Source: Candidatus Dadabacteria bacterium (GTDB lineage Bacteria > Desulfobacterota_D > UBA1144 > Nemesobacterales > JADFKM01). Taken from it: a stretch of 60,980 nt of DNA. Location of the stretch: the NCBI GenBank assembly GCA_022564935.1, contig JADFKM010000004.1:1-60980 (forward strand), in the 5' to 3' direction. Position numbers and translations under genes: made by a program. The notes under the pieces were generated by a model. It saw only the letters and a program-made list of their open reading frames with translations. It did not search any database and had not been told where the DNA came from. Each line of letters begins with the position of its first letter. Within the stretch, counting starts at the first letter, position 1. Below, piece by piece: positions 1-60,980 of this stretch.

Positions 1-1008
1 GTCATCGTAACCGAAAAACCTGTGTTTAAAGAAGATGTGGCCGCTTACCTCCCCGGCCAGCTCCGCTCCTTCTTCTTTCATTTTACTTTTAATCAGTGAA
101 TGACCCGTTTTCCACATAATGGCTCTGCCGCCCATCCGCTCGATGTCTGCGTAGAGCCTGGTGGAGCTTTTGACCTCCCCAATTACCTTGGCGCCGGGCA
201 CTTGAGGTATGATGTCCCTTGCGAAGATAAGCAGCAGCATGTCGCCCCATATGATGGCGCCGCTCTCGTCCACGACCCCCAGCCTGTCCCCGTCGCCGTC
301 GAACGCAATGCCGAGCTCGCAGCCCTCATCCCTCACCGCTTCGATCAAGTCCTGGAGGTTTTCTTCGCTTCCGGGGTCGGGATGGTGATTCGGGAACGTG
401 CCGTCGGGGGTTGTGTAAAGCTCGGTCAGCTCGCATCCGAAGTCCTTAAAAGTCGTTGGGGCGATTATGCCCGTTGTGGCGTTGCCGCAGTCTATGGCTA
501 CCTTGATGCCGGGCTTTATTTGCAAGTTGTCCTTTAGGAACGATGAATAGGCCCCCGAGATATCCGCTTCCTCAACGCAGCCGCTACCCCGCTCGAACTC
601 CCCGCTCTCGATAATTTCCCGTATACTCTGTATGTCTCTTCCGAAAAGGGACTCGGTTCCCACACACAGTTTCACGCCGTTGTATTCCGCGGGGTTGTGG
701 CTTGCGGTTATCATCGCCCCCCCGTCGACGTCGGTGTTGAACAGCGAGAAGTAGAGCATGGGCGTGGTGACCATTCCGATATCCATGACGTCTACGCCCG
801 TAGAGGTAATGCCCCTGGTCATCGCCCTTGAGAACTCAGGGGAGCTTAATCTGCAGTCCCTGCCTATGGAGGCGCGTTTTTTCCCCTTCCTTGCCATATA
901 CGTGCCGAACGCTCTGCCGAGGAGCTCCACCACTTCTTCATTCAGGTCTTTGCCCACTATGCCCCTGATATCGTATTCCCTGAATATCCGGGGATTGATC
1001 ACATCCAT
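1..1008 (-). CDS. Phosphomannomutase/phosphoglucomutase, 3' end beyond window
   Basis: Interconverts hexose 1- and 6-phosphates for surface polysaccharide precursors in the cytoplasm. The reading frame runs open for 336 codons and leaves the window, so the C-terminal part (usually about 120 residues) is missing. Visible signatures are the N-terminal FREYDIRG motif, the phosphoserine loop TASHNP (Ser103) and the metal-binding loop FDGDGDR (236-242). A GGAGG ribosome site lies about 9 bases before the ATG. The family is certain; preference for mannose or glucose phosphate cannot be read from this part. Confidence 0.93.
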   Translation of the reverse strand, partial: MDVINPRIFREYDIRGIVGKDLNEEVVELLGRAFGTYMARKGKKRASIGRDCRLSSPEFSRAMTRGITSTGVDVMDIGMVTTPMLYFSLFNTDVDGGAMITASHNPAEYNGVKLCVGTESLFGRDIQSIREIIESGEFERGSGCVEEADISGAYSSFLKDNLQIKPGIKVAIDCGNATTGIIAPTTFKDFGCELTELYTTPDGTFPNHHPDPGSEENLQDLIEAVRDEGCELGIAFDGDGDRLGVVDESGAIIWGDMLLLIFARDIIPQVPGAKVIGEVKSSTRLYADIERMGGRAIMWKTGHSLIKSKMKEEGAELAGEVSGHIFFKHRFFGYDD

Positions 1009-1328
1009 CTGTATTAACCTCCGGGGTTGTATGTGAAATTATAAACGTAAATACCGTGTATTGGGAAAATCGTTCCAATACAGTTTACCTGAGCATCTCA
1101 CGGTGATTGGGGCAAAGGCTGGTTTGGAGAGAGAATTATAGAAATTGTAGCAATGGAGAGATTCATGACAATTCTTGGCCGGGTTAAAGTATTTAGTTTT
1201 GGAGATATAGAGGAGAGATGAGAGAATACAGTAGGTTAACAAAGTGGAACATAGGGGTGTTCGTAGGATTAGTCCCTGCTCCCCTGGATTTACGGACTAA
1301 TGATACTGTGCAGTATTACTTTTGGTGC
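1009..1328. other. Intergenic region, no gene seen
   Basis: This 320-base gap lies between the 5' end of the phosphohexomutase gene and the 3' end of the isochorismatase-like gene, both on the minus strand. Short open frames here have no ribosome site or protein-like composition. It probably holds the promoter of the phosphohexomutase gene, but no convincing -35/-10 pair is visible. Confidence 0.5.
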
Positions 1329-2078
1329 CTACTTCAACTTTTTCATGGCAGCCACGGCTTCTTTGGTAGTCAATACGGAGTTCGCGATGAAGCGGAAGTT
1401 GACCAATGCCGATTGGTATCCGTCCCCTTCGGGCACTATGGCGGCGGCTGTTGCGTCCTTAACCACTAAGACCTCAAAGCCCTGCTCGAGAAGCTCTCTC
1501 AAATGGGATTCGACACAAAGGTTCGCGGACATCCCGGCGAGTATAACCTTGTCTATCTTGCGCTTGCGCAGCTGGAGCACAAGGTCGTTTGTCTCAGGGC
1601 CGTAAACCTTGTGCGGGCTTGTGACGACGGTCTTGCCGTCCTTTATGTACGGTTTGTACAACTCGAGGAAATCGGCTCCAGAGCCGGTAAAGCCTTCGAG
1701 GCTCAGGGGGTCTACGCGGTCGAACATCTTGATGTTGTGCATCAATGCCTCAAGCGCCCCCTCGAACTTCCAGCCGTGGTCGGTGGGAAAGTAGTAGTGG
1801 GGGGAGATGAACACCGGTATACCTTTCTTTTTCGCCGTCTTAAGCAAGGCCTCGATGTTGGCGACCGTGTTGTTCTCGGTCACGCTCTTTCCGACGACTC
1901 CCCATGTAACCCCTTCTGGGCTGAGGAAGTCGTTTTGAGGGTCTGTGACAACGAGCGCGGTGGTTCGGTCGATCACCATGCCGGGATTGGGAAGTTCGGC
2001 CACGGCAATCAGGGCTGAGCCCGCTACAAGGGCTATCACTAAGACACCGGCAATAAAACCGCTCTTAAATAAACGCAT
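1329..2078 (-). CDS. Exported isochorismatase-family cysteine hydrolase
   Basis: A 249-residue cysteine hydrolase of the isochorismatase superfamily, whose members cleave amides or vinyl ethers such as nicotinamide or isochorismate. Residues 1-28 form a Sec signal peptide, which is unusual for this mostly cytoplasmic family and suggests a periplasmic enzyme. The nucleophile region SANLCVES has Cys188, and the Asp of VTDPQNDF (Asp46) is the usual general base. An AAGGAG-type ribosome site precedes the ATG. The substrate is unknown; neighbours give no pathway hint. Confidence 0.85.
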   Translation of the reverse strand: MRLFKSGFIAGVLVIALVAGSALIAVAELPNPGMVIDRTTALVVTDPQNDFLSPEGVTWGVVGKSVTENNTVANIEALLKTAKKKGIPVFISPHYYFPTDHGWKFEGALEALMHNIKMFDRVDPLSLEGFTGSGADFLELYKPYIKDGKTVVTSPHKVYGPETNDLVLQLRKRKIDKVILAGMSANLCVESHLRELLEQGFEVLVVKDATAAAIVPEGDGYQSALVNFRFIANSVLTTKEAVAAMKKLK

Positions 2079-2348
2079 AAAACCTTATCTCCTTAACTTT
2101 GATTTGGATAACTAAACTTATTGTATGACAGTTCTAAAGTCAAATTGGTTTCAAAAATATTTACCAAATCTTCAATACGATTTTCTCAGAACGCCTACCG
2201 CTTGGCTTGCAAAAAAAATCGGAGTTGAATTGTTGCGAAAGGCGGATATAGACGGCCGGTTTGTGTGAACAAAGTGCCGTATTTGTAGAGAGGGTGGGGG
2301 TGGCGGTATGAGGGGTCTTGAAATCCTGAGTTCCAAAGAGTCAGAACC

Positions 2349-2882
2349 TCAGTCTGCATCCTCGGCCTCATCCTGTTTCATTTCCGTGTATGACTCGACT
2401 TCGTTCGCGTAATGAATCGGGTCTTTCTCCCAGCTCATGAATTTGCCGAATATATCTTTCAGTCTCTCCTGTATCACGGGGGAGTCGAACTCCCAGCCGT
2501 GGTCTTCCCGGCTTTGGAAAAACATCTTGTAGAAGAGGTTTTGCTCGATGCTTGTGTCTGTGTCCAGCGCCCATCCGGTGCGGATGTAGGAATAGCCGTT
2601 CGCAAACGCTGCGGCGATCGGGCCGCTTAGGCCCAGCCTCTGCGCGGCCAGTCTCACGAGTCTGCAGTATACGCCCATCGCCTCGAGCGTAGTGTAGCTG
2701 TGCTGCTCGAATGTATCAGAAAAATCTGCAAGGTTTTCTTTGAATTCAGACAGCTCGTCACCGTCGGGGCCGGGGTTGGTCATCAAATAATCCGCATCGA
2801 AGCTCCCTATATCTCCGCAGATTCTGAGCGATTTTCCGATGTTGTTCCATTCCCTCTTTGCCGCTTGAGTAATTACGTCCAT
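2349..2882 (-). CDS. Hypothetical protein, 177 aa
   Basis: Not recognised. The product is soluble-looking, acidic, without signal peptide or membrane segment, and rich in predicted helix. It contains many aromatic residues and an acidic C-terminus. A GGGAG-like ribosome site precedes the ATG, and codon use resembles neighbouring genes, which supports a real gene. It stands alone, separated by more than 250 bases on either side. Confidence 0.65.
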   Translation of the reverse strand: MDVITQAAKREWNNIGKSLRICGDIGSFDADYLMTNPGPDGDELSEFKENLADFSDTFEQHSYTTLEAMGVYCRLVRLAAQRLGLSGPIAAAFANGYSYIRTGWALDTDTSIEQNLFYKMFFQSREDHGWEFDSPVIQERLKDIFGKFMSWEKDPIHYANEVESYTEMKQDEAEDAD

Positions 2883-3157
2883 CTGGGCACTCCCGCTCCG
2901 TTTGTTAAGCCAATACCGGTCTGGAGCAATTTATTATTATACCAACAAAGTTTTTACAGAAAAAATCGGGTTTCAGGCCTGACGCTTGTGCCGAGTTATT
3001 CTCCAGACTTTTATCGGTGTATTAGATAGATAATTAGACTCATTGAACTGCCGATTTTTGAGAGCGGATCGCGTGCCGAGGAATGCTTTAAGTTAGGAGG
3101 AGAAGAAAATTATCCGAAGTTAGCAGTAACTGCAAATATTAATGCCGGTTAACGGCG

Positions 3158-3370
3158 CTATTGCCAGGCATTAGCTCGGCGCTCATTCATCTGGTCTCGG
3201 GTGTAGCCGAGGTCGAGAGAAGTAATGGTGACGCCTATGTTGTGGTTGGCAAGAAAGGTGTTTAAAGCATCCACAAAGGTTTCTATCACTCCTACGCACT
3301 TGTGCGCCACAGATTCTCTTTCGGGAAACCTATACTTGTTATTGCACCTGGGACAACTTTTATTTTTCAT
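3158..3370 (-). CDS. Small CxxC protein, 70 aa, possibly remnant
   Basis: Not recognised. The N-terminus has CPRCNN and a third cysteine at about residue 25, suggesting half of a zinc ribbon. The rest is a short helix-strand stretch. The ATG follows directly on a 25-base hairpin (3371-3395) with no ribosome site, so translation from here is doubtful. It may be a remnant or start further in. Base composition is slightly AT-rich compared with the surroundings. Confidence 0.35.
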   Translation of the reverse strand: MKNKSCPRCNNKYRFPERESVAHKCVGVIETFVDALNTFLANHNIGVTITSLDLGYTRDQMNERRANAWQ

Positions 3371-3414
3371 GCCACTATTCTATACTTTTAGTGGCTAAAA
3401 TGTTCACTTTGCCC
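3367..3414 (-). repeat. Dispersed palindromic element, copy A
   Basis: A stretch of about 48 bases that recurs on the plus strand at 16760-16807. The core is an inverted repeat GCCACTA / TAGTGGC (7-bp arms, 11-base spacer) at 3371-3395. A 22-base run across the left arm and spacer is identical in both copies, as read on the minus strand here. It directly precedes the ATG of the small CxxC open frame. It could be a mobile palindromic repeat or a dimeric operator. Confidence 0.7.
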
Positions 3415-3669
3415 ACCGTATAAATAACCCATTCTCTACTGTATTGTTAGTGCAACACTCATGCCAAAACACTAAGTAATATTAATTATTTGGTGACCCT
3501 AAGCAATTCTACACCCCTTTTTATTTTCCACAAAATAACCGCTCAAAAAAAATTTCCGGGCTCAGCGCTGTGTCCGGATGGGCTTTCCACATAAGTTTTG
3601 GTCCTATGCACTGTAGAATTTAATAATGCTTTGTTCCCTGGTTAGAAACCAAAAGGATCAAAAAAGGAC

Positions 3670-3700
3670 TTGACATCGGCGCTAAATTTGTGCTTATTAA
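3670..3700 (+). promoter_or_regulatory. Candidate sigma-70 promoter, near-leaderless
   Basis: TTGACA at 3670-3675 and TATTAA at 3695-3700, with a 19-base spacer. The ATG of the next gene (3707) is six bases past the -10 box and has no ribosome site, so the transcript would start at or beside the start codon. The long spacer lowers certainty. Confidence 0.4.
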
Positions 3701-3706
3701 TTTGTT

Positions 3707-4282
3707 ATGGGCGAAGAAAATCCTTTTGCATCCGAGATTTCAAAGTACATCGATTTGATTAAGGAGAGGGGCCCCCTCACTTTGTGGGAGCTTGCCGTAA
3801 TAGTGGAGACCGAGGCATTCAGAATCAAGGACAGGCTGGAGCCGGTAGTGGAGGAGAAGGAATTGGTGACGTTTGAAGCCGACGGCAGGACTTTCTACAA
3901 TCTGAATGAAATCGGTAGCGGCTCTTCAGGGAACGGCGAAGGCCTCTTTAAGATGAATTTGGATTTTTTCCGCAGAAAACACGCGTTTCAATCCATCCCC
4001 AAGAGAACTGAAGTGAAGACGACAATGGTAGAGAAGTGTTCTTACAAGAAGCTCATTACCGAAGCTTATATATTAACTACCGCTTCCGAGAAATACTCCG
4101 AGGAGCAGCGCATAAAAACAAACCTCGTTGTAGAGAGGGATTTGATAAAGCTCACCACTCTTGAAGAGAAGAAGCTATATCTCGCAGATTTCATTTACGA
4201 AAAGTCCATAGGCAAGAAAAAGAGCTATCTCAAAGACCGGCATCTGCTGGGCGGGCCCGAGGGGTTTGTTCTGGATTCATAA
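3707..4282 (+). CDS. Hypothetical protein with winged-helix-like N-terminus, 191 aa
   Basis: Not recognised. Residues of about 10-65 (ISKYIDLIKERGPLTLWE onward) read like a winged helix: a helical start, a turn helix and a strand pair carrying DGRTFYNL. The remainder is lysine-rich, without membrane segments. No ribosome site precedes the ATG, and a promoter-like TTGACA/TATTAA pair sits so close that the mRNA may be leaderless. The gene is monocistronic, and the next gene runs convergently. Confidence 0.6.
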   Translation: MGEENPFASEISKYIDLIKERGPLTLWELAVIVETEAFRIKDRLEPVVEEKELVTFEADGRTFYNLNEIGSGSSGNGEGLFKMNLDFFRRKHAFQSIPKRTEVKTTMVEKCSYKKLITEAYILTTASEKYSEEQRIKTNLVVERDLIKLTTLEEKKLYLADFIYEKSIGKKKSYLKDRHLLGGPEGFVLDS

Positions 4283-4333
4283 CACCTCGGTTCTGTAGCC
4301 TCTACTTCCAAGCTATATCCCCGAAGGGCGCAT

Positions 4334-4945
4334 TTAGGTCTGGATTTCCAGGGCGGCGTAGCTCTCTCTGTTTTTGATTCTCCCCATCCAGGATATTGCG
4401 CTGGCAAGCGCCGCGTCAACGGCTATTCCCAGGATGTCGAAAAGAGCAATTCTGGGCGTGAGCGCTATATCTGCCAGAGTATAGGCGCCAAGCAGGTATT
4501 GTTTTCCCTCAAGCTCCCTGTCCAGGCGCTCCATGTATTGGGAGAGCTCTGCTTTGGATGTTTCGATCAAACCCGTGTCTCTATCCCCGTTGTTTTTAAG
4601 CAGGAGCTCTCTGTAGATGTTGAACCAGGGGGTGTTGAAGTGGTTGTCCGCGAAATAGCACAGCATCCTCGTCCTTGCCCTCGAGGCGGGTTCGCTGGGC
4701 ATCAGCGGTGGATCGGGGTATTTTTCCTCGAGGTATTCGTTGATAACGGATGACTCGTAGAGCACCGTTTCGCCGTCAACCAGCACGGGCACCTTGCCGT
4801 AGGGGTTCATCTTAATGAAATCCCCCTCTTTCTGCTCCCTTTTTATCAAATCTACTAACACCCTGTCGTACTCAAGCCCCTTTTCGGCAAGAGCGAGCCT
4901 TACTTTTTGGCAGTAAGGACACCGGGGAAAATCATATAATTTCAT
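4334..4945 (-). CDS. Glutathione S-transferase family protein (SspA/MaiA-like)
   Basis: A GST-fold protein of about 203 residues. The N-terminal thioredoxin-like domain has DFPRCPYCQK, then the cis-proline stretch GKVPVLVDG and the glutathione-contact ESSVINEYLEE. The C-terminal half is the helical domain with YTLADIALTPR. The ATG at 4945 is preferred over the upstream GTG (4960), because GTGAGG then serves as its ribosome site. A retained CPYC pair is more like glutaredoxin-type or SspA-like members than classical GSTs. The substrate is unknown. Confidence 0.85.
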   Translation of the reverse strand: MKLYDFPRCPYCQKVRLALAEKGLEYDRVLVDLIKREQKEGDFIKMNPYGKVPVLVDGETVLYESSVINEYLEEKYPDPPLMPSEPASRARTRMLCYFADNHFNTPWFNIYRELLLKNNGDRDTGLIETSKAELSQYMERLDRELEGKQYLLGAYTLADIALTPRIALFDILGIAVDAALASAISWMGRIKNRESYAALEIQT

Positions 4946-5097
4946 AACAACCGGCCTCACTAACCCACATTATAACACATCCTTGGGAGCTTCATTAGCG
5001 CTTGTACCTTGATTGCGGCGTTGAATGGGAATAGATTATGGAGTACTATATTTTGCTCAATTATAAAGGAGACTTAAATGTTTAAAGGAGGCACTAC

Positions 5098-5277
5098 ATG
5101 CCGGCCAAGATAATAACCATTAAGGCTAAGACTAAAGGTGCGCTGAAAGGATTGGCAACTAGGCGAATTAGAGAAGCTGCAAATATTGGGCTACAGTATG
5201 TGAAAGAGGGTTATAAAGACTCTAAAGTGCGAAAGGTAAAAGGGGGTTATGAGATCGATATATCGGTTCACTCATAG
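5098..5277 (+). CDS. Small basic protein, 59 aa
   Basis: Not recognised. It opens with MPAKIITIKAKTKGALKG and is lysine- and arginine-rich, with a basic helix in the middle and a strand-like end. An AAAGGAGG ribosome site stands 6 bases before the ATG, which is the main support. It lies 85 bases upstream of queF on the same strand and could share its transcript. A basic charge suggests nucleic-acid binding, but that is inference. Confidence 0.55.
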   Translation: MPAKIITIKAKTKGALKGLATRRIREAANIGLQYVKEGYKDSKVRKVKGGYEIDISVHS

Positions 5278-5362
5278 GGTGCGAGCATGTGGAGATGTAT
5301 AGAGTAGAGGTTCGATTCATCAACGTTTCATTTGACGAAACACTGATTCAGCCGGACGCAAA

Positions 5363-5713
5363 ATGAGCACGCTTGAAACATTTCCCAACAGCCATCAGGA
5401 CAGGGATTATGAGATTGAAATTACCTGTCCCGAGTTTACCTGCGTATGTCCCAGGACGGGGCAGCCCGATTTTGCTACCATATGTATAAAGTATGTGCCC
5501 GATGAGCTGTGCATCGAGCTTAAATCCCTTAAGCTGTATATGTTCTCTTACAGGGATAAGGGGCAGTTTCATGAAAGCGTCACCAACGCCATCCTCGACG
5601 ACATAGTCGCCGCCTGCAGACCCAGGAGGGCCGAAATAGTAGGCGATTTTAACGTAAGGGGCGGCATCAAAACCGTGGTGAGGGCGACGTATTCAAAAAC
5701 TGGTGAACCCTGA
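5363..5713 (+). CDS. queF: NADPH-dependent 7-cyano-7-deazaguanine reductase QueF, type I
   Basis: Reduces preQ0 to preQ1 in the synthesis of the tRNA base queuosine. At 116 residues it is the short, single-domain (type I, GTP cyclohydrolase-like) form. The catalytic cysteine lies in [12 protein letters not shown] (Cys29, with the partner Asp in GQPDFA). The family stretch [20 protein letters not shown] is complete, including the conserved His-Glu pair. The other preQ genes are not nearby. No preQ1 riboswitch is visible upstream. Confidence 0.95.
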
Positions 5714-5744
5714 GCGCATCCCTGCTCCTGTGTTGCTTTGCACG

Positions 5745-5816
5745 GGCACGTATTTTAACAAGAACCATTTCGCCGGGTTCCTCGAGCTGACCATACCCCT
5801 GGTGCTTCTTGGCGCC
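5745..5816 (+). pseudogene. Remnant of an O-antigen ligase/polymerase gene
   Basis: Directly after queF, the plus-strand frame encodes about 24 residues beginning GTYFNKNHFAGFLEL. This matches the highly conserved N-x-NHFAG-x-LE stretch of Wzy_C/O-antigen ligase membrane proteins, continuing into a hydrophobic segment. The sequence before and after does not match that family and soon meets a stop, so only a splinter is left. The match is from family knowledge and short, hence moderate confidence. Confidence 0.5.
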
Positions 5817-6003
5817 TGCCTTTCTGGACGAAGCGACACAGACAGGGACCATACCCCCGCTCCGTCATTGACAATACAGCGGCTAGAAGGTAAATAAAAG
5901 CTCAGCCGGAGGTTCATCGCTCATTATTTATTAGCTGCCGTTAACCGTTTCTTAGACAGAGCAAGCTCCGCAATCAGATGATTGATTGAGCCAAAAACAA
6001 ATT

Positions 6004-6022
6004 AGTTCCGGTAACCGGAACT
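6004..6022. promoter_or_regulatory. Perfect 19-bp palindrome upstream of ndk
   Basis: AGTTCCGGT and ACCGGAACT form perfect 9-bp arms around one central base, about 75 bases before the ndk start. The lack of a loop argues against a terminator and for a dimeric protein-binding site. No binding protein is encoded next to it. Confidence 0.5.
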
Positions 6023-6096
6023 GAGCGAACATGTCTTAAGATCCTAGGGTGTGGTGAAGCCCCTATCGAGGTGAATTAAACCTGGAGGTGTAAAAG

Positions 6097-6510
6097 TTGG
6101 AGAGAACGCTGTGCATTGTTAAGCCCGACGGGGTTTCCAAGAACTTGATTGGCGAAGTTGTGGGGAGGTTCGAAAAAGGGGGCTTGAGTGTTGTCGCCCT
6201 CAAAATGCTTCACATGTCAAAAAAAGCGGCCGAAGGTTTCTACGCGGTGCACAGGGAGAGGCCTTTCTTCTCCAGCCTCACGGACTTGATGTCTTCTGGG
6301 CCGTGCGTGGTGATGGTTCTGAAAGGGGAAGGAGCGATATCGAAGGCCAGGGACATTATGGGCGCCACAAACCCCGAGGACGCAGCCCCCGGAACTTTGC
6401 GCAAGGACTTTGCCACCGACGTTGAAAAGAACATCGTTCACGGCTCGGACGCCCCTGAGGCGGCCGCATTTGAGATAAGCTACTTTTTCAGCTCCCTTGA
6501 GCGATTCTAG
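6097..6510 (+). CDS. ndk: Nucleoside diphosphate kinase
   Basis: Transfers the gamma phosphate from ATP to nucleoside diphosphates through a phosphohistidine. The 137-residue length is normal. The N-terminus LCIVKPDGV and the active-site NIVHGSD (His115) are intact. The start is TTG, chosen because CTGGAGGTG gives a ribosome site and the family N-terminus begins here. A 19-bp palindrome lies 75 bases upstream. Confidence 0.97.
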
Positions 6511-6577
6511 GGAAACGGGTGAGGTTGGCGGCCCGGATTTAGGGGCTTAGTAGATCAATTTTCGGGGATACGGCCGG

Positions 6578-7249
6578 ATGTCTTCTCTAATGGTCAGAAT
6601 TTTCGCCGCATTTTTGATATTTCTCATCATTGTAACGGTTGTGCTGTATCTCCTCAGGCGCCCCGCGCTTACTTACATCGGCGAGTACCTTGTACTCAAG
6701 ACACCCGTGGAGACTGCCGGTGCGATAGCGGTGCTCACGGGCTCGATGCCCCAGAGGGTGCTTGAGGCGGTGAAGCTGTACGAGGCCGGATATGGGAGGG
6801 TGATAATCATAACGAGGGGCGAGGCCTCTGTGGCCGGGTTGGCGCTTGAGAAAAAGGGCATTGATATCGTGAGCGAGGCGGACAACAACGAGATGATTGC
6901 CCGGAAGCTGGGAGTGCCCTCAAGCAACATATCAGTTCTGGAAACAGGGGTGAACAGCACTTACTCCGAGAGTCTGGCGGTGCTCAATTATCTGCGGAGA
7001 AAGGGTATTGATACCATAATAGTCGTTACCTCCAAGACTCACACGAGGAGGGCGGATATTATTTTCAAGCGGGTGTTCGGGGAGTGTGGAGGTGAGAATA
7101 TAAAAATAATGACAGTCCCAACGAGTTACGACGATTTCGACCCTGCGAAGTGGTGGAAGGTCAGGAGCAGCCTAAGAAACGTAGCGCTTGAGTACCAGAA
7201 GCTCGCATATCTCTTTCTGTTTGAGGACAGCGTCTGCTCTAAGCCGTGA
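6578..7249 (+). CDS. YdcF-like DUF218 membrane-anchored protein
   Basis: A 223-residue protein of the SanA/YdcF/ElyC (DUF218) group, linked in other bacteria to envelope maintenance. One N-terminal membrane segment (about residues 8-26) is followed by the domain: AIAVLTGS, then RVLEAVKLYEAGYGRVII, and the TYSESLAVLNYL and VVTSKTHTRRAD stretches, which match the usual order of conserved blocks. The catalytic role of the family is not settled. It lies 67 bases after ndk and may be cotranscribed with it. Confidence 0.8.
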   Translation: MSSLMVRIFAAFLIFLIIVTVVLYLLRRPALTYIGEYLVLKTPVETAGAIAVLTGSMPQRVLEAVKLYEAGYGRVIIITRGEASVAGLALEKKGIDIVSEADNNEMIARKLGVPSSNISVLETGVNSTYSESLAVLNYLRRKGIDTIIVVTSKTHTRRADIIFKRVFGECGGENIKIMTVPTSYDDFDPAKWWKVRSSLRNVALEYQKLAYLFLFEDSVCSKP

Positions 7250-7301
7250 GCGCGTGTTGAGAGCCAGCCTTAGGGAATAGGAAGGTCATCAGGAGGTCTA
7301 C

Positions 7302-7330
7302 TTGACTGGGGGTTGGAATTTGTAAATAAT
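7302..7330 (+). promoter_or_regulatory. Promoter of tRNA-Gln
   Basis: TTGACT at 7302-7307, a 17-base spacer and AATAAT at 7325-7330 place the transcription start a few bases before the mature tRNA at 7343. Confidence 0.6.
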
Positions 7331-7342
7331 TATTACCCCGGT

Positions 7343-7416
7343 TGGGGGATCGTCTAACGGCAGGACGATGGGCTCTGGTCCCATTAATCTAGGTTCGAAT
7401 CCTAGTCCCCCAGCCA
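7343..7416 (+). tRNA. tRNA-Gln (anticodon CTG)
   Basis: A 74-base cloverleaf with acceptor TGGGGGA/TCCCCCA, D arm, anticodon arm ATGGG/CCCAT with loop CTCTGGT (anticodon CTG at 7375-7377), a T arm carrying GGTTCGAATCC, and an encoded CCA at 7414-7416. Its last dozen bases are also the 3' end of a truncated recombinase frame on the other strand. This points to the tRNA 3' end as the integration site of a lost element. Confidence 0.97.
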
Positions 7417-7731
7417 TTCTTGATAAGTAGTGCAATCTACCATTAAATCAAACGGTTTTTTTAAAGAATATTGAAGGGTTGCACCTTTTAATTCTAAGTT
7501 CGAAAATACAGAGTTTATGAGCTTCCTTTTTTGCTCTATGTTCGAACTTTCAAATAGTTCGTAAGCCTTTGATGCTATTGAAAGTACTGTGTTTACCGTT
7601 ATTTTGAAGTTCTCATCTGCTTTGAGATAATTTTTTAGTTGTTCGTTGATTTGATATTGCCTGTTCTTAAGTTCCTGACATTTTCTTTCATGCTCGTCTG
7701 GAGTAATGCTCTGAGAAGAGCTGTAATACGC
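7402..7731 (-). pseudogene. Serine recombinase, C-terminal remnant at tRNA-Gln
   Basis: The minus-strand frame encodes about 105 residues typical of the C-terminal end of large serine recombinases: ITPDEHERKCQELKNRQY, ASKAYELFESS, EQKRKLINSVFSNL and SLKKPFDLM, ending EWLGD. A stop codon (7732-7734) cuts the frame on the N-terminal side, so the catalytic and zinc domains are gone. The stop codon and last codons lie inside the tRNA-Gln 3' end. The remnant is AT-rich and overlaps the end of the radical SAM gene in another frame. Confidence 0.85.
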
Positions 7732-9130
7732 CTATATCCTCCGTCATGGAGGCCTGTTCCTCTTGCTTCAAAAGATTTATCTGATGCTCATATTCATCCT
7801 TGTTGTCCCTGCATGCGCGGTTCCACAGTAAGGCAAAGACAGCTGCAACAGGGGATCTGGTATCCCACAAATTCCTGATAAATCTCTTTAGTAGGAATAA
7901 GTTGCTTCCAGTCAGTTTATAAGCAACCTCCCCCCTCTTCTTATACAGCTCTAGGGGGGTTAGATTCTTGGGCTCCAGGGTCACATAACGCAAATTATAT
8001 TTCTCCCAATCCTCCGGGAAATTAGTATACCTAAGCCGCCCCGCAGCCTTCATATCCGAAAACAGCTTTGTTCCGGGCATGGGGCACGAGATATTAACGT
8101 TTTGAGTGCCTATGCCAACCTCATTTATAAAATCCAAGGTGTCTTTAAAGACATTTTCATCATCACCATCGTTGCCGAAGATAAATGACCCGACCACAGT
8201 TATTCCGTGTCTCTGAGTATTGCGTATATTCTCCGCATAGTCCCCGGGAGTATTAATCCCCTTATTCATATCCTTAATAACCTTCTTGTTTATAGACTCA
8301 AGTCCGAACAAAACGGTTCTACAACCGGCCTTATACATCCACTTCAACACCTCGTCCTCCTGCCCGAGGTTTTGGGTACACTGTGTTCCCCAATACTTCC
8401 TTACCCCCTGCTTGCGGAGCTCATATAGCGCCTTGCACAACTCAATTGCCCGCTCCCTCCCCCTCCTGCCGGAGCCAATAAAGTTGTCATCGGCTACCAT
8501 CACAATCCTCGGTTTTATATTTTTAAACTCCTCCACCACATCCTCAATAGGGCGATACCTCATAGACCTTCCGTTTATCAGCGTGACTGAGCAAAAACTA
8601 CAGTTATAGGGACAGCCCCTCGCGGTTTGAACAATCCCCCAACGATATGCGTCAGTAAACGGATTCTTTATTACCGGAACGATATCCAGATTCGGGACAC
8701 CCCCTTCGTAGACTCTCTGAAGGGAATCGCTCTCGAAGTCCTCTAGTATAGTCGGCCAAATCGATTCCGCTTCGCCCACACATACGCTGTCTCCATAACG
8801 CATGGCTTCCTCGGGCATAATGGAGGGATGTGGGCCGCCCAATATCACAGGAATTCCCCTTCTTCTAAAAACCTCGGCAATACCATAGGCTCTAGGGGCT
8901 TGGTTGGTCCAAAGGCTTATTCCCACCAAGGATACGTTAGACGTATCCATATTGACATCAAACCTATTTCGCGATTCATCCACTATTTCAACATCCCACT
9001 TATCCTTCGGGGTGAGCGCATCTAGAACGAGAAGACCTAATGGCGGAAACGACCCCGTAGTGCTGCTTACGCCTGCTGAGTTTTCCGGGTACGGCTGAAT
9101 AAGAATCATCCTTTTTTTTACGGCTGACAT
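7688..9130 (-). CDS. B12-binding-type radical SAM protein, 480 aa
   Basis: An N-terminal Rossmann-like cobalamin-binding-type domain (about 1-140, with GGPHPSIMPEEA) is followed by a radical SAM domain with the cluster motif CPYNCSFC (Cys173, 177, 180). The usual DxHxxG cobalamin histidine motif is not evident. Related enzymes methylate or rearrange unactivated carbons in lipid or cofactor pathways; the substrate is unknown. An AAGGAGGG ribosome site supports the ATG. The gene is AT-rich and lies between two serine recombinase remnants, so lateral arrival is likely. The last residues may be altered by the junction with the recombinase remnant. Confidence 0.88.
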   Translation of the reverse strand: MSAVKKRMILIQPYPENSAGVSSTTGSFPPLGLLVLDALTPKDKWDVEIVDESRNRFDVNMDTSNVSLVGISLWTNQAPRAYGIAEVFRRRGIPVILGGPHPSIMPEEAMRYGDSVCVGEAESIWPTILEDFESDSLQRVYEGGVPNLDIVPVIKNPFTDAYRWGIVQTARGCPYNCSFCSVTLINGRSMRYRPIEDVVEEFKNIKPRIVMVADDNFIGSGRRGRERAIELCKALYELRKQGVRKYWGTQCTQNLGQEDEVLKWMYKAGCRTVLFGLESINKKVIKDMNKGINTPGDYAENIRNTQRHGITVVGSFIFGNDGDDENVFKDTLDFINEVGIGTQNVNISCPMPGTKLFSDMKAAGRLRYTNFPEDWEKYNLRYVTLEPKNLTPLELYKKRGEVAYKLTGSNLFLLKRFIRNLWDTRSPVAAVFALLWNRACRDNKDEYEHQINLLKQEEQASMTEDIGVLQLFSEHYSRRA

Positions 9131-9396
9131 ATTCCCTCCTTTTTAGGATAACTTAACATATACTGGCAATCGCTATTAATTAATCTCTTTCTATCTTACA
9201 CCTCTCCCCATTAAAACCAAGCAAACGATAAGTAAGAGAGTATCTTGAGCAAGCACAGAATATGGCGGATAATTGGCTAAGGAGTTGCAATGAATAGCGT
9301 CCCCATGAGTCGCTCGGTGGGTTGTCACCCAGCTTGCTCCGAGCAAAAGTAGTGGCCGAAAGTTCTACTTTTGAACTGTCCACTTAAATGGGAAGC
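9131..9396. other. Unassigned region between radical SAM gene and recombinase remnant
   Basis: No gene is supported. A 67-codon minus-strand open frame (9180-9383) has an odd composition and no recognisable domain or ribosome site. It may be further debris of the integrated element. Confidence 0.4.
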
Positions 9397-9600
9397 TTAC
9401 ATCTCGAAGTTATTCATATCAGAATTTAATTCCAGCAATTCTTGGTATTTATTAGTTCGAAGTGTATCCAATAGCCCCAGCCAGAATTTATAAGAAGCGC
9501 CATCCGCCATCGTGTTGAGAGGTTTCCTTAAGGAGCATTCGACACTTGACCCACTTCTTTTCGATTTTAAAAACATAGAGTTCATTATTTTCATATCGTC
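9397..9600 (-). pseudogene. Second serine recombinase C-terminal remnant
   Basis: Minus-strand codons encode MNSMFLKSKR, CSLRKPLNTMADG and FWLGLLDTLRT before a stop. Over 39 positions this aligns without gaps to the end of the remnant at 7402-7731, sharing the spaced K, NS, F, G, SL-x-KP, M, D, Y and WLG residues. That identifies it as another C-terminal recombinase end. Upstream the frame turns into low-complexity AT-rich sequence, so only this tail is left. Confidence 0.6.
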
Positions 9601-9610
9601 TGGATTAGTA

Positions 9611-9642
9611 TTGACATTTATCCTAAAAGAAATAATTATAAT
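9611..9642 (+). promoter_or_regulatory. Promoter of the tetR-acyltransferase operon
   Basis: A perfect TTGACA at 9611-9616 is followed by AATTAT (9634-9639, 17-base spacer) or TATAAT (9637-9642, 20-base spacer). Both -10 candidates touch the palindromic operator at 9639-9662, so a bound repressor would block it. Confidence 0.65.
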
Positions 9643-9662
9643 AAATGAATATTCATTTATTA
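9639..9662. promoter_or_regulatory. 24-bp perfect palindrome, FadR(TetR)-like operator
   Basis: Arms TAATAAATGAAT and ATTCATTTATTA are exact reverse complements. The central 18 bases agree at 16 positions with the TGAATGA-x-TA-x-TCATTCA operator described for the TetR-type fatty acid regulator FadR of Bacillus. It overlaps the promoter 36 bases before the tetR start, which fits autoregulation and control by acyl-CoA. Confidence 0.7.
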
Positions 9663-9697
9663 AATCAGTTTGAATTTTCATTATAGGATGCAATCAG

Positions 9698-10267
9698 ATG
9701 GCAAGACCAACGGTTAAGCTAGACGATATTGAAAGGGCGGCTATAAAGCTGTTCGCTTCTCGCGGCATCGGCCATGTGACCATTAAGGACATCGCGCGGG
9801 AGGCGCAGTGCGCCGAAGGGGCTCTTTACTGCCATTACACGGGCAAGGACGATCTGGCAAGCACGCTGTTCATTCGCGAGGTGTCGAAGTTCGGGTCGCG
9901 GCTCAAGACCGTTCTGTGCGGGCCGGGCTCTTTTGACGATCGTGTGAGGAGGGGGGTGGGGACTTTTTACGCCTATTTCGACGACGACCCCGTAGCTTTT
10001 TCCTTTGTTTTGCTTTCCCAGCACAATTTTCCTGACGGTGTAGACGTCGACCCGGAGGTTAACCCGGTGAGCCTGTTGATACGTTTTGTCGAGGAGGGGA
10101 CAAAAGCCGGTGCTTTCGTGACGGCAGACCCCCTTTTTAAGGCGTCAATGGTTCTCGGTCTCGTCCTTCAGCCTGCGACCATGATGGCGACCGGCAGGCT
10201 TGATGGGAGTATGGAACAAAGAGCGGATGAGGTGACAAAGGCGTGTTTGGGAGTGCTGCATTCATGA
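9698..10267 (+). CDS. TetR/AcrR-family regulator, probably of fatty acid metabolism
   Basis: A 189-residue repressor. The N-terminal helix-turn-helix spans about 8-55 (IKLFASRGIGHVTIKDIA, then GALYCHYTGKDDL); the C-terminal ligand domain is variable. The start ATG follows an AGGA ribosome site. It is the first gene of a two-gene operon with a fatty-acid-activating acyltransferase 13 bases downstream. A 24-bp palindrome overlaps the promoter. An acyl-CoA- or acyl-ACP-sensing role is inferred from operator and neighbour. Confidence 0.92.
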   Translation: MARPTVKLDDIERAAIKLFASRGIGHVTIKDIAREAQCAEGALYCHYTGKDDLASTLFIREVSKFGSRLKTVLCGPGSFDDRVRRGVGTFYAYFDDDPVAFSFVLLSQHNFPDGVDVDPEVNPVSLLIRFVEEGTKAGAFVTADPLFKASMVLGLVLQPATMMATGRLDGSMEQRADEVTKACLGVLHS

Positions 10268-10280
10268 GGAGTTCAGCGCT

Positions 10281-12956
10281 GTGATAGCTCAGGCGATAGA
10301 GAGACGGGCCATCGAGAGCCCTGAAAAAACGGCGGTTCAAATCAAGCGCGATGGGAAGTATTACACGGTCACATACGCAGAGCTCTGGAGCCGCTCCATT
10401 GCCGTCGCCGCCGCTCTCCGGGACGCGGGCACCCAAAGCAGCGACCGCGTGGCGCTGTATGCCGACAACACGCCTGAGTGGGTCGTTTGTTTTCTGGGAA
10501 TACACCTCTTGGGAGCGGTCGTTGTCCCTTTAGACGTACAGTACAGGGCGGGTGACATCGAGCCTTTGTTGCTTTTTTCGGAGTCAAAAGCCGTGATTGC
10601 CGATAGGGACAGGGTTGGGGAGGTAGAGGAATTCATCGAAAGCTCGGGCGCTGAGATCAATGTTTTCGTGATAGATCCCGCAGACCCCGTCTCCATAATT
10701 AATGCCCCTGAGCAGGAAGGGTTTGTAGCTCACAGCCACAACCCGGACGACCTCATGTCCATTATATTCACTTCCGGCACGACGGGCGACCCTAAAGGGG
10801 TCGAGCTTACTGTGGGCAACATTTACAGCAACGTAACCGAGGTATTGAGCACCATTAAGGTCAGGGGGAGCGACAACATACTCAACATACTTCCCCTTCA
10901 CCATGTGTACTCAAGCAACGTCGGCCTCATCGGCCCTTTGTGCGTCGGAGCCACGGTCACGTTTTGCAGCTCCCTTAAAGGCCCTGAACTGTTGAGCGCT
11001 ATGCAGGAAACGGGAGTGAGCATTTTCCCCGGCGTGCCCAAGCTGTTCAGCCTGTTCGACAGGGCGATTTTTCAAAAAGTAGATTCGCTCGGTCTTGTGC
11101 AGAGAATGGTGTTTTTGGCTCTATTCCGGATATCCGGCTGGTTAAGAAGGGTCGCGGGGCTGCGTGCCGGGCGATTTTTCTTCAGCGCCATACACAAGCA
11201 GTTCGGCCCTAAATTCCGCTTTATGGCGAGCGGCGGGGCGAAGCTTGACAAAAACGTGTGCGAGCGGTTTTTGGACCTGGGCTTTGTATTAATCGAGGGG
11301 TACGGCCTCACGGAGACCTCCCCGGTTATTTCGTTCACCTCGCTTTCCGATCCCACGCCCGGAAGCGTCGGGCTGCCGATTGAAGGGGTAGAGGTTAAGA
11401 TCGATTCCATGGACTCCGAGGGCACGGGAGAGATATGTGTGCGCGGGCCGGGACTCATGCGGGGCTATCACAACAACGACGAGGCCACCGGGAAGGTGAT
11501 GAAGGACGGGTTCTTTCATACGGGCGACCTGGGCTATATGGATAGCAAGGGGATGATCCACATAACGGGACGAGCCAATGAGGTAATTACGCTTTCATCG
11601 GGCAAGAACATATATCCCGAAGATGTGGAAAAGCACTACGCGGAGACCCAGATGGTAGAGGAGATATGCATTCTGCCGGTTGAGGGTGGCGAGGCAGGGG
11701 TCGAGAGGCTGAGGGCCGTGGTCGTGCCCGATGCGGGGGAGCTTGCCGCAAGGCATGTGGTCGATGTTAGGGAGCGCATCAGGTCGCAGCTTGCCATAGT
11801 CGGGGCGAAGCTTCCGAGCTATATGCACGTCACCGACCTCGTTCTGCTGGATGCGGAGCTTCCCAGAACGAGGCTCGGAAAGCTAAGGCGCGCCAAGATA
11901 GAGGAAATGGTTAAGGAAAAAAAGGAGTCCGGGACAATTGACGGAGCCCGTGAGATACCTCGTGAGATGGTGGAGCTGATGGATGCCCCTCAATCAAAGA
12001 AATTTCTGAAGAGGCTTGCGGAGCTAACCCGGAACGACGGCCCGTTTTACCCGGACCAGGAGCTGGCCATAGACCTTGGCGTCGATTCCCTTACCAAGTT
12101 ACAGCTCGCTGTTGTGCTTGAGCAGGAATTCTCCACCAAAGTCAACGAGGAAGAGCTGTCGGAGCTGAACACAGTGGGCGATATGCTTGAAATAATCCGC
12201 GGGGCCGACACCGATGAGCAAACCGCCGAGGCGGAGCTAAGCTGGTCAGCCGTGCTCCGGGAGCCCCCGCTGACACGCCTCGATGAGCTGTTTAATGTGC
12301 GCAGGGGCGCGCTCAATAGGATCATGGTCAGGGTTATAAAGGCGCTGGGCTACGTTTTGGTTCGCATCTTTTTCCGGGCGACAATCAAGGGGGCGGAAAA
12401 AATTCCAAGAGACCGGCCGGTGTTGATCTGTCCCAGCCATAACAGCTACATCGACCCTGTGCTGCTATACTGCTTGCTCCCCGGCGAGGTGGTTAACGGC
12501 TTATTTTTTGTGGGGTTCGGAGACGTGTTCAGGAGACCCCCGCTCTCGTGGATAGTGAAGAGCGCAAGGATAATTTTCACCGGGGCGGCGAGCACTATGG
12601 TGGAGTCCCTCAAACTCTCATACGACGCGCTCAACAGGGGAAATATCGTCTGCATATTTCCCGAGGGCGGCAGGGCGACGGGCAAAGATTTTATGAAGCC
12701 GAGGCCGGGCGCCGGAATACTGTCGGTAGAAGCCGGAGTCCCCGTGGTACCGGTCTATATTAAAGGGGCGGATAACATATTATCACCTGTGAGACCCGGT
12801 TTCAGGTTAACCAAGATCAGTTTGTACGTAGGCGAGCCTATCGAGCCCCCACCCGGCGCCGCAAGCCCAATGGAGAGCTACGGGGAAATGATGAGCAGCT
12901 GGGAGCGTGCGGTAAGAGGTCTGAGGGATGAAGCCGGGGAGCTGGGGAGTGGCTAA
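10281..12956 (+). CDS. Fused acyl-adenylate ligase / acyl carrier / PlsC acyltransferase
   Basis: Three domains in one 891-residue protein. Residues 1-560 are an AMP-binding ligase: P-loop FTSGTTGDPKG (163-173), GYGLTETSP, HTGDLGYMD and the C-terminal lysine in GKLRRAK (about 534). Residues about 570-645 are a carrier domain with the phosphopantetheine serine in GVDSLTKL (Ser603). Residues about 690-870 are a PlsC-type glycerolipid acyltransferase with HNSYID (His720, Asp725) and FPEGGR (about 793-798). It probably activates free fatty acids, parks them on its own carrier and esterifies lysophospholipid or glycerol phosphate, like E. coli Aas. The start is GTG with a GAGGAG ribosome site. Confidence 0.9.
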   Translation: MIAQAIERRAIESPEKTAVQIKRDGKYYTVTYAELWSRSIAVAAALRDAGTQSSDRVALYADNTPEWVVCFLGIHLLGAVVVPLDVQYRAGDIEPLLLFSESKAVIADRDRVGEVEEFIESSGAEINVFVIDPADPVSIINAPEQEGFVAHSHNPDDLMSIIFTSGTTGDPKGVELTVGNIYSNVTEVLSTIKVRGSDNILNILPLHHVYSSNVGLIGPLCVGATVTFCSSLKGPELLSAMQETGVSIFPGVPKLFSLFDRAIFQKVDSLGLVQRMVFLALFRISGWLRRVAGLRAGRFFFSAIHKQFGPKFRFMASGGAKLDKNVCERFLDLGFVLIEGYGLTETSPVISFTSLSDPTPGSVGLPIEGVEVKIDSMDSEGTGEICVRGPGLMRGYHNNDEATGKVMKDGFFHTGDLGYMDSKGMIHITGRANEVITLSSGKNIYPEDVEKHYAETQMVEEICILPVEGGEAGVERLRAVVVPDAGELAARHVVDVRERIRSQLAIVGAKLPSYMHVTDLVLLDAELPRTRLGKLRRAKIEEMVKEKKESGTIDGAREIPREMVELMDAPQSKKFLKRLAELTRNDGPFYPDQELAIDLGVDSLTKLQLAVVLEQEFSTKVNEEELSELNTVGDMLEIIRGADTDEQTAEAELSWSAVLREPPLTRLDELFNVRRGALNRIMVRVIKALGYVLVRIFFRATIKGAEKIPRDRPVLICPSHNSYIDPVLLYCLLPGEVVNGLFFVGFGDVFRRPPLSWIVKSARIIFTGAASTMVESLKLSYDALNRGNIVCIFPEGGRATGKDFMKPRPGAGILSVEAGVPVVPVYIKGADNILSPVRPGFRLTKISLYVGEPIEPPPGAASPMESYGEMMSSWERAVRGLRDEAGELGSG

Positions 12957-13196
12957 CCGCTTTTGTGCGATAAAATAGCCGTTGTTTTGAGTACGGCCGG
13001 CAACTGCATGAGGTCTCAAAATCAGTACAAAACAGTGTGTGATTTGCCGCATTTTGAGCGCTCTAAAGGCTCGAAAAACCCGAATTAGCTGAAAAAAGAC
13101 AGAACATGAATTACAAATGGCTCCTTTGGCGATAATTGTGTTATACTTTATTAGCGTATTTTAAAGGAGGGTGGAAATTCTAGAGAAGGATGTGAT

Positions 13197-13730
13197 ATGA
13201 AATATCTGATTCAAAAGCCGCTTGTACCGTTGGCTGAGATTAGCAGGACGCTTGTGATTCCTGAATCTACTCTCAGGGACTGGATCCGGAAGGGGAAAAT
13301 CGTTGTGGAGTCTGCTGCGCGCTCATACCGCAAATCCGCTATGAACATGGTGGATTTAAACAGCCTGTCCAATGAGCTTGACAGGGATACCGAGGAGCTT
13401 GCCGCCGAGCTGACCAGCAGGGATGTTAAAATATTCATCCGAACGCTTACCAAGTCGGAAACTGAGAACATAACTGGCGCGGCTCAGTACGAGGCTATGG
13501 AGCCTGAAGGCCTCTATGAATCCGCAGGGCAGCTGCATAGAGAGATTCATATGTTGTTCTCCGAGCTTAAGCAGTACAAGCCCGATATAGGGAAGATCGA
13601 AGAGGTCAACATCGACAACCTTTCAGAGTATCTTCATATCAAGCCTGAAAAGCTTCTCTTCGAGCTGGAGAAGGAAAGACAGAGAAGGAAGAACTTTATA
13701 GATAAGCTTCTCCCCGGCATCGATAGCTAA
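13197..13730 (+). CDS. MerR/excisionase-like helix-turn-helix protein, 177 aa
   Basis: Residues of about 8-45 (PLAEISRTLVIPESTLRDWI) form a helix-turn-helix with a wing, like MerR or excisionase proteins. The rest is unrecognised: acidic, helical, ending in a basic coiled stretch (EKERQRRKNFIDKL). The ATG follows an AAGGA ribosome site. It stands alone downstream of the lipid operon, so it may bind DNA as a regulator, but its targets are unknown. Confidence 0.6.
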   Translation: MKYLIQKPLVPLAEISRTLVIPESTLRDWIRKGKIVVESAARSYRKSAMNMVDLNSLSNELDRDTEELAAELTSRDVKIFIRTLTKSETENITGAAQYEAMEPEGLYESAGQLHREIHMLFSELKQYKPDIGKIEEVNIDNLSEYLHIKPEKLLFELEKERQRRKNFIDKLLPGIDS

Positions 13731-14084
13731 ACTCTTACCTATGCACTTGATGTCGTAAAGCAAACCCTGTAAAAATACCCGGCACTGAAAAATAAAAGTA
13801 GGCCGTAGTGTCTGCCGCATAATTATCAGTGCCCCTGGGCCTTGGAGGGCGTCACCTGCTGTTCCCAGCGGTATTCTGACGGTTGCTGGGGTTTAGGGCT
13901 GTGGCTGATACTGCTTATCTTAAATCTCCCTTATACTTCCGAATAGAAATAGAAGCGCTCCAGCGTGTTTGATTTGCCTAATTGTGCATTCCCCTGTGGA
14001 ATATGCCGGTTGTAAACCGGTGTTCCCTATAACTTGTGGGGTTTAGTTAACATTAGCAAAAATACTCAGAGGAGGTAGAAAGCC
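13731..14084. other. Intergenic region with hairpins, no gene
   Basis: A 354-base stretch without a supported gene. It holds an inverted repeat CCCAGC/GCTGGG near 13862-13888 and CCGGTT/AACCGG near 14012-14026. These could be transcript ends; no clear T-run follows. A GAGGAGG ribosome site at its end serves the chimeric remnant at 14085. Confidence 0.4.
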
Positions 14085-14357
14085 ATGGATTGGGGGTTGT
14101 ATTTTCCATCACACATACAATCCTGGCAGTGGGTTTCTCACGGGGAGTCCAGGGGGTTTTCGTACTTCATGCCCTATGACAGCATAGGTAGCGACGTGTA
14201 CGAGACCCTGGCTCTCTGCGCCCACAACACGAAGACCATAAAGCTCGACCCGACCCTCGTTATATCCCATACGCTGCCCCTTGAAGAAACCCCTAAAGGG
14301 TATGAGCTTATGGACGGCAGAACAGCAAACGCTATAAAGGTCGTGCTGAGTCCTTGA
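14085..14357 (+). pseudogene. Chimeric remnant: luciferase-like monooxygenase start fused to alcohol dehydrogenase end
   Basis: The 90-codon frame joins two unrelated genes. Residues 1-54 (MDWGLYFPSHIQSW to NTKTIKL) resemble the N-terminus of F420/FMN-dependent luciferase-like monooxygenases. Residues 55-90 (DPTLVISHTLPLEETPKGYE, then AIKVVLSP) match the C-terminal end of zinc-type alcohol dehydrogenases. The join at about 14247 keeps the frame. A strong GAGGAGG site survives in front, so it may be translated, but neither enzyme core is present. A deletion between formerly neighbouring genes explains it best. Confidence 0.65.
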
Positions 14358-14445
14358 CGAATAGTTTGTTGGAATGAGAGTCTATATAAAACGCAGGGAC
14401 TAAGGTTTTAGCGCTAAGCTAAATTAAGAGGGGAATAGCGTTGAG

Positions 14446-14652
14446 TTATGCTCCCCCCTTATCAGTAAGCTTGTAGATTTTGGCCTCGATGAATACGTCC
14501 AATAACTCTCTGTCCAGCTTACCGTCTTTGGCCTCATACCCCAGAATATCTAGAGCCCTTTCTGTGCTCAGCGCCTTTTTGTAAGCACTAGGGACAAGAC
14601 GCGACGGGTGAAATGGAGCGCAATGCTCGTCTTCGATTGTTTGCAACTTCAC
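14446..14652 (-). pseudogene. C-terminal remnant of an HD-GYP phosphodiesterase
   Basis: The middle and end of this 68-codon frame (AYKKALSTERALDILGYEAK, then GKLDRELLDVFIEAKIY) match the helices after the GYP motif of cyclic-di-GMP phosphodiesterases. The HD and GYP motifs are absent. The first 20 codons do not match the family. It faces the chimeric remnant and lies back-to-back with aroC. Confidence 0.65.
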
Positions 14653-14675
14653 CCGCCGTAATATAGAATTTCTTC

Positions 14676-15755
14676 ATGCCGGGAAACAGTTTTGGAAGGG
14701 TTTTTCGCATCACCACTTGGGGAGAGTCTCACGGGCCCGCCCTTGGTGTGGTTGTGGACGGATGTCCCGCCGGGCTTGCTTTATCTAGCGAGGACATACA
14801 AGTTGAGCTCGACCGTCGCCGGCCTGCTCAGAGCGCTATTACTACCCAGAGAAAAGAGCCCGACGAGGTTCAGATCCTCTCAGGGGTTTTTGAGGGGAAA
14901 ACCCTCGGAACCCCTATATCTATGATCGTTCACAACTATGATGTTATATCAAAGTCCTATGAGGACATAAAGGACACCTACCGCCCCGGTCACGCCGACT
15001 ACACCTACGATGAGAAATACGGCCTCAGGGATTACAGGGGAGGGGGGAGGTCTTCGGCCCGCGAAACGGTCGGAAGGGTAGCAGCTGGAGCTATTGCAAA
15101 GAAAATACTTGCCCTTGAAGGCATCAACACCACAGGGTTCGTGAAGCAGGTCGGCCATATCGTGGCCGAAGATATAGACTTCGGCGAGATCGAGAAAAAT
15201 CCCGTCAGGTGTCCGGACGCACGCAAAGCGCCGGAGATGATAAAGCTCATTGAAGGTGTGAGGCGCGAAGGGGATTCAATCGGCGGAGTAGTCGAGGTGC
15301 AAACCACCGGCCTCCCTCAGGGGCTCGGGGACCCGGTGTTTAACAAGCTCGACGCCGACCTGGCCTCTTCGCTGATGAGCATAGGAGGTATCAGGGGGTT
15401 TGAGGTAGGCATGGGGTTTGATGTGGCAAGGCGCAGGGGCTCGGAGGCAAACGACCTTATGTACATGGGTGGGGACGGCAGATTGAGATTCCGCACAAAC
15501 AACGCGGGGGGTCTCCTTGGCGGCATAACGAACGGCGAAGACCTTGTTGTGAGGATAGCCATAAAGCCCACTTCCTCCATTCCCAAGCCGCAGGAAACGG
15601 TTGATAAGTATGGGAATCCAAAGGAGCTCGTGGTCAAGGGTAGACACGACCCGTGCCTATGTCCAAGGGCTGTGCCCATAGCTGAAGCGATGGTCAATCT
15701 CGTGCTCGTTGACCATCTGTTCATGCACAGGCTGTCTAGGATTGGTGAGTCTTAG
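14676..15755 (+). CDS. aroC: Chorismate synthase
   Basis: Converts 5-enolpyruvylshikimate 3-phosphate to chorismate with reduced FMN, the last step of the shikimate pathway. At 359 residues it is of normal length. Signatures are GESHGPALGVVVDGCPAG near the N-terminus, GGGRSSARETVGRVAAGA in the middle and KGRHDPCLCPRAVP near the end. No ribosome site precedes the ATG. A TAATAT sequence 12 bases before it suggests a short or absent leader. Other shikimate genes are elsewhere, except aroQ at 57.7 kb. Confidence 0.97.
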   Translation: MPGNSFGRVFRITTWGESHGPALGVVVDGCPAGLALSSEDIQVELDRRRPAQSAITTQRKEPDEVQILSGVFEGKTLGTPISMIVHNYDVISKSYEDIKDTYRPGHADYTYDEKYGLRDYRGGGRSSARETVGRVAAGAIAKKILALEGINTTGFVKQVGHIVAEDIDFGEIEKNPVRCPDARKAPEMIKLIEGVRREGDSIGGVVEVQTTGLPQGLGDPVFNKLDADLASSLMSIGGIRGFEVGMGFDVARRRGSEANDLMYMGGDGRLRFRTNNAGGLLGGITNGEDLVVRIAIKPTSSIPKPQETVDKYGNPKELVVKGRHDPCLCPRAVPIAEAMVNLVLVDHLFMHRLSRIGES

Positions 15756-15829
15756 TATGCCGGGGTAGCGATATCCGAATTGTGCCGATTTGAGTAGCGG
15801 TAGCGCTTTTGTAACGTTTAAATCACGTA

Positions 15830-16180
15830 TTATGATGCTTTTTGTTTTAATGTCTGTAGAGCTTTCTTATGGATTCCCCTTAACATTTCGGGGTACACAG
15901 TCAGCTTGATTCCCGATCTGTAATGGCCTAGGATTGTGTCTTGGAAAGTCCATACGACTTCGCCTTCCGTCTTTATGGACATATCGCCAAGCTGGATTTC
16001 AATTTTCAGCGTTGTGCCGACATCTACAGCCTTTTCGGTAAAGATTCCGAGTCCGTAGTCGGAAAGGTCATAACAGGCTCCATAATCTTCGGGCTTTTGG
16101 ATTCCGAATTTGATTCTCTGCTTAAAAGGGACTCTTTTAGACTTTCTTATCTCTTTTTTCAATGGTGTTCCGACTCTCAC
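15830..16180 (-). CDS. PilZ-domain protein, 116 aa
   Basis: A single PilZ domain, the cyclic-di-GMP receptor fold. The RxxxR arginines lie in RKSKRVPFK, and the second motif is DLSDYGLGIF. It is a paralogue of the next gene upstream (16267-16602), with the same order of motifs and a similar EGEVVW strand, so the two arose by tandem duplication. Partner and output are unknown; motility or pilus control is a family-based guess. Confidence 0.88.
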   Translation of the reverse strand: MRVGTPLKKEIRKSKRVPFKQRIKFGIQKPEDYGACYDLSDYGLGIFTEKAVDVGTTLKIEIQLGDMSIKTEGEVVWTFQDTILGHYRSGIKLTVYPEMLRGIHKKALQTLKQKAS

Positions 16181-16266
16181 AGTTAATATTCCTATATACC
16201 GGCAGTCGGCGTCAACGTCAGGCCGTTGGATATTAAAACGGAAAGCAATTTCTTCTGACCCGATAC

Positions 16267-16602
16267 TCAGTAAAAGGTCTTTGCATGCTTTATCTTTTGT
16301 ATTCTCTTATAGATTTTTTTCAATTTCTCAGGGTATTCGATCAGTTTAGTTCCGGCTCTGCATGTGCTGGCCTTTTGGTCATGGAAAGACCAGATTACCT
16401 CTCCTTCGATCCTTAGAAACTCGTTTTCAAGCATGATCTCTATTACCAGTCTTGAGCCCACTTTAAGCACGCTGTCGCAATAGATTCCAAGGCCGTAATC
16501 GGAAAGGTTATATGCGTACCCGTAATTGGTAGGCTCTGTTTCTCCATATTTTATGGTTCTTTTGAATAGAACCCTTTCGGATTTTCTTCTATCTTTCGAC
16601 AT
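16267..16602 (-). CDS. PilZ-domain protein, 111 aa
   Basis: A second stand-alone PilZ domain with RRKSERVLFK and NLSDYGLGIY. Asparagine replaces the aspartate seen in the neighbour's motif, which is within the usual D/N-x-S-x-x-G pattern. The paralogue follows 87 bases downstream on the same strand, probably in one transcript. The C-terminal helix is lysine-rich. Confidence 0.87.
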   Translation of the reverse strand: MSKDRRKSERVLFKRTIKYGETEPTNYGYAYNLSDYGLGIYCDSVLKVGSRLVIEIMLENEFLRIEGEVIWSFHDQKASTCRAGTKLIEYPEKLKKIYKRIQKIKHAKTFY

Positions 16603-16926
16603 GTCTGTTCAGTCGTTGTTGCTAGCGTCGGCAGATATATTTTCCTTAGAAACCCTTAAACGCAGAGGCTTATCTAGTAATATATAACATGAATTTGTGT
16701 GTGTGGGATAATCTAACCGTCAGTAAAACGTCTTGGCGTGATGTGTAATTATTATTCTTGGGTAAAGTGATATTTTAGCCACTAAAAGTATAGATTAGTG
16801 GCACGAATATTAAAAGAATCCCTTACCAGAGCGTTTGACTCTAAGTTGTGCGCATCAAATACTACGTCTCATGGGCTTTGATATTGAGTTTGAATGGGAG
16901 AGGATACTCATTTAAGTTAATTTAAT
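16603..16926. other. Intergenic region between PilZ pair and DUF255 gene
   Basis: This 324-base, AT-rich divergent gap must hold the promoters of the PilZ pair and the DUF255 gene. The only distinct structure seen is copy B of the dispersed palindromic element (16760-16807). No gene is supported. Confidence 0.5.
16760..16807 (+). repeat. Dispersed palindromic element, copy B
   Basis: The inverted repeat GCCACTA/TAGTGGC at 16778-16802 has an 11-base spacer that differs by one base from copy A (3367-3414). The flanks GGGTAAAGTGA and CACGAA also match copy A closely. The two copies lie in opposite orientation 13 kb apart. No open frame follows this copy, which argues against the element being part of a gene. 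Confidence 0.7.
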
Positions 16927-19038
16927 ATGACGAAGGAGCCGCCGGGGGACAGAGGAGGGGGAAACAGACTGGCAAACGAGGTGAGCGCCTATCTAAAGGG
17001 GGCGGAACACCAGCCTGTGGACTGGTATCCGTGGGGAAGCGCCGCTTTCGAAGCGGCCAGGGAGCTCGACCGCCCGATCTTGCTCGACATCGGAGCGCGG
17101 TGGTGCCACTGGTGCCACGTCATCGACAGCGAGAGCTACGACGACCTTGCCGTTGCCCGGATTATCAATGAGAACTTCATAGCCGTCAAGGTCGACAGGG
17201 ACGAGCGGCCGGACGTGGACAGGAGATACCAGATGGCCGTCAACGCCCTGACGGGCAAGGGGGGGTGGCCGCTCACTGCGTTTATTACCCCCGAGGGCAA
17301 AGTGTTCTTCGGAGGCACCTACTTTCCTCCCAAGGCCTTCGGAGGCCTGCCGTCGTTTAGAACTGTGCTTCTCAAGGTAATCGACTACTACAGAAAAAAC
17401 AGAGCGGTCGTCGCTGCAGAGTCGGACAAGATCATGAACGCCCTCGTGCAGATGGGAGAATACAGCGCCGCTGCGCAGGAGCCCGCCATAGTTAACGTGG
17501 AGGGTTTCATCGACAGGGTTGCCGAAGGCTTCGACAACGTTAACGGCGGCTTCGGAGAGGCTCCCAAGTTCCCTCATTTCGGGACGGTTGAGCTTCTGAT
17601 CGCAAGGTATTTTGAAACCGGTGACTCGGAGCTTCTTCATATGGTGGAGAAAACCCTCACTAAGAGCGCAAAGGGCGGGATGTACGACCAGATCGGAGGG
17701 GGCTTCCACCGCTACTGCGTGGATGCGCAGTGGATAGTTCCGCACTTTGAGAAAATGTGCTACGACAACGCGGGCCACCTGCGCAATTACCTGCAGGCCT
17801 ATCAGGTTACCGGCGAAGTTTTCATGAAGGAGGTAGCACAGGGGATAATAGGCTTTGTTTGCGGAGTGCTTTCCGAGCCCGAAAGCGGCGGCTTCTACGC
17901 AAGCCAGGACTCAGACGTTGACCTAAACGACGACGGCGACTATTTCACCTGGCTGAAGGAGGAGGCCGAGGCCGCTTTAACAAATGAACAAACCAGAGTG
18001 CTCTCTCTTTACTACAACATCTATTCCAGAGGCGAGATGAAGCACAACCCCGGCAAGAACGTACTTTTCATAGATATGGAGGTTGATGAGATCGCGAAAA
18101 GGCTCGGTATGGACACGGGCGTCGTTAAATCCCTGATCGAATCGGGCAAGAAAAGGCTGTTCGAGGAGCGGAGCAAAAGACCCTCGCCTTACGTCGACAA
18201 AACACTTTTCACCAACTGGAACGCTTTTATGACCTCCTCCATGCTCCTTGCTTTTAAGGTGCTTGGGAGTGAGGATTGCAGGGAGTCGGCCCTCAAGACC
18301 CTGGACTTCTTCTTAAACTGTTGCTACATGGAGGGGGAGGGGTTTTACCACGCCTATTCGGACGGCTCTCCCAGGATGAAGGGACTCATCGACGACCAGG
18401 TGCATATGACTGCCGCTTTACTCGACGCCTATGAAGTCAGCGGCAAGCGCAGTTATTTCGACAGGGCGCTTGAGCTGTCGAAGATCATCGTCAGAGACTA
18501 TTTTGATGAGAAAGACGGTGGGTTCTTTGATATTGCGGACTGTCCGCAGGATTCGGCTATGCTCCGAAACAGGATAAAGTCGATACAGGACGACCCCATA
18601 CCTTCATCAAACGCCGCGGCTGTAATGGTTTTCGACAGACTCTATTATCTGACCGGGGATGAGGGCTACAGAGAATACGCATCAAAGACGCTCAAGTTGC
18701 TCGGCCCCGTCGCCGAGAATTACGGGATCCATGCGGGCTCTTACTTCCTCGCCGTCCATAACCACCTGAAGCACCCGCCTACGGTTGTGGTGTCCGGCGG
18801 CTCCGACGACCCTGGGGTCATGGCCCTGCTCAGGGCGGCGTGGAGTGTGTACAGGCCTCATAAGATCGTGGTTTATATAGACCCCGCAGAGGGTGTTCCT
18901 GAGGGGCTTTTCAGCACAGCTTCCGAAATTTCAAAAATGGAGGGCACTAAGGCCGTTGTGTGCGCGGGAGCCGCTTGCACGGAGCCTACCGGTGACCCGG
19001 AGACGCTCGAAGCGGCAATTAAGGAGTTCGGGGTGTAG
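16927..19038 (+). CDS. DUF255 thioredoxin-domain protein (YyaL/SPATA20-like)
   Basis: A 703-residue protein of the widespread YyaL family. The N-terminal thioredoxin-like domain has WCHWCHVIDSESY and VDRDERPDVD, followed by GKGGWPLTAFITPEG. The remainder is an (alpha/alpha) barrel like sugar epimerases, with GGGFHRYCVD, PHFEKMCYDNA and DKTLFTNWNAF. Its biochemical function is not established. There is no signal peptide, so it is likely cytoplasmic. It begins a run of same-strand genes up to about 21.3 kb. Confidence 0.93.
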   Translation: MTKEPPGDRGGGNRLANEVSAYLKGAEHQPVDWYPWGSAAFEAARELDRPILLDIGARWCHWCHVIDSESYDDLAVARIINENFIAVKVDRDERPDVDRRYQMAVNALTGKGGWPLTAFITPEGKVFFGGTYFPPKAFGGLPSFRTVLLKVIDYYRKNRAVVAAESDKIMNALVQMGEYSAAAQEPAIVNVEGFIDRVAEGFDNVNGGFGEAPKFPHFGTVELLIARYFETGDSELLHMVEKTLTKSAKGGMYDQIGGGFHRYCVDAQWIVPHFEKMCYDNAGHLRNYLQAYQVTGEVFMKEVAQGIIGFVCGVLSEPESGGFYASQDSDVDLNDDGDYFTWLKEEAEAALTNEQTRVLSLYYNIYSRGEMKHNPGKNVLFIDMEVDEIAKRLGMDTGVVKSLIESGKKRLFEERSKRPSPYVDKTLFTNWNAFMTSSMLLAFKVLGSEDCRESALKTLDFFLNCCYMEGEGFYHAYSDGSPRMKGLIDDQVHMTAALLDAYEVSGKRSYFDRALELSKIIVRDYFDEKDGGFFDIADCPQDSAMLRNRIKSIQDDPIPSSNAAAVMVFDRLYYLTGDEGYREYASKTLKLLGPVAENYGIHAGSYFLAVHNHLKHPPTVVVSGGSDDPGVMALLRAAWSVYRPHKIVVYIDPAEGVPEGLFSTASEISKMEGTKAVVCAGAACTEPTGDPETLEAAIKEFGV

Positions 19039-19074
19039 TGAGTTAGCCGACCCGGTTTTGAGCAGGGAGTAGCG

Positions 19075-19425
19075 ATGGGATTTCAGTGCAGGATATATGT
19101 CGGGGATGACGAGATTTACGCCGGGGACTTTGGAGAAGTGCCGGAGGAATTCCGGAAAAAGATCACCGATGACCTGACTCTTTGGGCCGGGTCCCTCGGC
19201 AAGGGGGGACTCAACGAGCTTCTCTATTCACACCTCTACTGGTATGTATCAACATACTTCGTTTGCCGCACGTGCGTTTACGAAGGGGGGGACGGAGTGG
19301 ACAGCTGCCCGGAGTGCGGGGGGGCGCTGGAGGAGCGGCACCATTACGCCCGCCACGAAAAGCTGGATTTGATCATGAGCTGCATCGGGTCGATATCCAA
19401 GATAGAGGTTGTCCGCACGGCCTGA
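19075..19425 (+). CDS. Hypothetical protein with C-terminal zinc ribbon, 116 aa
   Basis: Not recognised as a named family. An N-terminal alpha/beta part (about 1-65) is followed by CRTCVYEGGDGVDSCPECGG, a four-cysteine zinc ribbon, and a His-rich stretch EERHHYARHEK. It lies 36 bases after the DUF255 gene and is probably cotranscribed with it. No enzymatic motif is visible. Confidence 0.65.
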   Translation: MGFQCRIYVGDDEIYAGDFGEVPEEFRKKITDDLTLWAGSLGKGGLNELLYSHLYWYVSTYFVCRTCVYEGGDGVDSCPECGGALEERHHYARHEKLDLIMSCIGSISKIEVVRTA

Positions 19426-19462
19426 TCCTTAATGTATATTAATACGTGAGGGCTGAATAGAA

Positions 19463-19747
19463 ATGAAGATCGAAGTCAGAGGCCAGATTTTCCCGAAGGT
19501 GTGGGACATAGCGCAGAGCGTAAGGAAGCTGAGGGAGGAGAGAGAAGTCGTTAATATAGGGAGCGGCACCGTATGTGTTGACGTGTATGAGGTCAGCCTT
19601 CCCGAGGGTACTGTGAAGGACGGCAGGTTCTTCGTCACTCCATCAGGGGTGAAGCTTTACCTCAACCAGCCCGACCATTACGAGGTAGGTTATCTGGTCT
19701 CGGAGATCGACACTGACCCGATAGTGAGCCGCCATTTTGCGAAGTGA
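19463..19747 (+). CDS. Hypothetical protein, 94 aa
   Basis: Not recognised. It is a compact soluble protein with predicted strands in its second half (TVCVDVYEVSLPEG, GVKLYLNQPDHYEVGYLV). It sits between the zinc-ribbon protein and the DUF192 gene, whose start comes directly after its stop codon, so the three probably form one transcript. Composition and codon use agree with the neighbours. Confidence 0.6.
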   Translation: MKIEVRGQIFPKVWDIAQSVRKLREEREVVNIGSGTVCVDVYEVSLPEGTVKDGRFFVTPSGVKLYLNQPDHYEVGYLVSEIDTDPIVSRHFAK

Positions 19748-19748
19748 G

Positions 19749-20189
19749 ATGAAGGTAATCGTTCTGATTATGTTATTTTCAGTCGGCGCCGCTACAGGCT
19801 CTGCCGTCGAGCGTCCGTACAAAATAACGCTCCCGAACGGGCGTATCATAGAGGCCGAGCTTCCCGAGATCAAGTGGAAGGGTCTCATGGGCAGGGAGAG
19901 CCTGTGCGAGAGCTGCGGGATGATATTTATCTATGAGAAGGAGTGGTACCACGGCTTCTGGATGAAGGACACCCTTATCCCCCTTGCGCTGATATGGATA
20001 AACGACGGAGGCGAGATAGTTCACATAGAAAAACACGCAGAGCCGTGCGTGGGCAAAGCAAACCCGCGAATGGACTGCAAGGTCTATAGACCCTCGAAGC
20101 CCGCCAGGTTCGTTCTCGAAGTCAACCCCGAAGCCGCCCGCGGCCTTGAAGTGGGCATGAAAATAAAGTCCGAGCCTTCACTTGAGTAA
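19749..20189 (+). CDS. Exported DUF192 protein
   Basis: A 146-residue protein with a signal peptide (about 1-20) and the DUF192 blocks in order: KGLMGRESL, SCGMIFIYE, GFWMKDTLIPLALIWIN and the cysteine-bearing EPCVGK. The family is common in aerobic bacteria and its function is unsettled. ATG 19749 is chosen over the in-frame TTG at 19737, because it begins the signal peptide directly and follows the upstream stop by one base. Four cysteines may form disulfides in the periplasm. Confidence 0.87.
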   Translation: MKVIVLIMLFSVGAATGSAVERPYKITLPNGRIIEAELPEIKWKGLMGRESLCESCGMIFIYEKEWYHGFWMKDTLIPLALIWINDGGEIVHIEKHAEPCVGKANPRMDCKVYRPSKPARFVLEVNPEAARGLEVGMKIKSEPSLE

Positions 20190-20329
20190 AGAAAGCTCAC
20201 TATAATTATTGCTGGTGATTATTTCGGGAGGAGGATGGGTCAAACCTTCCCTTACGCTTTAGGGAGTGGTCGGTGTATTCACCGGTGTGGATTGGCCCAT
20301 CTGAGATTTATTTTTTAGGTGGTGAGAGG

Positions 20330-21283
20330 ATGGTGGTTCATGCTCAGGTGGATGACTTTGGTTGCGGGCCTGTTGACTCCGGCTTTGTCAATGTAAACGG
20401 CATCAGGCTCTACTTCGAGGTCTACGGCGAGGGGGAGCCCCTGCTCCTCGTGGAAGGACTCGGCTACTCCACGTGGATGTGGTTCAAGCAGGTTTTGGAT
20501 CTCTCTTCACGACATAGGGTGATAGTCTTTGACAACAGGGGCGTGGGTTACAGCGATAAGCCGGATGAGGAATACTCAATAGAATTGATGGCTTCCGATG
20601 CTGCGGGCCTTCTCAAGGAGCTGGAAGTGGAAAGGGCTGCGGTTTTGGGCGTATCGATGGGCGGGTTTATTGCCCAGCAGCTTGCCCTCGACTACCCCGA
20701 TGTGGTCTCCGGCCTCATTCTAGTGTGCACGGCGCAGGAGGGCGTAAAGAACGACGGCACGAATGCTTGGAGAATGATTCTCAAGACGCTCGACATAGTG
20801 CCCGGCGCCCTTGAGTTAGCGGTGAGTCTATGTGGAAAAGCCTCGGGCAATATTCCCCTAACTCCTTTCGCAGACCCCGTATACAACATGAGAAGGGCTC
20901 TTTCTTTCGGTTTTACGAACGAGTATTTCGGCTCACATCCAGACGAGATCGACCGTATAATCAAATGGAGGCTTGCAAACCCACAGCCCGCCTACGCCTG
21001 GAAGAGGCAGTTTAGCGCGGGGCTTGAGTTCGACGCCTCTGAGAGGGTGGGTGAGATATCGGTGCCCACTCTGGTCATTGCGGGCGCCGGGGACAGGATC
21101 ATTCCTATAGAGAGTTCGGGGAGATTGGCTGAGCAAATTCCGAGCTCTCAGTTCGTTCAGCTCTCTGATGCCGGCCATCTTTTGTTTATAGAGCAGGCCG
21201 AGTTGTTCAACAAAGCGGTGCTCGATTTCCTCTCCCAAGTGTATGGTGATGAACCCGAGTTGGAGAAAGAAGAGATAAGATAG
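20330..21283 (+). CDS. Alpha/beta hydrolase
   Basis: A serine hydrolase of the alpha/beta fold. It shows the nucleophile elbow GVSMGGFIAQ, the acid in AGAGDRIIP and the catalytic His in DAGHLLFIEQ. The usual HG oxyanion motif reads EGLGYST. ATG 20330 is chosen: the GTG at 20273 would add 19 residues that do not fit the fold. The nearest relatives in memory are 3-oxoadipate enol-lactonase-like hydrolases, but there is no aromatic pathway nearby, so the substrate is unknown. Confidence 0.85.
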   Translation: MVVHAQVDDFGCGPVDSGFVNVNGIRLYFEVYGEGEPLLLVEGLGYSTWMWFKQVLDLSSRHRVIVFDNRGVGYSDKPDEEYSIELMASDAAGLLKELEVERAAVLGVSMGGFIAQQLALDYPDVVSGLILVCTAQEGVKNDGTNAWRMILKTLDIVPGALELAVSLCGKASGNIPLTPFADPVYNMRRALSFGFTNEYFGSHPDEIDRIIKWRLANPQPAYAWKRQFSAGLEFDASERVGEISVPTLVIAGAGDRIIPIESSGRLAEQIPSSQFVQLSDAGHLLFIEQAELFNKAVLDFLSQVYGDEPELEKEEIR

Positions 21284-21484
21284 GCGCCGGGGAAATCCCT
21301 GTGGCAGAAGTTTAAGGGGTGGATCATGAACACGTAGCTTTTCGTTCATCGTTTCGCTCGGAGCGCTTTTGTCGGCTTTCCCGCAATTGTGTTACGTTTT
21401 TTGTATGGGAAGCGCTGCGTTGTATATTAGTATTCGAGAATGTTTGTGTGAGTTAATAGAAAAACTAAGAAGAGGGGTGAGCGA

Positions 21485-23116
21485 ATGAAGGTCTCGGAGC
21501 TTCTTGTTAAATGCCTTGAGAACGAGGACGTGGAGTACATATTCGGGATTCCGGGGGAAGAGAACCTCGACGTCATGGACGCCCTCCTCGATTCTAAAAT
21601 AAAGTTCATACTCACCAGGCACGAGCAGGGCGCGGCGTTCATGGCCGACGTGTACGGCCGCCTGAGCCAGAGAGCGGGCGTTTGTCTCGCCACACTGGGG
21701 CCGGGGGCTACTAACCTCATCACAGGTGTTGCGGACGCCAACATGGACAGGGCTCCGGTGGTCGCAATCACGGGGCAGGCCTCTCTCGACCGCATGCACA
21801 AGGAGTCCCATCAATACATAGACATCGTGAGAATATTCCAGTCAATTACCAAGTGGAACGCGCAAATAAAGACACCGGAGATTACTACCGAGGTCTTGAG
21901 GAAGGCGTTTAAGGTTGCACAGACCGAAAAGCCGGGGGCTACACACATCGACCTGCCCGAAGACGTGGCGGGTATGGAGGTGGAGGGTGAGCCGCTTCTT
22001 GCGCAGTTCCCCTACAAGCCCGAGCCGCTCGCGGCGCAGGTCGAAAGGGCGTCGAAGATAATCTCGGAGGCCAAATACCCCATTATTCTTGCCGGAAACG
22101 GCGTAATAAGGGAAGGGTCCTCCGAAGCGCTCAGGGATTTTGCGAAGAAGCTCAACATCCCCGTGGCCGAGACATTTATGGGTAAGGGCGTAATGCGCGA
22201 CGACGACGAGCTCTCGCTCAAGACCGTGGGGCTCCAGACCCGCGACTACGTCTCCTGCGGCTTCGACCAGGCCGATGTGGTGATTACCGTGGGTTACGAC
22301 CTTGTGGAATACTCCCCTTCGAGGTGGAACCCCGATAGGGATAAGAAGATAGTGCACATAGACATGAGCCCTGCGGAGGTGGACGCAAACTACGTAGTGG
22401 CCGTCGGAGTGCTCGGCGATATAGCTATCTCCCTCGAGGAGATATCCGCCAAGGCAAAGCCGAGCGACGCTTCTTACACAAGATACCTCCATGACTTCAT
22501 AGTTAAGGAGTTCGAGGACTACGGAGAGGACGACTCCTTTCCGCTTAAGCCCCAGAAGATACTTTACGACCTGCGCACGACAATGGGAGAAGACGACATC
22601 GTCATCTCCGATGTGGGCGCTCACAAGATATGGGTCGCACGGGTTTTTCCGTGCTACAGGCCCAACACCTGCATTATTTCGAACGGCTTTGCCACGATGG
22701 GCATAGGGCTACCCGGCGCTATCGGCGCAAAGCTCCTGCACCCCGACAGGAAAGTGGTTACCGTGACGGGCGACGGAGGGTTTCTCATGAACTCTCAGGA
22801 GCTTGAGACGGCAGTGCGCTACGACATCCCCGTTGTGTGCCTCATCTTCTCCGACAAAACGTACAGCCTCATCGAGCTAAAGCAGATGCAGGAGTTTGGG
22901 AGAACCTCGCATGTGAACTTCGACAACCCCGACCTGGTGAAGTACGCCGAGAGCTTCGGCGCGGTGGGCATGAGGGTCGAGGCCTCGGATGAGCTCGAAC
23001 CGGCGCTGCTAGAGGCGTTTTCAACGCGAAAGCCGGTGGTGATAGACTGCCCTGTGGACTACAGCGAAAATAAAAGACTGATGGACAAGCTCGGCAAGCT
23101 GATATGTCCCGTGTAA
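21485..23116 (+). CDS. Acetolactate synthase large subunit, AlsS-like
   Basis: A thiamine diphosphate enzyme of 543 residues that condenses two pyruvates to 2-acetolactate. It shows the cofactor glutamate region RHEQGAAFMADVYGR, the metal site GDGGFLMNSQEL and, near the end, NPDLVKYAESFG and VIDCPVDYSEN, which resemble the catabolic AlsS type. No small regulatory subunit or ilvC is adjacent, consistent with that type. Related enzymes (oxalyl-CoA decarboxylase, glyoxylate carboligase) fit less well. A GAGGGGTGAG ribosome site precedes the ATG. Confidence 0.88.
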   Translation: MKVSELLVKCLENEDVEYIFGIPGEENLDVMDALLDSKIKFILTRHEQGAAFMADVYGRLSQRAGVCLATLGPGATNLITGVADANMDRAPVVAITGQASLDRMHKESHQYIDIVRIFQSITKWNAQIKTPEITTEVLRKAFKVAQTEKPGATHIDLPEDVAGMEVEGEPLLAQFPYKPEPLAAQVERASKIISEAKYPIILAGNGVIREGSSEALRDFAKKLNIPVAETFMGKGVMRDDDELSLKTVGLQTRDYVSCGFDQADVVITVGYDLVEYSPSRWNPDRDKKIVHIDMSPAEVDANYVVAVGVLGDIAISLEEISAKAKPSDASYTRYLHDFIVKEFEDYGEDDSFPLKPQKILYDLRTTMGEDDIVISDVGAHKIWVARVFPCYRPNTCIISNGFATMGIGLPGAIGAKLLHPDRKVVTVTGDGGFLMNSQELETAVRYDIPVVCLIFSDKTYSLIELKQMQEFGRTSHVNFDNPDLVKYAESFGAVGMRVEASDELEPALLEAFSTRKPVVIDCPVDYSENKRLMDKLGKLICPV

Positions 23117-23253
23117 TCGGCGCGGCCTCTCGCTCTGCTTAAATTCGAAGCGCGTGGGATAAAGGACGGTTAGTTTTGAGCATGGGAACTCATTGATATA
23201 TGGCTGACATGGTCTCAAGCGCACCGCATTTCAAAAGTACACACCTGATTTCC

Positions 23254-24498
23254 CTAACCGCTCTCCGTTTCTTCCGCAAGCTTCCTGGCATACTCGATCA
23301 TCTTCTCTGAGACTTTCTCAAGCTCCGGCTTCGAGTCGATGTATGTCTTGAGCGCCTCGATAGCGTCCATATTCTTGGTTAGTCCCGTGCCGCGAGTCGT
23401 TTTTGCCGGGGCCTCGAAAATCCGCTCTATCTTTATCGAAGATGCCCGGCTGAAAGTCTCAAGCAGCTTCTTCTCGTCAACCCTTTCTTCGGCGTCGCTC
23501 ACCCTGTAGCGCACCCTTACGATCGCCCCTTCTATATCTTCCGGGGTGAGGGGGCCAGGCGCTTCACCTATGCTTTCGTTCTCTGCCTTAGGATCGATCT
23601 CAACGGTAAAGAACTTCCTGGCGGGGGTTTTTACGAACTGGAACTCGCAGTTCCACCCGTCCTTCTTTTTTACGATCTCTCCCATCACGAACCCTTTGTC
23701 CTCCCGCTCCTCAGAGAAGTCTATGCGCTCGATGCTGCCGGAGTAGACAATGGGGGGCTGAGAGCCGTCGTTGAGGTTTTGGTACCTGTGAATGTGGCCC
23801 AGCGCGACATATGCGAGTGATTCGCGGGCGAGCTCGACCCTGGAGATGGAAGGCTCGAATATGTCGAGAGAGGTGGTTTCGGAGCCGGAGAGCACAGCGT
23901 TGCGTACCGAGAAGTGTCCGGCGAACACCGCGGGGATGGATTTGTCCGCTTCCTCGATTAAATTACGCACTATGGAGAGCATGCGCCTTTCAAGCTCTCT
24001 TTGAATTTCGTCCGAGGGGATGGACTTGTACTCGTCCTTCGTGAGCAGAGCGCTTTTCCTGATCCAGGGGAGGCACAGAACCTGTACGGGGCCGTTCTTT
24101 GTAGTGATCGTAACGGCCTCGGGTCTCTTGACGACGCGGACTCTCGGAAGCTCAAGCGCGGGAAATATCTCGACCGCCGCTGTTTTGTGCGACGTCGAGG
24201 GGTAGTCGTGGTTGCCGAGCACTATGACCAACTCGGCCCCGGAGCCTGTGACGATAGTGTTTATCCTTCTAGCGAATTCCGTCTCTTCTGTGGGCTGCGG
24301 GTTCTCTCTGTGGAAGATGTCCCCGGAGATGAGCACGAGGTCCACGTCCTTGTTGATGACCTCGTCCACGATGTAGTCGAGTGAGTTGAGGACGTCCTCG
24401 AGCCTTGTGTTCCTGCCCGTAGCGGGGTTGATCTTGCCGTGAGTTTCAATCCCGATGTGGATGTCTGAGAGGTGAGCGAACTTTATCCCGCTTCCCAT
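23254..24498 (-). CDS. sbcD: SbcD/Mre11-type DNA repair nuclease
   Basis: A 414-residue calcineurin-like phosphodiesterase. The metal motifs are in order: DIHIG, GDIFHR, GNHD, AGHFS and GHIHR. The C-terminal capping domain is present. The usual partner, the ATPase SbcC/Rad50, is not in the adjacent genes, which is uncommon. The gene ends close to the convergent acetolactate synthase and starts 79 bases after the aminotransferase stop. Confidence 0.9.
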   Translation of the reverse strand: MGSGIKFAHLSDIHIGIETHGKINPATGRNTRLEDVLNSLDYIVDEVINKDVDLVLISGDIFHRENPQPTEETEFARRINTIVTGSGAELVIVLGNHDYPSTSHKTAAVEIFPALELPRVRVVKRPEAVTITTKNGPVQVLCLPWIRKSALLTKDEYKSIPSDEIQRELERRMLSIVRNLIEEADKSIPAVFAGHFSVRNAVLSGSETTSLDIFEPSISRVELARESLAYVALGHIHRYQNLNDGSQPPIVYSGSIERIDFSEEREDKGFVMGEIVKKKDGWNCEFQFVKTPARKFFTVEIDPKAENESIGEAPGPLTPEDIEGAIVRVRYRVSDAEERVDEKKLLETFSRASSIKIERIFEAPAKTTRGTGLTKNMDAIEALKTYIDSKPELEKVSEKMIEYARKLAEETESG

Positions 24499-24576
24499 AA
24501 GAATGACCGGCCCTGGCGTCTACTGTCCCCAAAAGGACGGCAGCCTCATACCTTTGTCATGAGCTTCGGAGTGGGC

Positions 24577-25722
24577 TTAAATGCCGTCGTTTGCAAAAAC
24601 TTCCGAGGCCCTTTTCATCCCGGCGCCGAACTCAAACCTGTGCCCTATTTCGAGCAGTACGCTCTCCACAGCCGAAATGACGGCTATGATGTCTGCCCTG
24701 TCGATGTAGCCCATGTGTGAGATCCTGAATATCTTGCCCTTAGCCTGATCCTGCCCGCCGGCGACGGTCATGCCGAATTTGTCCCTGAGGGCGCTTATTA
24801 TCCGCTTTGCGTCTATGTCCGGGGGGGAGCAGGCTGCGGTTACAGCGGGGCTCGGGGACTTCTTGGCGTATAACTCGAGTCCCATCGCGCTCAGGCCTTC
24901 CCTGGCGGCAAGAGCAAGCAGCGCGGAGCGCATGTAGACGTTCTCGATGCCTTCGGCGCTGAATTTCTCAAGCACCGACGCCAGCCCCCTCACGAGGGTC
25001 ACTGCCGGGGTGTAAGGCGTCGTGTTTTTTTCTGCGTTCTTTTTGTATGCGGCGAAGTCGAGGTAGAATTTCGGCAGGTTCGATCTTTCGTAGAATTTCC
25101 ATGCCTTTTGGCTCATGGCTGCAAAGGACAGTCCAGGAGGGAGCATAAATGCTTTTTGTGAACCGCCCACCAGGACGTCGATGCCCCACTCATCGAACAT
25201 CACGGGGAACACACCGACGGCCGTTATGCCGTCCACGATCAAAACGACGTCGTCCCTGTCCCTTGTGATCTCGGCTATCTCTTTGGTGGGGTGCTTAACG
25301 GCGGTCGACGTTTCGCTTGCCTGCATCAGTACCGCGCTTATTGACGGGTCGCCGTCGAGCTTTTCCTTGATAAGGGAAGGCTCGACCGCTTCTCCCCATT
25401 CAACCATTATCTCTTCGACCTCGACCCCGTACGCCCGGCATATCTTCCCCCACCTCTCGCCGAACTTCCCCCCGTTCACTACTAGGGCTTTGTCCCCGGA
25501 GGAAAGTGTGTTCGCTACCGCCCCTTCCATGGCGCCGGTGCCTGAGGCCGCAAGCACGAACACCTCTTCGGTGGTTTGAAAAACGGACTTTAGACCCTTT
25601 CTAACCACTGCGAAGATGCTCTCGAACTCTTCAGTCCTGTGGTGGATGATGGGCTTGGCCATCTCAAGGAGAGTGTCGTCGGCCACGGGTACGGGGCCGG
25701 GTGTAAACAGGTAAGTTTTCAT
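24577..25722 (-). CDS. Class V aminotransferase (serine/alanine-glyoxylate type)
   Basis: A PLP enzyme of 381 residues that transfers an amino group between serine or alanine and glyoxylate or pyruvate. It begins with FTPGPVPV and has IIHHRTEEFE, the phosphate-binding ASGTGAMEG, the aspartate in IVDGITAVG and the Schiff-base lysine in GGSQKAFMLPPG. A large hydrogenase-like or phosphonate-type role is less likely. The exact amino donor cannot be read from sequence alone. It lies upstream of sbcD on the same strand. Confidence 0.9.
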   Translation of the reverse strand: MKTYLFTPGPVPVADDTLLEMAKPIIHHRTEEFESIFAVVRKGLKSVFQTTEEVFVLAASGTGAMEGAVANTLSSGDKALVVNGGKFGERWGKICRAYGVEVEEIMVEWGEAVEPSLIKEKLDGDPSISAVLMQASETSTAVKHPTKEIAEITRDRDDVVLIVDGITAVGVFPVMFDEWGIDVLVGGSQKAFMLPPGLSFAAMSQKAWKFYERSNLPKFYLDFAAYKKNAEKNTTPYTPAVTLVRGLASVLEKFSAEGIENVYMRSALLALAAREGLSAMGLELYAKKSPSPAVTAACSPPDIDAKRIISALRDKFGMTVAGGQDQAKGKIFRISHMGYIDRADIIAVISAVESVLLEIGHRFEFGAGMKRASEVFANDGI

Positions 25723-25897
25723 GAAGGCAAACTCCGTTTAAGTGTCTGGAAAAAGGTTTAATGAATCTACCCAACCCTGGGAATAATTCAACACGGCCTC
25801 ACCCCGGTCAAGGGAATGGGGGGGATAACAGATACTTGCAATTGCATGGGCGGAATTTATATTAATTATTGATTGAGGTTAAGAGGGTGCCGAGAAG

Positions 25898-27013
25898 ATG
25901 TTTACTGAGAACAGAGGAAAAATAGAGGATTTGAAAAAGAGGCTTGGTGTGCTTGAGGGCTACTTTAACCTTCCCGCCAAGAGAACCCATCTCGAAGAGC
26001 TTGATAAGGTCATGGGGGCCTCTGATTTCTGGGACGATTCGGAAAATGCCCAGCGCACACTCAAAGAGCGCGCCCTGGTGAAGGATGTGGTCGAGAGCTG
26101 CGAGGGACTGCGAAGTGAGCTTGAAGACACAGAAGTATTGGCGGAGCTCTCCGCAGAGGAGAGTGACGAGGAAGTCGGCCTAGAGGCGCAGGCAAAGATA
26201 AAAGAGATCGAGCTAAGGGTCGAGTCGCTTGAGTTTAAGCGGTTTCTCGGAGGCGAGAACGACGAGGCGAACGCCATCGTGTCGATAAATGCCGGAGCCG
26301 GGGGCACCGAGGCCCAGGACTGGGCTGAGATGGTCCTGAGAATGTACACCCGCTACGGGGAGAGGGGTGGATTCGAGGTTGAGATGCTCGACATTCAGCC
26401 CGGCGACGAAGCCGGTATTAAGAGCGCGGCGTTTATCGTAAAAGGCCCCTACGCGTGCGGATACCTCCAGGGGGAAAGGGGCGTCCACCGCCTCGTCAGG
26501 ATATCCCCTTTCGACTCCAATAAGAGGAGGCACACCTCTTTTTGCTCAGTTTTCGTGTCGCCGGAAATCGATGATAGCATAGACGTGGAGATCGATGAGA
26601 AAGACTTGAGAGTGGACACTTTCAGGGCTAGCGGCGCCGGGGGCCAGCACGTAAACAAAACTGACTCTGCGGTGAGGATAACCCATATTCCCACGGGCTT
26701 AGTGGTGAGCTGCCAGAACGAGCGCTCCCAGCACCAGAACCGCTTCACCGCCATGAAGATACTCCGCTCGAGGCTTTATGATCTCGAGGTGGCCAGGCAC
26801 AAAGAGAAGCTCGAGGAGATACACGCCACGAAGAAGGACATAGCATGGGGAAACCAGATACGCTCCTATGTGCTCCACCCCTACCGCATGATCAAAGACC
26901 ACAGAACGGGGTACGAGACGGGCAACGTCGACCCGGTGCTGGATGGAGACCTGAGCGAGTTTATAAAGAGCTACCTCCTTTACGCATCCGAGGATGACAA
27001 ACAGATTGCTTAA
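25898..27013 (+). CDS. prfB: Peptide chain release factor 2
   Basis: Terminates translation at UGA and UAA. The specificity tripeptide SPF lies in RISPFDSNKR, and the catalytic GGQ in GAGGQHVNKTDS. The full 371 residues are read in one frame: around codon 25 the sequence is GGC TAC TTT AAC, without the in-frame UGA that requires a +1 frameshift in many bacteria. Autoregulation by frameshifting is therefore absent here. Confidence 0.97.
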   Translation: MFTENRGKIEDLKKRLGVLEGYFNLPAKRTHLEELDKVMGASDFWDDSENAQRTLKERALVKDVVESCEGLRSELEDTEVLAELSAEESDEEVGLEAQAKIKEIELRVESLEFKRFLGGENDEANAIVSINAGAGGTEAQDWAEMVLRMYTRYGERGGFEVEMLDIQPGDEAGIKSAAFIVKGPYACGYLQGERGVHRLVRISPFDSNKRRHTSFCSVFVSPEIDDSIDVEIDEKDLRVDTFRASGAGGQHVNKTDSAVRITHIPTGLVVSCQNERSQHQNRFTAMKILRSRLYDLEVARHKEKLEEIHATKKDIAWGNQIRSYVLHPYRMIKDHRTGYETGNVDPVLDGDLSEFIKSYLLYASEDDKQIA

Positions 27014-27131
27014 TCCCCCGATTCACCCCGAAGCAACTTCTATTTTATTCTTTACTCTTCTCTGTTAAACTATATCTGTTCGCAGTTGCGGTATAACTCT
27101 AGTCGTATTTCTGTCTGGAGGCCCGGAGCAG

Positions 27132-28004
27132 TTGAAAATAGGAATAGTTGGTAAGTCCCATTCTAAAGAAGCCGTAGAGATTACATTGGAGCTTGTAGAA
27201 TGGATACGGAGCAGGGACATCGAGGTGTTCGTTGAGCGCGAGCTGGGTCTTGAAGCTGGCCTCGGGAAGTCGGTAAACAGGGATGAAATACCCGAGCTCT
27301 CCGATATAATCCTGACTCTCGGTGGGGACGGCACTTTTCTTGCGGTCGCCAGGCTTGCGTCCGAATACGGGGTGCCGATTCTGGGCATCAACCTGGGCAG
27401 GCTGGGTTTTCTGACGGAGGTAAACAGGGACGAGATATACAGCATGATGGAGCACCTCCTCTCAGGCGACTATTCTGTCGAAGAGAGGAACATGCTTATT
27501 GCCACGATCATAAGGGGCGAAGAGGTTATCGGTGATTTTGTCGTTCTAAACGATGTGGTGATAAACAAGGGCGCCGTTGCGAGGATAATCGACCTGCAAA
27601 TAAGCATCAACGGCTCCAACATTACCACTTTCCAGGCTGACGGCCTGATACTGTCCACCCCTACCGGCTCCACCGCTTATTCCCTTTCCGCGGGCGGCCC
27701 CATCATATACCCCACGCTTCCCGTGACGCTTATCACCCCAATTTGCCCCCACACTCTATCCAACCGTCCTATTCTGGTGTCAAGCGACGCCGTCGTTAAG
27801 GTTAAACTGCTTCCCACCGACACGATAGATATTTTTCTCACCCTTGACGGGCAGGGCGGCATACCCCTTCGCATGGGAGACGTTGTGGAGGTAAAAAAAG
27901 CCGCGCGCCCGTTGAAGTTTATCAAATCGCCGTTTATAGATTATTTTAAGATACTGAAGAGAAAACTTGGCTGGGGTGAAGGTTATGGGGAGAACTCCGG
28001 ATGA
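27132..28004 (+). CDS. nadK: NAD kinase
   Basis: Phosphorylates NAD to NADP. The family motifs are present: LGGDGTFL, NLGRLGFLTE and STPTGSTAYSLSAGGPI. At 290 residues it is of normal length. The start is TTG, chosen because the family N-terminus KIGIVGK follows immediately and a CCGGAG ribosome site precedes it. The next gene overlaps its 3' end by about 20 bases. Confidence 0.96.
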   Translation: MKIGIVGKSHSKEAVEITLELVEWIRSRDIEVFVERELGLEAGLGKSVNRDEIPELSDIILTLGGDGTFLAVARLASEYGVPILGINLGRLGFLTEVNRDEIYSMMEHLLSGDYSVEERNMLIATIIRGEEVIGDFVVLNDVVINKGAVARIIDLQISINGSNITTFQADGLILSTPTGSTAYSLSAGGPIIYPTLPVTLITPICPHTLSNRPILVSSDAVVKVKLLPTDTIDIFLTLDGQGGIPLRMGDVVEVKKAARPLKFIKSPFIDYFKILKRKLGWGEGYGENSG

Positions 28005-28353
28005 GCAGTTTCTCCACGATTGGGTGATACGCAGCCTGAAGGCGCAGTTTGGACGGGAGTACCAGGAGGTGCACATCAACCCGGGCGACGAGAAGAACTA
28101 CGAGCTGAAGGGACATTACCCCGATGCCGTGTTCGAGAACTACGGCCAGGTCGTGATGGTAATAGAAGTGGAAACTGCCGAAACCGTGAATGAGGATGAG
28201 GCGAAGCAGTGGAAGGAGTTCTCGAAGCTGGGCGCAAAGCTGTCTGTGCTCGTGCCGAAGGAGCTTCATAAGAACGCAATGGACATCTGCTGGAAAAACG
28301 GGCTTGCCGGCAAGATCAACATAGGCTCCTATCAGGTGGAAATGAAGTTGTAG
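27985..28353 (+). CDS. Small protein resembling PD-(D/E)xK nucleases, 122 aa
   Basis: Not a named family to me. The centre reads YPDAVF, then VVMVIEVETAETV, a layout like the PD...(D/E)xK nuclease core with the lysine position replaced (E-V-E-T). Later LSVLVPKE resembles the following strand of that fold. Catalysis is uncertain because the lysine is absent. It overlaps nadK, so it is translated from the same transcript. ATG 27985 is favoured. Confidence 0.55.
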   Translation: MGRTPDEQFLHDWVIRSLKAQFGREYQEVHINPGDEKNYELKGHYPDAVFENYGQVVMVIEVETAETVNEDEAKQWKEFSKLGAKLSVLVPKELHKNAMDICWKNGLAGKINIGSYQVEMKL

Positions 28354-28492
28354 GGTTTTACGGCGGTTATCAACCGCTCCTCTCTCTCAGAATCAGTCCG
28401 CGTGCTGCAATCCTTCTAAGTTGATACCGGCTTTTGGTTGTTTCTCATAAAGAGTGATAATGTACAGGATTAAACTTTGGCGGGTATATATG

Positions 28493-29419
28493 TCAAATTC
28501 CCAAAACTGTTCCCACACCTATCTTCCTCCCCCTCAAAAACACATCGGCGCTCAGCCTCTTCCCGCCTTCTATCTGAAGCTCAAGCAGCTTGAGCGCGCC
28601 TGCACCGGTGGCGACGAGCAGCTCTCCGGCCTCGGATTTGAGCGCCTCACCGGGAGCTCCGCTTCCCTCCGACACCGCGGCGCTGAAAATCTTGAGCAGC
28701 TTCCCTTCGAGCTTCATGTACGCGCCGGGCCAGGGCGTCATGCCGCGGATGAAGTTACTTAATTCACCTGCAGGCAGCGACCAGTCTATCCTCCCCATCT
28801 CCTTTTTGAGCATCGAGGCGTAGGTGGCCTCGTCGTCGTTTTGGGGAATGGGGTTCAGTTTGTTCTCTTTCAGTGCATCGAGGGTTTCGATGAGCAGCTC
28901 ACCCCCGATTAGCGAGAGCCTCTCGCTCAGGCTCCCTGCGGTGTCGTCCTCTTCGATTGGGAGCTCCCTTTTGAGGAGCATGTCCCCGGTGTCCATTCCC
29001 TCGTCCATGAGCATGGTGGTGATGCCTGTTACGGTATCTCCGCGTATGAGAGCCCAGTTGATAGGCGCCGCCCCCCGGAGCTTCGGAAGTAGCGATGCGT
29101 GTACGTTTATGCAGCCTGTGGTGGGGAGGTCGAGGATGTTTTTGGGCAGTATTTTGCCGTATGCGGCCACGCATATGAGGTCGGGTCGCAGCTCTGAAAG
29201 CTCTTTGTAGAACTGGTCGGTTTTTATCTTCGCAGGCTGCAGGACCCTTATGTCGTGCCGCTCAGCGAGTGCCTTTATGGGAGGCGGCTCGAGCTTCCTG
29301 CCCCTGCCTTTGGGCTTGTCGGGCTGCGTCACCACTCCTACAACGTCCCTGCCCGATTCGATGAGGGCCCGGAGGGATGGGATAGCGAAATCAGGGGTGC
29401 CCATGAACACTATTCTCAT
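28493..29419 (-). CDS. fmt: Methionyl-tRNA formyltransferase
   Basis: Formylates initiator Met-tRNA with 10-formyltetrahydrofolate. It starts MRIVFMGTPDFAIPSL and has the folate-site block NVHASLLPKLRGAAPINWAL and the DTGDMLL stretch; the C-terminal OB-like domain is complete. ATG 29419 is chosen because the family N-terminus starts there and AGGTG precedes it. It lies just downstream of rimO on the same strand. Confidence 0.97.
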   Translation of the reverse strand: MRIVFMGTPDFAIPSLRALIESGRDVVGVVTQPDKPKGRGRKLEPPPIKALAERHDIRVLQPAKIKTDQFYKELSELRPDLICVAAYGKILPKNILDLPTTGCINVHASLLPKLRGAAPINWALIRGDTVTGITTMLMDEGMDTGDMLLKRELPIEEDDTAGSLSERLSLIGGELLIETLDALKENKLNPIPQNDDEATYASMLKKEMGRIDWSLPAGELSNFIRGMTPWPGAYMKLEGKLLKIFSAAVSEGSGAPGEALKSEAGELLVATGAGALKLLELQIEGGKRLSADVFLRGRKIGVGTVLGI

Positions 29420-29532
29420 CACCTGTGAGTATAGTGGCAAACAACGGCGTGTTCAATGATTATTGAGCGCAGGCGGGTTGTCTCGCGTTTGTTTCTATGA
29501 GGGGGATGCTGAGCGCTATTGGAGTAACGGAG

Positions 29533-30834
29533 CTACGCCAGCTCGGCGAACAGGTCATAGGTGTCGGCGCCTGTGATTTGCACGCGCACCATGTCCCCGG
29601 TGCGAAGCTCCCTGTTTGCCTTGACGAAAGTATAGCCGTCCACTTCGGGGGCCTGGCTGGGTATACGCGCGATGTAGCTTCCGTCCTCTGTGCCTTCGAT
29701 GAACGCATCGTGGCGCGACCCGATGAGCGCTTTGTTGTGGGCAGTGGAGATGTCGGCTTGTAGCTCCATGAGCCTCTCGTATCGCTCCTCTTTTTCTTCA
29801 TCGGTTACGCTGTCGTCTAGCTCCCCTGCGCGGGTTCCTTCTTCGTGTGAGTACTTGAACGCGCCAAGCCTCTGGAACCTCGTTTCCTCCGCAAAATCGA
29901 GCAGCTCGCCGAACTCCTCCTCGGTCTCGCCCGGAAACCCTACGATGAATGTAGTCCTGAGCGTGAGGTCGTCGAGCGCGCCCCTGAGCTTTTCGATGAG
30001 GCTCATTATCTGCGTGGTAGTTGTACCCCTTTGCATCGCTTTTAAGAGCCGGTCGTTTATGTGCTGGAGGGGCAGGTCTATGTAGCTTAGTATTTTTTCC
30101 TCCTTCGCCATCAGCTCTAGGAGCGAATCGGTGAATCCCCACGGGTAGCAGTAGTGCAGCCTGAGCCATTCTATCCCGTCCACTGCGCGAAGCTCCCGCA
30201 GAAGCGCTTCGAGGTTCGTGCCGATGTCCCTTCCGTAGCTTGTCATATCCTGGGCGATGAGGTTGAGCTCTTTAATCCCCCGTGAGGCCAGGTTTCGCGC
30301 CTCTGCGGCGATGGAGCCTACCTCCCTGCTTTTCATGCCGCCCCTCAGCCGTGGGATGATGCAGAAGGAGCACACCCTGCTGCAGCCCTCAGAGACCTTC
30401 ACATACGCCATGTGAGGCATGGTGGTGAGCACTCTGGGGGAGTCGGGGTCGTAAATCGAGCCGGGCGGAGAGGAGTATCCTTCATTAACGACCGCGGGGT
30501 CGAGGATATCGGCTATAGCCCGGATGTTTCCTGTGCCCCAGAAAGCGTCCACTTCTGGAAGCTCCTTTTTCAGCTCCTCGGCGTATCTCTCCACCAGCCA
30601 TCCGGTTACGATGAACTTCTTGCACCTGCCATTGCGTTTGTACTCAAGCAGGTCAACGATTGTGTTGACAGACTCTTTTGTGGCATCAGAAATGAAGCCG
30701 CACGTGTTGACGATAATCACATCGGCGTTGTTCTCTGTGGTGATGGAATGGCCTGCCTCTTTAAGCGAGCCCAGCATTAGCTCGCTGTCTACAAGGTTCT
30801 TCGAGCACCCCAGGCTTATTAAGGATACTTTCAT
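29533..30834 (-). CDS. rimO: Ribosomal protein S12 methylthiotransferase RimO, with a cluster-ligand substitution
   Basis: Adds a methylthio group to an aspartate of ribosomal protein S12 using two iron-sulfur clusters. The radical SAM motif CSRVCSFC is intact, and SREVGSIAAEARNLASRG and the TRAM region at the end are present. In the N-terminal domain the first two cluster cysteines are there (LGCSKN Cys10, NTCGF Cys45). The third, normally in VTGC, is tryptophan (VTGWLVERY, residue 79, codon TGG at 30598-30600). The start ATG overlaps the stop of the ClpX-like gene by four bases, so the two are translationally coupled. Confidence 0.93.
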   Translation of the reverse strand: MKVSLISLGCSKNLVDSELMLGSLKEAGHSITTENNADVIIVNTCGFISDATKESVNTIVDLLEYKRNGRCKKFIVTGWLVERYAEELKKELPEVDAFWGTGNIRAIADILDPAVVNEGYSSPPGSIYDPDSPRVLTTMPHMAYVKVSEGCSRVCSFCIIPRLRGGMKSREVGSIAAEARNLASRGIKELNLIAQDMTSYGRDIGTNLEALLRELRAVDGIEWLRLHYCYPWGFTDSLLELMAKEEKILSYIDLPLQHINDRLLKAMQRGTTTTQIMSLIEKLRGALDDLTLRTTFIVGFPGETEEEFGELLDFAEETRFQRLGAFKYSHEEGTRAGELDDSVTDEEKEERYERLMELQADISTAHNKALIGSRHDAFIEGTEDGSYIARIPSQAPEVDGYTFVKANRELRTGDMVRVQITGADTYDLFAELA

Positions 30835-31952
30835 GCCCGCTTTTTGATGACGTAGGATACTTCGCCGGAGTCTACGACGAGGTGTATTTCGCCTTCGGTG
30901 CCAGTGCCGAATATTTCGAATGCCACCGATTCGAGGTGCTTGGCCAGGATGACGTCCAGTCCCCTTGCCCCGGTTTGTCTTTTTATGGTTTGCTCTATTA
31001 CAAAATCCGAGACTTTTTCGTCCACATGGAGCGCGAACCCTTCTTCTATGTACTCGCGTTTGTATTTCTGCACTTTGATATAGAGGATTTCCTTCAGCGT
31101 TTCCCTGTCCAGCGGGGAGAACGGTATAATGCGGTTGAACCTGGCTATCAGCTCTGGCAGGAAACCGAACATGTGGAACTTCGATATGTCGTCGGCTTCC
31201 TCTTCGCTTAGTCGGTAGGCTATTTGCTCATCTTCGTCCCTGTTGCTGTCGATGTCCTGAACGAAGCCCATCGCTCCCTTTTCAAACAGGCTCCTTATGC
31301 CCGAGAACGATCCGAGTGAGAAGAACGTAATGTCACGCGTTGAAATCGTGGTTTTGGGCCCGCGGCTCGAGAAGCCGAAGTCCAGGGGGATTTGCACGTC
31401 CGTGCCTTCGAGGATTTTCAGCAGCTCTCTCTGCACGCCGTACCCCGAAACGTCCTTGGTGGTTCCCTGACCGGCGAATCTTGCATTGCTGAACGAACCG
31501 GCTATCTTGTCGAACTCGTCCAGCACCACCACCCCGCACTCCCCGATGTCTATGCTCTCGTTGGCGTTGTACACAAGCTGCACCAGTATGTTGACCACGT
31601 CGTCTCCTACGTATCCCGACTCGGTGAACTTGGTCATATCGATTATCACGTAGGGGAGCTTGAATATCTCGCCGAAAAGCAGCTCAATGAGGTATGTCTT
31701 GCCGCACCCCGTGGGGCCCATGAAAATTGTGTTCGGCCTAGGGGGCAGCTCCGAGCGGGGCATTTTCTTCAGGTGAAGGAGCTTAAGCCTTTTAACGTGG
31801 CGGTAAGCTGCGAGAGAGACTGCGCGTCTCGATTGGTCTTGCCCCCTGTAGCCCAGGCTTTCAAGCTCTTCGTAAATATCCTTTGGAGGGGACAGGGGTA
31901 CAGATTGAATAAAGTCTTTTACATAGTAAACTCTCTCTCCTCTTCCCATCAA
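30831..31952 (-). CDS. ClpX-like AAA+ ATPase without zinc-binding domain
   Basis: A 373-residue AAA+ unfoldase of the ClpX/HslU type: Walker A MGPTGCGKT (78-86), pore loop GYVG (113-116), Walker B VVVLDEFDKI, and sensor-2 GARGLD. The N-terminal zinc-binding domain of ClpX is missing, and no IGF loop for docking on ClpP is visible between the ATPase parts. No peptidase gene is adjacent, so it may act as an unfoldase or remodeller alone. Its stop overlaps the start of rimO. A typical clpX may exist elsewhere. Confidence 0.85.
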   Translation of the reverse strand: MMGRGERVYYVKDFIQSVPLSPPKDIYEELESLGYRGQDQSRRAVSLAAYRHVKRLKLLHLKKMPRSELPPRPNTIFMGPTGCGKTYLIELLFGEIFKLPYVIIDMTKFTESGYVGDDVVNILVQLVYNANESIDIGECGVVVLDEFDKIAGSFSNARFAGQGTTKDVSGYGVQRELLKILEGTDVQIPLDFGFSSRGPKTTISTRDITFFSLGSFSGIRSLFEKGAMGFVQDIDSNRDEDEQIAYRLSEEEADDISKFHMFGFLPELIARFNRIIPFSPLDRETLKEILYIKVQKYKREYIEEGFALHVDEKVSDFVIEQTIKRQTGARGLDVILAKHLESVAFEIFGTGTEGEIHLVVDSGEVSYVIKKRA

Positions 31953-32252
31953 GCAATCTCCTCCACTTATAATAATAGTGTATTAATCTTGAAAAGTTTT
32001 TGCAAGCCCTTTTTTAAGATTTTGTGCCGGAGGGGTGGGAAAAGAGATTGAAATTCATCCATGCAGAAATTTTGAGTATGAAGTACAGAACCGATAGGAT
32101 TACAAAGGCCTAACGGCATACCGGACGGAAGGTACGGACAAAAATCAAGCTGTTTGATAGTATGCATGTTATTCGGACAACTTCGAAAGACTTTGGGCTT
32201 ATAGATAAAGTTATTCATTATTTATGGTATCTTACATGTAACTGAGGGGGCA
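31953..32252. other. Intergenic region, no gene seen
   Basis: About 300 AT-rich bases between the divergent ClpX-like gene and a frameshifted membrane-protein gene. Minus-strand short open frames look random. A T-rich stretch near 31998-32020 could be part of the ClpX-like promoter, but no consensus boxes stand out. Confidence 0.4.
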
Positions 32253-32697
32253 ATTCTGAAGAGTATAATCGAGCGCTTTTCAACTACAAGGGAAATTCAG
32301 GAGGTGTACTATACTGTAACCCACCGGTGTGCTCAGGCAGGAATTGATATAGCTGAAAGCGATTCCACCCCTGAGGGCTTCGAAGTAAGAGGAACCAAGA
32401 GCTATAAGTCTTATATAATTTTCCGCTGGCGTATTGCTTCGGCCCTTTTCTTTTTAGGATTTCTTGTTGCACTGGTTCGAAGCAGAGACATAGGTAACTA
32501 CGTGGATTTTGTTATCATTTTTTTCCCCTGGCTGTTTATTTCATATATTATTTGGTGCGGCCAGACCTAAGACGGCAGAGTTCAGAGTTGAGGGCACGAG
32601 CAGTGACGAAGGGGTGGATGTAGCGCTCAGGCTTTCCAAGGATATTGAAGACGCCGCTGAGGAGCTGACGGAGCTTATAAACAGGTTTACCAGGTAG
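32253..32697 (+). pseudogene. Frameshifted membrane protein gene
   Basis: Two plus-strand frames together look like one small membrane protein. The first (to 32570) has an N-terminal soluble part with YYTVTHRCAQAGIDIAES and VRGTKSYKSYIIF, then two hydrophobic helices ending SYIIW. The second (to 32697) continues RPKTAEFRVEGTSSDEG and an acidic helix. The shift lies near 32555-32570. No ATG is found at the N-terminus, so GTG 32304 or a rarer start would be needed. A sequencing error cannot be excluded. Family not recognised. Confidence 0.5.
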
Positions 32698-32878
32698 TCG
32701 TTTGTTATTTTCCCTATTATTAAATTGAGTGTAAGTACCCCAACTACTGAGCGTTGAGCACATTCTATGCCATTCCGGCGGTTTTCATGCAGAAGGAAAT
32801 CGTTGACTTGAGCAGTGTTTATTGTATTGTAAGAGCGAATTCACACACCCGTTTAACGATTCAGGTGATAGCAGCCCG

Positions 32879-34084
32879 ATGGAGTTTATCGAACCCGAAG
32901 AACAGCTCGATATAATAAGGAGAGGGACCTCAGAGATTATCACCGAAGAGGAGTTGCTCTCGAAGCTCAAAGAATCCGGAGATAAAAGAGTGCCGCTGAG
33001 GGTAAAGGCCGGGTTCGACCCCACCGCTCCCGACCTGCATTTGGGCCACTGTGTGCTGCTTAAAAAACTGAGGGACTTCCAAGACTTGGGCCACACCGTC
33101 GTGTTCATAATCGGGGACTTCACCGCGATGATAGGAGACCCTTCGGGAAAGACCCACACCCGTCCTGCGCTGTCCACTGAAGAGGTCGCCGAGAATGCAA
33201 AGACTTACGAGAGGCAGGTCTTCAAGGTGCTCAGGAAGGATAGGACGGAGGTGGTTTTCAACTCCGCCTGGCTCGGCGGCATGAGCGCACACGAGCTGCT
33301 TGAGCTTGCAACGCTTGAGAACGTCGCCAGGATGCTTGAGCGAGACGACTTCCACAAGCGGTACATGGAAGGGGTGGCCATAACGGTAAAGGAGTTCCTC
33401 TACCCACTCATTCAGGCCTACGACTCTGCTAAGGTCATGGCAGACGTCGAGTTCGGCGGCACCGACCAGAAGTTCAACATACTGCTTGGCAGGGACGTGC
33501 AGCGCCATTTTGAGCAGTCCCCTCAGGTGGCCATTCTCCTTCCCATACTCGAAGGACTCGACGGCGTCAAAAAGATGTCGAAATCCCTGGGCAACTACAT
33601 CGCTATCGAGGACAGCCCGGAGGACATATTCGGCAAGGTGATGTCGGTGTCCGATGAGCTGATGTGGAAGTACTATGAGCTTCTCACTAGGAAGCCGCTT
33701 AAAGAAATAGAGGAGCTTCGTCGCTCCGACCGCCCGATGGATGCCAAGAAATCCCTAGCCGGGGAAATGGTCTCTTGGTTTCACGGCACAGACAGCGCCG
33801 AAGTGGCAAGCAGGGATTTCGAGACCAAGTTCTCGGCGAGGCAGTTTCCCGAAGACGCCCGCGAGGTGGTTCTTAAGAAGGGCGGGGAGACAACGCTGCT
33901 TGAGCTTGTAATGGCGGCTTCTGAGAAGATAAAGTCGAGGGGAGAGGCGAAGAGGCTTATACAGCAGGGCGGCCTCTCCATCGACGGCGAGAAGCACACC
34001 GACCCGCAGGCGTCCCCTCCGGAGCGCGAATCTCTGGAAGTGAAACTGGGCAAGAGGGAGTTCGTGAGGGTGAGGGTCGGTTGA
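32879..34084 (+). CDS. tyrS: Tyrosyl-tRNA synthetase
   Basis: Charges tRNA-Tyr. The class I motifs are HLGH (in [10 protein letters not shown]) and KMSKS (in [11 protein letters not shown]). The C-terminal S4 RNA-binding domain ([17 protein letters not shown]) is complete. ATG 32879 is favoured, with AGGTGA as ribosome site; an in-frame TTG at 32822 would add 19 unlikely residues. The order of motifs fits the TyrZ-like bacterial subgroup that has KMSKS rather than KFGKT. Confidence 0.96.
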
Positions 34085-34211
34085 GGCACGTACCAGTTTG
34101 AGGGTCGCTTTTTACTTCCCGATTAAAACCAACATTTGCACGGAATTACTTGCAATAAGCTGATTTTGTTTCCTGGGTGCCTTTCCCTAGTTATCAAAGG
34201 CAAAAAAAAAG

Positions 34212-34609
34212 GGCGAGTGAGCCTGTAAGCCGAATTCTGTCGAGGATGGCCATTCATCTGGAGCGCCCATTGCTGAGCGGTTCTTGCGACCTACCCGGAG
34301 GCTTCGGGCGGGCAACCCGTATGCACCGGCCCGTGAGGGCCTGCGCCTTGCCTCTCTATTTGGTCTTGCACGGAGCGGGGTTTACCTAGCCGCAGCGCGT
34401 CGCCGCGCCGCGCGGTGGTCTCTTACGCCACCTTTTCACCCTTACCGGTTTTCCGCCAAAAAGCGGGAAACTTAGGCGGTATGCTTTCTGTTGCACTTTC
34501 CGTTGCCTCGCGGCACCTGGGCGTTACCCAGCACTCTGCCCTGCCGTGTTCGGACTTTCCTCCCGTCAATCCCAGGGGGTTTGAGGGGCGGCCACCTGGC
34601 TCACTCGTC
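34212..34609 (-). ncRNA. rnpB: RNase P RNA, type A
   Basis: The minus strand carries the conserved blocks of bacterial RNase P RNA in order: GAGGAAAGTCCGAACACGG near the 5' end, ACAGAAAGCATACCGCC, GGTAAACCCC followed by GCAAGACCAAATAG, and AGAATTCGGCTTACAGGCTC at the 3' end. The terminal bases CGAGTGAGCC and GGCTCACTCG pair. A run of nine T follows on the minus strand, ending transcription. The 5' end overlaps the rnhA stop codon by a few bases, so rnpB may be cut from the rnhA transcript. Confidence 0.97.
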
Positions 34610-35071
34610 CTTAGTAATTAAATAATCATCAATCGCTTCGTTTGCAAGTCTGTCGGCCTCGGCATTTAGCTCTCTTCTTATATGGGTGAGGGTTACCTCA
34701 TCGAACCCGCCGAGCAGCTCCTTGGCCTGCAGGTAGAGCTTTCTTATGTCTGCGTCCTTTACGCGCCAGAGGCCGTTAATCTGATTTGCAAGAAGAAGGG
34801 AGTCGCTGAAGACGTGTATGCGGGATCTTTTCAGCTCTTTTGCTTTTCTCAGGGCCGCAAGCAGCGCCTCGTATTCCGCCTGGTTGTTCGTCCTGGTTCC
34901 GATGTGGGCCCTTATCTCTTCAGTCGGCACCTCGTTAACCCGGATCGTAACCCCGATGCCGGCTATTCCGGGGTTGCCCCTGGAGGCGCCGTCTATGAAT
35001 ATTTCAGTTTTTTCTCCGCCCTCAGGGAAGGAAAGACTACGCTGATGCGGCGCTTGTCCCTTGGTTTTCAT
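34601..35071 (-). CDS. rnhA: Ribonuclease HI family protein
   Basis: Cleaves RNA in RNA-DNA hybrids. The four acidic catalytic positions are recognisable: FIDGASRGNPG, NNQAEYEALLAAL, FSDSLLLANQ and AEADRLANEA. The 156 residues include about 20 extra at the N-terminus, which overlap the end of the zinc-ribbon gene, so the true start may be internal. It resembles the archaeal/Sto-type RNase HI lacking the basic loop. Its stop codon touches rnpB. Confidence 0.9.
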   Translation of the reverse strand: MKTKGQAPHQRSLSFPEGGEKTEIFIDGASRGNPGIAGIGVTIRVNEVPTEEIRAHIGTRTNNQAEYEALLAALRKAKELKRSRIHVFSDSLLLANQINGLWRVKDADIRKLYLQAKELLGGFDEVTLTHIRRELNAEADRLANEAIDDYLITKDE

Positions 35072-35762
35072 AAAACAGTATACGCAGGCAGTTCGGACAC
35101 TGTATCAGTTTTGAGTTTGCCACTACTTCGTTATAGAGCTGGGGTGGGATGTTCATGAAACAGCCCTGGCATACCTGGTTTATAGTGCGAACGATTGCGA
35201 CTCCGTTTCGGGTCTTTACCTTTTCGTAGGCTTCCAGGATTTCGGAGTTGATGTGCGAGGCAGCCTGGGTTTTTTCCTGTTGCATGCTTTCGTATTCGCC
35301 CTTTATTCTTTCGAGCTCTAGGGTCAGCTCGTTAATCTTATCGTTGTATTCGCTTTCTTTGGAGACGATTACTTCTTGAGTTTCTTGAATCACAGCTTCG
35401 AGCTTTTCTACCTGTTCCATCTCCTTCAGTGTGTCTTCTTCTAAGGTGGAGCCTTGTTGCTTAGCCTTGGCTATCTCTTTAGCAAGCGCCTGGTACTCTC
35501 TGTGTGTCTTAATCTCGAACAGCCTCTTGTCAGACTTTTTTATCATTTCATCATTTTCGTTCAGCTGTCGTTCGATTTGCTCTTTTTGGGCGTTGTGGTC
35601 ATTAAGCTCTTCGGTGGCTTGTGATACTTTATCTCTTAGACTTTGTATTTCGTTGTTATAGCTGGATATTTGATCGGGGTATTTGACAAGGTTTTCCTCC
35701 ATTTCCCGGAGCACGGTGTCAAGCCGTTGAACCTCTTCTAAAGCTCGGAGTTGATCCCTCAT
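35037..35762 (-). CDS. Coiled-coil protein with C4 zinc ribbon
   Basis: A 241-residue protein: a long antiparallel coiled coil (about 1-180, with KTHREYQALAKEIAKAK at the hinge side) and a C-terminal zinc ribbon with CQGC and CPNC. This is the conserved bacterial zf-RING_7/YbgI-neighbour type family often found beside RNase H and RNase P RNA, as here. A role in RNA or translation is suspected from that linkage, but not known. A GGAGGAATTA ribosome site precedes the ATG. Confidence 0.88.
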   Translation of the reverse strand: MRDQLRALEEVQRLDTVLREMEENLVKYPDQISSYNNEIQSLRDKVSQATEELNDHNAQKEQIERQLNENDEMIKKSDKRLFEIKTHREYQALAKEIAKAKQQGSTLEEDTLKEMEQVEKLEAVIQETQEVIVSKESEYNDKINELTLELERIKGEYESMQQEKTQAASHINSEILEAYEKVKTRNGVAIVRTINQVCQGCFMNIPPQLYNEVVANSKLIQCPNCLRILFYENQGTSAASA

Positions 35763-35902
35763 TAATTCCTCCTGTTGGATTTGGGATTTTTGCCGTTAGA
35801 TGTGTTAGGAGCGGGGGATGGTAGTGTGGTGTTATTGAGTAGGTCTGGGATATATATACTATTTATTACACAGTCTAGAAGCATAATAAAGCTGACGAAT
35901 CA

Positions 35903-35977
35903 TGGGCCCACCAGGATTCGAACCTGGGACCATCCGGTTATGAGCCGGGAGCTCTAACCAGGCTGAGCTATGGGCCC
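35903..35977 (-). tRNA. tRNA with CAT anticodon (Ile2 or Met)
   Basis: A 75-base cloverleaf on the minus strand: acceptor GGGCCCA/TGGGCCC, D arm, anticodon loop CTCATAA, variable loop TGGTC and T arm CCAGGTTCGAATCCTGG. CCA is not encoded. The outermost anticodon-stem pair is a C-A mismatch. CAT fits elongator Met or lysidine-modified Ile2. The lack of three G-C pairs on both sides of the anticodon rules out initiator Met. Ile2 is slightly favoured by the strong acceptor stem. Confidence 0.92.
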
Positions 35978-36295
35978 AAAAGATTAAGTCTAAACCATCT
36001 ATTTTAAACGAACCTCTTGTGTTGTCAAATGAAGTGTTTTTGGCGGCTATGGGGGTGGAAGAGCAATGGAGAAGAGATTTATGCTCGATCAAAGCTTGGG
36101 GAAAATACACGGTCAATGACAGCAAGCACATACTGAACGGTTAATCTTAGCCTGCTTATTACAGTCTGCCTCAAGGGCAAGGGCTTGAGTTAATATTCCC
36201 GGCAGTTTTGTGAATTGAATCAGTTCCTGGAATGAGGATTGAGAATGGCTTCTTTGCTATTAAGATCGATAAGGCGCTCGTTTTAAATTCAGACC
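35978..36295. other. Intergenic region between tRNA and oxidase operon
   Basis: About 320 bases without a supported gene. It must hold the tRNA promoter on the minus strand (TTGACA complement at 36023-36028) and leads to the oxidase promoter at 36296. Open frames here lack ribosome sites. Confidence 0.45.
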
Positions 36296-36324
36296 TTGAC
36301 AGTGTATCGAAATCGACATAAACT
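36296..36324 (+). promoter_or_regulatory. Sigma-70 promoter of the oxidase operon
   Basis: A perfect TTGACA (36296-36301), a 17-base spacer and TAAACT (36319-36324). Transcription would start near 36331, giving a leader of about 170 bases before the sco start, with an inverted repeat inside it. Confidence 0.65.
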
Positions 36325-36349
36325 GAATGACTTAAAATTTGGATTTAAA

Positions 36350-36376
36350 GGAAATTACCCCCAAATGGTAATTTCC
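36350..36376 (+). promoter_or_regulatory. Inverted repeat in the oxidase leader
   Basis: Perfect 10-bp arms GGAAATTACC and GGTAATTTCC around a 7-base loop (CCCAAAT), located about 20-45 bases after the predicted transcription start. It could be a repressor site or an RNA hairpin. There is no T-run directly after it, so it is not an ordinary terminator. Confidence 0.6.
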
Positions 36377-36496
36377 CCCATAATTTAGAGTTATACTTAA
36401 GCTCAGTATATAGTACATATATTGGATTGTTTCTCGGGTTTGCCCCGATTTGCGGGATGGTAAATCAAATCTGGAAGCTTGTGGTTATTGGAGGAG

Positions 36497-37336
36497 ATGA
36501 CCGGCTTAATGGTGTGCTGTAAGAGATTGATATACGGGTTTGTGGCACTTGCCGTTTTTGCGATGGTGCCGGCAGCGGCCTTTGCTATTACCGACGCGAG
36601 GGATGTAACAGGCATGGGGGTGGACGAAAGGATAGGCGGGCGCATTCCCTCTGAGCTTGAATTCACCGACCGCAGTGGAGATAAGGTCAAACTCACCGAG
36701 TTTTTCGAAGACGGAAAGCCGGTGGTTATGAGCCTTGTCTACTATAACTGCCCCAGATTGTGCTCTTTCGTTCTGGAAGGAGTGGTTGAGGCGGTGGGAG
36801 ACCTGGACGCGCTTTCCTTGGGCGTTGATTATAAGGTAGTAAGCGTAAGCATTAATCCCGTCGAGACCCCTGAAGACGCAACGCGCAAGTCCGAGGGAGT
36901 CCTCAGGGCGCTCGGGGGAAAGGGTTCTCCCGACGGTTGGTCTTTCCTTACCGGAGAGGAGCAAAACATCGCAGCCCTGGCAGAAAGCGTCGGCTTCAGG
37001 TACCTCGCTGACGGGGATGAGTTCGCTCACCCGGCTTCGATAATGTTCCTTAGCCCAGAGGGGGAGATTTCCCGCTACCTGTACGGCATTGAATTCCCTG
37101 CAAAGGACTTTCGCCTGGCACTGCTCGAGGCTTCTAAGGGAGAGGTCGGGCCTTCGGGGATAGTCAACAAGGTCTTGCTGTTTTGTTACAAGTTCGACCC
37201 GGTCGGGAAAAAATACGCCCTTCACGCACTTAATATTCTAAAAGGGGGGGGTATAATAACCCTCCTGTTTGTTGGTTTATTGATAACCTATCTCATTATT
37301 ATCGAAAGAAAAAGAACAAACGGGGGTTCAGCTTAA
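36497..37336 (+). CDS. SCO1/SenC-type copper chaperone for cytochrome oxidase
   Basis: Delivers copper to the CuA site of subunit II. A signal peptide or membrane anchor at the N-terminus is followed by the thioredoxin fold with YYNCPRLCSF (the copper-binding CxxxC) and the copper-ligand histidine in FAHPASIMF. A second membrane helix lies at the C-terminus (ITLLFVGLLITYLIII). The start is uncertain: ATG 36497 or 36509, both near GGAGGAG. It is the first gene of the oxidase operon, six bases before ctaC. Confidence 0.92.
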   Translation: MTGLMVCCKRLIYGFVALAVFAMVPAAAFAITDARDVTGMGVDERIGGRIPSELEFTDRSGDKVKLTEFFEDGKPVVMSLVYYNCPRLCSFVLEGVVEAVGDLDALSLGVDYKVVSVSINPVETPEDATRKSEGVLRALGGKGSPDGWSFLTGEEQNIAALAESVGFRYLADGDEFAHPASIMFLSPEGEISRYLYGIEFPAKDFRLALLEASKGEVGPSGIVNKVLLFCYKFDPVGKKYALHALNILKGGGIITLLFVGLLITYLIIIERKRTNGGSA

Positions 37337-37341
37337 CAGAT

Positions 37342-38268
37342 ATGAACTGGCTTCCTGAAGCGGCTTCAAGCATAGCGGGCAGAGTGGACAACGTTATATG
37401 GTTTGTAACCATTATTTCTCTGGTCTTTTTTGTGTTCATTACAGCGCTGCTGGTTGTCTTTGCCATAAAGTACCGGAGGAGGAGCGAAGACGACGAGACT
37501 CCGTACCAGGTCAGTCACCACACCCTGGAAGTGGTTTGGACGATAATCCCTTCCATCCTGGTAATGGTTATATTCGTTTACGGCTTTGTAGTGTTTGAGG
37601 ATTTAAGGACGCCCCCCAAGGATGCGATGGAGATCAACGTGACGGGAAAGCAGTGGCTGTGGCAGTTCCATTACGATAACGGCAAATCCACGATCAACGA
37701 GCTGTTCGTGCCGGAGGGAAGGCCCGTTAAGCTTGTCATGACCTCCGATGATGTGCTGCACAGCTTCTTTGTGCCGGAGTTCAGGGTGAAGCAGGACCTG
37801 GTTCCCGGCATGTATACATACCTGTGGTTCAAGGCGATAAAGAAGGGGGAGTTTAACATTTTCTGCGCCGAATATTGCGGCACTAACCACTCGGGCATGC
37901 TGGGCAAGGTCAAGGTGTTGAGCCCCGCTGATTTCGAGAAGTGGAAGACGAGCAAAGAGGAACTTATCGCAGGAGCAAACCTCGTGGAAGCAGGAGCGGA
38001 GCTGTACACAAAACGGGCCTGCATCGGATGTCACAGCATCGACGGCTCACCTATGGTGGGCCCTACGTTTAAGGGCATTTTCGGGAGGCAGGAAACCCTT
38101 GCCGACGGGCAGGAGATTACCGTGGACGAGAACTACTTGAGGAAGTCGATATACGAGCCCCAAGCTCAGGTTGTCAAGGGCTATCAGCCCATAATGCCCT
38201 CCTTTAAGGGTATCATAAGTGACAATGAGGTCTCGGCCCTTATCGCTTATATGAAATCATTGAAATAA
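37342..38268 (+). CDS. ctaC: Cytochrome c oxidase subunit II with fused cytochrome c (caa3 type)
   Basis: Takes electrons from cytochrome c to the dinuclear CuA site. Two membrane helices (about 20-45 and 60-85) precede the cupredoxin domain, with the CuA ligands in CAEYCGTNHSGM and the aromatic QWLWQFHY. A C-terminal cytochrome c domain follows, with the heme motif CIGCH and an axial methionine candidate in IMPSFKG. No cleavable signal peptide or lipobox is obvious. It is preceded by sco and followed by ctaD. Confidence 0.96.
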   Translation: MNWLPEAASSIAGRVDNVIWFVTIISLVFFVFITALLVVFAIKYRRRSEDDETPYQVSHHTLEVVWTIIPSILVMVIFVYGFVVFEDLRTPPKDAMEINVTGKQWLWQFHYDNGKSTINELFVPEGRPVKLVMTSDDVLHSFFVPEFRVKQDLVPGMYTYLWFKAIKKGEFNIFCAEYCGTNHSGMLGKVKVLSPADFEKWKTSKEELIAGANLVEAGAELYTKRACIGCHSIDGSPMVGPTFKGIFGRQETLADGQEITVDENYLRKSIYEPQAQVVKGYQPIMPSFKGIISDNEVSALIAYMKSLK

Positions 38269-38415
38269 ATTGTGAAGAATGCGAAATTGCCCCCGGAGGG
38301 TCGTTGTAATGCATAATGGCGAAATTGTAGGATATGGAACAAGTGAAGACAGATTCGATATTACACACAATTGCAACCCTGAATCAGTTTAACAGGACTC
38401 GGGAGGAGGTTATTT

Positions 38416-40017
38416 ATGGCTGACGGGACAATGGTAGAGGCCGTGAGGCCGACGTATCTTGATCGAAAGGGGTTCCTTTCCTGGGCCCTTACCCTCGACC
38501 ATAAGAGACTCGGGATTATGTATCTCGTTACCATAATGGTGTTCTTCTTGTTTGCCGGAATCATGGGCATGCTCGTAAGGCTCGAGCTGCTTACACCGGG
38601 CAAAACGGTCATGGGCCCCGACACCTACAATCAGATCTTTACGATTCACGGAGCCGTGATGATTTTCATCGTCATCGTTCCCGGCATATCGGCGACGTTC
38701 GGCAATTTCCTTATACCCCTTATGATTGGCGCCAGGGACGTCATTTTCCCCCGCTTGAACCTGTTTAGCTACTGGATATATGTGGGGGGCGCCCTTATAG
38801 CGCTCGTGTCCCTCCTTCACCCCATAGATACCGGGTGGACCTTTTACACACCCTACAGCATCAGGACGGGCACTTCGGTAATACCCATTACGTTCGGCGT
38901 ATTCGTTATGGGGTTTTCTTCGATACTTACTGGACTGAACTTTATAGTTACCATTCATAAACTGAGGGCTCCGGGTATGAACTGGCACAGGATGCCGCTT
39001 TTTATCTGGGCCGCCTATTCCACTGCTGTAATTCAAGTTCTTGCCACCCCGGTAATAGCCATTACCCTCCTGCTTCTTATCGCAGAGAGGGTCTTTGGGA
39101 TCGGGTTCTTCGACCCCGCAAAGGGGGGCGACCCTATACTGTTCCAGCATTTCTTCTGGTTCTATTCCCACCCTGTCGTTTACATTATGATACTCCCGGC
39201 GTTTGGTGTCATATCGGAGATAATCCCGGTGTTTTCCAGGAAGCCCATATTCGGATACAAGGCCATCGCTTACTCAAGCATTGCGATTGCTCTAATAGGC
39301 TTTCTGGTCTGGGGTCACCACCTGTTCGTAAGCGGCATGGCCGGGTGGGTGGCAAAGGTATTCTCGTTCCTAACCTTTCTCGTTGCCATTCCCACCGCTA
39401 TTAAAGTCTGGAACTGGCTCGCTACCATGTACAGGGGCTCTATCGACCTTAAAACCCCTATGCTTTACGCCTTGGGATTCTTGTTTCTCTTCACAATAGC
39501 CGGTCTTACGGGACTTTTTCTTGGGACTCTGGCCATAAACGTTCATCTGCATGACACCTATTTCGTGGTGGCTCACTTTCACTACACCATGATGGGCGGC
39601 ACTATAATGATGCTGTTCGCCGCCATGCACTTCTGGTTCCCCAAGATGATAGGGAAGATGTACGGCGAGGCAGTGGCTAAGATTGCTTTTGCCCTGATTT
39701 TCATCGGGTTCAATCTCACGTTCATCCCTCAGTTTATCATGGGTATGGAGGGAATGCCGAGGAGGTACTATGATTATCTGCCCCAGTATCATTACCAGCA
39801 CGTTTTATCCTCTATCGGGGCCCTGGTACTCGGGGTCGGCATATTGGTTATGTTGATTAACCTTATCTACTGTATTTTCAAGGGGGAGAAGGCTCCTTCA
39901 AACCCCTTCGGCTCAAAGTCTTGGGAATGGCAGACCACTTCTCCGCCGCCTACAGAGAATTTTGAAGAAATACCGCAAGTAACAGACTGGACCTATGGTT
40001 ACGGGAAAAAGAATTAA
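38416..40017 (+). CDS. ctaD: Cytochrome c oxidase subunit I, A2-type
   Basis: The catalytic subunit, with heme a and the heme a3-CuB centre. Twelve membrane helices fit the 533 residues. Ligands are seen in the helix VI motif YSHPVVY (CuB His252), in WGHHLFVSG (two CuB histidines) and in HFHYTMMGG (heme histidines). The YSHPxVY form, in place of GHPEVY, marks the A2 family, which lacks the glutamate of the A1 proton channel and uses the Tyr-Ser pair. A GGAGGAGG site precedes the ATG. Confidence 0.97.
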
Positions 40018-40035
40018 TAGGAGGATGCGTTTACA

Positions 40036-40647
40036 ATGGCAGCCACAAGTGTAGAGCACTTGCACTCTGACGGACATTTCGTAACGCCCCAGGATAAATA
40101 CAGCTCTATGAAACTGGGGATGTGGCTTTTCATCGCCACTGAGATATTGCTCTTCGGGGGACTGTTCGCCGTCTACGCTATATACAGGGCGAAGTTCCCG
40201 GAGATGTTTTTTAACGGGCGCGACGAGCTGAGCCTGCTTCTGGGCACTACGAACACCGTTATCCTCATCGTTAGCAGTTTCTCAATAGCCATGGGTGTGA
40301 CGGCCATACAGCGCGGCAAGAAGAACCTCCTGACCTTTTTGATTATTGTGACTCTACTTTGCGGTGCGCTGTTCGGTGTCAACAAATACTTTGAATACAC
40401 CGCAAAGTTTCACCACGGCATTTTCCCTAGCACCGACATCTTCTTCGCCCTCTATTTCATGATGACCTCACTCCATATGCTGCACGTAATAGTGGGTATG
40501 GCCATTCTGTTTATAATAATGATATTCAACATGAAGGGTAAGTATTCCCCTAGCAACTATACCGCGCCGGAAGTGGGAGCATTGTACTGGCACCTGGTTG
40601 ATGTCATATGGATTTATCTTTTCGGGCTTCTATATCTGGTGGCTTAA
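40036..40647 (+). CDS. ctaE: Cytochrome c oxidase subunit III
   Basis: A 203-residue membrane protein of the heme-copper oxidase subunit III family, with five predicted helices as is usual for the short form. Conserved parts are KLGMWLFIATEILLFGGLF, FFALYFMMTSLHMLHV and GALYWHLVDVIWIYLF. It begins 19 bases after ctaD with an AGGAGG ribosome site, in the same operon. Confidence 0.95.
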   Translation: MAATSVEHLHSDGHFVTPQDKYSSMKLGMWLFIATEILLFGGLFAVYAIYRAKFPEMFFNGRDELSLLLGTTNTVILIVSSFSIAMGVTAIQRGKKNLLTFLIIVTLLCGALFGVNKYFEYTAKFHHGIFPSTDIFFALYFMMTSLHMLHVIVGMAILFIIMIFNMKGKYSPSNYTAPEVGALYWHLVDVIWIYLFGLLYLVA

Positions 40648-40670
40648 CAACTAAAACGGGAGAGAGAGAA

Positions 40671-40994
40671 ATGTCTACAGAAACACACGAACTCGGCGGT
40701 CATATAGTTCCATACAAAGACCTTGTTCTAGTTGTTACAGCGCTCGTGATTTTGACAGGAATTACGGTTTTTGTCTCCACGTTAGATTTCGGTTATGCAG
40801 CGCTGAACATTTTCATAGCCATGGCAATAGCCTCGGTTAAGGCTTGTTTGGTGTCTCTGTGGTTTATGCACCTCAAATTTGAGGACGTAATTACGTGGAT
40901 ATTCATCATATTCTCATTGGTCCTGCTGTGTCTGCTGATAGGGTTCAGCCTCAGCGACGAATTCTTGAGAATAACCCCGAAGGTTAATTTCTGA
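40671..40994 (+). CDS. ctaF: Cytochrome c oxidase subunit IV (prokaryotic type)
   Basis: A 107-residue protein with three membrane helices, matching the small prokaryotic subunit IV found after ctaE in caa3-type operons. The middle helix carries ASVKACLVSLWFMHLKFED, typical for the family. ATG 40671 follows a GGGAGAGAG ribosome site. Confidence 0.88.
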   Translation: MSTETHELGGHIVPYKDLVLVVTALVILTGITVFVSTLDFGYAALNIFIAMAIASVKACLVSLWFMHLKFEDVITWIFIIFSLVLLCLLIGFSLSDEFLRITPKVNF

Positions 40995-41016
40995 GCTCCC
41001 CAGGCTCCCCAAAGCA

Positions 41017-41874
41017 ATGCTTGGAAAACTGACCGTATTCCTTCTATTCCTTCTCCTTGTTTGGGGCAATGTGGTGTCGGGCCTCGGAGCAGGGCTTGCA
41101 TGTCCCGACTGGCCCCTTTGCTACGGGCAATACATCCCGCCCCTGAAATGGGACATCATTCTTGAGAAGGGTCACCGTGTGGTCGCAGCCCTTACGGGAG
41201 GGGTGTTAATAGGGCTGTGTGTGCAGAGATTATTGAGGTACAGGGGATGGAGTAGGGTCTTACCCTTGACTGCAGTGTTTTTTCTGGCGATACAGATTTT
41301 ACTCGGACGCGAAGTAGTGCTGCTTAAGCTGCCGGTAAACATCACCACCCTGCATTTCGGCATGGCCATCGCAATATTATCGTTGGCCCTCTACATGGCC
41401 TTTCATGACGGAGCTGAGAACAGACCTCGCTTTTCCCTTCGCGGAATCTCGGGGGTGCTTTTTGTCTTATGTTTCCTCGTCCTGGTACAGTCTGTTTTCG
41501 GTGCGTACGTAAGGCATTCGGGCTCGGGGCTTGGTTGCGGAGTGGATTTTCCAAGGTGCCTGGGGTTCTGGATCCCCCCCCATATCTCGGGCTCTGTAAT
41601 GATACATCTTACACACCGTTTGATCGCATACGCTGTCCTTTTAACTGTAATAGCGCTCACCGTTTCGGCATTAATCACCAACAACCTCGGCCGCATCAAA
41701 AATACTCTTTTTGCCGTTCTCGCACTTTTGCTCATACAAGTGGCCGTTGGGGCGGGTGTGGTGTACACAGAACTGCACGTAATGGGCACGGCCTTTCATC
41801 TTCTCATCGCCTTATTAATACTTTCGGCCGTCGCTTACGCATGGTTTAATAATATGAAGGAGACGGGTGTATAA
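41017..41874 (+). CDS. ctaA: Heme A synthase (CtaA/Cox15)
   Basis: Oxidises the methyl group of heme O to give heme A. Eight membrane helices in two similar halves are visible. Conserved segments are ACPDWPLCYG, HRVVAALTGG, LGREVVLLKLPVN and GCGVDFPRC, with histidines in HRLIAYAV and TELHVMGTAFHLL. Both cysteine pairs are kept (one in each half). It sits between the oxidase subunits and ctaB, so the operon supplies its own heme A. Confidence 0.94.
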   Translation: MLGKLTVFLLFLLLVWGNVVSGLGAGLACPDWPLCYGQYIPPLKWDIILEKGHRVVAALTGGVLIGLCVQRLLRYRGWSRVLPLTAVFFLAIQILLGREVVLLKLPVNITTLHFGMAIAILSLALYMAFHDGAENRPRFSLRGISGVLFVLCFLVLVQSVFGAYVRHSGSGLGCGVDFPRCLGFWIPPHISGSVMIHLTHRLIAYAVLLTVIALTVSALITNNLGRIKNTLFAVLALLLIQVAVGAGVVYTELHVMGTAFHLLIALLILSAVAYAWFNNMKETGV

Positions 41875-41877
41875 TCT

Positions 41878-42816
41878 GTGGCTGAGCTCGACGAGGAGGG
41901 CGTTATAGTGGATACAAGGGTAGGGGCACTCGACAGGACTCCTTTTGTTTTTATCCGGTCGCTTGTATTGCTTGCCAAGCCCGGGATTGCCCTTAGCGTG
42001 TCGTTAACCGGTATTGCGGGCATGGTGCTTGCCGAGAGGGGCTTTCCTAGGGCGGAGCTCGTAATTCTCGGCATAGGGGCGCTGCTTCTGAGCGCTGCCG
42101 GCTCTTCGATATTGAACAACATCCTTGACAAGCGTATAGACATCCTCATGAAGAGGCTTAAGGGGAGGGTCGAGGCTCTGAAGCTGGTCGGCGAGGGGAC
42201 TGCCCTTGCCTTCGCCGCCGGTATGATCGCGATTTCCCTTTTTATTTCCGTTTATTTTTTTAATGTTTTGTTCACTGCCCTGATAGTGACGGCGATACTG
42301 AGCTACATACTGCTCTACACGCTTTATTTGAAACGTTCCTCTCCTTACGGGACCATACTCGGAGGCATTCCCGGAGCGCTTCCCTGTCTCGTGGGCTTTT
42401 CTGCAATCGAGCCGAAACTGGGTATAAGCGCCTGGATACTCTTTATCATAATGATGCTGTGGCAGCCTCCACATTTTTGGGCGCTTGCTCAGGTGTACAA
42501 GAGCGATTACGGCAAAGCCGGCATACCCGTGCTGCCGGTTGCGTTCGGCACGAGGTATGCGAATATGCTCATGCTGATTTATTCTATCTCTCTTGTGCCC
42601 CTGTCTCTCTCGCTTTGGCTGTTCGGGTATTGCTCTGTGTATTATGCCGTAGCGGCGCTGTTAGTCGGCCTGTACTTTGAGTACGCAATGATACGCAGCG
42701 TGAGGAGGGACGCAGAGTACGGTAAGGCGTTCGGCGCCTCGATCTTCTACATACTGGCAATCATGATTACTATAATAATAGACGTGTCTCTAAACCCGGT
42801 TCTGATAGTTAAGTAA
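41878..42816 (+). CDS. ctaB: Protoheme IX farnesyltransferase
   Basis: Attaches a farnesyl group to protoheme to make heme O. A UbiA-type membrane protein with about nine helices. The two aspartate motifs appear as NNILDKRIDILMKR and, later, the region of QVYKSDYGKAGIPVLPV, with WQPPHFWALA between them. The start is GTG at 41878, three bases after the ctaA stop. The first 25 residues are a soluble extension. It ends the oxidase operon. Confidence 0.94.
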   Translation: MAELDEEGVIVDTRVGALDRTPFVFIRSLVLLAKPGIALSVSLTGIAGMVLAERGFPRAELVILGIGALLLSAAGSSILNNILDKRIDILMKRLKGRVEALKLVGEGTALAFAAGMIAISLFISVYFFNVLFTALIVTAILSYILLYTLYLKRSSPYGTILGGIPGALPCLVGFSAIEPKLGISAWILFIIMMLWQPPHFWALAQVYKSDYGKAGIPVLPVAFGTRYANMLMLIYSISLVPLSLSLWLFGYCSVYYAVAALLVGLYFEYAMIRSVRRDAEYGKAFGASIFYILAIMITIIIDVSLNPVLIVK

Positions 42817-42917
42817 GTGTTCACGGCCCGGGAGCCGGGGAAAATCCAAGCGGGGTTTTAGTGAGGAGCTTAACGGATGTGGTTGGGGAATGGCATTTTT
42901 TTTGAGGCCAAGCCTTA

Positions 42918-43091
42918 TTAAATGTCTTCATCATCATCGTCATCGTCCCAGTCTTCTTCGTCTTCATCGTCAACGGAAAATTCATCGTCGTCCTCGTCCC
43001 AGGTCTCGTCATCGTCGTCGTCGTCTTCTTCCGGCTCGGAATCGTCACCGTTCCACTGCTCTTTTTTCAGTTTCAATGCCTCATTTTCCAT
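42918..43091 (-). CDS. Hyperacidic small protein, 57 aa
   Basis: Not recognised. After a short N-terminus (MENEALKLKKEQWNG) it consists almost only of Asp and Glu with a few Trp and Phe (for example DDETWDEDDDEFSV). An AGGAG ribosome site 8 bases before the ATG and the acidic codon pattern support translation. The other strand reads as polyserine, which is a shadow. Such tails occur in DNA mimics, chaperones and metal buffers; no function is assigned. It faces the end of the oxidase operon. Confidence 0.65.
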   Translation of the reverse strand: MENEALKLKKEQWNGDDSEPEEDDDDDDETWDEDDDEFSVDDEDEEDWDDDDDDEDI

Positions 43092-43404
43092 TCAACTTCT
43101 CCTAGGGTTTGTATATCTCAAAATTACCTTTTGGCATAAAAAAGTCAAGGTGAAAAAGGGCCGTTCCGGAGCGGGCGGCGTATTGATTTGGCTCCTGGGT
43201 TCCGTAATCTATATAGGAGTGCTGGAGTGAGTCTGTTTTATCACAACATTTTATAGTGGCATTGAAGCTTTGAGGGTCAGTGTTTTTTTGAGAAATACAG
43301 ACTCGATGCCTGTTCGGCACTCGGTTTATATGCACGGAGATTATCTCATTTGGAAAGCTTGAAACAAAAGCTTTACTTACAGATCGTGTTGATGTGTTGA
43401 GTAA
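43092..43404. other. Intergenic region, no gene seen
   Basis: About 310 bases between the acidic-protein gene and the channel remnant. An inverted repeat AAAGCTT/AAGCTTT lies near 43355-43376. The open frames present do not look coding. It may include the lost 5' part of the channel gene in decayed form. Confidence 0.4.
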
Positions 43405-43564
43405 TCCTTTTCGGCTCCTATAGGTTATATGCTGATAGAGGGCTGGGATTTTCTTGACTCCCTTTATATGACGGTAATAACCGTTACCACCGTTGGGTTT
43501 AAAGAGGTTCACGGGCTCTCCAGCGGCGGAATGGTTTTTACTATGGTGTTGATGGTGATAGGAG
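43405..43564 (+). pseudogene. Potassium channel pore remnant
   Basis: The frame encodes IGYMLIEGWDFLDSLYMTVI, then TVTTVGFKE and GMVFTMVLMVIGVG: pore helix, selectivity filter (TTVGF) and second membrane helix of a TrkA-type two-helix potassium channel. The first helix is mostly missing, and the RCK domain that should follow is replaced by a purine permease part in a different frame. Confidence 0.7.
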
Positions 43565-43567
43565 TGG

Positions 43568-44227
43568 GTGAGCCTGCCTCCTACTGTGCTGCCGGTGGCT
43601 TTTCACATGGATGTGGCCGCGGCGCTAAAGCCGGTTTACTGGATCCCGATATTCGTATTCCTATATATCAGCCTGTTCGACAGCATGGGGTCTTTAACAG
43701 CAGTGTCCTATCGGGCGGGCCTTAACGTTGGGGACGACATACCGGCCCTCGACAGGATGTTCATAACCGACGCATCCGGCGCTGCTGCCGGGGCGGTGCT
43801 CGGTACTTCAACCGTGACTGCCTACATCGAGTCGGGAGCCGGCATTGCTTCCGGGGGACGCACGGGATGGACGGCGCTATTTACGGGGGTGCTGTTTCTG
43901 ATTGCGCCTGTGTTTGCCGGTGTGATAGCGGTTGTGCCCTCATACGCCACTGCTGTGGCCCTGGTTGTTGTGGGCCTCTATTTTGTGAAGCAGATTAGGG
44001 AGATAGATTTCTCAAACTTTGAAGAAGGGGTGCCGGCGTTCTTTACCATACTGCTGATGCCTCTTACATACAGCATAGCCACAGGGATATGCTTCGGCAT
44101 TCTATCCTACATATGCATACTCGTTATTTCAGGGAAGTGGAGGGAGCTTAAGCCCGTGCTTGTGTTAATCGGGCTGTTTTCGTTGATATACCTGGTGCTG
44201 AACACCCGTGTGCTAGGGAACTCTTAA
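43568..44227 (+). pseudogene. C-terminal half of an NCS2 guanine/hypoxanthine permease
   Basis: About 219 residues match the second half of the AzgA-type purine permeases: SLFDSMGSLTAVSYRAGL, GTSTVTAYIESGAGIASGG, VVPSYATAVALVVVG, EEGVPAFFTILLMPLTYSIA and SGKWREL. Full-length members have about 430 residues, so the first half is gone. The join to the channel remnant lies within 43560-43571 and changes frame. A GTG at 43568 could start translation but lacks a ribosome site. Activity is unlikely. Confidence 0.75.
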
Positions 44228-44322
44228 CATGACTGCACAAGCTGGAGCGCCGGGGGCACCGATTGGAGAGGAGTGTCTTTTCAAACTCCGGGGTGTTTGG
44301 ACTGACATGAATGTTCAGGGCC

Positions 44323-44868
44323 TCAGTAGTTCTCGGCCAGGAATTCCGCTATCTCTTCGGCAACCGCCTCGTAGACCCCCTTCGTGAAGAACCCCTTTTT
44401 GAGAAACCCGAACGAGCTGAGCCCGCTTATCTCGCCCGAGGTTATTTCCCTGCCGGTGGACTTATCCAGGATGCTCAGCAGTATAGTCAGCTCGGCCTCG
44501 GCGAACTTGATGGCGCCTTTCTCAAACTTTATGTCTTTGCCCGATGTATAATCGGTGATCTCGCCGAACATGACCAGGGTGCTTTCATCGGTAGAAGCCT
44601 CCGTCTCTCCGTAGACCACTTCCCTAAAACCTATATTTCGTTCTTGTATTACCCTTGCTATTTCTTTCGGCAGTCTGAGCAGGGCCTCCTCCGGGACGTC
44701 TTCCATATCGGTTTCAAATTCGGGAATTTCCAAGGCCTTGTAGTTGCGAAGCCTAGAGTCCGGGGGGCTCATATACGAGGTGGTTTTGAGGCCGCCGCAT
44801 CCGGATACGAAAATAACCGATGTGATAAGGACAAGCTCAAGCAACGTTGAAGAAGCGAATCTGCTCAT
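44323..44868 (-). CDS. Lipoprotein, DUF4410-like
   Basis: ATG 44868 is chosen, with GAGGAGA before it, because it gives a lipoprotein signal peptide (ELVLITSVIFVSGC, lipobox cysteine about residue 23). The remainder, with LRNYKALEIPEFETD, PKEIARVIQERNIGF and DKSTGREITSGEISG, resembles DUF4410 proteins of unknown role. It is probably anchored to the inner face of the outer membrane. The gene is divergent from the pilin, with two operator-like palindromes between them. Confidence 0.75.
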   Translation of the reverse strand: MSRFASSTLLELVLITSVIFVSGCGGLKTTSYMSPPDSRLRNYKALEIPEFETDMEDVPEEALLRLPKEIARVIQERNIGFREVVYGETEASTDESTLVMFGEITDYTSGKDIKFEKGAIKFAEAELTILLSILDKSTGREITSGEISGLSSFGFLKKGFFTKGVYEAVAEEIAEFLAENY

Positions 44869-45100
44869 GGGTATCTTCTCCTCAGGGCGTTTTAAGGAAT
44901 CTAATATAACTGAAAATGACGTGAAAATAACGTTTTCACGAACACCCGAAAAAATGCGGGTTAATAATAGTATAGAATGAGACATTTTTCCACAGTAATG
45001 AGCTATCCGGCTCCGTTATTCCTATTAGTCGTAATTATGCACGGGAAGCGTCAAGTGTAAGGAATACGGATGGAAACGGTATAGTTGTGTCGGTTAAATG

Positions 45101-45147
45101 TGACAATATTTGTTCCGGGGTACCGGGGATTCTGACAAATTTTGTCA
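45101..45147. promoter_or_regulatory. Tandem operator-like palindromes
   Basis: TGACAAATTTTGTCA (45133-45147) is a perfect 15-base palindrome. TGACAATATTTGTTC (45101-45115) is a close copy 32 bases away, centre to centre, about three helical turns. Such spacing fits cooperative binding by a dimeric regulator to the divergent lipoprotein/pilin region. Confidence 0.5.
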
Positions 45148-45233
45148 CCGGTATCCGATGTCCGAAATTTGAGTAATCGACAATATCCCGTGATTTCAGT
45201 ATGTTAGGCATTGATGAGCAGGGCGATTGCAAA

Positions 45234-45249
45234 TGGCATGTATCTTGTA
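45234..45249 (+). promoter_or_regulatory. Candidate sigma-54 promoter of the pilin gene
   Basis: TGGCATGTATCTTGTA agrees with the -24/-12 pattern except that the -12 GC reads GT. It lies 41 bases before the pilin start. Pilin genes of many proteobacteria depend on sigma-54, which supports the reading. Confidence 0.4.
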
Positions 45250-45289
45250 TAACTTAACTGTAACAATTTTTTATCTTAGGAGGTGCTAA

Positions 45290-45856
45290 ATGCACAAATT
45301 AGCCAGTTTAAGGGGTGAAAAAGGTTTTACCCTTATCGAGCTTTTGGTCGTCGCGGCCATTATCGGTATTCTCCTCGCTATCGCTATTCCTAATCTTCTC
45401 AAAGCCAGGATGTCTGCGAACGAGGCGAGTGCGAAAAAAGCTCTCCAGACCCTTAGGGACGCTGAGGGCCAGTACTTTGAGATGGACCTTGACAATAACG
45501 GCACAAGGGACTATACGAACGATATCATGGTGCTTCGAGACCCTGAGGGGACGGGCGACGAGGTGGACGCTCTTATTGATTCTTCATTTCTAAGGGCCAT
45601 GGCCACCGGAGGGGGCACGGCCGATTGTCCCGGGCCTAAGGCCGGGTACTGCATACAGTTCGACCCCGCTGTTACACCTGTAGGCGGTTTTTATTACGAT
45701 TTCGGCTGGCAGGCTTCCATGTCCCTATCGCGCCTGAACGGCAGAAGGGATTATTCGGTTTACGCAGACGGCGCTATAAGGTGTACCTTCACCTCGGCTC
45801 CGACGAGGGAGTCCGGGAGTTTTGAATCTACGCGTACAGACGGCGTTTGTGATTAA
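45290..45856 (+). CDS. Type IV pilin-like protein
   Basis: A 188-residue prepilin. The short basic leader ends in EKGFTLIELLVVAAIIG, with cleavage after Gly and the usual Phe1 and Glu5, followed by the hydrophobic assembly helix. The globular part has two probable disulfide pairs (cysteines near the middle and the end). It is longer than geopilins and resembles PilA or pseudopilin GspG-like proteins of deltaproteobacteria. An AGGAGG ribosome site precedes it and a hairpin with a T-run follows. Confidence 0.88.
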   Translation: MHKLASLRGEKGFTLIELLVVAAIIGILLAIAIPNLLKARMSANEASAKKALQTLRDAEGQYFEMDLDNNGTRDYTNDIMVLRDPEGTGDEVDALIDSSFLRAMATGGGTADCPGPKAGYCIQFDPAVTPVGGFYYDFGWQASMSLSRLNGRRDYSVYADGAIRCTFTSAPTRESGSFESTRTDGVCD

Positions 45857-45858
45857 TT

Positions 45859-45890
45859 GTCGGCGGAGTTGTTTCCCGACTTCTTTTTTT
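45859..45890 (+). terminator. Intrinsic terminator after the pilin gene
   Basis: GTCGG and CCGAC form a 5-bp stem with a 12-base loop, followed by TTCTTTTTTT. The stem is short but the T-run is strong. Confidence 0.5.
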
Positions 45891-46095
45891 AATTTATAGA
45901 GCGGCCCTTCAGAGTTCTAAATGAAAATTCACCTTACCCGCATTTTTAGTGCATGATCCCCAACTCTTTTTCTCATATTCGCGAGCTAATGCAAAGCCTG
46001 AGCCTCAACGGGCTGATATACAATGGTTATTAAGTGCACCTGACGCGCCTCGGATTAAATTCGCATACAATTCAGGTAAAATTTAATGAAATTCT

Positions 46096-47013
46096 ATGAT
46101 GCTCAAAGTAAGGAATCTGATTAAGGACTACAAGACCGGCTTTTTCCGCAAGAAGGTTCGGGTTCTGCACGACGTTTCGTTTTCCGTCAACGAGGGGGAG
46201 ATTTACGGCTTTGTCGGCCCCAACGGGGCGGGAAAAACAACCACCTTCAAAGCTGTTCTCGGTTTTTGCTCCATAACGGGCGGCTCTATTGAGATTATGG
46301 GCAAGCCCCTGGGTGATGCGGAGCTCCGACGCCACATAGGGTACCTTCCTGAAAACCCGTACTTCTACGATTACCTGACCGGAGAGGAGCTTCTACGCTA
46401 TATGGGTGGGCTTCACGGCATCTCCGGCGGGCAGCTGCAAAAAAGGGTTGAGGGGCTGCTTGAGAAAGTCGGTATGTCGAAGGACAGAAGGGTTCAGCTG
46501 CGAAATTACTCGAAGGGCATGCTCCAGAGAATAGGACTGGCTCAGGCTCTTATAAACGACGGGGATTTCCTGATCCTCGATGAGCCGATGTCGGGTCTCG
46601 ACCCCATCGGGCAGAGGGAGATAAATGACCTCATTCTCGAGCAGAAGAGGGAGGGGAAGACCATCTTGCTCAGCTCCCACATCCTGTACAACGTGGAGGC
46701 GCTGTGCGACCGCGTGGGTGTGATTATAAAAGGCAGGGTGGTTAAGGAGGGAGAGCTGGGAGAGCTTCTTAAGGAGATTCAGACCGATTACGAGTTACTG
46801 TTGGATGGCGTGGACGAATCGATAAGGGAAAGGCTTGACGGTTTGGACATAACCCTTGAGAATAAAGCCGGAATGGTGGCGCTGCGGTTCAACGAGGATA
46901 TCAAGCCTGCGGTTCTTCAGAGGGTGATGGAGCTCAAGGCGGATATAGTATCCCTGCAGCCCCGGCGGAAGTCCCTCGAGGAGCTGTTCGTCGAGGAGAC
47001 CATGAAGTCTTGA
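46096..47013 (+). CDS. ABC transporter ATP-binding protein
   Basis: A 305-residue ATPase of the ABC-2/NatA type. Walker A is GPNGAGKTT, the signature is reduced to NYSKGMLQR, and Walker B is FLILDEPMSGLDP, with the switch His in LLSSHIL. The C-terminal extension (about 225-305) is typical of ABC-2 exporters. It forms one operon with the permease and the membrane-anchored protein that follow. The position after a pilin gene recalls PilH of Myxococcus. Confidence 0.92.
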   Translation: MMLKVRNLIKDYKTGFFRKKVRVLHDVSFSVNEGEIYGFVGPNGAGKTTTFKAVLGFCSITGGSIEIMGKPLGDAELRRHIGYLPENPYFYDYLTGEELLRYMGGLHGISGGQLQKRVEGLLEKVGMSKDRRVQLRNYSKGMLQRIGLAQALINDGDFLILDEPMSGLDPIGQREINDLILEQKREGKTILLSSHILYNVEALCDRVGVIIKGRVVKEGELGELLKEIQTDYELLLDGVDESIRERLDGLDITLENKAGMVALRFNEDIKPAVLQRVMELKADIVSLQPRRKSLEELFVEETMKS

Positions 47014-47816
47014 TGTACAGAGTTTGGAGCGTTGCTCACAACACGTTTATCGAGGCCATAAGGGACAGGGTGCTTTACAGCATGTTTCTGTTCGCCGCTT
47101 TAATGATCCTCAGCACCCTTGTTTTCGCAAGCATCTCCGCCGACCAGTATAACAAAATAGTCAAAGACCTCGGGCTCACCGCGATCTCGGTAATAGGTAT
47201 TATGATCTCGGTTTTCCTGGGAATGGGTCTTGTTTACAAAGAGATAGAGAAAAAGACCGTCTACAATATCTTTTCAAAACCCATACGCAGGTACGAGTTC
47301 ATCCTGGGGAAGTACTTAGGGCTGGGCTCTACCCTGCTGCTGCTCACCATAGGGATGAGTGTTATCTTGCTGCTCGTTGTGCTCTACACGGAAATTACCC
47401 ACGGAGGTATGATAGAGTTCTACTACGGAGGGCATTATTACGCCCAGTTCTTTAAAGCAGTTTATTTTCAGTATCTTGAATTTCTCGTCCTGATAGCCAT
47501 AGCTCTAGTTTTCTCGAGCTTTACGACTCCCATAATGAGCGTGCTTTTTACTTTTTTGACCCTGGCTATGGGCAAATTTTCTTCGGACATCAAACTGTTT
47601 GCGCAGGAGGTTGAAAGCCCCCTTGTAGGATATGTGACCGACTTCATATACGTCGTCATTCCTCATCTCGATTCCTTCAACGTAAGGCATGAAGCCGTCT
47701 ACGGGGGGGAGATTAACTGGAAGCTTATATTCTACACAACCGGTTACGCCGTTCTCTATACTCTGGCCCTTCTGAAGCTCTCGATCGTTATCTTCAATAG
47801 AAGAGAGTTCAAGTAA
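47013..47816 (+). CDS. ABC-2-type permease
   Basis: A 267-residue membrane protein with six predicted helices and the N-terminal pattern AHNTFIEAIRDRVLYSMFLF, followed by KEIEKKTVYNIFSKPIRRYE, typical of ABC-2 permeases. Its ATG overlaps the ATPase stop by one base, so the two are translationally coupled. The exported substrate is unknown. A PilI-like role is suggested only by layout. Confidence 0.88.
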   Translation: MYRVWSVAHNTFIEAIRDRVLYSMFLFAALMILSTLVFASISADQYNKIVKDLGLTAISVIGIMISVFLGMGLVYKEIEKKTVYNIFSKPIRRYEFILGKYLGLGSTLLLLTIGMSVILLLVVLYTEITHGGMIEFYYGGHYYAQFFKAVYFQYLEFLVLIAIALVFSSFTTPIMSVLFTFLTLAMGKFSSDIKLFAQEVESPLVGYVTDFIYVVIPHLDSFNVRHEAVYGGEINWKLIFYTTGYAVLYTLALLKLSIVIFNRREFK

Positions 47817-47821
47817 AACAG

Positions 47822-48916
47822 ATGCTGACTAACTTGTTTAGATCATCTATTGCGGGATTGGTCGTAGTGGCTGTGCTGATAGCGCTTTCAATTCCCTTTC
47901 AGAGGGGGATCAATAGTGAAAGGGGTGAGTTTCGCTCCCTTACGCAGGTGCTGTATCTGAGCTCTTCCACCCTGAGGAGGGTCTCTCTGGGGTATGAGGA
48001 GCTGCTTGCGGATATTTACTGGCTCCGGGCTATCCAGTACTTCGGCGGCAAGAAGCATGCGGAAAAAGACCCGGAGCTTCTATTTCATTTTTTTGACATA
48101 ATAACCGACCTCGACCCCAAATTCGTGAATGCATACAGGTACGGGGGCACTTTTCTGGCAGACATACCCCCGATCGGTTTGGGGGATATCGAGAAGGGGG
48201 TGGAGCTTTTCGATAAGGGAAGGGCCAACAACCCCGACAATTACCATCTGCCCCTCGAAGAGGCTTTTATATTTTTCATGTATACGGAGGACTTCGAGAG
48301 GGCCGCCGAGCTGTTTTGCGAAGCCGCTGACAAGCCGAACCTCTCGGCGTTCAGGAGCGCTTCGCTAAAGGGAATGTGCGCCCTGGCACATGCAAAAGGC
48401 GGCGACAGGGAGCTTTCGCGCAGCGTTTGGACCTACATCTATGAGAACACCACCAACGAAGGGAGGAAGGAGTTTGCCCTCAGAAACCTTAAAGAGCTTC
48501 AAACGAAAGATATGGAGGATATGTTGACCAAGGCCCTGCGTATCTACGTCGAGCGGCACGGCGTTCTTCCAGGCAGCTTGGAGGATTTAAAGACTGCAAA
48601 GATAATGAAGAAGCTGCCCGTTGAGCCCTTTGGCGGGAGTTTCGTAATAACGCCGAAGCTCATGGCCGTTAAGAGCACTACACTGGCTGAAGACGAGCTT
48701 TATAGGGCAAAGGACTTTCTGTATATGAGAGCGCAGAAGTTCAAAAAGTTTTCCGGTAGGTTGCCCCGCGATTTATTGGAGCTGAGGAGTTTTATCGAAT
48801 CCTCCCCTACGGGACAGTGGCTCGAGCACCCCTACGGCGAGCAGTACGTCTACGACCCCCAGACGGGCCTTATAGAGTACGATAAAGTGAAGCAGGGAAA
48901 TGAACTGGAAGATTGA
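47822..48916 (+). CDS. Membrane-anchored TPR-like protein, 364 aa
   Basis: One N-terminal membrane helix (about 8-26) followed by a helical-repeat region with TPR-like pairs (LLFHFFDIITDLDPKFVNAY; PDNYHLPLEEAFIFFM). A C-terminal part with YVERHGVLPGSLEDLK and LPVEPFGG resembles the ends of pseudopilin-like or PilG-like proteins. Six bases after the permease and ending 17 bases inside the next gene, it belongs to the same operon. Function unknown; the order pilin, ATPase, permease, TPR protein parallels the pilA-pilGHI region of Myxococcus. Confidence 0.75.
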   Translation: MLTNLFRSSIAGLVVVAVLIALSIPFQRGINSERGEFRSLTQVLYLSSSTLRRVSLGYEELLADIYWLRAIQYFGGKKHAEKDPELLFHFFDIITDLDPKFVNAYRYGGTFLADIPPIGLGDIEKGVELFDKGRANNPDNYHLPLEEAFIFFMYTEDFERAAELFCEAADKPNLSAFRSASLKGMCALAHAKGGDRELSRSVWTYIYENTTNEGRKEFALRNLKELQTKDMEDMLTKALRIYVERHGVLPGSLEDLKTAKIMKKLPVEPFGGSFVITPKLMAVKSTTLAEDELYRAKDFLYMRAQKFKKFSGRLPRDLLELRSFIESSPTGQWLEHPYGEQYVYDPQTGLIEYDKVKQGNELED

Positions 48917-50063
48917 GTTCCTCAAAAGGATTGACTCCGTATTTGGAACCGTTGCCTGCACCGTCGCAAGAGCGCTCGTAAGACCCAGAAGAGTTTCCCA
49001 TCAGTCCAGTGACACACCGGCGCTTAGAATTGCCGAGCTATTTCCCGAGGCGACGATCCTGGTTATTCGTCCCGGCGGGATCGGCGATGCTGCGCTGCTA
49101 CTGCCGGCCCTGGAAGCCCTGAGTACGGAGTTCCCTGCGGGGTCTATAGACGTCCTGGCCGAGAAGAGAAACGGCGGTTTATTTGAAGGCTGTCCCTTCA
49201 TAGACCGCGTTTACCTCTACGACAGGAGACCCCCGCTTGAGCTGCTGAAAGCTCTTCGGGGCGGCTACGACATCGTTATCGATACCGAGCAGTGGCACAA
49301 GCTGTCGGCCTTAGTCGCCTACCTGAGCCGGGCGCCGATCAGGGTGGGGTTTGCTACGAACGGTAGGGCGAGTATGTTCTCTCACCCCGTCGACTACAGT
49401 CACAGGGACTATGAGGCACGGAGCTTTCTCTCCCTCGTCACGGCCGTTACGGGCGTAGAGTACGGCTTCGATGCCGATTCGCCCTTTATCATACCCCGCA
49501 GCGTTGGCGATAACGAGGCGCTTACCAAACTGGAGACACTGAGAGGGGAATGCAGCGCGGTGGCCGCCCTGTTTCCTGGAGCCACGGTGCCGGAGAGGAG
49601 ATGGGGCGTTGAGAACTTTACCGATCTGGGAAGGAAGCTGACTGGGCAGGGAGTGGGAGTCGTGATAGTAGGCGGCAAGACCGAGGCTGCAGTTGCCGGG
49701 AAGCTCAGCGCGGGTGTCGGAGGGGACTACGTCCTTAACCTGGCGGGCAGGACGTCTCTCAACGAAACCGCTTCTGTGCTGGAAAAAGCAGACCTGTTCA
49801 TCACGGGGGACAGCGGCCTCCTCCACATCGCCTACGGTGTGGGAACCCCTACGGTGTCGCTCTTTGGAGCGGGCATACAGGAGAAATGGGCCCCGCCCGG
49901 CAAGGGCCACATCACCTTGAACAAGCGCCTTGAATGCAGCCCGTGCACGCTGTATGGATACACACCACGGTGTCCCTACGACATAGAGTGTTTGCGCTTA
50001 ATATCCGTGGACGAGGTATATAGCTCCGCCATGGCCCTCATCAAAGCTAAGGCCTCCGTTTGA
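48900..50063 (+). CDS. Family 9 glycosyltransferase (heptosyltransferase-like)
   Basis: A 387-residue ADP-heptose-type transferase that builds the lipopolysaccharide core at the inner face of the membrane. Signs are ILVIRPGGIGDAALLLPAL, YDIVIDTEQWHKLSAL, LFPGATVPERRWGVENF and the donor-site ITGDSGLLHIAYGVGTPTVS. A cysteine-rich stretch (CSPCTLYGYTPRCPYDIEC) near the end is typical of these proteins. It overlaps the preceding gene by 17 bases. Confidence 0.9.
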   Translation: MNWKIEFLKRIDSVFGTVACTVARALVRPRRVSHQSSDTPALRIAELFPEATILVIRPGGIGDAALLLPALEALSTEFPAGSIDVLAEKRNGGLFEGCPFIDRVYLYDRRPPLELLKALRGGYDIVIDTEQWHKLSALVAYLSRAPIRVGFATNGRASMFSHPVDYSHRDYEARSFLSLVTAVTGVEYGFDADSPFIIPRSVGDNEALTKLETLRGECSAVAALFPGATVPERRWGVENFTDLGRKLTGQGVGVVIVGGKTEAAVAGKLSAGVGGDYVLNLAGRTSLNETASVLEKADLFITGDSGLLHIAYGVGTPTVSLFGAGIQEKWAPPGKGHITLNKRLECSPCTLYGYTPRCPYDIECLRLISVDEVYSSAMALIKAKASV

Positions 50064-50090
50064 GTCAACCTCCCCTAAGGCTGCTCCGTC

Positions 50091-50972
50091 TTACACACCG
50101 TGCTTTTCAAGACCGTCTGGAAGCTCTCCGTAATAAGGGGAGTCCTCCTCGTAAAGGGCTTTTATTTGGTCTTTGGGCATATCGGCGAGCCCTTCGTCGT
50201 ATCCGAACATCCTGCAAATGTGTTTTATCTCCTCGTCCCTTCCCGGCTGAGGGTCCATAGGCTGGAACAGCCCCTCGTTCTTGAGCTCTTCTCTAACCTT
50301 CGGGTCTTCGGGCAGGGGGGTGCCGTACTCGTTTAAGTGGAAGAGCCTGTCGAATCGCTTCCTGGGCCGCTGTCCCGGCGATTCGGCCGGGTACCCAAGG
50401 GCCATTAGCCACACGGGCACTATGTTCTCTGGCACTCCCAAGACCTTCGGTAACTCCTGGGGCTTTCTGCCCGTAGCTAGAAGGCAGCAGCCAAGACCCA
50501 CGTCCGTCGCCGCAAGAAGGGCGTGGGCTATGCCCTGGCCCGCCTCCACTCTGAGCAAATCCTCGACCTTATCGCGCGGGATGCTCATGAGGCGCGGATA
50601 GGTGACCTCGGTTAGCAGCTTGTATGTCCACCCGTGAGCGGCGGTGACGGCCATTGCCGGGAAGAGCACGGCGAAGGACTTGACCAGGTCTTTGAACCAG
50701 GCGTCCATATTCACTAGCCATGCTACTATGATAGGCGCCGTGCGGAGCTGAATTTCGTTGAAGGCCGAGGCGCATTCGATGAGCTGCTCGAACTTATCCT
50801 CCGGATAGGTTCGTTTGTCTATCACTATCGCCTCGGTGGAGTTGCAGTTCCCCTGGCAGGACGCCATCCTGGCTGCCTGGAGGATCACCTGAATCTTCCA
50901 GTCCTCGACGGGCTTCCAGGGCTTGAAAAACCTCACGCTCCTCCTCGATCCCATTGCTTCTAAAAGTTCCAT
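50091..50972 (-). CDS. Nitroreductase-family protein
   Basis: A 293-residue FMN enzyme with the nitroreductase start ELLEAMGSRRSVRFFKPWKP and the later block VEAGQGIAHALLAATDVGLG, then ALGYPAE. The length exceeds the usual 200-220 residues because of an insertion (about 105-150) and a C-terminal extension of 60 residues. The substrate is unknown. A strong AGGAGGT site precedes the ATG. The gene converges with the glycosyltransferase. Confidence 0.88.
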   Translation of the reverse strand: MELLEAMGSRRSVRFFKPWKPVEDWKIQVILQAARMASCQGNCNSTEAIVIDKRTYPEDKFEQLIECASAFNEIQLRTAPIIVAWLVNMDAWFKDLVKSFAVLFPAMAVTAAHGWTYKLLTEVTYPRLMSIPRDKVEDLLRVEAGQGIAHALLAATDVGLGCCLLATGRKPQELPKVLGVPENIVPVWLMALGYPAESPGQRPRKRFDRLFHLNEYGTPLPEDPKVREELKNEGLFQPMDPQPGRDEEIKHICRMFGYDEGLADMPKDQIKALYEEDSPYYGELPDGLEKHGV

Positions 50973-51158
50973 TGTTTTTTACCTCCTTTTACCTCTGATT
51001 AAATCAATTATTTGCATGTAAGTCAACCCGCAAGTTTGGAGCCAGAGGAAATGATATGAGACAGCTGCAGGAGATGGCCATGCCGGAGGAGCACCCCTAG
51101 CGTTGTCTTAACGAGGAGTTTGACTCCGCCCCGGAGCCGGATTAGACTGTAGTTCGCC

Positions 51159-51377
51159 GTGTCTACGATTTACGTGCGCCTTGCCGACAGCTCCGACACC
51201 GTTTATTTCCAGGCCTTATTCGGAACATATTCTCACCTTGCGTGGGTGAGAACCGAAGACCCCGAAAAAGGCATAACAAAGGTGATTTCCACCCCCGACC
51301 TGGTGGACGAGGCGAGGCGTGTGCTTGGCTACCTTAAAGAAGAGATTGAGTTCGAGGAAGTCCCGCCGCCCGAATGA
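51159..51377 (+). CDS. Small DUF4911-like protein, 72 aa
   Basis: The sequence IYVRLADSSDTVYFQALFGT, then LAWVRTEDPEKG and LVDEARRVLGYLKEE, has the pattern of the DUF4911 family: one beta-alpha-beta unit of unknown function common in deltaproteobacteria. The GTG start lies in CCGTGTCT without a clear ribosome site. It stands between the divergent nitroreductase gene and the convergent MBL gene, eight bases before the latter's stop. Confidence 0.6.
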   Translation: MSTIYVRLADSSDTVYFQALFGTYSHLAWVRTEDPEKGITKVISTPDLVDEARRVLGYLKEEIEFEEVPPPE

Positions 51378-51385
51378 GCCGGGGT

Positions 51386-52312
51386 TCAGCCGCCCGCCTC
51401 GTCCTTTACCGTGTCTATGAGCCCTGAGAAGCTGAGAGCCGTCTCTTTTAAAAATGCCGATCCCATTTGAGCTTCCTCCAGGAGCTTCTTAATGTTTTCA
51501 TCCCTTTCGGCAAGGTAAGAGAATATGTCGTTATTATTGATTATATCCTTGGCGACAATCTCCTTGAAGATCTCCTTCCACGAAAACAGCTGCTCCCTCT
51601 GCGCTTCCATATAGTGGCGGGGTTGCGTTGTAAAGCCGAAATGGGTGTAGGCGTTTGTCCGGGGCTCCAGGGAGATCAGCTTCTCCAGCGAGTCGAGCTC
51701 GGCCTCAAACCTGAAGGGCGAGGGCGTTATGGGGATTATGATGTCGAGACCGGGGAGGTAGCACCCCGCGGCGTCTCCCGGGAACAGCAGCGCTCCGGGC
51801 TCGAGCATAATGCTCATGTGGTGGCTTGCGTGTCCGGGTGTGTAGTGGACGTTTAGCTTGAGCCTCCCGACCTCGAGCGTCATCCCCTCCTCGAAGGTTA
51901 TTATCCTTTCTGCGGGCACCGGCTCGGGCTTGCCGTAGAGCTCCGCCAGGGGGCCTAGAACATCTACAGACGCCTGCCATAGCGCCCTGTCCGGGTCTAT
52001 CATGTGCGGGACGGCGCGTGGGTGCGCAAGTACGCTCGCCTGCGGGTATTTTTTCAGCAGGGAGCCCGCAGCGCCGGCGTGGTCGATGTGGAGGTGGGTT
52101 GGGAGGAGGTACTTTACCTGCTCCGTATCGATGCCCAGCTCCTCGACGGCACAGGCCATCTTATGCGCCGTCGAAGCGGGCCCCAGTTCGACGCACGCCG
52201 CCTCGCCGCCCGAGGCGACTATAAAGGCGCCTATGAATGCGTTCTCCCCTTCGCTCACACGCAAATCCACGAACCAGACGCCCGGAAGCTCCTCCGTTAC
52301 ACTGTAGCTCAT
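51386..52312 (-). CDS. MBL-fold metallohydrolase
   Basis: A 308-residue metallo-beta-lactamase fold hydrolase. The metal motif is THLHIDHAG, with further ligands in HYTPGHASHH, FPGDAAG and YTHFGF. A C-terminal helical part of about 90 residues resembles glyoxalase II-like or quorum-quenching lactonase relatives. There is no signal peptide. A decayed second copy of its 5' end, including the region before the start, lies at 52923-53126. Confidence 0.9.
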   Translation of the reverse strand: MSYSVTEELPGVWFVDLRVSEGENAFIGAFIVASGGEAACVELGPASTAHKMACAVEELGIDTEQVKYLLPTHLHIDHAGAAGSLLKKYPQASVLAHPRAVPHMIDPDRALWQASVDVLGPLAELYGKPEPVPAERIITFEEGMTLEVGRLKLNVHYTPGHASHHMSIMLEPGALLFPGDAAGCYLPGLDIIIPITPSPFRFEAELDSLEKLISLEPRTNAYTHFGFTTQPRHYMEAQREQLFSWKEIFKEIVAKDIINNNDIFSYLAERDENIKKLLEEAQMGSAFLKETALSFSGLIDTVKDEAGG

Positions 52313-52605
52313 ACTGCTCGCTCCGGCATGATTAAATTGCCCGCCGAAAACGGGAGTGTTTAGTATACCAGAGTGCTGTTGGGGTGTTTTGCGCGAGATA
52401 TTTTGTGTGAGAATTTATCCCTACGGCGTTCGTGTTGCCGCAGCGGACGATCGTTTCTATTACTTCTCCGGTAAACGAGTCGTTAAATAAAATTTCGGCT
52501 GCTCGAACTGGGTTGGATACTATTCGCACTGACGAGTGAAACCAGATTGAATAATAAGAGTCTAATAAGTCAAATACCAAATAAACAATTGGAGGTGTCC
52601 CCGGT

Positions 52606-52755
52606 ATGAAAACATTGATCGTAACTACACTCGTTATGATTAGTTTGTTGATCGGTGGTTTTGTAGTATCGTCTTCGGCATGCAGCACCCATGTTAGCTG
52701 CACTGCAAGCGGTAATCCATCCGAAGCAAACGGTGGATACGGACCATACGGTTGA
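52606..52755 (+). CDS. Small secreted peptide, 49 aa
   Basis: Not recognised. A clear Sec signal peptide (MKTLIVTTLVMISLLIGG to about residue 25, cleavage near SSSA) precedes a mature part of some 24 residues with two cysteines (CSTHVSCTAS) and a Gly/Tyr-rich end (GGYGPYG). GGAGGTG stands 7 bases before the ATG, and two hairpins follow the stop, so it looks like a complete single-gene unit. The serine at -3 makes a classical lipobox unlikely. It could be a signalling, structural or bacteriocin-like peptide. Confidence 0.6.
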   Translation: MKTLIVTTLVMISLLIGGFVVSSSACSTHVSCTASGNPSEANGGYGPYG

Positions 52756-52762
52756 CGCTATA

Positions 52763-52846
52763 GGCAAGCAGGGAATAGCTTCGTCCTGCCTGCCTGAATA
52801 CCGTCGTGAGCTGTTCTACAGCTTAAGTTGTTGCGCCGGCGCAACA
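52763..52846 (+). terminator. Two hairpins after the small-peptide gene
   Basis: An imperfect stem GGCAAGCAGGGA/TCCTGCCTGCC (52763-52794) is followed by an 18-base perfect palindrome TGTTGCGCC/GGCGCAACA (52829-52846) and GATTTATTTT. The second element is the likelier terminator. Confidence 0.5.
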
Positions 52847-52922
52847 GATTTATTTTAGAAGCTTCTTGTTTGAGTCCTCTCAATGATATACAGGCGCAGC
52901 CCGTTGTCTGTAGTACCTGTTA

Positions 52923-53051
52923 TTACATTTCGCCCTTTCTGCCCTTGTCGCTCAAAGCTGCCATGTGGCCCACTACGAATCGCTGCTCTTTGCATGCCTT
53001 AAGTACAACAAAAAATAAACCCGGCTCCATTTCGCGTACTCTGTAGCTCAT
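52923..53051 (-). pseudogene. Truncated copy of the MBL hydrolase 5' end
   Basis: Forty-two codons start MSYRVREMEPGLFFVVLK, aligning with the MBL gene start MSYSVTEELPGVWFVDLR; after about residue 30 the match fades and a stop follows. The metal-binding part is absent. The bases before its ATG also resemble those before the MBL gene. This indicates a duplication of the promoter and 5' end followed by decay. Confidence 0.6.
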
Positions 53052-53073
53052 TCACTCAGTTCCTGTTGAGTAT

Positions 53074-53126
53074 GTTCCCCGCTGAAGACCGGGGTGTTTG
53101 GGATACCTGTGTTGTTGTGAGGTTTT
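53074..53126. repeat. Duplicated upstream region of the MBL gene
   Basis: Similar to 52338-52390 over about 53 bases, with the shared order CCGC-GAA-AC-GG-GTGTTT, then ATACC and GTGTTGTTG-like stretches. Each copy lies before an MSY-starting frame on the minus strand. It probably carries the MBL promoter. Confidence 0.5.
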
Positions 53127-53236
53127 GGAAGGAGGAAATTTTGAGGAAACTTCATGCTGTGTTGAGTGCGGGGGTAATAGGTGGATTACCAATTGGTTGC
53201 TATGTTGCGAGCCATTAACTACAATTGATTATTACG

Positions 53237-54721
53237 ATGAACTCCGCAGATGAATGGCTTAAAAAAGGCGTTGAGCTTGCTAAGCAAGGTAAATACGAAG
53301 AAGCGTTAGAAGCTTTTGAAAGGGCTATTGAATCTGAGCCAAGTAATGCAGAAGCCTGGTATCGCAAGGGTATTGTACTGGGTGTAGCAGGGCGTTATGA
53401 AGAGGCGCTGGTTGCTCATGTTAGGACTTTGGATCTTGATCCTGAGAATGTGGAAGTCTGGTATCTCAAAGGCCTTGTTCTAGTTACGCTAAAGCGCTAT
53501 GAAGAGTCATTGGATGCTTTAGAGAAGGCTTTGGAAATAAATCCGGAATATTCAGAAGCTTGGTATCTCAAAGGCCTTGCTTTGGTTTCACTAGAGCGCT
53601 ATGAGGAGTCATTGGATGCCTTTGATAAGGCACTGGAGATTAATCCGGAGAATGATGTAGCATGGTATAACAAAGGGATCGCGCTTTATAGACTAGAAAG
53701 ATACGAAGAAGCAGTAGAAGCATATGATAAGGCTCTAAATATTAATCCAGATCTTGTGGAAGCTTTACGTAATAAAGGTGTTGTACTATACGAACTTGGA
53801 AGCTATAAAGAGGCCTTAAATACTTATAACAAATCTATGGAGCTTGACCCAGAAAATGCATTGTCACATAAGAACGTTGGAGAGCTCTACCTAAATATAG
53901 GAAATCAAAATAGCGCCACCGATGAAGTCGAGAGGGCACTTGGCATAGATGAAAACTACGCGTATGCTTGGCATCTTAAGGGCAAAATTCAAATCGAAAA
54001 GCACGATTATGACGGGGCAATCGAGTCGTTTAACAAGGCGATTTCAAACGGAGCTGGAAACCCGTCCTTTCTCCTCTGGCTTGCTTATGCCGAATATTTG
54101 AAAACTGAGTTTTCCTTAGATTCTGAAGACGTGAAATATAAAGAAAGTATGGTCTCAGTTATAAGAAATCTGGAAAGAGCGGAGAAACTATCTGAAAGTT
54201 CTGGGGAACAAGGGTTAAGGGCATATATATTTTATTTTTTGGGTTCGCTTTACTATAAAAACCAGGACATTTTTTCAGCTAAAGAAAAACTTCAAAAATG
54301 TATTAAGGTTGACTCTGAAATTAAACATTCTGCCGTTCTGCTCCTGGATTACATCTGGAACCATCAGATTAAACCACCCTTCTGGGAGTGGTGGTTGGGT
54401 TCGCCTATTAATCAGGTACGTAAAATTGTGATGTTTCTTTTTCTTTTATTAGCTATCGTTGGGTTGTCATTTGGTCATCCGTTCATTCCTGAAGTTTATT
54501 TTGGGAAGATACACTGGGGGTTTTATATGTCTTTTGTATTGTTTTTAATTGTATTGCTTTTCTACCCCAGCATAGAGCAAATAAAGACGAAAGATTTTGA
54601 ATTCAAAGTTCATTCTCCGCCTTCCTTTGATCCTGTCCTTTCACCTGCAAGATTAGAAGAGATGATGACAAGACAATTAGAAGAGGGGATGACAAGACAA
54701 GTAGCGCATAAAGCCCGGTAG
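53237..54721 (+). CDS. TPR protein with C-terminal membrane helices, 494 aa
   Basis: Seven to eight tetratricopeptide repeats fill residues of about 1-270; the first six are near-identical in pattern (AWYLKGLALVSLERYEESLD, then ALEINPE). After a helical middle, two membrane helices (about 395-440) and a cytoplasmic tail with a direct repeat (EEMMTRQL/EEGMTRQV) follow. ATG 53237 is preferred over the TTG at 53225. The gene is clearly more AT-rich than its neighbours, and the repeat style resembles archaeal proteins, so lateral transfer is likely. It probably acts as a scaffold. Confidence 0.8.
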   Translation: MNSADEWLKKGVELAKQGKYEEALEAFERAIESEPSNAEAWYRKGIVLGVAGRYEEALVAHVRTLDLDPENVEVWYLKGLVLVTLKRYEESLDALEKALEINPEYSEAWYLKGLALVSLERYEESLDAFDKALEINPENDVAWYNKGIALYRLERYEEAVEAYDKALNINPDLVEALRNKGVVLYELGSYKEALNTYNKSMELDPENALSHKNVGELYLNIGNQNSATDEVERALGIDENYAYAWHLKGKIQIEKHDYDGAIESFNKAISNGAGNPSFLLWLAYAEYLKTEFSLDSEDVKYKESMVSVIRNLERAEKLSESSGEQGLRAYIFYFLGSLYYKNQDIFSAKEKLQKCIKVDSEIKHSAVLLLDYIWNHQIKPPFWEWWLGSPINQVRKIVMFLFLLLAIVGLSFGHPFIPEVYFGKIHWGFYMSFVLFLIVLLFYPSIEQIKTKDFEFKVHSPPSFDPVLSPARLEEMMTRQLEEGMTRQVAHKAR

Positions 54722-54791
54722 CTCCACCCCCCAAAAAACCGATAGCCATTTTCTGTGGCATCCACTATAATATTAGTATAGGGTCAGGGTT

Positions 54792-55133
54792 ATGGATTCT
54801 GCAGCGCAGTGGTACACAAAGGGTTTTTCGCTCATTAGCGAAGGCAGGTACGAAGAGGCGGTCGGCGCTTTCGAAAAGGCCATCGAAATTGACGGGGGTC
54901 ATGCGAGGGCCTGGTTCGGGAAGGGGCTGGCGTTCAGTATCCTCACGAGGTACAGGGACGCTATCAGCGCCTTCGACAAATCCATCGAGCTGGAGCCGGA
55001 GCATCCCAACTCCTGGTACAACAAAGCGGTCGCCCTTCGGGGCCTCGGCATGGAAGAAGAGGCAGTTAGGGCTTTGGAAACGGCGCGCGAGTTAACGCAC
55101 TATGGTTTGCCGATAGCCTCGATGGACGTTTGA
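54792..55133 (+). CDS. Small TPR protein, 113 aa
   Basis: Three tetratricopeptide units: AAQWYTKGFSLISEGRYEEA, ARAWFGKGLAFSILTRYRDA and PNSWYNKAVALRGLGMEEEA. It is cytoplasmic, without signal peptide. Its GC-rich codon use matches the host genome, unlike the AT-rich TPR gene just upstream, so the two are not a recent duplication. Partner unknown. Confidence 0.8.
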   Translation: MDSAAQWYTKGFSLISEGRYEEAVGAFEKAIEIDGGHARAWFGKGLAFSILTRYRDAISAFDKSIELEPEHPNSWYNKAVALRGLGMEEEAVRALETARELTHYGLPIASMDV

Positions 55134-55282
55134 TTGTCTTATTGTAATCTTTCGCTTACTTTGCCTACGGGGGAGTCTAAATTTTTTTCTCCCCTGCGCT
55201 CAATTCCCGCCTGATACATAACTTCTTAAAAATCCCCAAGCAGACGTTGTGTGAAGCGTGCACTCGGAGTGGGAAACACATC

Positions 55283-55804
55283 CTACTGCTCTCTCAGCGT
55301 CCCCATTTCCGGCTTCATCTTCATATGAGGCGGCTTATGCCACTTTTTGGTTGTCAGCTTTTCGAAATTGTCCGGGCCTACGGCGCTTCTGATCGCAGAG
55401 AGGGTGTCAACGGCAGTATACGCAATATTTAACTTGACCTGGTTGGCTTTCTTGATTTGAGCCTTAAGTTTTGCAGAGTCGAACTTGGGGTCGTGGAACA
55501 TATCCTTCATTTTTATCTTTTCAATTTTCTGGTCGGCCTCTTTCCGTATCATGGAAAAGACGTATTTCTCCTTTATCTTTGTTAGCTGCTCGTTTTGCTT
55601 ATCGGTCAGGTCGAGCAGCTTGGCCCTGTTGAGAATGCCCTGTAGTATCATGCTGTGTTTCGGGCCGCCCTTTCCGTGCATTGATTTATGGAACCGGGGA
55701 TTGTGGAATCCGCCTTCAGTGCCCGGGCCGGTTTTGTGCCCTACGGCGAGAGCTAAACCGGCTGTCAAAAACAACACAAACGCTATTACCAAAGTTTTTC
55801 GCAT
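55283..55804 (-). CDS. Periplasmic Spy/CpxP-like protein
   Basis: A 173-residue exported protein: signal peptide 1-20 (VIAFVLFLTAGLALA), a His/Gly-rich segment, then a helical domain with LDLTDKQNEQLTKIKEKY, which carries the LTxxQ-type motif of Spy/CpxP proteins, and a basic, Met/His-rich C-terminus. Relatives bind unfolded proteins or metal in the periplasm; the His and Met content fits metal binding. It is divergent from murJ. Confidence 0.75.
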   Translation of the reverse strand: MRKTLVIAFVLFLTAGLALAVGHKTGPGTEGGFHNPRFHKSMHGKGGPKHSMILQGILNRAKLLDLTDKQNEQLTKIKEKYVFSMIRKEADQKIEKIKMKDMFHDPKFDSAKLKAQIKKANQVKLNIAYTAVDTLSAIRSAVGPDNFEKLTTKKWHKPPHMKMKPEMGTLREQ

Positions 55805-56042
55805 TATAAATTACCTCCGCGAGTTTGGGGTTGTTGTATTTTATAACCGGGTAATGGGTAAAATGGTTACAATCCGGGGTCGTGCATTCTGGGCTTAATC
55901 TTGTTCGGAGTGAACCGGCGGGCGGGAATTAGCGTAGGGCTCTTTGTAATATGAGGCAGTGTTTTGAGCGGGTGATCGCGTTTTTCTCCGTGACTTTTAA
56001 CCTATATCTGGTTACATTGAAGCTGCCGGTGGGCATTGATAT

Positions 56043-57629
56043 ATGAAGAAAATCGATGGCATTGCGCGAGCGGCAGGGCTGGTGGGCCTGATGACGTTTC
56101 TCAGCAGGATTGCAGGCTACCTGCGGGACGTGATAGTGGCCTACTATTTCGGCGCCACGGGCACAACTGACGCTTTTTATGTCGCCTTCAGGATACCGAA
56201 CCTCCTCAGGAGACTGTTCGCCGAGGGCTCGCTCACGGTCGCCTTCATCCCGGTGTTTACCGAATACATGGAGAAGGAGGGAAGAGAGGAGGCGAAGCGT
56301 ATTGCGGACGCCGTCTTCACACTCCTGCTAATTATCCTGGTGCTCGTCACCGCGGCGGGCGTCATTTTCTCCCCCCTTGTGATAAAGCTGTTCGCCTCCG
56401 GTTTCAGTCCTGAGAATTTTGCCCTCGCTGTGGGATTGAACCGCATCGTTTTCCCCTACATCCTGCTCGTGTCGCTTGTGGCCCTGTCGATGGGCGTTCT
56501 GAACTCACTCAGGCACTTTTTCGCCCCCGCCATCTCACCGCTGCTTCTCAACCTCGGTATTATCGGCACCTTTTTAATCCTCACTCATTTCATGGATGCA
56601 AGCATCTATTGGGTAGGGGTTGGGGTGATAGCCGGCGGGGTGATCCAGGTGGTCTTTCAGGTTCCCTTCCTTAAGGCCAGGGGTTTTCTGTTCGGCCTCA
56701 CGAAGTCACTGTCCCACCCGGCGGTCAAACGCATCGGGCTGCTCATGACCCCGCAGCTTTTCGGCGTGGCGGTGTACAACCTTAACATCCTGATAAGCAC
56801 CCAGTACGCCTCGCACCTCCCTGAAGGCACCGTGTCTTATCTGTACTTTGCCGAGCGTCTGATCGAGTTCCCACTGGGCATAATAGCCGTCTCGATAGCC
56901 ACGGCGCTTCTGCCGTCCCTCTCTAGCTACGCCGCCAAGGGGCAGAGGGACAGGTACGTTCATGACTACACCTTCGCCCTGAGACTGATGCTCTATATAA
57001 TGATCCCCGCTCTTGTGGGACTTATAGTGCTGAGGGTGCCCATATGCAGCGTCCTTTACCAGAGGGGGGAGTTTGGCTACAAGGAGACCGTATTGGTCTC
57101 CCAAGCCCTGTTCGGCTATGCCCTCGGGCTCTGGGCCGTAGGGGGCGTGCGTATAACGGCGCCCACGTTCTATGCCCTAAAGGACACAAAAACCCCGGTG
57201 ATTGTAGCATTCCTTTCCCTTGTGCTAAACGCCTCCGTCGGGTATCTGCTCGCATTTACCTTCGACTTGAAGCACATAGGTATTGCGCTTGCAAGCTCGT
57301 GCTCGGCCATTGTGCATTTCTTGATCCTATTTGCGCTCATAAACAGGAGGATGGGAAGGATTAATTTTTCAGAGACGGCCTTAAGCGTTTTTAAGGCCGT
57401 TGTAGCCTCGCTGGTGATGGGCACTGTGGCGTGGTGGATTTCAGAGCTTGCTCCCTGGAGCAGCCCCGGGCTGACGTGGCTTAAGGTCGCTGTCCTTCTG
57501 GGCTCGGTAGCTGCGGCCGGGGCGCTGTATTTGTATATTACAAAGCTTATGGGTATGGAAGAGGCGGGCTACGTGTGGGATATGCTCATGAGGAAACACA
57601 AACGGAGCTCTCCTTACGGCGGCGATTGA
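56043..57629 (+). CDS. murJ: Lipid II flippase MurJ
   Basis: Flips the peptidoglycan precursor lipid II across the inner membrane. The 528 residues form 14 helices of the MOP fold. The N-terminus has SRIAGYLRDVIVAYYFGA and the arginine-rich FRIPNLLRRLFAEGSLTVAF, both hallmarks of MviN/MurJ. The later AERLIEFPLGIIAVSIATAL is also typical. The start ATG follows a GGTGG site. aroQ follows about 120 bases downstream. Confidence 0.96.
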   Translation: MKKIDGIARAAGLVGLMTFLSRIAGYLRDVIVAYYFGATGTTDAFYVAFRIPNLLRRLFAEGSLTVAFIPVFTEYMEKEGREEAKRIADAVFTLLLIILVLVTAAGVIFSPLVIKLFASGFSPENFALAVGLNRIVFPYILLVSLVALSMGVLNSLRHFFAPAISPLLLNLGIIGTFLILTHFMDASIYWVGVGVIAGGVIQVVFQVPFLKARGFLFGLTKSLSHPAVKRIGLLMTPQLFGVAVYNLNILISTQYASHLPEGTVSYLYFAERLIEFPLGIIAVSIATALLPSLSSYAAKGQRDRYVHDYTFALRLMLYIMIPALVGLIVLRVPICSVLYQRGEFGYKETVLVSQALFGYALGLWAVGGVRITAPTFYALKDTKTPVIVAFLSLVLNASVGYLLAFTFDLKHIGIALASSCSAIVHFLILFALINRRMGRINFSETALSVFKAVVASLVMGTVAWWISELAPWSSPGLTWLKVAVLLGSVAAAGALYLYITKLMGMEEAGYVWDMLMRKHKRSSPYGGD

Positions 57630-57747
57630 TATAGAGTCCGGGATTGAGTAAAATGGCTGTGGGAGCGGCCGCTTCCGAAGAGGGCAGGAATATTTAGCGC
57701 TCAACAGCCACGCGATTACCCATCCGAGAGCCGGAGGTTCGATAGCA

Positions 57748-58194
57748 ATGAAAATCCTCGTTATTCACGGCCCTAACCTCAACGTGCTGGGCAAGAGGGA
57801 GCAGGAGGTTTATGGGAGCGTTACTATGGAGGAGATAAACTCCGTTCTTAAAAACGAGGCCCGGGGACTCGGGGTGGAGATTGAGTTCTTTCAATCCAAC
57901 TCCGAAGGTGAAATCGTGACGAAGATCCAGGAGGCAATGGAGGGGGTCGAGGGCATAGTTATAAATCCCGCCGCCTATACGCACACAAGCATTGCAATAA
58001 GGGACGCCGTCGCAGCCGCAGGAATTCCCACCGTGGAGGTTCATATCTCGAACGTATTCAAGCGGGAGGAGTTTCGTCATAAGTCCCTCATATCTCCGGT
58101 TGCCCTGGGTGTCATCTCCGGTCTGGGAGTTGACGGTTACGTCCTGGCGCTCAGGGGGCTCGTAGGTCATCTTAATAAAAACCCCCGGCCTTGA
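57748..58194 (+). CDS. aroQ: 3-dehydroquinate dehydratase, type II
   Basis: Third step of the shikimate pathway, by the trans mechanism. The family blocks are [17 protein letters not shown] (the catalytic Tyr sits in VYG), [26 protein letters not shown] and VEVHISN with catalytic His. A normal 148 residues. GGAGG precedes the ATG by 10 bases. The gene lies between murJ and recJ on the same strand. Confidence 0.97.
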
Positions 58195-58205
58195 ACGCAG
58201 GCCGG
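58185..58205 (+). terminator. GC-rich hairpin at the aroQ end
   Basis: CCGGCCT and AGGCCGG form a perfect 7-bp stem with a 7-base loop that contains the aroQ stop codon. Only TTT follows, so it may be a weak terminator or a processing or attenuation signal before recJ. Confidence 0.4.
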
Positions 58206-58248
58206 TTTGCAGATGGCGGTTCAGGGAGGGTATTGATACTCACAGGTA

Positions 58249-59940
58249 ATGAAAAAGAGCTGGGTTGTACATAAAGAAAATCCAAAGCTCAGAGACAAGC
58301 TCTCCAAGGCGCTTGGTATTTCCCCTATTACCTCACAGGTGCTGATAAACCGCGGCATTGAAAATGAAGCCGAGGCCGAGCTTTATTTAAAAAGCACGCT
58401 GTTCGACCTGCCGTCCCCATTCCTCCTGAAGGATATGGATAAGGCGGTAAACAGGATTATGCAGGCTATTGAGAGGGGAGAAAAAATTGCCGTCTACGGG
58501 GATTACGACGTGGATGGGGTTACCTCCACGGCACTCCTGTACCACTTTCTCAAGGGCTTCGGGGCACTTGCGATGTACTATAACCCCGATAGGCTAACCG
58601 AGGGTTACGGAGTAAATTTCGGGGCCGTCGAGAGGCTCAAGCAACAGGGAGTGAGCCTCATAATATCCGGGGACTGCGGTATTACGGCCTGGCGAGAGAT
58701 AGAAGAGGCAAAGAAGATCGGCGTTGATTTCATCGTGACCGACCATCACACTCCCCCCGAGGTTTTGCCCGACGCAGTGGCCGTGTTGAATCCCCATCAG
58801 CCTGGCTGCGCATATCCCGGCAAAGAGATTGCGGGGGTGGGAGTGGTGTTCAACCTGGTCATGGGGCTCAGAAGGGTGCTTCGTGACGGCGGGTTTTTTA
58901 AGCGCAAGGAGCCGAATCTCGGAGACTATCTCGACCTCGTAGCGCTCGGCACCGTTGCTGACTGCGCCTCTCTTACGAACGTGAACAGGGTACTGGTTCG
59001 TGAGGGGATTAAAAGGATGCACCGGCCTAAGCGCGCCGGAATTCGCGCCCTCAAAGAGGTGAGCGGTCTGAGCGGAGAGATCGATGCTGGAGATATCGGG
59101 TTCAGGCTCGGCCCTAGGGTGAACGCCTCGGGGAGGCTCAACAGCGCACGGGAGGCGGTGGAGCTGTTGATATCTGAGGATATGGGACAATCCAGGGAGC
59201 TTGCCAAGACGCTTAACAGCGAAAACCAGAAGAGGCAGGCGATCGAGGCCGATATTTTCTCTGAGGCCATAACAATGGTTGAATCGAGTCCCGAGCTTTC
59301 AGGCGCCCTCTCCATCGTGCTTGAGTCCCAGAAATGGCATCCGGGTGTAATAGGCATCGTCGCATCGAAGATAGCCGGGTGGTGCAACAAGCCCGCCGTG
59401 CTCATCGCGGTTGGCGAAGATGGCGTGGGAAAGGGCTCCGGCAGGGGCGTTGAAGGTCTGAATCTCTACGACGCATTGGCGGAGTGTAAGGAGCTGTTCG
59501 TTGATTTCGGCGGTCATGAGCTTGCCGCGGGCCTCTCGATCAGGGAAGAAAATATTGATGCCTTCAAGACGAGGTTTGAGGAGGCCGTAGCAAAGGCGGG
59601 CGGGCATTTCCCGCGGAAGATCCATATCGACGGCGAAGTCGATATGGCAGAGGTGGACGAGAGCCTCCTAAAGGAGCTTGATACGCTCTCGCCGTACGGG
59701 ATAGGCAATCCCGAGCCGGTTTTTGTGGCGAAGTGTTTGACGGTTGTCTCGAGCCGCGTCCTGAAGGAAAAGCACCTGAGCATTACTGTGTCTTCGGGGG
59801 GTAGGACATATAACGCCATCTGGTTCAATTTTAAGGGCAGTCCTGACCTGCAGGGTGAGATTGACGTCGTGTTTACCCCCGAGTTCAACGTCTGGAACGG
59901 CAAAAAGGAGGTGAGGATACGGGTTCTGGACATAGATTAG
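58249..59940 (+). CDS. recJ: Single-stranded-DNA-specific exonuclease RecJ
   Basis: A 5'-3' exonuclease in recombination and repair. The DHH-family motifs are AVYGDYDVDGVTST, ISGDCGI, VTDHHTPPE, LGTVADCA and, in the DHHA1 domain, GSGRGVEGLNLYDAL with GGHELAAG. The 563 residues are a normal length. The C-terminal OB-like domain is present. Confidence 0.96.
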   Translation: MKKSWVVHKENPKLRDKLSKALGISPITSQVLINRGIENEAEAELYLKSTLFDLPSPFLLKDMDKAVNRIMQAIERGEKIAVYGDYDVDGVTSTALLYHFLKGFGALAMYYNPDRLTEGYGVNFGAVERLKQQGVSLIISGDCGITAWREIEEAKKIGVDFIVTDHHTPPEVLPDAVAVLNPHQPGCAYPGKEIAGVGVVFNLVMGLRRVLRDGGFFKRKEPNLGDYLDLVALGTVADCASLTNVNRVLVREGIKRMHRPKRAGIRALKEVSGLSGEIDAGDIGFRLGPRVNASGRLNSAREAVELLISEDMGQSRELAKTLNSENQKRQAIEADIFSEAITMVESSPELSGALSIVLESQKWHPGVIGIVASKIAGWCNKPAVLIAVGEDGVGKGSGRGVEGLNLYDALAECKELFVDFGGHELAAGLSIREENIDAFKTRFEEAVAKAGGHFPRKIHIDGEVDMAEVDESLLKELDTLSPYGIGNPEPVFVAKCLTVVSSRVLKEKHLSITVSSGGRTYNAIWFNFKGSPDLQGEIDVVFTPEFNVWNGKKEVRIRVLDID

Positions 59941-60116
59941 GGGGGTAGGGGGGTGGTTGAGGGGAATTTATTGTTCAAATACCTGTGCGGCGCCTTTGCA
60001 GTTCTTTTGTTTTGAAATCTGACATTCGAACCCTTCCAGTTTTACAAATCATATCGATTAACGAGATGTTTCTTTGCCCATTTTATCGATGATCTTTGAT
60101 AAGATTATCATCATTT

Positions 60117-60182
60117 GTGGCTCCTCTGTGGCGTAGAGTGAAATTACCCCCCCATAGGGGGTTTGATCCTTGAAGGAGCCAT
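60117..60182 (+). other. Nested hairpin, candidate structured RNA
   Basis: An outer stem TGGCTCCT (60118-60125) with AGGAGCCA (60174-60181), extended by a G-T pair, encloses an inner stem ACCCCC/GGGGGT (60146-60151, 60157-60162 region; the C-run has seven bases). No T-run follows. It could be a leader RNA of the antiporter gene or a transcript end of recJ. Strand is a guess. Confidence 0.4.
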
Positions 60183-60265
60183 TGTCGATGTTCGGGGTAT
60201 TCGGAATTTCCTGAAAATTTAGGTTAAGCCCCTCCCTGTGGGCTGTGTTATTAATGAGCGGGTTT

Positions 60266-60312
60266 TCGGCGCCGCATACTCACGGTATGAGTTTATTTTA
60301 ATTAAGCGCCGA
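60266..60312 (+). other. Second nested hairpin
   Basis: TCGGCGC (60266-60272) pairs with GCGCCGA (60306-60312) and encloses ACTCA/TGAGT (60278-60282, 60288-60292). It lies about 170 bases before the antiporter start. Confidence 0.35.
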
Positions 60313-60478
60313 GGGCTCTTAATTGTGGAGGGTGGGGTGTTTGACAGTCTCAGGTTTTCATGTTAAAAATTTTTGGCTTTTGAATGCCTCTTTTATGCGC
60401 TCTTTTCCTGCTTAAGGATACTTAATTGTCTGGATAGACTTAATATTTTTCTGCTTTAAGGAAACATAACATACGATA

Positions 60479-60980
60479 ATGCCAGTTGAAGAAATAGGAG
60501 GCGGATATCCTGTTGAGAAGTTTCTCCTCGCCTTTGCCATAGTTCTGATTGCTTCCAAATTGTTCGGTGAGCTGTTCGAGCGCTTCAAGCAGCCCTCTGT
60601 GCTGGGCGAGCTTGTAGCAGGTGTAGTTCTGGGAGGGAGCGTTCTTGCGCTGGTTCCGTCCATACAGGGTGAGGCGGGTTACGAGACGTTCCACCTTCTG
60701 GCGGAGGTAGGGGTTGCTATTCTGCTCTTTGAGATAGGGCTGGAGACCGATTTGAAGGAGCTCCTGAAGGTGGGAATTACCTCCATTATGGTGGCCGTTG
60801 TAGGGGTCGTTACCCCCTTTGTCCTGGGCTTTTTTAGCATCTTGGCGTTTGCGAAGGCGGGAATGCTCGGCCAGATAGAGGGCAACATGGTTATGCTCAT
60901 CGCCATTATGGTGGGTGCCACTTTGACTGCGACCAGCGTGGGGATTACCGCAAGGGTGCTCTCGGACATGAACCGTCTCC
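60479..60980 (+). CDS. Cation/proton antiporter (CPA2-like), 3' end beyond window
   Basis: The first 167 codons of a membrane antiporter; no stop occurs before the window ends. The first helix is followed by QPSVLGELVAGVVLGGSVLA, then LAEVGVAILLFEIGLETDL, hallmarks of the Na+/H+ exchanger (KefB/NapA) family, and by TATSVGITARVLSDM. At least four helices are seen. The ATG lacks a close ribosome site (AAGGA is 17 bases away), so the start is tentative. The ion, Na+ or K+, cannot be decided. Confidence 0.9.
   Translation, partial: MPVEEIGGGYPVEKFLLAFAIVLIASKLFGELFERFKQPSVLGELVAGVVLGGSVLALVPSIQGEAGYETFHLLAEVGVAILLFEIGLETDLKELLKVGITSIMVAVVGVVTPFVLGFFSILAFAKAGMLGQIEGNMVMLIAIMVGATLTATSVGITARVLSDMNRL

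Follow-up and report, generated by a model that had tools for sequence, protein, structure and literature searches.

Probable double insertion of related tRNA-targeting serine recombinase elements at a tRNA-Gln gene in a Candidatus Dadabacteria genome

Introduction

The tRNA-gene island catalogue Islander (PMC4383910) was built on tyrosine integrases; serine integrases were then not known at tRNA genes, and a 2015 paper states that they were not known to target them. Later tRNA-island resources may hold serine examples, and we do not claim priority. In streptococcal ICEs with a single serine integrase in rumA (PMC4701971), attP lies inside the integrase gene and the 3' ends are exchanged.

Here, we describe a tRNA-Gln locus in a 60,980-nt stretch of DNA from a Candidatus Dadabacteria bacterium (GCA_022564935.1, contig JADFKM010000004.1), hereafter called the window, whose assembly is 89% complete. 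The locus has the traits of a tRNA-integrated island: an intact tRNA gene, an att direct repeat and an island between the two copies. As in the Islander islands (PMC4383910), the island is flanked by the intact tRNA gene on one side and by a displaced att copy on the other, and stacking occurs at one tRNA. Unlike those islands, which are defined by tyrosine integrases, it belongs to a serine recombinase, and the repeat is just 9 bp plus a diverged arm. The alignments also point to a rumA-type exchange, in which target and integrase gene trade their 3' ends. As in the rumA ICEs (PMC4701971), attP appears to lie in the serine integrase gene, the 3' ends of target and integrase gene being swapped and the integrase C-terminus changed. 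In contrast to the rumA ICEs, the target is a tRNA 3' end in antisense and not a protein gene, the recombinase is of a different family, and no conjugation genes were found among those tested.

Results and Discussion

Layout of the tRNA-Gln locus

We consider it very likely that the tRNA-Gln 3' end was invaded twice by related elements and that the inner one was reduced to a radical-SAM gene between its ends. The features of the locus are as follows; the handles L, G and C used below denote loci, genomes and contigs.

7343..7416, plus strand: tRNA-Gln(CTG) gene (ARAGORN), the target, whose 3' end would be attB
7408..7416, plus strand: att core on the tRNA side (CCCCAGCCA), complement of recombinase codons W-L-G; exact 9-bp direct repeat with 9475-9483 (junction alignment)
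7402..7707, minus strand: tail A, the last ~100 codons of the serine recombinase of the inner element, with a tRNA antisense end and a start at ATTACT (7702-7707)
7708..7732, minus strand: junction between radical-SAM homology and recombinase tail (blastn against the L170 orthologue halts at 7733; recombinase DNA from 7707)
7688..9130, minus strand: B12-binding radical-SAM gene, surviving cargo, 3' truncated (Pfam Radical_SAM and B12-binding; 82% identical orthologues in G019 and G022)
9397..9474, minus strand: putative attP arm of the inner element, former recombinase C-terminal codons (LLDTLRTNKYQELLELNSDMNNFEM and stop) imitating the tRNA T-arm
9475..9483, strand not assigned: att core at the far end (CCCCAGCCA), 9-bp direct repeat
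9484..9600, minus strand: tail B body, left from the recombinase of an older element and apparently pushed off the tRNA by the inner element (39 residues, 38% identity to tail A; in-silico tRNA junction)
9698..12956, plus strand: flanking chromosome with a TetR gene and an AMP-ligase/acyltransferase gene

The inner element thus spans approximately 7408-9483 (~2.07 kb). The flanking TetR and AMP-ligase/acyltransferase genes are also adjacent in G013 and G025, but away from tRNA-Gln. The gene between the tails is of the B12-binding radical-SAM type, as the first-pass annotation had described it. It is only mildly AT-rich, with a GC content of 47.4% against 51.3% for the window; both tails have a GC content of 31-33%.

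The two recombinase tails

Tail A reads ITPDEHERKC...TTYQEWLGD on the minus strand and stops at 7402-7404, within the 3' half of the tRNA, and tail B (9397-9600) lies in the same orientation ~2.07 kb away. The two align without gaps over 39 residues with 38% identity (pairwise E 6e-10; E 1.5e-4 when the whole genome was searched). Both tails recognized at first reading are real. The end then given for tail A (7402-7731) also stands, while its start does not, as the recombinase part begins at the motif at 7702-7707. Tail A shares 72-90% identity with recombinase tails elsewhere in the order, matches genes annotated as 'recombinase family protein', including Legionella and Neochlamydia recombinases, and matches a profile of full-length large serine recombinases (LSRs) of its family with an E value of 1e-31. 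The full-length members carry Resolvase, Recombinase and Zn_ribbon_recom domains. No Resolvase, Recombinase or zinc-ribbon domain was found in the window remnants, and either tail alone gave no match to the Pfam, PHROG and NCBIfam recombinase profiles, since the profiled domains do not extend into the tail; the profile check suggested earlier was thus negative with public recombinase profiles and positive for tail A with the family profile. A PDB sequence search with the tails returned nothing. Both tails are thus what is left of the C-terminal ends of recombinases from one LSR family. They are relics of an LSR gene and not a working member, with ~100 codons left and no intact integrase.

A reading of the tail ORFs as conserved small genes was rejected, since no usual start codon lies near the frame start in the tails read. 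It is also contradicted by the stops that several tails carry and by the low dN/dS among tails (0.06-0.26, valid pairs), which fits recent truncation of working recombinases; from these values, the truncations look recent and repeated.

Overlap with tRNA genes in the recombinase family

A profile of full-length relatives was scanned against one genome per species, which revealed 80 loci, mostly in Patescibacteria and Dependentiae. With those cut by a contig end left out, the coding end overlapped a convergent tRNA 3' end in 67 of 78 full-length homologues, the tRNAs being Asn, Asp, Gln, His, Arg, Glu and Leu. An in-frame Trp codon (TGG) fell exactly at the complement of CCA in 48 of these 67, and in most of the others the tRNA was called without CCA. 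Overlap with a tRNA is therefore the rule in this family, and what the first-pass annotation had called unusual is a habit of the family. The family occurs in Patescibacteria, Dependentiae and Deltaproteobacteria-labelled MAGs and, more distantly, in Legionella and Chlamydiae; it is a widespread and little-noticed family of tRNA-targeting serine recombinases. Two further distant relatives overlap tRNA-Glu and tRNA-Leu. The two 'phage' records that contain them were considered as a circular form and rejected, as they are bacterial-looking scaffolds in which the recombinases overlap these tRNA genes.

The strict register, in which the Trp codon is the complement of CCA, makes attB and attP predictable from sequence alone in many uncultured lineages. 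It also explains recombinase proteins whose C-termini resemble tRNA antisense (DSNL, GFEP), and it offers tRNA-targeted serine integrases with readable specificity.

Attachment sites and probable order of insertion

DNA alignment of the tail ends revealed two forms that diverge exactly at TGGCTGGGG. The first form runs to ...GAATGGCTGGGG and continues into tRNA antisense (window 7405; L027, L032, L035 and L040). The second has the same body up to TGGCTGGGG, followed by CTATTGGATACACTTCGAAC..., a coding arm (LLDTLRT...) mimicking the T-arm of the tRNA (window 9475; L028). An attP located within the 3' end of the recombinase gene would be expected to produce two such forms. The far-end arm was found in the right orientation at L032, L034, L035 and L036 (tRNA-Gln) and at L033, L037 and L039 (tRNA-His), and it was absent at the six unoccupied tRNA-Gln loci searched. 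Across 44 genomes, the arm pattern gave 19 matches in 13 genomes and the reversed-pattern control gave none; not all of the 19 matches have a linked tRNA on their contig.

Within the window, CCCCAGCCA occurs as an exact 9-bp direct repeat at 7408-7416 and 9475-9483; taken by itself, this repeat is weak. A second copy of the tRNA 3' dozen bases had been proposed as the outer attachment site; no long repeat of the tRNA 3' end was found in the window, and the far-end site consists instead of the 9-bp core and a diverged arm. Joining the tRNA in silico to the tail B body, as in an empty site, gave ...DGASYKFWLG followed by a stop in the tRNA.

These alignments suggest the following mechanism. The tRNA-Gln 3' end would serve as attB of a tRNA-specific LSR, with attP inside the 3' end of the LSR's own gene, and recombination would occur within TGGCTGGGG, the complement of the tRNA acceptor end plus CCA. 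Integration would keep the recombinase gene up to the Trp codon and replace its last ~25-35 codons by tRNA antisense, while the former C-terminal codons (the attP arm) would come to lie at the element's far end. Element 1 would have inserted first. Element 2 would then have entered the same regenerated site and displaced element 1 outward, so that the recombinase of element 1 received the attP arm of element 2 (W-LG-LLDTLRT...) and element 1 shrank to tail B. Element 2 would have lost its recombinase upstream of the ATTACT motif and retained one cargo gene, the radical-SAM gene. The order of these events and the exact crossover, which is placed from the alignment, are what we infer from the junctions.

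In this arrangement, tail A corresponds by sequence to the integrated, tRNA-ended form of the recombinase. The recombinase DNA beyond the second core, together with the in-silico tRNA join, indicates that tail B was once also a tRNA-ended recombinase that was pushed outward by a second element. As tail A is tRNA-ended and tail B carries the arm of the inner element, two successive insertions at one tRNA are indicated. What counts against this account is the short tail B body, with 39 aligned residues at 38% identity. Among the genomes searched, none had a pre-insertion allele with these flanks, and no circular form was seen. Tail B is followed directly by the TetR gene, which makes it impossible to place the far end of element 1. 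Element 2 would at present be immobile; no full-length recombinase or initiator homologue was found in the window's assembly, which at 89% completeness could be missing an intact helper element.

The first-pass annotation had inferred that an element integrated at the tRNA 3' end and then decayed, leaving the radical-SAM gene within it. This is borne out by the 9-bp repeat and the attP arm, and the same anatomy, with cargo between tRNA and arm, recurs at tRNA-Gln or tRNA-His in several relatives. It had also taken the tails as the two ends of one element, which would require a recombinase gene that was present twice or duplicated, with a tail at each end. Both tails do belong to one family and have the same orientation, but 38% identity is too diverged for a duplication inside one element. 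Moreover, the attP arm is found on tail B and the tRNA end on tail A, which is the pattern required of a far-end junction and a tRNA junction, and the far ends of single elements in L032, L034 and L035 consist of the arm with no recombinase body. A single element is thus already disfavoured and, in our estimate, improbable; under two successive insertions, the part of tail B that comes from the inner element is just its last 25 codons.

Cargo of the elements

The radical-SAM orthologues in G019 and G022 (82% amino-acid identity) lie away from any tRNA and outside any such element. Nucleotide homology to them ends at 7733 and the recombinase starts at 7707, which indicates that the window gene has lost its 3' end and uses a stop codon supplied by recombinase DNA; filler and recombinase-derived DNA encode ~12 residues at the end of its frame. 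From these orthologues outside any element, it could be argued that the gene simply belongs to the chromosome here and that recombinase remnants arrived around it separately, but we regard this as very improbable, as the orthologues have an RND efflux gene and a phosphatase-like gene as neighbours, the tRNA-Gln loci of G019 and G022 lack the gene, and the window gene lies between two att cores with its 3' end joined to recombinase DNA. The gene at the same place with no recombinase, which would have spoken against the earlier interpretation, was accordingly not found, the G019 and G022 copies being elsewhere.

The other tail-bearing elements of the order have unrelated cargo. In L032, the cargo comprises asparagine-synthase-like and isochorismatase-like genes, named from the sequence without profiles. 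In L035 (G037:C7, 7452-12405), the cargo between tRNA-Gln and arm, also read from the sequence, resembles a nitric-oxide reductase operon, with SCO1-like, heme-copper oxidase-like, Rrf2-like and hemerythrin-like genes.

The ATTACT breakpoint and the partner protein

Nine tails in the order of the window start within 15 bp of ATTACT when aligned to a longer relative (query positions 960-974 in L032, motif at 973), and three other fragments start further in. The sequences upstream of the tail starts are unrelated to each other, and a transposon end at ATTACT was rejected because they share nothing. In another lineage, a tail in L073 is 89% identical to the intact gene at the same locus and starts exactly at ATTACT, and in L104, recombinase codons 1-330 are joined straight to the motif. 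A profile artefact was rejected as the cause of the common start, since the same profile gave scattered start positions for decayed recombinases in Dependentiae and the DNA alignments end sharply. In 55 of 72 intact genes, the hexamer is retained at synonymous positions; the accompanying codon test takes no account of relatedness. A second stretch in the last 300 bp, conserved at the nucleic-acid level, forms an inverted repeat AGTTC(T)GAA ... TTC(A)GAACT in many members (for example L073 7008-7307; window 7402-7707). We also observed a 63-bp tandem duplication in the tail of L033 (250-480), in which both copies begin at ATTACT.

In each of three full-length tRNA-His elements of the order, the recombinase is accompanied by a ~380-aa protein and a ~345-aa protein, and in two of them also by an HTH_3 protein; the cargo of these elements varies from type I restriction-modification to Chlamydia-PMP-like surface proteins and RND and P-type metal efflux. 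More than 50 of the 80 loci encode a homologue of the ~380-aa protein no more than 10 kb from the recombinase, and no homologue was found in G000 or in the window. The protein family is unannotated, with no significant match in the profile libraries, and one member weakly matches Pfam Rep_trans (E 0.03). A structural model built from 52 sequences reached a pLDDT of 87 (44 with 3 sequences) and had no significant match in the PDB; its best viral matches included an annotated inovirus G2P replication protein (E 8e-5, probability 1.0, TM ~0.45). By predicted fold, the partner thus resembles an inovirus G2P protein, and with the weak Rep_trans match it may be a rolling-circle initiator. In contrast to inoviruses, no Zot/pI was found among the proteins tested (no pI/Zot morphogenesis ATPase among the Pfam matches of the genes tested from full-length elements), and the cargo consists of restriction-modification, surface proteins or metal efflux.

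These observations would be consistent with a nick site at ATTACT or with a second recombination site there; in the former case, AGTATTACT would span the candidate nick point before the motif. A broader reading can be proposed, namely an undescribed superfamily across several phyla that combines a tRNA-CCA-specific serine recombinase with a rolling-circle initiator, in which ATTACT would be the nick-and-rejoin site of the initiator (or a second recombination site) and truncation would proceed actively and site-specifically, converting autonomous elements into small cargo islands that lack a recombinase, like that in the window. Taken jointly, these parts amount to a speculative proposal that we consider rather unlikely to hold in full. 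Both the recurrent truncation at ATTACT and the conserved initiator-like partner can be tested directly.

Stacked and abutting elements in relatives

Tandem stacking was also found outside the window. In G029:C2 (54637-76836; L032 and L228), three arms in the same orientation lie in line with one tRNA-Gln, which suggests three stacked elements of ~5, 12 and 5 kb, and in L033 (G029:C30), a full-length tRNA-His element abuts an older tail. In L229 (G012:C9, 6134-7919) and L232 (G024:C8, 2142-5076), tRNA-Gln and the attP arm are separated by 1.7 and 2.9 kb, respectively, with no recombinase remnant between them, and these are apparently recombinase-less elements. In L027 (G013:C107, 16475-16637), two near-identical tRNA-Gln(CTG) genes lie 15 bp apart and a recombinase tail overlaps the second; the tRNA gene may have been duplicated by an insertion. 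In L039 (14337-14540), an attP arm of the tRNA-Gln type adjoins the far end of a tRNA-His element, so that two specificities abut. Finally, in one genus, at least seven genomes have degenerate tails of the same family beside tRNA-Arg(ACG) (L016, L017, L019-L023, L042 and L043), which apparently derive from one old shared insertion.
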